A DNA stretch of 21,474 bases, taken from positions 1 to 21,474 of IMG/VR virus record IMGVR_UViG_3300009180_000256; one strand, written 5' to 3'. The notes beneath the pieces were generated by a model. It made no database searches. It was not told where the DNA came from and saw nothing but the letters and a program-made list of their open reading frames with translations. A program made the position numbers and the translations under genes. The first letter of the stretch is position 1, and each line of letters opens with the position of its first letter. Below are positions 1-21,474 of the stretch, piece by piece. The stretch is from a virus.

Positions 1-108
1 AGGGCCGGGGGCGGGACCCGGAGGAGGCACAGGAGTAGGGCCGGGGGCGGGACCCGGAGGAGGCACAGGAGTAGGGCCGGGGGCGGGACCCGGAGGAGGC
101 ACAGGAGC
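1..108. repeat. Three tandem 36-bp direct repeats coding for a proline-rich linker
   Basis: Copies lie at 1-36, 37-72 and 73-108. They are identical except for the last base of the third copy (t to c). Each encodes 12 residues of the form PVPPPGPAPGPT on the minus strand, so copy-number change keeps the frame. A degenerate fourth unit (PVPPEAPPGEPA, residues 409-420) lies just to the right. The array may continue beyond the window. Confidence 0.9.
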
Positions 109-1362
109 GGGCTCTCCCGGAGGGGCCTCTGGGGGAACAGGGGAAGGACCTTCGCCTACTCCCGTCCCCGTGGTTTCCTGCTTCTTCTTGAAGAAATAGT
201 CGTCTGGGTGGATGCCTCCAGACGTGATCATGCCAAGGTCGCCGACCGGAACCTTGTCGATGTCCTCGTCGGTCCAACCAAGGTTGTAGAGGTCGTCGCG
301 GTACTCGTCCCGCTTCTTGGCGGTCTCTTCGTCTTCGACGGTCTTCCCGACAGGGATATCCGGCTTCGTGCCGTCAGGGGCGGTAGGTCCTTGGTCCGTG
401 GTCGGCTGACCGCCTGACACAACATCGCTGACGCCCTTCACTGGACCGCCAATGATCGCTCCACGGATGGAGCTATCAAGGATCTTGGTCCAGTTTTCAG
501 ACGTGAAGAATTCGATGTTGTTGTCCACAATGGACGCCGCCGCTTGGTTGACGGCCTCCTGCGCACCCTCAGTGAGACCCTCCGCAGCAGCGCCGCCCGC
601 AAAGCCAAGGCCGAACCGCTTGGCGATGCTTTGGCCGACTGCCTCTTGCGCGGCTTTGCCACCCACGGACTTGAGAACTCCGCCCATGCCCGCCCTCTCA
701 AGGGCTGCATTGACACCACCCGCAACAAGAGAGGCACCGAGTTGGGGCTTGCCCGTTTTCTCCAAAAGGGTCTGGTAGCTCTCGCCAAATGCCAAACCAA
801 ACCCCGCAAGGATGCCGCCTACCGCGCCACCGACGGCAGTTCCTACACCGGGGACAACAGATCCTATGGCCGCGCCAGTGGCTACGCCAGCAAGCCTCCC
901 AGCAGCCATTGCTGCCCACGGAGCAATTACGCTTGGAACGCTTTCAGCAAAGTATCCGGCAGCGGACCCCGGTCCGGTGACGCTACGGTAGTCCTCGTAC
1001 TGAGTGGGGTACTTCTTTTCAAGCTCGCGGGCAGTGTCCATAGCTTCCTTGCGCTGGCGCTCGGCATAGCCCTGCGCACCCAAGAAGTCTGACACGCCTT
1101 GCGGTGCATAGTCCGCAATGCCCTGCGCAATAGCCCCGGGGATCACATCCGCGAACGTGCTGCCCATCTGACCGAACTGCTTCTTGGCCGAGTCCATGAA
1201 GAGACTGCCAATGCCGCGCTCGGGCTTCGGCTTCTTGGACTCTAGGTACTGAGGGAAAGCAACATTCTCGGCATAGCTAAGGATGTCCTGTTGCTTTGCA
1301 TCAGGGGGACCTTCAATTTGCAAGATGGTGCCGTTAGGTGCTTGGACCTCATAGACAGCCAT
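1..1362 (-). CDS. Large internal virion / ejection-type protein, partial (C-terminus off the window)
   Basis: This reading frame opens with ATG at 1362 after an AGAGGCG ribosome site and stays open for 454 codons to the left edge, so the C-terminus is missing. Residues 1-35 (MAVYEVQAPNGTILQIEG) resemble the short 'YEV.APDG' N-terminal domain that I associate with large internal virion proteins of environmental podoviruses. Residues 142-192 are a glycine/alanine-rich hydrophobic stretch with glycine-zipper spacing, which could insert in a membrane. Residues 260-273 (AEGLTEGAQEAVNQ) match a helix seen in giant phage proteins. From about residue 405 the chain becomes a proline-rich linker, with an exact 12-residue repeat (PVPPPGPAPGPT) from residue 421. 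A catalytic domain may follow outside the window. It is the last of four similar genes. The ejection role is inferred from position and composition, not from a diagnostic domain. Confidence 0.8.
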   Translation of the reverse strand, partial: MAVYEVQAPNGTILQIEGPPDAKQQDILSYAENVAFPQYLESKKPKPERGIGSLFMDSAKKQFGQMGSTFADVIPGAIAQGIADYAPQGVSDFLGAQGYAERQRKEAMDTARELEKKYPTQYEDYRSVTGPGSAAGYFAESVPSVIAPWAAMAAGRLAGVATGAAIGSVVPGVGTAVGGAVGGILAGFGLAFGESYQTLLEKTGKPQLGASLVAGGVNAALERAGMGGVLKSVGGKAAQEAVGQSIAKRFGLGFAGGAAAEGLTEGAQEAVNQAAASIVDNNIEFFTSENWTKILDSSIRGAIIGGPVKGVSDVVSGGQPTTDQGPTAPDGTKPDIPVGKTVEDEETAKKRDEYRDDLYNLGWTDEDIDKVPVGDLGMITSGGIHPDDYFFKKKQETTGTGVGEGPSPVPPEAPPGEPAPVPPPGPAPGPTPVPPPGPAPGPTPVPPPGPAPGP

Positions 1363-1383
1363 TGGCTACGCCTCTTTATCTGA

Positions 1384-2634
1384 TTAAGGTTTGACGCCAA
1401 GAAGTTTGAACTGAGACCCAGAACTTCCCCCCACACCGATCCGAAGGAGTTCCTCCTGAGCCCGTTGGGCTTTTTCTGGGGTAATGCCAGACAACGGATC
1501 TCGTCCTGCCTTGAGGTACTCTTCGAGAGCCGAGGCACGGAGCTTAAGTTGCTGTTCCTCGAAGCCCTTACGAACAGCCTCTTGGTACTTCTCCGGAGGA
1601 TCTCCGGCCTTCCATCCGCCAAGGGCAGCATACGTACGTATGGTCTCCGGATCCTTATTGAGCTGCATCTTGGCAATGTTGAACTGCTGGTTAAGCTGAT
1701 CCCGCTGGAGATCCTCACGGCGAAGATCAGACTCGCTCTCACGACGAGCCTTTTCAGCAGCCTGAAATGAGCGAATACCCTCAAGACCACCTTCACCGAT
1801 ACCACCGGCAAGGGTTCTGCTTTTGCTGGCCATCATGCCGAGGCCTGCCGCAAGGATACCCATCCACTTGTTCTCTTCGCGCTGCTTGATGGACTCTTCC
1901 TTACGCGAAGAAAGCTGGGCCTCCTTCTGCTCGCGACGCGCCCGGATGCTCTCAAGCGTAAGCTCCATTTCAGTTGGGGGCTTAGGAGGAGGGGTATAGG
2001 CCGTTCCCTCGTCAATAGCCTTCAACTGAGCTGGCGGCATCGCGTTAACGGATTTGTCCAACGCGGACAGTTCGCCCTTGGTCATAAATTGATTGGTGGC
2101 CTCGTCATAAAAACCGGGGGGCACCTCTCGACCTTGGGTAATAGCTTGGGCAGCATCGCGAAGACGCTTGTCCTCCTGCACCTTACGCATGGTCTCCGCT
2201 GCATACTCTTCGGCTTTCCTTTTCCGCTCATCGTATTCGCCGGAAGGAAGCCTGAAGTAATCAACGATGCCGGGTTTGGGGGGAGCGTTCTGGGACCTAT
2301 CTTGGTACGTCTTACGGCTCTCTCCAATGGTTGAAAGAATAGAGGAGGGGCCTCCAACAAAGTCCTCGTAGAAACGGCTGTTAGACGTTTGAGCAGGGGC
2401 CGCAGGCCGAGGAGCAACAACGTCGCCGCCATCATCAAAGTGCGCTATGCCATTGATTACTTCGCCGCCGCGCTTGTACGCGCCAGCCTGTGGCATAGGC
2501 ACCGTAGGCGCAAACATGTTCTTCAGTTCTTGCGCGTTCTGGTCCGGCGTGGTTATGGATCCAAGGCCGACAGAGACGTCAAGAGGAGACGACCGCTGAA
2601 ACATGGGACGGTTAAGGACGGAGTTGTTATCCAT
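1384..2634 (-). CDS. Internal virion (ejection-type) protein with GG-V motifs and coiled coil
   Basis: This is a 416-aa protein that I do not recognise as a named family, but it resembles internal virion proteins of environmental podophages. Residues 53-59 (YKRGGEV) and 65-72 (HFDDGGDV) form a paired motif that I have seen near the N-terminus of such proteins. Residues 138-165 and 225-255 are highly charged and probably helical or coiled-coil. Residues 257-270 (WMGILAAGLGMMAS) are hydrophobic, and a glycine-rich turn and another charged helix (about 290-330) follow. The start at 2634 lies three bases after the stop of the preceding gene, so coupled translation is likely. No enzyme motif is visible. 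Involvement in genome delivery is inferred from its place between similar proteins downstream of the nozzle and fibre genes. Confidence 0.8.
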   Translation of the reverse strand: MDNNSVLNRPMFQRSSPLDVSVGLGSITTPDQNAQELKNMFAPTVPMPQAGAYKRGGEVINGIAHFDDGGDVVAPRPAAPAQTSNSRFYEDFVGGPSSILSTIGESRKTYQDRSQNAPPKPGIVDYFRLPSGEYDERKRKAEEYAAETMRKVQEDKRLRDAAQAITQGREVPPGFYDEATNQFMTKGELSALDKSVNAMPPAQLKAIDEGTAYTPPPKPPTEMELTLESIRARREQKEAQLSSRKEESIKQREENKWMGILAAGLGMMASKSRTLAGGIGEGGLEGIRSFQAAEKARRESESDLRREDLQRDQLNQQFNIAKMQLNKDPETIRTYAALGGWKAGDPPEKYQEAVRKGFEEQQLKLRASALEEYLKAGRDPLSGITPEKAQRAQEELLRIGVGGSSGSQFKLLGVKP

Positions 2635-2637
2635 GAC

Positions 2638-3747
2638 TTATGGTTTCCCCATCAAGTTATAAGCAGCAAGCGCAGTGGTCCCAAGACCAGCCGCCTGTGA
2701 GGCGATTGAAGCGGACGGAGCAGCGGTTTGACTGATCGTCTGCTGCGAAGAAGGCGCGCCCTTGTAGATATCGGAGAGGAACGAGACGCGCTGATACGGC
2801 TCGTAGGTCTGGGCAATCTTGGTCTGGCGAACGGCGTCAAGCTCCTTCTGCTGCTGGGCCTGCTGCTTTTCGCCGAGGTTGTAGAGGAACGACACGTCGC
2901 CCTGCTGAAGACCAGACTGCTGCTGTCCAAGGGCTGCGGTCGCCGTACCAAGTGACGCGATACCGGCTGCGCTAGACCCCTGAAGCTGGCCCGCTGAAGT
3001 AGCGGCATTAACACCCATGTTACCAGCAGCAAGACTTGTGTCGGCAATGTTTTTACCGACACCCAAAAGAAGGTTTCCCGCAGACTGCGAACGCTGCTGC
3101 TGCTGTTGGAAAGCATCCATGGATGCCTTCTGCGCCTGCGCGTAGTTGTTGTAGTAGTCCTCAAAGATCTTCTTTGACTGCACTTCAGCAAGGTTACGGC
3201 CAAGCTCTGCCTGCTGGACACCAAAGCGGCTACCACCAAAAGCCCCAGCCTTAGAAGCATTAGCGGCAGTTGCCAGAGACTGTATCTGCGCCTGCCGATT
3301 CATCTCGGCAATAGCGTTCTCAGTAACATTCTTCTGATACGGGTTCATGTAGGACGTAACGGAGTTGGGGTCGTACGACTTTGCCCCAGCCGTCCCGTAA
3401 AGGGCGGCAGCTTCCCCGTAGTCCGTTGCAGCACCGGTCGCGCCAGAACCGTATTTCCCAGCCTCCGACATAGCAGCAAGGCCGTATTGCGGGAGACCGC
3501 CATAGCCCTCTGCCGAATTGGCATAGGCAGCGTTGGCTGACTCCATGTACGGCTGATACGACCCAATCCCCAAGCCAGCCATCTTGATGGCTTCTTGCTG
3601 CTGGGGAGTCATCCCGGCAATTTGATACGGAGGGACGTCTATCGGCTTGTCGGCAAGCTGTTTCGATAAGTCGAGAAGGCCCTTCTTGTAGGCCTCAATG
3701 TCTGGAGATTCCCGGACGATTTGTTCCTGTATTGTCGTGTCGACCAT
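2638..3747 (-). CDS. Alanine/glutamine-rich internal virion (ejection-type) protein
   Basis: This 369-aa protein is rich in Ala, Gly, Gln and Ser and has no signal peptide. The N-terminus contains an 'IAGMTPQQQEAI' segment (43-54). The centre carries SYMNPYQKNV (132-141) followed by helical NRQAQIQ and the motif GAFGGSRFGV (168-177). I recognise this combination from a common family of podophage virion proteins that resemble DNA-ejection proteins. The C-terminal half is mostly predicted helix with glutamine runs (about 214-219), consistent with a protein that refolds or passes through a narrow channel. It follows the 516-aa gene by two bases and precedes the 416-aa gene by three, so the set is probably co-translated. 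The function is inferred from family resemblance and position. Confidence 0.82.
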   Translation of the reverse strand: MVDTTIQEQIVRESPDIEAYKKGLLDLSKQLADKPIDVPPYQIAGMTPQQQEAIKMAGLGIGSYQPYMESANAAYANSAEGYGGLPQYGLAAMSEAGKYGSGATGAATDYGEAAALYGTAGAKSYDPNSVTSYMNPYQKNVTENAIAEMNRQAQIQSLATAANASKAGAFGGSRFGVQQAELGRNLAEVQSKKIFEDYYNNYAQAQKASMDAFQQQQQRSQSAGNLLLGVGKNIADTSLAAGNMGVNAATSAGQLQGSSAAGIASLGTATAALGQQQSGLQQGDVSFLYNLGEKQQAQQQKELDAVRQTKIAQTYEPYQRVSFLSDIYKGAPSSQQTISQTAAPSASIASQAAGLGTTALAAYNLMGKP

Positions 3748-3749
3748 GA

Positions 3750-5300
3750 TTATGCCATCCGTTCAAATTTGTGCATAAGGTCATACATCTTCTTTGCACC
3801 GGCCTTACGGTTGCCGCCCCCTGCTCCACGAACAGCGGCGGCTGTCATCACGAACTCGCCGTCACTGAGACGGGCGGGGATGGAGTCACTGGTCCCGGTC
3901 CCCGGTCCATTTATGGGTCCACCAACCCTAGCGTTCATTACACCACCGCCCGGGAACTGATCGTACCTGAACCCCGTAGGCGAGGTCAGATAACCACCGA
4001 CAGGGGAGACCTGAGTGGGTCCAGAAGTGTACCGAGGCCGGAAGTTTTTAATGTCAAAAGCATACCTAGCGGGATCAGCTTTGATGAGGTCATCGCTTGT
4101 GGTCTTGCTGACCAGAGAGGGCTGGGGATTTTCTTTTTCCGAGTTGCTGAGAGCAAGAAGACCCGCCCCACCCGCAATCAACAGAGGCAACTTGTAGTCA
4201 TTAAAAAAACCCTTAGCAGAGTTCATCAAACTGCCGATGCCGCCAGAGGACGAGGCGCTTACCGTAGGTGCAACCCCGGTAGCAGCGTTTCCGGAGGTTT
4301 GCGCTGCTGCCAGCGCGGCGGCTTCCTCTGCCCCCGGCCTAGCGACGGGCATTGGTATATCCTTGGTCCACTCGGCCGCAGCCGACTCGGGTCCTATTCC
4401 GGCAGCGGACGATGCGGCATCACCAGTGAGGTTGCCGCTAAGGAACCCGCTAGTTCCGGGGATATTCTTACTGATCCAATCCCCAAGCGGGGATGAAGCC
4501 GGACCGCTGCCGAAGAGGCTCCCTCCAGCAAAAGCATTTTCAGTGAAGCTTCCCGAACCAGTAAATCCAGCCGAGATACCGGACATTGCCCCGCCAATTA
4601 GGGCGCTTTTAAGAGCGTCGGCGGGCTTGGCCCCGGACAAAAGGGATACCGCCCCACTTGAGATAGCGCCAGCGGCAATCGGCCCGACGAAGGGGGTGAG
4701 GATAACGCTGCCAAGGATCGTTCCGACTGTCTTGAGGATCGATCCAAACAAGCCGAACTCTAGAAGCCCTGTCTTCGGGTTTACCGTACCGCTACCACCC
4801 ATGCGCTTGAGCATGGTCATTTCAAAAGGGGTAACGTGCGCAAGAGTAGTATCGCCGTTCCGACCCGCTGCCGAGACCCTGTTGGCTGCCTCCTTCAAGG
4901 AAACAATTCCGCCCTCGGCGTAGCCGCGTTCCCCGCTCTTCTTCAGAAGAGTCTGCCCTATCAGGGCTCTAGCGATGGCGACAAACCGGGGGTCGTAATC
5001 CTTGGGGACGTCTTCCGTATCGAAAGCTCCGGAAGAAACCAACTGCTGTATAAGTTCAGGATACTGGTCTTGGTTTTTCTCAAGATAGGCAAGAAGCCTA
5101 TCGAGGGACAGAAGCTGGTCCTTGGACATTGCCTCAAGGTCAGCCATACCATTCTTGACAACTTCGCGTTGTTGGGGCGATAGGCGTCCAAAAACATCGG
5201 CGATTGACGAGGAAAGACCCGGCAAGTCCTCCGCCTTGAACGGGGACTTTGCCAAATCCTTTGCGAAAGAGGGTTCTTGGAGAAGCTGTTCGCCCTTCAT
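3750..5300 (-). CDS. Large virion protein with GGSGTVNP and SDSIPARLS motifs
   Basis: This 516-aa protein has a helical, charged N-terminal third (1-120). GYAEGGIV (126-133) follows, then LAHVTPFE and GGSGTVNPKTG (153-177), a motif combination recurrent in environmental phage virion proteins. Residues 184-245 are hydrophobic and glycine-rich, with at least one probable membrane-active segment (ILTPFVGPIAAGAISSGAV), and a second hydrophobic patch (LPLLIAGGAGLLAL) lies near residue 370. The C-terminus has GPGTGTSDSIPARLSDGEFV (465-484), a motif widespread in phage tail and internal proteins, followed by a basic helix. The start at 5300 has a modest AGGA site. It is the first of four tightly spaced ejection-type genes. 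Delivery of the genome across the envelope is inferred; no lytic enzyme motif is seen. Confidence 0.82.
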   Translation of the reverse strand: MKGEQLLQEPSFAKDLAKSPFKAEDLPGLSSSIADVFGRLSPQQREVVKNGMADLEAMSKDQLLSLDRLLAYLEKNQDQYPELIQQLVSSGAFDTEDVPKDYDPRFVAIARALIGQTLLKKSGERGYAEGGIVSLKEAANRVSAAGRNGDTTLAHVTPFEMTMLKRMGGSGTVNPKTGLLEFGLFGSILKTVGTILGSVILTPFVGPIAAGAISSGAVSLLSGAKPADALKSALIGGAMSGISAGFTGSGSFTENAFAGGSLFGSGPASSPLGDWISKNIPGTSGFLSGNLTGDAASSAAGIGPESAAAEWTKDIPMPVARPGAEEAAALAAAQTSGNAATGVAPTVSASSSGGIGSLMNSAKGFFNDYKLPLLIAGGAGLLALSNSEKENPQPSLVSKTTSDDLIKADPARYAFDIKNFRPRYTSGPTQVSPVGGYLTSPTGFRYDQFPGGGVMNARVGGPINGPGTGTSDSIPARLSDGEFVMTAAAVRGAGGGNRKAGAKKMYDLMHKFERMA

Positions 5301-5361
5301 GGACTTTTCCTATGGACGTGTCACGGGGAAATTTACCCTGACGGAGCCTTGAATACAAGCT

Positions 5362-5655
5362 TTAGGTTGTCACCCTGACGGTACCGACGGACCCAGTAGC
5401 AGAAAAACCCTTGACGTAGGGGGCGTAGGGTAGGGACACTCGCAAGACACCGTTAACTTGAAAGATGGTGCCTACCTCAAGGCCGTAGTCGTTACTAGCC
5501 AAGTTAGTCAAGACGATGGTGGTCTGACGACCTTCGCCAACGGCGCGAATATAGGTAACAAGGGAGACCAAGGCGCGAACAAGGTCCGAAAAGTACTTGA
5601 CGTCGTACTGGCTTGGCGGCCGCGAAAAGACCGGGGGAATAAGGCGAACATCCAT
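5362..5655 (-). CDS. Nozzle-adjacent small virion protein ending in a fibre-like SATGSVGT motif
   Basis: This 97-aa protein opens with LIPPVFSRPPSQYDVKYF, has a helical middle (LVRALVSLVTYIRAVGEG) and then a strand-rich half (TIVLTNLASNDYGLEVGT). It resembles a small family that commonly sits beside nozzle-type proteins in environmental phages; I know of no established function. The last 14 residues (about [14 protein letters not shown]) match the repeat unit found 13 times in the 985-aa fibre of this window. Its ATG overlaps the stop of the 616-aa nozzle gene as TAATG, so translation is probably coupled and the two products may act together. A trimerisation, capping or fibre-attachment role would fit, but that is inference. 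Confidence 0.8.
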   Translation of the reverse strand: MDVRLIPPVFSRPPSQYDVKYFSDLVRALVSLVTYIRAVGEGRQTTIVLTNLASNDYGLEVGTIFQVNGVLRVSLPYAPYVKGFSATGSVGTVRVTT

Positions 5656-7505
5656 TAGCGCCTCCCGTCCGTCTGTATCTCAAGGCGGGGGGAACCAAGT
5701 ATCCACTTGGTTCCGACACGGTTGCTCTCGATGCGGAATACCACGGATCGACCCCGGAGGCGAATAGTTTCAACCTCAGTGTACTGCTCGACGGGGACCA
5801 CGGCAGATCGTGTGGTCGTAGATGACGACACATCCACGTAGTTTGAGCCGGGGTAGTTCTGCGTCTTCAATGTGATGTCCAGACGAGGGTTGTTTGTGGA
5901 GTCGACAAAAGTGACATCCGGGATAATCCTTCGGACAAAGGAGAACTTATCGCCCTCCCCAATATCCGCAGGCGAACTCTCTATGTAGGCGTTCAGCGGG
6001 GAAGCGGGAGTGGTGCTTCCATCGTCGGTCCCGATCTCATGGTTGTATATGTAGTTGTCCGTGCTGGCCGCGAGAGGATATTGTCGAACGCCCCTATCAA
6101 TCCAAGCTGTCCTAGCCAACGCGCCATAGGACCACACCTTCTCCCCGTAATTGTACGTCACGTACAGGTCGTTTTCATCCGACCCGGCGGAGGGATAAAA
6201 CCACGTAACCTCGCTGAACTGGGACGTCACGGCAGCTATGACTTTGTCCGACTGGTTAAAGTTAAAGTTGTTGAAGACGTGGTTGTTCAGGGGGCAAAGA
6301 AGCTGATCGACCTTGCCGGAGTAGACGTAGAAGTTGTTCTGCCCCATCCAAAACACGCTGTCGTCAACGGTAGCAAAGCAGTTGAATCCAATAGCGGTTA
6401 TGCCCGCAGCAAGCTGCTGGATACCGAACGTGTAGGGGGGTCCGACGTACTGGAGAGAATAGGCGGCAGCGTCAGTGAACACCACGATTTCGCGTTTAGT
6501 CTCAACCCCGCGAATGATCCGACTACCCGCTCCAATACGCAGATCGCCTGCGGTATTTGTGGCGCTCGCGCTCCAAAGGAACGGGTCTTCCTGCGAGGAA
6601 AAACGAATAATCAGTGGATCTGGAGAAGTCGCCGAACCGTAGTTTGCCCCGAATGCGATGACATGCCGGTTGGTGTCAGACACCATAACCTGAGTTGCGA
6701 TGTCGGGGGTCTGCGTGTCCGTAGACAACGAGGAAAGCGTAACAGCCCTGCTACTAATACCGGAACCGGCGCTCCAGTAGTAGACGCCGCCGCCTCTGAT
6801 ATTGAAGATGAGGTCCTCGCCGTAGTTGTCCTGAGCCCAAAGGCGAAGCGTATTTACCGCGCTCAAGGTTGCGCCGCTTCCCCATGTACCACGACCCCAC
6901 GTTCCGGCCCCCCAACCTGTTCCACCCACCTGTGTATCAAGGCCAGTGTTGATCTGATACTCGGCGGAAACCGAAGACCCACCGTGCCCCGTGTCAGAGG
7001 CGTTTGGTGTGACAGAAACAGGTATCGTGTAATTGTCTGGGTCGACATAGGTAACTTCGTACTCTTGGTTAAGAACACTTGCCGTTACGTTTCCGCCAAG
7101 ACTTACCGCGCCAGTAAATGTTACAAAATCACCGCTTAAGCAACCGTGCGCAACGTCGTAGACAGCGATTGTCGAGACCCCGGTGGTTGCTGTAAACGGC
7201 CCAGAAAGAGTGGCGGTGCTGCGAATGGGGGTGATGTCGTAATTGCTGCCGCCACGTTCAATGTAGTATTTGAGGTTTGTTCCAAAGCCCAAAAGGTTTG
7301 CGGAGGCCAAGGTTGTCCAGTTTAGAAGGGACCTAGCCGTGCCAAGAAAGGGGCTATTTGCAGCGTACTTCTGCCAGCCACCGATGCTTTGTGGATACCC
7401 GAAGCGAAAACGAACAAGGTTAGACAAGCGCCAGCCGCCCTCGTTCGTATAGCCCGTGACGTCCTTGACGACGCCGGGTCGAAACTGGAGCTTTTGAAAT
7501 GGCAT
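5655..7505 (-). CDS. Tail nozzle / DNA-stabilisation-type protein (beta-propeller predicted)
   Basis: This 616-aa protein opens with PFQKLQFRPGVVKDVTGYTN, EGGW and a VRFRFGYPQSIGGW segment. This is a strongly conserved opening in a large family of podophage tail proteins, probably analogous to P22 gp10, T7 gp12 or SU10-type nozzle proteins that form the short tail tube. Residues about 95-175 contain an inserted beta-rich domain (HGCLSGDFVTFTGAVSLGG, then VLNQEYEV). A tryptophan/glycine segment (GWGAGTWGRGTWG) follows, and then repeated strand units with YYWSAGSG and FWMGQNNFYVYSG, as expected of a propeller. The length suits a nozzle subunit. It sits between the tail chaperone/fibre genes and the ejection genes. 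The family resemblance is strong, while the exact structural analogy is inferred. Confidence 0.85.
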   Translation of the reverse strand: MPFQKLQFRPGVVKDVTGYTNEGGWRLSNLVRFRFGYPQSIGGWQKYAANSPFLGTARSLLNWTTLASANLLGFGTNLKYYIERGGSNYDITPIRSTATLSGPFTATTGVSTIAVYDVAHGCLSGDFVTFTGAVSLGGNVTASVLNQEYEVTYVDPDNYTIPVSVTPNASDTGHGGSSVSAEYQINTGLDTQVGGTGWGAGTWGRGTWGSGATLSAVNTLRLWAQDNYGEDLIFNIRGGGVYYWSAGSGISSRAVTLSSLSTDTQTPDIATQVMVSDTNRHVIAFGANYGSATSPDPLIIRFSSQEDPFLWSASATNTAGDLRIGAGSRIIRGVETKREIVVFTDAAAYSLQYVGPPYTFGIQQLAAGITAIGFNCFATVDDSVFWMGQNNFYVYSGKVDQLLCPLNNHVFNNFNFNQSDKVIAAVTSQFSEVTWFYPSAGSDENDLYVTYNYGEKVWSYGALARTAWIDRGVRQYPLAASTDNYIYNHEIGTDDGSTTPASPLNAYIESSPADIGEGDKFSFVRRIIPDVTFVDSTNNPRLDITLKTQNYPGSNYVDVSSSTTTRSAVVPVEQYTEVETIRLRGRSVVFRIESNRVGTKWILGSPRLEIQTDGRR

Positions 7506-7536
7506 GCCGACCCCTTATACCGGTTGGATGTTAGGG

Positions 7537-7974
7537 TTAGAGGGGCTTTGCGGGCCAGTTTACGTCCCACGGAAACCCGCTTTGAGACGTTATATCACGC
7601 AACGACTGTCGGTAGGTAGCCCACACTTCCTTGTCGCCCGGAGCATCTGCAAGCTGCGTCCAGTCGCACTCAGCAAGGCGGCTGTTGCGGTCGTCACGAA
7701 TTGTCTTGGACCGTTGGGCGTCATACGCGGCCTTGGCCTCGTTGTTCATATCGGACAAGCTGTACTTGGTGAACCACTGACCGTCAATTTGCTCCACGCC
7801 GTCACGGTAGACCGTCTGGTAGCGCCCGGCGGCGGGCTGCGGGCCTTCCAGAACGGGATCAGCGCCAAGGTGGTCTAGGATTTCGACGGTCGTCTGATCC
7901 CATGAAGCGCCCGCTACCGTGCGAAACTCGCTCTCAAACATGACTGCGCCAGTGGCGCGGATGCGGATTTCCAT
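7537..7974 (-). CDS. Phage tail assembly chaperone-like protein (Phage_tail_APC type)
   Basis: This 145-aa protein has a C-terminal domain with RDDRNSRLAECDWTQLADAP, then WATYRQSLRDI and a GFPWDVNWP ending. This pattern is typical of the tail assembly chaperone family (Pfam Phage_tail_APC), often encoded next to tail-fibre genes. Residues 1-70 (EIRIRATGAVMFESEFR) form a variable N-terminal part. It begins 11 bases after the stop of the 962-aa fibre, with a good GGAGA site (AAGGAGAACAGCAATG). It therefore probably helps fold or assemble that fibre. It could alternatively be a small structural component; the name rests on the conserved C-terminal signature. Confidence 0.8.
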   Translation of the reverse strand: MEIRIRATGAVMFESEFRTVAGASWDQTTVEILDHLGADPVLEGPQPAAGRYQTVYRDGVEQIDGQWFTKYSLSDMNNEAKAAYDAQRSKTIRDDRNSRLAECDWTQLADAPGDKEVWATYRQSLRDITSQSGFPWDVNWPAKPL

Positions 7975-7985
7975 TGCTGTTCTCC

Positions 7986-10874
7986 TTACGCGATGGCGAG
8001 AAAGATGTAGGTTCCGCCACTGGCATTGATGCCTGCGGCAGTGCTGACGATTTGGAAGCCGGTTGTCGCGGTGTAGACGCTGTTGGCGTTGACTTCAGCG
8101 GCGGTGCTGTTGAGCAAGAGCGAAGGGTCAGTACCTGACACCATGCCACGGGCCGTGTCCCAAACGTACCAATCGCCTGTGCTATCCGTGCGCTTGATAA
8201 GGACGAAACGAGCGCCGCCTGTGAAACCGCAGTCGATGGTTTGCGTTGCGCCTGTGCCGGTGTATGAGCCAACCTTGCTCACGCCGGGGCATGTGGCGAA
8301 GAGGTAGGCTACCCAAGTGCCAGTTGTGTAGTAACCCCACCCAACTGTAAATGTTGTGGATGTTGGTTGCGCTGCAAACCAATCATTGGTTGCATAAGTT
8401 GTTTGCGAGCCAGCATTTGTAAAATTTAAAAACATTGACCGCCAATTAGTGGAGGTAAAGTTTGTTCCCGCTTGCCAATTTGATGCGCCATTTCGTTGCC
8501 GGTAAATAATGAGTTCTGGCGCAACGCCCAAATTGTGGTTTATCGCGTAAGATCCACTACCGGGGCTTGTTCCCGTATAACACACCTCATCAAAGAAGCC
8601 GGGGGCGCGGCGGAAGTTCCAGTACGCCATAGAGTTTCCCGACCAGTTGCCAGCAATTTGGAACCCTGTATTATTAAATCCTTGCGTCCAACCAGACCCA
8701 GAAACTTCGGCATTAGTGTTTGATGTTGTCAAATATGGCGAAGCCGCTGCGGATGTTGTAGAGTTAACGCCTCGTAAACGGTCAAAAATTTGGGTTTTAT
8801 TTGAAAATCCTGCGCTTCTTTCTGCGGCAAATTGGGCGTCAATTGGGAAATTGGTTGCTTCAGTTGTTCCCAAAGTGTCTGTTGTAGCAATCGGCGCAAA
8901 CACACTCGTCCCGCTCGTCGGCGTCTTCATCGGGCCGCGACGGATGGCGACGTAGATGTAGGTAATTGGAACGCCGGGATATACATTGTTGTTTAGCATA
9001 GTAAACCCGGTCGCAGTCGGCTGGAATATTTTATCTGTTGTTTCTTGTATATAAAGGTTAGGGTTTAGACGCCGATTGACGTTGCCTCCATCGGTCGTAT
9101 TAACCCATCCGCGCATCGTATCATACAAGTACCAGTCCGTTGCAAAACCGGGGTCCGTAGACGGTTTAGCTAAAAGCCACTGAGGCTCATACCCCAAATT
9201 TACATCCGTGCTTCCGGTCCCGCTTGAAACCGTAAACGACCCACAGCTAATCACATTATCCGTGCCAGCCGTGCCAAAACCTCCTGCATTAGAAGCATAA
9301 ATGTAGGCAACGTAGGTTCCACCTGAAGCATTAACATCATTGCTTGTCCCAACACTAAACACGCTGCTTGTAGGCGCAGTACTGTTCCAAACAAATGTAT
9401 CAGATGCCTGCGCGCTCGTGAGGTTCAGTTGAATGCTGTAAGCCGCAGATGTGAGTCCGCTATGGTAAACTTGCCAATCTCTTGGCGCATCCGTACGCTT
9501 AACAATAATGCACCCCGGCGTTGAGCCAAGATTGTGCGCGATTGTGCGGTTAGCGCCCGTGCCGGTGTAGGTCACGATGTCAAAGAACTTTGGCTGTTTG
9601 CGGAAGGTCCATGAGGTGTATGTCACTGCGCTTGTGTTTATCTTTGCCAGCGAACCAATAGAAAATCCTATTGACCCGAAAGTAGTCAAACCTGTTGCTT
9701 GTGTCGTTTGAGCAGCAGCACTGTCTGAAGTTAGATCAAAAGTTGCCCCGCGAGCAGTGTCATACAAAGCGTGGTTCTGGGCACCTGAACGGCTTTTCAT
9801 CCAAACCAGCCCACCAGACGCAGAACCGGAGCTTACTTGGCCCGTATTGGTAGACGGGAACATAACACCGGCATTCCAAACAATACGAACAGCGCCATTG
9901 GCCCCCGGAGGCTGAGTTGCTCCCGGAGAGCCGCCCGCGCCACCTCCACCATACAAGCCGGGAGCCCCACCAGCAAAATAGTTAAATCCGTCACCTATCA
10001 CATCAGGTGCAGTTCCGCCCCCGCTTCCGCCCTTACCGCCAAACGTCGTGTTATTGATAGCTGATGGGGTGCTAGTTGCTGCACCAGAAGTGCCTGCCCC
10101 AAGCAGGCCAACGCCGCCGCCGCCGCCGCCGCCCACCCTATAACCTGAACCATCAGATACCGCTGACGATCCACCCCCTCCCCCACCGCCAGAACCGGCA
10201 TTTCCAGGAGTTGCGGTAAGTGCCCCAGAACCACCAGAACCGCCAGAACCACTATACCCACCAGCTCCGCCGCCGCCGCCTGATATGCTGTTGCCTCCGG
10301 TTGCTCCCGCACCGCCCGCCCCGCCGCTGCCGCCACCATCACCGACATACGAGCCTCCGGCCCCACCGGAACCGCCGAAAACACCGGCACCGCCGCCGCC
10401 ACCTTTTACAGTAGAGGTGTTAATAAAATAGGAGTCCCCACCAGCAACCCCATTAGAGTCAAGAGCCCCCAAGGTGCCGCCAGAACCAACAACAACCGTG
10501 TATGTTTGGCCCGGAGTTACCAACACACTGTTCTTGTAACCAAGCCCTCCGCCGCCGCCGCCGCCAGCCGTAGGGTAGGGAGGGCTTCCGTTGTTCCAAC
10601 CCGCACCGCCTCCACCACCCCCAACGCAGAGAACAGACACACTGGTAACGCCTGCCGGGCATGTCCACGAGTGGGTTCCTACGGAAACAAAATCATCTTC
10701 GTTAAAGACCCTTAGATTAATTCCATTGTTAATCGCCTGTGTCGATCCACTGCCCGTATACAAATACGTCGAAAACACATCCTCAATGTAAGTTGGTCCA
10801 GCAGCCGCAGCCGACCCCGCCCCAAAGCCAAAGCCCCTAGCTGACGCAGCGCCTTCCGTGATGATTGTCGGCAT
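7986..10874 (-). CDS. Glycine-rich tail fibre / adhesin with repeated carbohydrate-binding-like (DUF7483-type) units
   Basis: This is a 962-aa protein. Residues 1-77 include ASARGFGFGAGSAAAAGPTY and a beta-rich segment that may attach to the virion. Residues 78-333 are a glycine-rich domain (VGGGGGGAG to AVRIVW). Such sequences can form polyglycine-II sandwiches like those of gp38-type adhesins. Four or so degenerate units follow, near residues 429, 541, 758 and 867. Each has a YTGTG or SFT strand, a (H)NLG..P or similar turn, an IIVKRTD-like strand and a DW..YD or DWYVWD motif, as in DUF7483-type fibre domains. The tail-assembly chaperone gene follows directly. The 8380-9100 part is visibly richer in A+T than its surroundings, suggesting a module acquired by recombination. 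It is probably a receptor-binding protein; the target is unknown. Confidence 0.85.
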   Translation of the reverse strand: MPTIITEGAASARGFGFGAGSAAAAGPTYIEDVFSTYLYTGSGSTQAINNGINLRVFNEDDFVSVGTHSWTCPAGVTSVSVLCVGGGGGGAGWNNGSPPYPTAGGGGGGGLGYKNSVLVTPGQTYTVVVGSGGTLGALDSNGVAGGDSYFINTSTVKGGGGGAGVFGGSGGAGGSYVGDGGGSGGAGGAGATGGNSISGGGGGAGGYSGSGGSGGSGALTATPGNAGSGGGGGGGSSAVSDGSGYRVGGGGGGGVGLLGAGTSGAATSTPSAINNTTFGGKGGSGGGTAPDVIGDGFNYFAGGAPGLYGGGGAGGSPGATQPPGANGAVRIVWNAGVMFPSTNTGQVSSGSASGGLVWMKSRSGAQNHALYDTARGATFDLTSDSAAAQTTQATGLTTFGSIGFSIGSLAKINTSAVTYTSWTFRKQPKFFDIVTYTGTGANRTIAHNLGSTPGCIIVKRTDAPRDWQVYHSGLTSAAYSIQLNLTSAQASDTFVWNSTAPTSSVFSVGTSNDVNASGGTYVAYIYASNAGGFGTAGTDNVISCGSFTVSSGTGSTDVNLGYEPQWLLAKPSTDPGFATDWYLYDTMRGWVNTTDGGNVNRRLNPNLYIQETTDKIFQPTATGFTMLNNNVYPGVPITYIYVAIRRGPMKTPTSGTSVFAPIATTDTLGTTEATNFPIDAQFAAERSAGFSNKTQIFDRLRGVNSTTSAAASPYLTTSNTNAEVSGSGWTQGFNNTGFQIAGNWSGNSMAYWNFRRAPGFFDEVCYTGTSPGSGSYAINHNLGVAPELIIYRQRNGASNWQAGTNFTSTNWRSMFLNFTNAGSQTTYATNDWFAAQPTSTTFTVGWGYYTTGTWVAYLFATCPGVSKVGSYTGTGATQTIDCGFTGGARFVLIKRTDSTGDWYVWDTARGMVSGTDPSLLLNSTAAEVNANSVYTATTGFQIVSTAAGINASGGTYIFLAIA
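10113..10133. repeat. GCC trinucleotide tract (7 units) in the 962-aa fibre gene
   Basis: Seven perfect GCC units on the plus strand encode consecutive glycines (GGC codons) on the minus strand. A shorter tract of five units lies at 10551-10565. Slippage by whole units would change loop length without breaking the frame. Confidence 0.85.
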
Positions 10875-10883
10875 CGGCTATCC

Positions 10884-12200
10884 TCAAGCAAACTTGGTCT
10901 GAGACGCGAAGATTGTGAAAGCCGCGCTTCCCGTCTTCACGATGGTGTAGGTGTAGACGTCAACGGAGGAGGCGTTGCCTGCTGCGGGAGCCGTGCCACC
11001 CTGCCACTTAGGCGTGACGGATGTGCCATCTACCTGAATGGCGCTGTTGTAGTACGCAGTGCTGCCCTGCGTCACAAGGAAAGCCACAGTCAAAGATTGC
11101 CCAGTGGACATAACCGTATTCAGTGAAGTGCCGGATGAGGCCCTGAAGTTGACGGTCCAGTTAGCGGAGGCATTGCTGGTGTAGTAGAGAACCGACTGGG
11201 TTGTCACGTCGATGTTGATCGTACCAGTCGCAGCCGTGGCGCTGATCGTAGCAACCTCGGCGGCATTGGTCAATACGGAAGCCAACCGTGCGGACGTCCC
11301 AACAAACGACTGAACGCCTGTCCAAGTGTTGTTCGCCGAAAGACTTAGGCCTGTGGCCGGGGCAGTCGACTGCCAAGTTGTTCCGTCGCTGGTCAGGACG
11401 TTCCCGTTCGTCCCCGGGCTGACCGTCTGGAGAGCGGAGGTTCCATTGCCAAGCAGGACGGCATTGGCGGTAAAGGTCGACGCCCCTGCCGGGATAGTTG
11501 CAGACAGCCAAGTTGTTCCATCGCTTCGAAGGACGTTGCCGCTATTGGCTGGAGCAACCATCTGAAAAGACGAAGTCCCATTTCCAAGAAGAACATAGTT
11601 CGACGAAAAGGTGACTGCGCCCGTTCCGCCATTGGCCACTGCAAGAGTTCCAGTGATGCCTGTCGAAAGGGGGAGACCGGTAGCATTGGTCAACGTCGCC
11701 GAAACTGGAGTGCCGAGAACTGGAGCCGTCAGGGTGGGGGAGGTAAGTGTCTTGTTAGTAAGTGTCTGCGTCCCGGCTTCCGTTACGGGGGCATTGGCCA
11801 CTTCAATGACATCTGTCCCGTTGGCATAGACAATGGCCTTCTTGCCATTGGCAATCACCACGCCCGTTTGACCGTTGACCTTAACCGTTACAGCAAAACC
11901 ACCGACGGTATTGTTGAAGAAGACGTAGGGCTTCTCAACCGCCGGTACTTCTACGGTCCTTGCTGCTGTCAGCGTTCCAATAAGCGCGATCACGTAGTTT
12001 CGGCCTGTTGAAGATGCCCCATTTGTAATGGTCAGGACTGTTGCTGAGCCGCTATCCGTGACGGTCTGGGTAGCATAACCGGCGATAGCCTCTTCGATAA
12101 GGGTGCCGAGGTTCGTGTTCGTGGTTGAGCCCCACTGCCCGGACTGTTCACCCGTAGCGATCAACTCAATCTTTAAGTTTGGGGAGTAAGTGCTAGTCAT
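10884..12200 (-). CDS. Tail fibre with conserved N-terminal attachment domain and LLGNGTS repeats
   Basis: This 438-aa protein opens with [20 protein letters not shown] and [13 protein letters not shown]. This is the conserved virion-attachment domain of many environmental phage fibres. Residues about 60-125 are beta-rich. The segment [17 protein letters not shown] then [20 protein letters not shown] and VANGGTG is a well-known fibre shaft pattern. Two imperfect units follow ([25 protein letters not shown] and [25 protein letters not shown]), each about 45 residues. The C-terminal third (from about residue 290) is a beta-rich domain, possibly the receptor-binding tip. It lies nine bases upstream of the 962-aa fibre gene. 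A structural fibre is confident; its order relative to the other two fibres in the virion is unknown. Confidence 0.88.
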
Positions 12201-12228
12201 TACATCCTCTTGATCATTACGGGTGGAC

Positions 12229-15186
12229 CTAGGTCCAGTTGGGGTTCTGGGATGGGGTTATGCCACCCCATGCGGGAACTTGGGCTGGTGTGATCCCACC
12301 CCAAGTGGGGTTCTGGGCTGGAACTAGTTGACCCCAAACAAAAGCTTGTCCAACATACCCTGTTGCACTAACCCCTGCAACTTGTGCAATCGTGGCAAAA
12401 CTGATCGATGTAGTACCGGCATATCCGGTAGCAGAGACCCCTGTGACGAAGGCGTCAATGGGACGGTCAACGGTTACGGAACCAACTTGCCCGGATGCTG
12501 AAACCCCTGTCAAAGTTGTGCTTACGCTTACGGAAGCGACAACCGTTCCAACCTCACCTGTGGCAAAGACCCCTGTTACGGGAACATTTTGGGTTAGGGT
12601 TACTGTGGGTGTCCCAACCTGACTAGTAACAGATACCCCTGTTAGGGCTGCGCTACCGTTAAAAACGGCTGCTGCTGTTCCAACTGCGCCTGTCGCAGAT
12701 ACGCCCGTCAGAGTTGCGCTACCGTTAAAAACGGCTACCGCTGTTCCAACTGCGCTTGTTGCAAATACGCCGACTACCGCCACATTTTGTGTGAACGTGG
12801 CAGTAGCTGTTCCAACTGCACTAGTCGAAGACACACCCGTGACGGATACGCTGTTGTTGAAAGAGGCTACGGCCGTTCCAACGCTCCCCGTCGCGGATAC
12901 ACCCGTGACAGACACGCTATTGTTAAAAGTAACTGTGGCTGCTCCAACGCTCCCCGTCGCAGATACACCCGTGGGGGTTATATTTGCCGTAGAAGTAACT
13001 GTGGATGACCCAACACCGGTTGTTGAAGCCACCCCCGTTACGGAAGCTTTGAAGTCAAAGGTAAGGGTAGGTGTTCCAACGCTACCCGTCGCTGACACAC
13101 CCGTTACGTTTGCGTCTACAACAACACTAGTCGAAGCAGTTCCGACAGACCCTGTCGCTGATACGCCAGTTACACTTACACTAGTGTCGGTTGGTGGCGT
13201 GTAGGTGATGACGATCAAGCCGCTGCCACCAGAACCGCCAGCAGACCTTTGGCCGGTATTGGTCCCTTTATAACTGCCGCCGCCGCCGCCCGCGCCAAAA
13301 ATACTGCTACCGCCTTCGCCGTTTGCAGTTGAGCCAGCTACACCACTGAAGCCGCCGCCTGAACCACCAGCGCCGCCAATAGTTTTTAGTATATCAATCC
13401 CCGCGCCACCAACAGCCCCAGTAAGACTGCTGCTGCCGCCGCCGCCGCCGCCGCCGCCATTGCGCCCGGCAGTATTAGCGCTGCCACCACCAAAACCCTG
13501 CGAATTGTTGCCACCAACAGATGCTGACCCGTTGGAGCCCCCGCCATTGCCGCCGCCGCCGCCCCCATTATTTCCAGAACCTGAAGCCCCAGTAGCTCCA
13601 ACCGCTCCATTTCCATTGGGGCCGCCCGCCCCACCACCACCACCACCACTTATTACTGCGGTGCTGGATGTTGACCCTACAGAAGTACCACCAGTCCCTC
13701 CATTGAAATTTGATCCGGTGCCTCCAGTTCCGGGGGTTACAACGCGCGTTGTTCCATTTGTGTTTCCGCCAGTGCCGCCGCCAGCGGAGTAGGTTCCACC
13801 AGATGGGTTTGGTATGGTTGTGCTTCCGCCAGTGCCCCCAGTACTAGCAGCACCGCCCGCAGGGCCAGCCGCTCCTCCAGCGCCGATTGAAATTGACGAA
13901 ATTGTTGAAGACGCACTAATTAGATAGTTTGATACAGCAGTATATCCGCCGCCGCCGCCGCCCGCGCCGCCAGCCTTGCTTGTGGAACTAGCAAAAGCTC
14001 CACCCGATCCGCCCCCGCCGCCACCAACAAGGTAGATGGCGTTGTTGGATGGGTTCCAGTCAGCGGGCGTTGTCCAAGACGTTACTGCTGCATCGGAAAT
14101 GTAATAAACCACTTGCGGATAGGTGACGAACGCCGCGCCGCTATTGTTGCCGTTGTTGGTTGAGTTGCCGCCCACATACCATGTGTAAGGCGTAGAGCCG
14201 TTAGATGTCGCTGTGTCAGGAGTAAATATCAGATCGCGCAGGGTGTTGTAATCGCCGCGCGGCGTACCAGTGCCGGTGTAGTTGATGGTCGTCGTCGTGC
14301 CGGAAGTGGGACTATTCAGGGTCAGCGTTGCGGTGGAGGTTCCGCTGATGCCGCTGGTCGAGTTGATGTTGGTGGTAATGCTGACGGGAAGTGTAATCGT
14401 CGATGAGGCGGTGGCGGCGATGCCCCCGAAGGTGTTCGTCCCCGTGACGGTAAGCGTGGTCCCCGCACCGCCGTTTGTTAGAACGCAGTTGAACGTGGAC
14501 CCACCACCGGCAAATGTCCTAGAGCCGCTTGCGGGTACGAAGGTGATGTCACCGACGCCGGTCCCTGCGGTAGTTGTGAACCCAGAAGGCGCGGCGTTGT
14601 TGAAACCAGTAGTATTAGTTCCAGTTATGCGAATCGACCCACCATTAAACGTAATGCCCTTTGTGCCCGCCGCAGTCGTAATAGCCTTTGTGGTGGAAAA
14701 AGTTTTTCCGTTTAGGTCTAGCGTACCGTTTGTGAGAGTAGTTTCACCAAAACCACCAGCACTTCCATTTAGCGTAAGCGCGTCCTGAAGCACCCAAGTG
14801 CTTCCAGAGCCGTTAAAATTTATGTTGCAAAAAACCGAAAACCCACCAAAGGTGAGTGTTTTGGACCCCGTACCGGCAAATGTAATGGTAAAACCGCTAG
14901 AAACAGGATAAGACACGGTAGCCGGAGAAACTATAGTGACGCTGCCATGAATTGCCCAAGAGCCGGATGTTGCGGTAAACGAAATAGCACCATTAGTTAT
15001 AGATATATTGGCGCAAGCAATAACGCTTGCGCCGATTGATACTATGTAACTGCCCGCCCTATCAAAAAAAACATTGTCCGCAGAAGTGGGGACGGTTGTG
15101 TTGGCGGGGCCTCCAGAAGAAAGTGACCAGTTGGTTGCAATGTTCCAAGATGTGTTGCCGGCTCCAATGTAATACTTATCAGTCAT
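12229..15186 (-). CDS. Large glycine-rich tail fibre with beta-helix-like N-terminus and 22-residue repeats
   Basis: This is a 985-aa protein with four parts. Residues 1-380 are a Thr/Ser/Gly-rich beta-helix-like domain, opening with [20 protein letters not shown] and [10 protein letters not shown] and ending near [16 protein letters not shown]. Residues about 383-665 are a glycine-rich domain ([12 protein letters not shown] to [10 protein letters not shown]), similar in type to polyglycine-II adhesin domains. Residues 672-950 are 13 copies of a 22-residue unit ([15 protein letters not shown] plus about seven variable residues). Residues 951-985 are three 11-residue tryptophan units ([11 protein letters not shown] type). 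No enzyme active site is evident. It starts two bases after the stop of a 72-aa gene, with a weak GGCGGTG site. It is probably a receptor-binding or side fibre; the virion location is inferred from the neighbouring fibre genes. Confidence 0.85.
12232..13173. repeat. 66-bp (22-aa) repeat array followed by 33-bp (11-aa) tryptophan repeats
   Basis: Thirteen degenerate units with conserved TGVSATGxVGT cores span about 12337-13173. Twelve average 22 residues (one of 23 is followed by one of 21), and the last is shortened to 15. Three 11-residue units of the form WGG-I-TP-A/S-Q-xP then occupy 12238-12336, ending in WT. The divergence between units suggests an old array maintained by selection, not a recent duplication. 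Eleven is half of 22, so the two repeat types may share one structural period. Confidence 0.85.
13435..13458. repeat. GCC trinucleotide tract (8 units) in the 985-aa fibre gene
   Basis: Eight perfect GCC units encode eight glycines on the minus strand within the glycine-rich domain. Similar shorter tracts lie nearby (for example about 13555-13562 and 13946-13961). Whole-unit slippage would be in frame. Confidence 0.85.
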
Positions 15187-15188
15187 GG

Positions 15189-15407
15189 CTACACCGCCGG
15201 GTCAGCAGTGGGCTCTTCAGTGGTGGGTGCAGTGACGATTGCATACCAGTTGTCGTAGCGCGTCTGCTTCATCGCCTGAATTTCTTCAGGCGTGAAGGAA
15301 TCGTAGTCGCTCACACGCATTACCAGCGCGTCCTTCAGGATGAAGGGGTCTTCGCCGATTTGAAAGCTATCGGATAGAAGACCGCTTTCCAGAATCTCGA
15401 TAGGCAT
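15189..15407 (-). CDS. Hypothetical 72-aa acidic protein upstream of the large fibre
   Basis: This small acidic protein (MPIEILESGLLSDSFQIGED) has a helical centre with SFTPEEIQAMKQTRYDNWYA and a proline/threonine/glutamate tail. The start at 15407 is preceded by GGAGGGGCTG, a strong ribosome site. Coding is supported by that site and by tight packing: its stop lies two bases before the 985-aa fibre start, and 34 bases separate it from the upstream gene. I do not recognise a family. A small chaperone or accessory protein for the adjacent fibre would suit the position, but nothing in the sequence shows this directly. Confidence 0.7.
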   Translation of the reverse strand: MPIEILESGLLSDSFQIGEDPFILKDALVMRVSDYDSFTPEEIQAMKQTRYDNWYAIVTAPTTEEPTADPAV

Positions 15408-15441
15408 CAGCCCCTCCGTTCCGGCAGACGTCGGTGATCAA

Positions 15442-15900
15442 TTACGCCAGACGAATAATGGCGTTACTGGCATCCGCAGCGGGGAACACGACGGTGAAAG
15501 TTCCGGCCGAGACCGACTTGTCAGAGCCAAAGTCAAGCACGACGACCGACTTGTTTGACTGCGTGGAGTTATAGATAAGAGCCCCACGCGCAGTGAACGT
15601 CGCGGACGTCCAAGAAGAATCCGAGAAATCCACAAAGGACGTCGTTCCGCTGCTCGACGTAACAGATCCGGTCAAGGTATTGCCGCCAGCAACGTAGGCT
15701 GTTCCGGATGTGTTGGTGATCTCGTTGGTCGCGCTATACGCCGTAGTGGTCGCATCAAGGGTAGCAGAGGAGGTGTACAGGGCAAGCTTGAACGTATCCG
15801 CCGCAGTTGACCCACGGGTGACGCTGGTGGTGAAAGCGTGAGTTCCGTTCAAGAGTTCAAGCTTGAACGAAGTACACATGAAGTTTCCGGTAAAAGCCAT
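15442..15900 (-). CDS. Beta-rich phage virion protein (152 aa)
   Basis: The protein begins MAFTGNFMCTSFKLELLNGT. The ATG at 15900 is chosen over a longer open frame because AGGAGG lies seven bases upstream and the start overlaps the stop of the previous gene (TGATG). The chain is rich in Ser, Thr, Ala and Gly, with a run of predicted strands: TFKLALYTSSATLDATTTAY, GGNTLTGSVT, TARGALIYN, VVVLDFGSDKS and FTVVFPAADASNAIIRLA. I recognise this as a very common small structural protein of environmental tailed phages, usually found among tail or fibre genes. Its exact role is unestablished to my knowledge; a tail-tip or decoration component is plausible. Confidence 0.85.
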   Translation of the reverse strand: MAFTGNFMCTSFKLELLNGTHAFTTSVTRGSTAADTFKLALYTSSATLDATTTAYSATNEITNTSGTAYVAGGNTLTGSVTSSSGTTSFVDFSDSSWTSATFTARGALIYNSTQSNKSVVVLDFGSDKSVSAGTFTVVFPAADASNAIIRLA

Positions 15901-16190
15901 CAGAGCCTCCTGAGATGTTCGGCCAGTGTAGGGTGACCCGCTTCTGAGACCAGATAGCTGATCGTTGATCTGTCGCACTTTATAGCACGTTTTATATGTT
16001 CAAGGACAACCACTTCGATGGATGCCTTGAATGCTCTTGCCTGCTCCTGAATAGCAGGGTGGGCCGTATCGGCAACTTGGACAATACGATCAGCGGCCCT
16101 TTTAGCCCAGAACTCGGGGGAATGACCCCCATTGTCAGAGGCTTCAACATCTACCCCAAAGGTCTCTATGGTCGCGGCATTCACAAACAT
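15900..16190 (-). CDS. Conserved phage hypothetical protein (96 aa, DUF7681-like)
   Basis: The opening MFVNAATIETFGVDVEASDN and the GGHSPEFWAKRAADRIVQVAD segment match a small conserved phage protein that I believe is catalogued as DUF7681. The rest is helical: AIQEQARAFKASIEVVVLEHI, then a C-terminal helix with HPTLAEHLRRL. There is no membrane segment or catalytic motif. The start overlaps the stop of the 211-aa adaptor gene (TAATG), and its own stop overlaps the next start, so it is coupled on both sides. The role is unknown; the family number is from memory and less certain than the homology. Confidence 0.8.
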   Translation of the reverse strand: MFVNAATIETFGVDVEASDNGGHSPEFWAKRAADRIVQVADTAHPAIQEQARAFKASIEVVVLEHIKRAIKCDRSTISYLVSEAGHPTLAEHLRRL

Positions 16191-16825
16191 TAGTTAGCCT
16201 TCACTCTAAGGAGACCGTCGCGGTATGCGTCTGTCTCTTCGCGGCCTTCGCCGAAGTTGATCAAGCGGTTCAAGGACTCAAGGAACCGGTTGTTGTAGAA
16301 CTGAAGAAGTTCTTGGTCACCCTTCATGAAAGTATACGCCTCGACCAGCGAACCGTAAAGAAGCGCCTGCTCTGCATTATTACCCAGCCAACTTGTGCCA
16401 GCAGTCACAATAGACTCAGGCTGGTAATAGTAATGAAGTTCAACCGAAAAACCACTACTAGGTACAGGAGCCAGAAGAATAGTATTTATGTCGAAAAATG
16501 AATAGTACTTCGGAACACCCTGTGCCCCAGTTGGGTTGTACTCTTGTAGGTATTCCACATCTTTGTTCAAAAGAAAAACGGTGGAACCGGAAGATGACAC
16601 AGAGAGGCTAAATGGGGACAGGTAGTCACTTGGCACAGAAAGGTACTTATTACCCGCCGTGCAAACCCCCGATATGTTTTTTCTAAAAACTTGAAGGTCT
16701 ACTGCATAGAGCAGCCGCTCTTCACAGTTCCTGATGAACGTGTTGATGTTATCGTTAAAGTTTGTTTCGTTGTATTCGGTGAAGTCCTTGATGGCTTGCA
16801 CCAATGTCGTGTAGGTCCATGCCAT
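16190..16825 (-). CDS. Head-to-tail adaptor protein (SU10-adaptor / gp11-like)
   Basis: This 211-aa protein opens with TYTTLVQAIKDFTEYNETNF, then INTFIRNCEERLLYAVDLQ. This helical pattern is typical of phage adaptor or tail-tubular-A-like proteins (the Phage SU10 adaptor family) that form a ring under the portal. A beta-rich centre follows (YLSVPSDYLSPFSLSV to ILLAPVPSSGFSVELHYYYQ), then C-terminal helices (EQALLYGSLVEAYTFMKGDQ), matching the expected helix-sheet-helix arrangement. The start at 16825 has an AGGGTGA site that overlaps the previous stop. With the 228-aa protein upstream it probably builds the neck between capsid and nozzle. The assignment is by characteristic sequence pattern. 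Confidence 0.83.
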   Translation of the reverse strand: MAWTYTTLVQAIKDFTEYNETNFNDNINTFIRNCEERLLYAVDLQVFRKNISGVCTAGNKYLSVPSDYLSPFSLSVSSSGSTVFLLNKDVEYLQEYNPTGAQGVPKYYSFFDINTILLAPVPSSGFSVELHYYYQPESIVTAGTSWLGNNAEQALLYGSLVEAYTFMKGDQELLQFYNNRFLESLNRLINFGEGREETDAYRDGLLRVKAN

Positions 16826-16829
16826 AGAA

Positions 16830-17135
16830 TCACCCTATAACGATGTTGACGACACCGACGCAGAGAACGGTCTGCGTGGATGTATGGTCAATGAGGGGGA
16901 AGATATCCTGTCCAACAGGGACAGTGATAGGTTCAAAACGATCCGGCCTAGGGTTCATTAAGGCTTGAGGCTCCGTCGGTGGGTAGATTGGAGAAAGTTG
17001 CGGGTGCTTCGGTGTCCAGCATTCCGTACATGTCCGAAGACCCTGCCACTCCCTGCGAAGGCGGGTGTACTTGTATTTAAACCCGCACCGGTCACATATT
17101 GCAATCGACCTTGAGCCGTTGGCGTAGGCGCTCAT
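16830..17135 (-). CDS. Small zinc-ribbon phage protein (C-x2-C ... C-x2-C)
   Basis: This 101-aa protein has cysteines at residues 14, 17, 36 and 39 (ICDRCGFKY and TCTECW), a classic zinc-ribbon arrangement with 18 residues between the pairs. The LRREWQGLR segment between them and the following PKHPQLSPIYPP are typical of a small protein family encoded in the neck region of many tailed phages. The C-terminal 40 residues are beta-rich and hydrophobic (TVLCVGVVNIVIG). It lies between the two connector genes with gaps of one and four bases. It may be a virion component, an assembly factor or a DNA- or protein-binding regulator; the sequence alone does not decide. Zinc binding is inferred from the four cysteines. 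Confidence 0.83.
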   Translation of the reverse strand: MSAYANGSRSIAICDRCGFKYKYTRLRREWQGLRTCTECWTPKHPQLSPIYPPTEPQALMNPRPDRFEPITVPVGQDIFPLIDHTSTQTVLCVGVVNIVIG

Positions 17136-17136
17136 A

Positions 17137-17823
17137 TTACACCACCCGGTAGAAGTTCTGCACGGGGGTTAGCTTCAAGGCCGCTCGGTCACGGTCCTCA
17201 CCCGACGCACGCTCAAACTCCTCTTCGTAAGAAGCCCGGAGCATCTGGGCGCGCTCCGGGGCCTTCTTGAGGGATAGATAGTAGGCAAGACCAGCAGCTA
17301 GACACGGGTAGAACCTAAACGGAACGGCGAGAGTATTTGCGCCTGCAGCGGCATCATCAATGCGAACAAGCTTGTTGACGATGATGTAGTAGGTCGTGTT
17401 CGGCTTGGGCCACAGATAAAGTTCGGGAGTAATCTGCCTGTCCACAAAGTACTGAACCGGACGTCCCGGCGTCAGCTTGTTTGGGATGTTGAGATAGTAC
17501 TCCCTGCTGACCCGTTGAACAGTCAGATCCACCTGTGTGGATGTTCCGGAGTTTGTGGTAAACCGGACAACAGCCGATATGATGTCAATCGTGGACGCAG
17601 AAAGCGTGTAATGCTCGCTGCTAGGGGTGACCGTAATGATCTCCTCTTGGATAGTCCACTGATTGAGACCACGGTTAGCCCATTCAGCAAGCAACAGATT
17701 CAGGCTGCGGCGAGCCGTGCGCTGGTCGTAACCAGTTCGAACGTCTATGCCGCAACGCTCAAACGCCTCCTCGATGTAGTCCGCTACATCGAGTTCGAAC
17801 GTCTTGGTGCCTGAAGTCGTCAT
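17137..17823 (-). CDS. Head completion / connector protein (P22 gp4-like adaptor type)
   Basis: This 228-aa protein begins after a GAGGT site. Residues 9-50 (FELDVADYIEEAFERCGIDV, then DQRTARRSLNLLLAEWANRG) form helices characteristic of phage connector or head-completion proteins. These continue with LNQWTIQEEIITVTPSSEHY, a beta-rich centre (VQRVSREYYLNIPNKLTPGR and LYLWPKPNTTYYIIV), then FRFYPCLAAGLAYYLSLKKA and an acidic/basic C-terminal helix. This matches the family of P22 gp4-like or tail-accessory proteins that seal the portal after DNA packaging. It is the first gene of the neck block and precedes the zinc-ribbon and adaptor genes. Confidence in a connector role is good; the precise ring it forms is inferred. 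Confidence 0.82.
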   Translation of the reverse strand: MTTSGTKTFELDVADYIEEAFERCGIDVRTGYDQRTARRSLNLLLAEWANRGLNQWTIQEEIITVTPSSEHYTLSASTIDIISAVVRFTTNSGTSTQVDLTVQRVSREYYLNIPNKLTPGRPVQYFVDRQITPELYLWPKPNTTYYIIVNKLVRIDDAAAGANTLAVPFRFYPCLAAGLAYYLSLKKAPERAQMLRASYEEEFERASGEDRDRAALKLTPVQNFYRVV

Positions 17824-17834
17824 TCGTTGCTACC

Positions 17835-18182
17835 TCAGCAAACTTTGCCGCCCTTTTTGTAGGCCGCACCCATACCACGGGTAGCGATGCCGCCGCCCTT
17901 GAGAGCGATGCCCTTACCCTTGACAGCAATACCGCCGCCCCTAAGGCCCTTCATGGATTGCTGGGCATCGTGCTTCTTATCAGCATCAGAAGCCTCGTAG
18001 TCCTTCAAAGACATACCGCGCTTCTTGGCAAGCTTTTTATCTTGAGCAAGATCCGTCTTGGAGCCTTCCCACTCTTTCGTGGTCATGCCACCCTTTTTAA
18101 AGCCCTTTTTCATCTTCTTCTCCTTCGTGGCCTTGTCAAACATACCAATGTTCATAAGCCCTGTGGGGGAGTTGCTGGCCAT
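17835..18182 (-). CDS. Lysine-rich protein with C-terminal GIA-x-K/R-G heptad repeats
   Basis: This is a 115-aa, strongly basic protein. Residues 24-32 carry MKKGFKKGG. Residues 34-75 are helical and charged, with two similar halves (TTKEWEGSKTDLAQDKKLAK and MSLKDYEASDADKKHDAQQ). Residues 84-111 are four consecutive seven-residue units: GIAVKGK, GIALKGG, GIATRGM and GAAYKKG. The chain ends GKVC with a terminal cysteine. The neighbouring 190-aa protein ends with the same heptad motif. Similar proteins are known to me from environmental phage genomes, without a function. High charge and glycine content suggest nucleic-acid or membrane contact inside the virion, but that is speculation. It lies directly upstream of the connector gene. 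Confidence 0.8.
   Translation of the reverse strand: MASNSPTGLMNIGMFDKATKEKKMKKGFKKGGMTTKEWEGSKTDLAQDKKLAKKRGMSLKDYEASDADKKHDAQQSMKGLRGGGIAVKGKGIALKGGGIATRGMGAAYKKGGKVC
17838..17933. repeat. Four tandem heptad units (21 bp each) at the C-terminus of the 115-aa basic protein
   Basis: Four consecutive in-frame units of seven residues fit the pattern G-I/A-A-x-K/R-G/K-x. The DNA copies share a gcgatgcc/gcaataccg-like core on the plus strand but differ at several positions, so the repeat is conserved more at protein than DNA level. Confidence 0.8.
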
Positions 18183-18183
18183 A

Positions 18184-18756
18184 TCAGCACATCCTCATCT
18201 TGCCCTGACCGCGCTGGGCGATACCCGCTCCACGGACCGATCCGCCGGACTTCTTCTTGACCATACCGCCCTTGCGGTATGAATCTTCATAGCCCTCAAT
18301 AGGCTTTGAGACAGACTCCTTGTCAACGGGGAACCCAGCATTCTTCTCAACCATGTTCTGGCCGACAGTCCTCAGACGTCCCGTGGTCGGGGGCTTCTCA
18401 GGCGCCTGCACATCGTTCTCACCCGCACGATAAAAACCAGAACGAACAGTGCCGTATCGCCCCTGCTTCATGTCGCTATTAACGGTAACAGAAGAACCCT
18501 TCTCCGCATCATCGTTGAGCTTCTGATTATAGTACCCTCGGGGGGAAGCTTCTTCGGAGGGGTAGGATTTTTCAGGGTCATCTACACGGGGGATGTCGCG
18601 CTTTGGGGGGAGCGGGACGGACTTCTTGGAAGACCCACCTTCCCCGGCCATACGGGTGCTATAGGACTTCCCCTCAAACTCAAAGGTCTTGTCGCCGCTA
18701 TTGCGAGCCTCTTTAAAGGCTTGTTCAAAACGCATGCGTGTTGCGCTCTTAGCCAT
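18184..18756 (-). CDS. Basic hypothetical protein ending in an RGAGIAQRGQG motif
   Basis: This is a 190-aa protein. The start at 18756 (MAKSATRMRFEQAFKEARNS) is preferred over an upstream in-frame ATG at 18876, because the longer form would overlap the 55-aa gene and adds arginine-rich sequence typical of a wrong frame. Residues 1-35 contain a short conserved-looking block (FEQAFKEARNSGDKTFEFEG). The middle is hydrophilic and proline-rich, probably disordered. The tail has YRKGGMV (160-166), GGSV (171-174) and RGAGIAQRGQGKMRMC (175-190), matching the heptad motif of the next gene and again ending in cysteine. The gene lies one base after the 55-aa gene stop and two bases before the next start (18182). 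The function is unknown. Confidence 0.78.
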   Translation of the reverse strand: MAKSATRMRFEQAFKEARNSGDKTFEFEGKSYSTRMAGEGGSSKKSVPLPPKRDIPRVDDPEKSYPSEEASPRGYYNQKLNDDAEKGSSVTVNSDMKQGRYGTVRSGFYRAGENDVQAPEKPPTTGRLRTVGQNMVEKNAGFPVDKESVSKPIEGYEDSYRKGGMVKKKSGGSVRGAGIAQRGQGKMRMC

Positions 18757-18757
18757 C

Positions 18758-18925
18758 CTACTTCCCCTTCTTAGCTTTGCCCGCCTCAGAAAGGGCGATG
18801 GCGATTGCCTGCTTGCGGTTCTTGACGACCGGACCCTTCTTGGACCCGGTGTGCAGAGTTCCTGTTTTGAACTCATGCATGACCTTGCCTATCTTGGCTT
18901 GGGCCTTTGAAGGTTTCTTGGCCAC
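18758..18925 (-). CDS. DUF6496-type 55-aa basic protein, GTG start
   Basis: The encoded protein is 55 residues: MAKKPSKAQAKIGKVMHEFK at the start, TGTLHTGSKKGPVVKNRKQA next, then IAIALSEAGKAKKGK. The KVMHEFKxGxLHTGSKKGPV and NRKQAIAIALSEAG parts are the hallmark of the DUF6496 family, small basic proteins of phages and bacteria with no known role. GTG at 18925 is the only start giving the complete conserved N-terminus; the only ATG further in (MHEFK) would cut the domain. Ribosome-site complementarity is weak (GGGTAAGTGAC). The stop lies one base before the 190-aa gene start, and the previous gene ends one base upstream, so it is embedded in the cluster of basic proteins. Confidence 0.85.
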   Translation of the reverse strand: MAKKPSKAQAKIGKVMHEFKTGTLHTGSKKGPVVKNRKQAIAIALSEAGKAKKGK

Positions 18926-18926
18926 G

Positions 18927-19274
18927 TCACTTACCCTTCTTCTTGCCCATGGCGATCATGATCATGATGCCACCCTTCTTGGGGGGGACCTTGCCGCCCT
19001 TGTTCATGTCCATGGGGGCAGCCTTCTTCTTGACAGACCCACCCTTCTTCATACCCATGGCGGCACCGGGAGGGGGAGCCATCTCGGGAGGGGGAGCCAT
19101 CTGAGGGGCCGCACTCTTGCGGGACATGGCGGCAAGAACCTCTGGCGGGGGGGCCATGGGTTTATCGGCAGCGGTAGCGCGACGGGTAGGAGCCTTCATC
19201 ATGGAGTCAGCAACTGCTCGGGCTCTAGCGCGACCAGCGAGGCTGTCCTTTTTACGGTCTGGCTTACCAATCAT
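18927..19274 (-). CDS. Lysine/proline/methionine-rich low-complexity protein with KKGG motifs
   Basis: This is a 115-aa basic protein of low complexity. Residues 1-40 are arginine- and alanine-rich and probably helical. Residues 40-70 carry three MAPPPE/G units. Residues 75-103 have three KGG motifs (MKKGGSVKKK, NKGGKV and PPKKGG). A short hydrophobic run (GGIMIMIAMG) precedes the lysine-rich end. The start overlaps the stop of the coiled-coil gene as ATGA, indicating coupling. I recognise the style (KGG plus a lysine tail) from small phage proteins in virion gene clusters, but no function is established to my knowledge. The low complexity weakens homology claims. Coding is supported by the overlap and continuous frame. 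Confidence 0.72.
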   Translation of the reverse strand: MIGKPDRKKDSLAGRARARAVADSMMKAPTRRATAADKPMAPPPEVLAAMSRKSAAPQMAPPPEMAPPPGAAMGMKKGGSVKKKAAPMDMNKGGKVPPKKGGIMIMIAMGKKKGK

Positions 19275-19537
19275 GGCTTTGCTCCTGAGATACGGTCTAA
19301 CTTTTCCTCAAGCCGGTCAAAGCGTTGCATGATCCGGTCGAGGTCGTGGTGAAGATCGTCTCTGGTGACATAGGACCTTGCGATGTTCTCGCGGGTTTCA
19401 GCTATGGCCTTCCAGAGACTGTTGTGTGTAGCTTCGGCGGCATCAACCCGTTTATTGACGTATGATAGGCCCCAAACGATGGGGCCTACCACTAAGGTCA
19501 GGATGACATTCCAGATTATGTCAGCCCCGACAGTCAT
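19271..19537 (-). CDS. Membrane-anchored coiled-coil protein (possible holin-like or virion membrane protein)
   Basis: This is an 88-aa protein. Residues 7-27 form one hydrophobic segment (IIWNVILTLVVGPIVWGLSYV), followed by positively charged KR. Residues 30-84 are a helical coiled coil with heptad-like spacing (RVDAAEATHNSLWKAIAETR, then DDLHHDLDRIMQRFDRLEEK). Small phage proteins of this layout are sometimes annotated as holins or as membrane-associated accessory proteins. No endolysin or spanin gene is visible nearby, so a lysis role is not supported by context. Its start overlaps the previous stop (TGATG) and its stop overlaps the next start (ATGA), so it is translated with virion genes. 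The membrane anchor is well supported; the role is open. Confidence 0.8.
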   Translation of the reverse strand: MTVGADIIWNVILTLVVGPIVWGLSYVNKRVDAAEATHNSLWKAIAETRENIARSYVTRDDLHHDLDRIMQRFDRLEEKLDRISGAKP

Positions 19538-19935
19538 CAGTACTGCTTCCGCATCACGAGGATGATCGTGTAAAAATCCCCAGAACTTGCATCAATCGTA
19601 GAAAACAAGATGTTCCCTGTTTTTCCTGTTGAGGCATTGTTAGTTAGGCCCCCAAAGTCATCAAAGGACATGGTTTGCATAACTTGCTGTGGGACCGAAA
19701 GAATAGTTACGTTTGACGAGGCTTCCCAGAACAAACGAACTTCCATCCCATGCGTCGTAGCATAAATGCGCTCAATAAGGACTGACGTGCAAGGCTGGCC
19801 CCGAAAGGAGGCCAGCGTAGCAACATCAACCTTCTTGACAGCAGTCTCACCAGTGCCATCCGAGGCATTGGTAAACTTCATGACGACCTGTTTGTCCCCT
19901 TGGAAGAGGATCTGTGTGGCAACTGTATCAGCCAT
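19537..19935 (-). CDS. Conserved virion-associated protein (132 aa)
   Basis: This protein begins MADTVATQILFQGDKQVVMK with a strong AGGAGG site (TAGGAGGCTCTGATG). Beta-rich sequence follows: VVMKFTNASDGTGETAVKKV, SVLIERIYATTHGMEVRLFW and an ending FGGLTNNASTGKTGNILFST then GDFYTIILVMRKQY. It resembles a small conserved protein commonly encoded a few genes from the major capsid gene in environmental phages, so a minor capsid or decoration role is likely. No membrane or catalytic features are present. Its stop overlaps the start of the coiled-coil protein. Confidence 0.82.
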   Translation of the reverse strand: MADTVATQILFQGDKQVVMKFTNASDGTGETAVKKVDVATLASFRGQPCTSVLIERIYATTHGMEVRLFWEASSNVTILSVPQQVMQTMSFDDFGGLTNNASTGKTGNILFSTIDASSGDFYTIILVMRKQY

Positions 19936-19947
19936 CAGAGCCTCCTA

Positions 19948-20421
19948 TCAGGGGTTGATGACGCCGGGCTGCACGTAGCTGACAACCAGATACCCAGTGC
20001 CCGTACCGGTGTTGGTTGAAGTCAGCTTGATACGGATATCAGTGGTGCCGACATTGTACCAGTTGCCGATGCGAGTTGCATCCGCGCCAGCCGTGGCGGT
20101 GATGATGCCAAGGGTGCCGCCAGCGACTGCGGAAGCGGCGGTCAAAGCCGTGGCAGAAGCAGTCGTTCCAATGCCAACGGTAGAGGCAACGCCGCTCCAG
20201 ATGACGCCGACGTAGAGTTTAATGTCGGTGATGGTGCTTCCGGCGGGAAGCACGATGCTGGTCGTATAGACGCCATCAGCGCCGGGACCGGCTTGAGTCA
20301 CGGCCTCTGACTGCATGAGGACGACGTTGCCAGTATTGGCAATGTCCTGCCCCAGAGTAGTTCCGGTGGTGAACTTAATCGGACCGGCCTTGATAGGACC
20401 GGAAAAAGTAGAAGTGCCCAT
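19948..20421 (-). CDS. Putative decoration / head accessory protein
   Basis: The start is placed at 20421 (MGTSTFSGPIKAGPIKFTTG) because AGGAGA lies six bases upstream. The longer frame from 20451 lacks such a site. The 157-aa product is rich in Thr, Gly, Ala and Val, with alternating strand patterns (TTSIVLPAGSTITDIKLYVG, TTDIRIKLTSTNTGTGTGYL) and the C-terminal VVSYVQPGVINP. This composition fits an external capsid decoration protein or head fibre base, and it is the first gene after the major capsid gene. I do not recognise a named family with certainty. Expression probably depends on partial read-through of the terminator upstream or on an unseen promoter. Confidence 0.8.
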   Translation of the reverse strand: MGTSTFSGPIKAGPIKFTTGTTLGQDIANTGNVVLMQSEAVTQAGPGADGVYTTSIVLPAGSTITDIKLYVGVIWSGVASTVGIGTTASATALTAASAVAGGTLGIITATAGADATRIGNWYNVGTTDIRIKLTSTNTGTGTGYLVVSYVQPGVINP

Positions 20422-20444
20422 GGTGATCTCCTGTCGTGGGTTGT

Positions 20445-20457
20445 CTGCCAAAGGCAG
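20445..20457 (-). other. Short hairpin in the leader of the decoration-type gene
   Basis: A perfect CTGCC / GGCAG stem with a three-base loop lies 24 bases upstream of the start at 20421 on the minus strand. There is no T tract after it, so it is not a terminator. It could protect the 5' end of a processed transcript, but it is short enough to be chance. Confidence 0.4.
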
Positions 20458-20481
20458 TCAGGAACTATCTAACGCTACAAT

Positions 20482-20513
20482 AAAAAGGGGGGCGGCACAA
20501 GGCCAACCCCCCT
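20482..20513 (-). terminator. Intrinsic terminator downstream of the major capsid gene
   Basis: On the minus strand a GGGGGG-TT-GGC arm pairs with GCC-G-CCCCCC around a short loop, and five T residues follow directly (the A run at 20482-20486 on the plus strand). It lies 22 bases beyond the end of the capsid gene, the usual place for a terminator that sets high capsid expression relative to downstream genes. Confidence 0.85.
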
Positions 20514-20535
20514 AGTAGTCAGCGTATTAGACGCC

Positions 20536-21444
20536 TTATGCGCCGGGCGAAGCGTACATCGCGCGGGGATCAGACCAGCCGAAGCTATAACGCTCGCGGG
20601 CCTTGTAGCGGGCGTTGCCGGTCTCAAAGTCGCCTTCCATGGCGGTCTTGAGAGGGCTGCGCACGAAGTGCTTCATGCCGTTGGGAGCATCCGTCTTGAC
20701 GAACCAAGCATCAGGGTCCGTCAGGAAGTGGTTGATCGCAAAGCCCTGCGGCATGTAACCACCCGACTTCAACGCATTGATGTCGTTGTCGGCGGTAGAG
20801 ACACGCTGCTCAGACTTGAGGATGCGCTCGGCGGTAAACTGAAGTGCCGGGGGCAGGATCAGCTTCATGCCGCGAAGAGCAATCTTCAGGCCACGCTCGT
20901 CGATGAACGCCGCGATGTCGATCAGGGCCTGCTCCAACGAAGTCTCGTTGAGATCGGCCGCAGTCGCCAGCGTGTTCGACCAAGTTCCGCCACCAGTGGT
21001 GTTGTGCGCGTTGTAGATCAACGGAGCGCCGTCTCCACCCAGATAGCTGGACGAGAAAGCGTTGTTGAGTACAGAAGCGCCCTTCACCTGTTTGGTGTTG
21101 GACATCGAACGCGCCAGAGCGCGGGTGTAGCGGGCACTGAGCTTGTCGTAGAGGTTGTCCTCAACGGCTTCCTCAGTGATCGCAAACGCGAGAGCGATGG
21201 TCTCGTGCGTATAGCGGGCAGTGAAAGCTTCACCAGCCGTATCGTACGTGATCGCCGCGCCTTCGCCCTTCACAGGGGCCTGACCAAAGCCAGACAGCAT
21301 GACCTCTTCCTCAAACGCACGGTCCGAAGACTCGGTGTCGAAGATCTCGGTATGCTCGTTGTCGTATCGGTCGTACTCCATACCGAAGAGGGCGTTAAGA
21401 CCCGGCTCCAGTTCCTTCAGGAGTTGTGAACGAGTGATTGCCAT
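20536..21444 (-). CDS. Major capsid protein (HK97-fold, environmental-phage type)
   Basis: This is a 302-aa protein with an AAGGGAG ribosome site before ATG at 21444. The N-terminal part (LLKELEPGLNALFGMEYDRY) and then EEEVMLSGFGQAPVKGEGAA, YTHETIALAFAITEEAVEDN and LARSMSNTKQVKGASVLNNA match a widespread major-capsid family of tailed phages. These have the gpT/N4-gp56-like pattern with a long central helix. Later segments LKIALRGMKLILPPALQFTA, SGGYMPQGFAINHFLTDPDA and a C-terminal YSFGWSDPRAMYASPGA are consistent with the P and A domains. There is no fused protease and no separate N-terminal scaffold domain. The strong terminator immediately downstream supports a highly expressed structural gene. 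Portal, scaffold and terminase genes should lie to the right. Confidence 0.88.
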   Translation of the reverse strand: MAITRSQLLKELEPGLNALFGMEYDRYDNEHTEIFDTESSDRAFEEEVMLSGFGQAPVKGEGAAITYDTAGEAFTARYTHETIALAFAITEEAVEDNLYDKLSARYTRALARSMSNTKQVKGASVLNNAFSSSYLGGDGAPLIYNAHNTTGGGTWSNTLATAADLNETSLEQALIDIAAFIDERGLKIALRGMKLILPPALQFTAERILKSEQRVSTADNDINALKSGGYMPQGFAINHFLTDPDAWFVKTDAPNGMKHFVRSPLKTAMEGDFETGNARYKARERYSFGWSDPRAMYASPGA

Positions 21445-21474
21445 TGTTCAAACTCCCTTAGATACCCGCACCAG
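21445..21474. other. Leader of the major capsid gene
   Basis: The 30 bases before the capsid start hold an AAGGGAG ribosome-binding site on the minus strand, nine bases from the ATG. No promoter can be judged in so short a stretch. Confidence 0.6.

Follow-up and report, generated by a model that had tools for sequence, protein, structure and literature searches.

Genes and tails in the window

The window analysed here is the whole 21.5-kb virus record IMGVR_UViG_3300009180_000256 (positions 1-21,474). Its minus strand holds a structural block, which runs from the major capsid gene through several small genes to P0002, P0001 and an SU10-type adaptor gene. The features of this block, with the basis of each assignment, are as follows:

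20536-21444, minus strand: major capsid protein (PF25209, phrog_371), which groups the phage with HTVC023P and DSL-LC04 (family match)
18927-19274, minus strand: P0003, a neighbour with a different tail, KKGG..MIMIAMGKKKGK (translation and relatives)
18758-18925, minus strand: untagged DUF6496-like protein of 55 aa (window ORF assigned by eye)
18184-18756, minus strand: P0002, 190 aa, with an N-terminal FxxAFxxARxxGxxxFxxxGKxYxT domain (translation, relatives)
18235-18273, minus strand: KGG-containing lead-in of the P0002 tag, KGGMVKKKSGGSV (alignment columns)
18187-18234, minus strand: P0002 tag, RGAGIAQRGQGKMRMC, core starting at -16 (tail kept while unrelated bodies alternate at the locus)
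17835-18182, minus strand: P0001, 115 aa, a short conserved body with a multi-unit tag (translation, relatives, AlphaFold2)
17838-17945, minus strand: P0001 tail, overlapping [RK]GxGxAx[KR]G units with a 7-residue period, ending in GAAYKKGGKVC (translation)
17137-17823, minus strand: adaptor protein (PF24175 SU10_adaptor), directly downstream of P0001, a candidate docking region
16190-16825, minus strand: second SU10_adaptor-like protein (E 4.4e-24)

The capsid protein shares 57-71% identity with the capsids of phages such as HTVC023P, DSL-LC04, Pag-Yong1 and CRP-902. The two SU10_adaptor-type genes (17137-17823 and 16190-16825) are separate and lie near each other. Elsewhere in the window, positions 12229-15186 encode a 985-aa protein with many short repeats and a Gly-rich stretch, which is probably tail-fibre-like.

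Minus-strand translation confirmed the tails of both window proteins as first described: P0001 ends in ...LRGGGIAVKGKGIALKGGGIATRGMGAAYKKGGKVC and P0002 in YRKGGMVKKKSGGSVRGAGIAQRGQGKMRMC. BLASTP of one against the other aligns mostly these tails (12 of 26 residues identical, E 5e-4, in a single comparison), and the core [RK]GxGxAxxG occurs in no other of the 217 window ORFs of at least 30 aa.

The body of P0001 carries the motif W/YExSxxDxxxDKKLAKKRGM... (about 17955-18080), and its relatives contain from 0 to 5 core matches, some of them ending in a single tag or in a different tail. The preliminary description spoke of a heptad repeat; a seven-residue period is indeed found in the P0001 family, but the tag consists of a single unit elsewhere. 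AlphaFold2 modelled P0001 with a mean pLDDT of 54, predicting four short helices at residues 35-73 and an unstructured tail (pLDDT below 50), and confidence was low throughout, too low for a fold search; the model agrees with disorder without proving it.

The reading frame of P0002 extends to 230 aa, and three relatives begin at the methionine of the 190-aa version. A KGG motif had also been noted at the tails. It often precedes the core, but P0002 has SGG there and would be missed by the strict first search pattern given below; its core nevertheless begins at -16, as in other tagged proteins. At this locus, directly upstream of P0001, relatives encode six unrelated groups of bodies whose last 16 residues are 73% identical.

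The N-terminal domain of P0002 is weakly matched in Rhizobium T7-like phages (tblastn E 2e-3 to 6e-2), in proteins whose gene adjoins the portal gene and whose tail differs from the tag. One of these, gp034 of Rhizobium phage RHEph01 (L325 19992-20492), combines the P0002-like domain with a portal-adjacent gene and an invariant tail.

Distribution of the tag

The tag core can be written [RK]GxGxAx[KR]G and usually starts 16 residues before the stop codon. Searching with the tails alone by tblastn gave no matches, probably as a result of low-complexity masking, and DNA patterns were therefore used. The first was a stop-free DNA pattern for KGGx[VMIL etc.]RGxGxAx[KRQ]G, scanned blind over IMG/VR. 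It gave at least 129 matches, all in open frames near the C-terminus; among the 129 matches listed, 104 started exactly 21 residues before the stop, and the maximal distance was 49 residues. A second form of the tag, RGGGAAx[KRQ]GxKFxG, was likewise scanned blind over IMG/VR, and each of its 121 matches started exactly 16 residues from the stop. By comparison, 257 Gb of prokaryote genomes contained about 20 stretches fitting the first pattern, of which one is apparently genuine (L318, KGGIVRGAGAATKGKKFTRAG); the others are chance matches. These two scans and the prokaryote control place the likeness of the two window tails far beyond chance. The suggestion of a terminal tag on unrelated bodies is borne out, as the tag follows diverse N-terminal bodies, is almost always C-terminal and keeps a fixed register, and the contrary picture of a motif limited to two orthologous families, with no positional conservation and free variation at the C-terminus, is contradicted.

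Among 5420 ORFs from loci chosen by their capsid gene rather than by the motif, the shorter core was matched 34 times; 21 of these matches fell within 25 residues of the C-terminus, and 12 lay exactly at -16. In the same sample, a tail profile gave 25 matches of at least 12 bits, against zero when the sequences were reversed. A cultured pelagiphage, HTVC023P, carries the core exactly at -16 in gp32 and gp51, and gp30 has a looser version of the tag; gp32 adjoins the putative portal gp31. Connector regions read in HTVC027P, CRP-902, 023Pt_psg01, Caulobacter RW and QDWS535 (parts of genomes) showed no tag, and it is thus not universal in the clade.

We had initially attached some weight to the cysteine that ends both window proteins, as a conserved feature possibly serving disulfide linkage. 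The residue is not conserved, and the disulfide idea finds no support: the last residues of distinct tails from the first scan are varied (R 31, Y 18, G 15, V 13, F 8, K 8, S 7, C 5), and C, F, L and Y all occur as the final residue among orthologues of P0002 itself. The cysteine is incidental.

The core can also stand at the other end of a protein. In DSL-LC04 (L097 21016-21243) it is found at the N-terminus (MAGRGMGCATRGGG) of a small protein whose gene lies directly upstream of the adaptor gene, and N-terminal cores are also present in L273 and L294. Two other kinds of tail recur. Proteins encoded between the portal and GroES/capsid genes (L449-L568) end in AGxGEGRLEKxxxYG, with about 130 matches, most of them 13-31 residues from the stop and some in tandem (for example, MW202675 yenB, L100 10041-11189). 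In P0003-type tails, a third recurring type, Gly and Lys come after a hydrophobic stretch (MIMIAMGKKKGK, VVMIAMGKGKKK), with relatives in L013, L015, L018, L025 and L047. Some relatives at the P0003 locus carry the tag core as well.

Bodies carrying the tag

With a median length of 148 aa and a median pI of 10.6, tagged proteins are small and basic, and a single phage contig may hold up to three tagged genes. By single-linkage clustering, bodies bearing the first form fall into 48 clusters and those bearing the second into 16. The bodies include LysM, DUF6496 and EF-hand-like kinds and others of no known family. Among 80 tagged proteins scanned, LysM was found in 7 and DUF6496 (PF20106) in 3, so that the DUF6496 body does bear the tag in other phages, unlike the window copy at 18758-18925. 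Eight of the 80 matched phrog_16759 and phrog_22033, the latter annotated as virion structural; in examples examined singly, these matches correspond to one N-terminal module of about 45 residues.

P0001, P0002 and P0003 match no Pfam or PHROGs family at E <= 0.1. Tail and profile searches found no tag in PDB sequences, the best matches being chance KGGKMRG stretches in alginate lyases, and no description of the tag was found in a library of open-licence papers, whether sought by motif strings or under the names HTVC023P and Pag-Yong1. As judged from these three sources, the tag is apparently new.

Selection on the peptide and gene neighbourhood

Tags from the same phage resemble each other. 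At variable sites, tag identity is 0.77 within contigs (11 pairs) versus 0.33 between contigs (0 of 20000 resamples), the eight invariant columns imposed by the search pattern having been left out of the comparison. In L146, the two tags are identical at 21 of 21 residues and differ by 10 silent codon changes. Because same-phage tags are alike while their codons differ silently, it is the peptide that is under selection. The gene-end position and the tandem units of P0001 might be put down to a regulatory or recombination element that lies at the ends of genes and is translated by chance. We nevertheless reject such a DNA-level element, which we rate as highly improbable, in view of these silent differences; moreover, most invariant glycines are encoded by GGT or GGC, which make no ribosome-binding (Shine-Dalgarno) run, and all listed matches to the first form (129 of 129) and all matches to the second (121 of 121) are open and in frame.

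Marker genes of the clade are present on 117 of the 120 tag-bearing contigs, and the tagged gene shares the strand of its nearest marker in all 126 testable cases. The adaptor gene lies downstream of the tagged gene in 95 of 107 cases, at a median distance of 596 bp, and genes with the second tag form are close to the portal gene, although this clustering by connector genes could mirror a common late-gene position instead of binding. Over 28 contigs, tag similarity tracks adaptor similarity when capsid similarity is controlled (partial r 0.37, 1 of 500 permutations), while the reverse partial correlation, with capsid tested and adaptor controlled, is 0.09 (127 of 500 permutations), a contrast that may reflect linkage, the adaptor gene being nearer to the tag gene.

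Comparison with T7 gp7.3 and other known systems

The closest anatomical parallel is gp7.3 of phage T7, a tail assembly or host range and adsorption protein of 99 residues with an ordered C-terminal loop (84-98), six copies of which are fixed to the nozzle where nozzle and adaptor meet; its basic N-terminus surrounds the DNA in the channel, and lysines contact the DNA end (PMC11784390). Divergent gp7.3 proteins keep 8-15 of their last 16 residues versus 5-13 of their first 40, and the genes of gp7.3 relatives adjoin the portal gene. As in the gp7.3 family, the tag is a conserved C-terminal peptide on a variable body, the genes lie beside portal or adaptor genes, and the body is small and basic (median pI 10.6), its disorder being suggested by the P0001 model (pLDDT 54). 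Unlike in T7, where one such protein is known, there are many unrelated tagged bodies and up to three tagged genes per contig; the peptide is also different (KKSLSVARSSGGGINI in T7), and the phages belong to another clade. No convincing homology between the tag and the gp7.3 tail emerged: ungapped scores are mostly negative, and neither phmmer with the P0002 tail nor hmmsearch with the tag profile over PDB sequences matched the T7 protein 7.3 chain (9jyz). The Rhizobium tail SAISLGIARRRNAPVSK is weakly similar to that of gp7.3; scores equally high were obtained by 6 of 1448 background C-termini and 218 of 20000 shuffles, and this likeness of sequence is weakly suggestive, a lead only.

Short shared peptides are known from other particles. 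The capsid targeting sequence of T4 is common to several unrelated internal head proteins and places them in the particle; it is N-terminal and is removed by the prohead protease. The tag is likewise one short peptide on otherwise unrelated phage proteins but, unlike the T4 sequence, is C-terminal with a fixed register. Encapsulin cargo-loading peptides are short, C-terminal and found on diverse cargo, all of which applies to the tag; the sequences differ, however, and the tag implies no encapsulin shell, the capsid family identified in this phage being that listed above (PF25209, phrog_371). Finally, RGG-box or protamine-like basic tails share its richness in Gly, Arg and Lys, whereas the tag has a defined core at a fixed distance from the C-terminus.

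Possible roles of the tag

In our analysis, the chances are about evenly balanced that this common tail serves as a docking peptide at the C-terminus, or address tag, used by one large clade of aquatic podovirus-like phages at the head-tail connector. We propose this reading on indirect grounds: the tagged genes adjoin connector genes, tags covary within a phage, as a common partner in each phage would lead one to expect, and the anatomy resembles that of T7 gp7.3, whose conserved C-terminal loop, held in the virion, would serve as the model. As the virion assembles, each protein would bind repeated sites on the connector (adaptor, portal or nozzle) through its extended tail. The body, basic in tagged proteins and, to judge from the P0001 model, probably disordered, would then occupy the channel or lie by the end of the DNA, mostly disordered and positively charged, and would be released or ejected at infection, when a LysM body, for example, could act on the cell wall. 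The several units of P0001 could reach across several docking sites.

The main rival to docking is a cargo-loading signal, akin to the capsid targeting sequence of T4 but placed at the C-terminus, in which the tag would bind the procapsid scaffold, the inner capsid or the portal core and load proteins into the head for ejection. The many unrelated bodies per tag, LysM among them (7 of 80), the body module common to phrog families annotated as virion structural and the covariation of tags within a phage all suit such a signal. We consider it rather unlikely, as tagged genes lie by adaptor and portal genes and not directly by the capsid gene, and the adaptor tracks tag similarity better than the capsid protein does. 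A Gly/Lys/Arg-rich peptide might instead coat DNA or RNA and have no specific protein partner, as the composition and the median pI of 10.6 would allow, and T7 gp7.3 offers a precedent in the lysines that touch the DNA end (PMC11784390). Yet a tail driven by charge would not be expected to keep a constant spacing from the C-terminus, to preserve particular Ala and Gly positions or to covary within a phage, which makes a nucleic-acid-binding role improbable. Even less credible is a function after ejection, with the tag sending proteins to the host envelope or to a cytoplasmic target: LysM bodies do suggest a role at the cell wall, but the tag is essentially absent from prokaryote genomes, and its tight link to connector genes within a single clade of phages argues for a partner encoded by the phage.

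Somewhat doubtfully, we envisage a general, transferable C-terminal loading tag, common to a whole phage clade and serving many different accessory proteins, whereby any body placed before the 16-21-residue tail would enter the particle at one site and reach the host.

Implications for aquatic phages

Unannotated small proteins of abundant aquatic phages, including a cultured pelagiphage, become one testable class, defined by RGxGxAx[KR]G at -16. Should the tag serve for loading into the virion or for docking at the connector, packaged proteins would be predictable from sequence alone, and phages would be able to exchange accessory functions while the address is retained. T7 gp7.3, long a lone curiosity, may represent a wider strategy.
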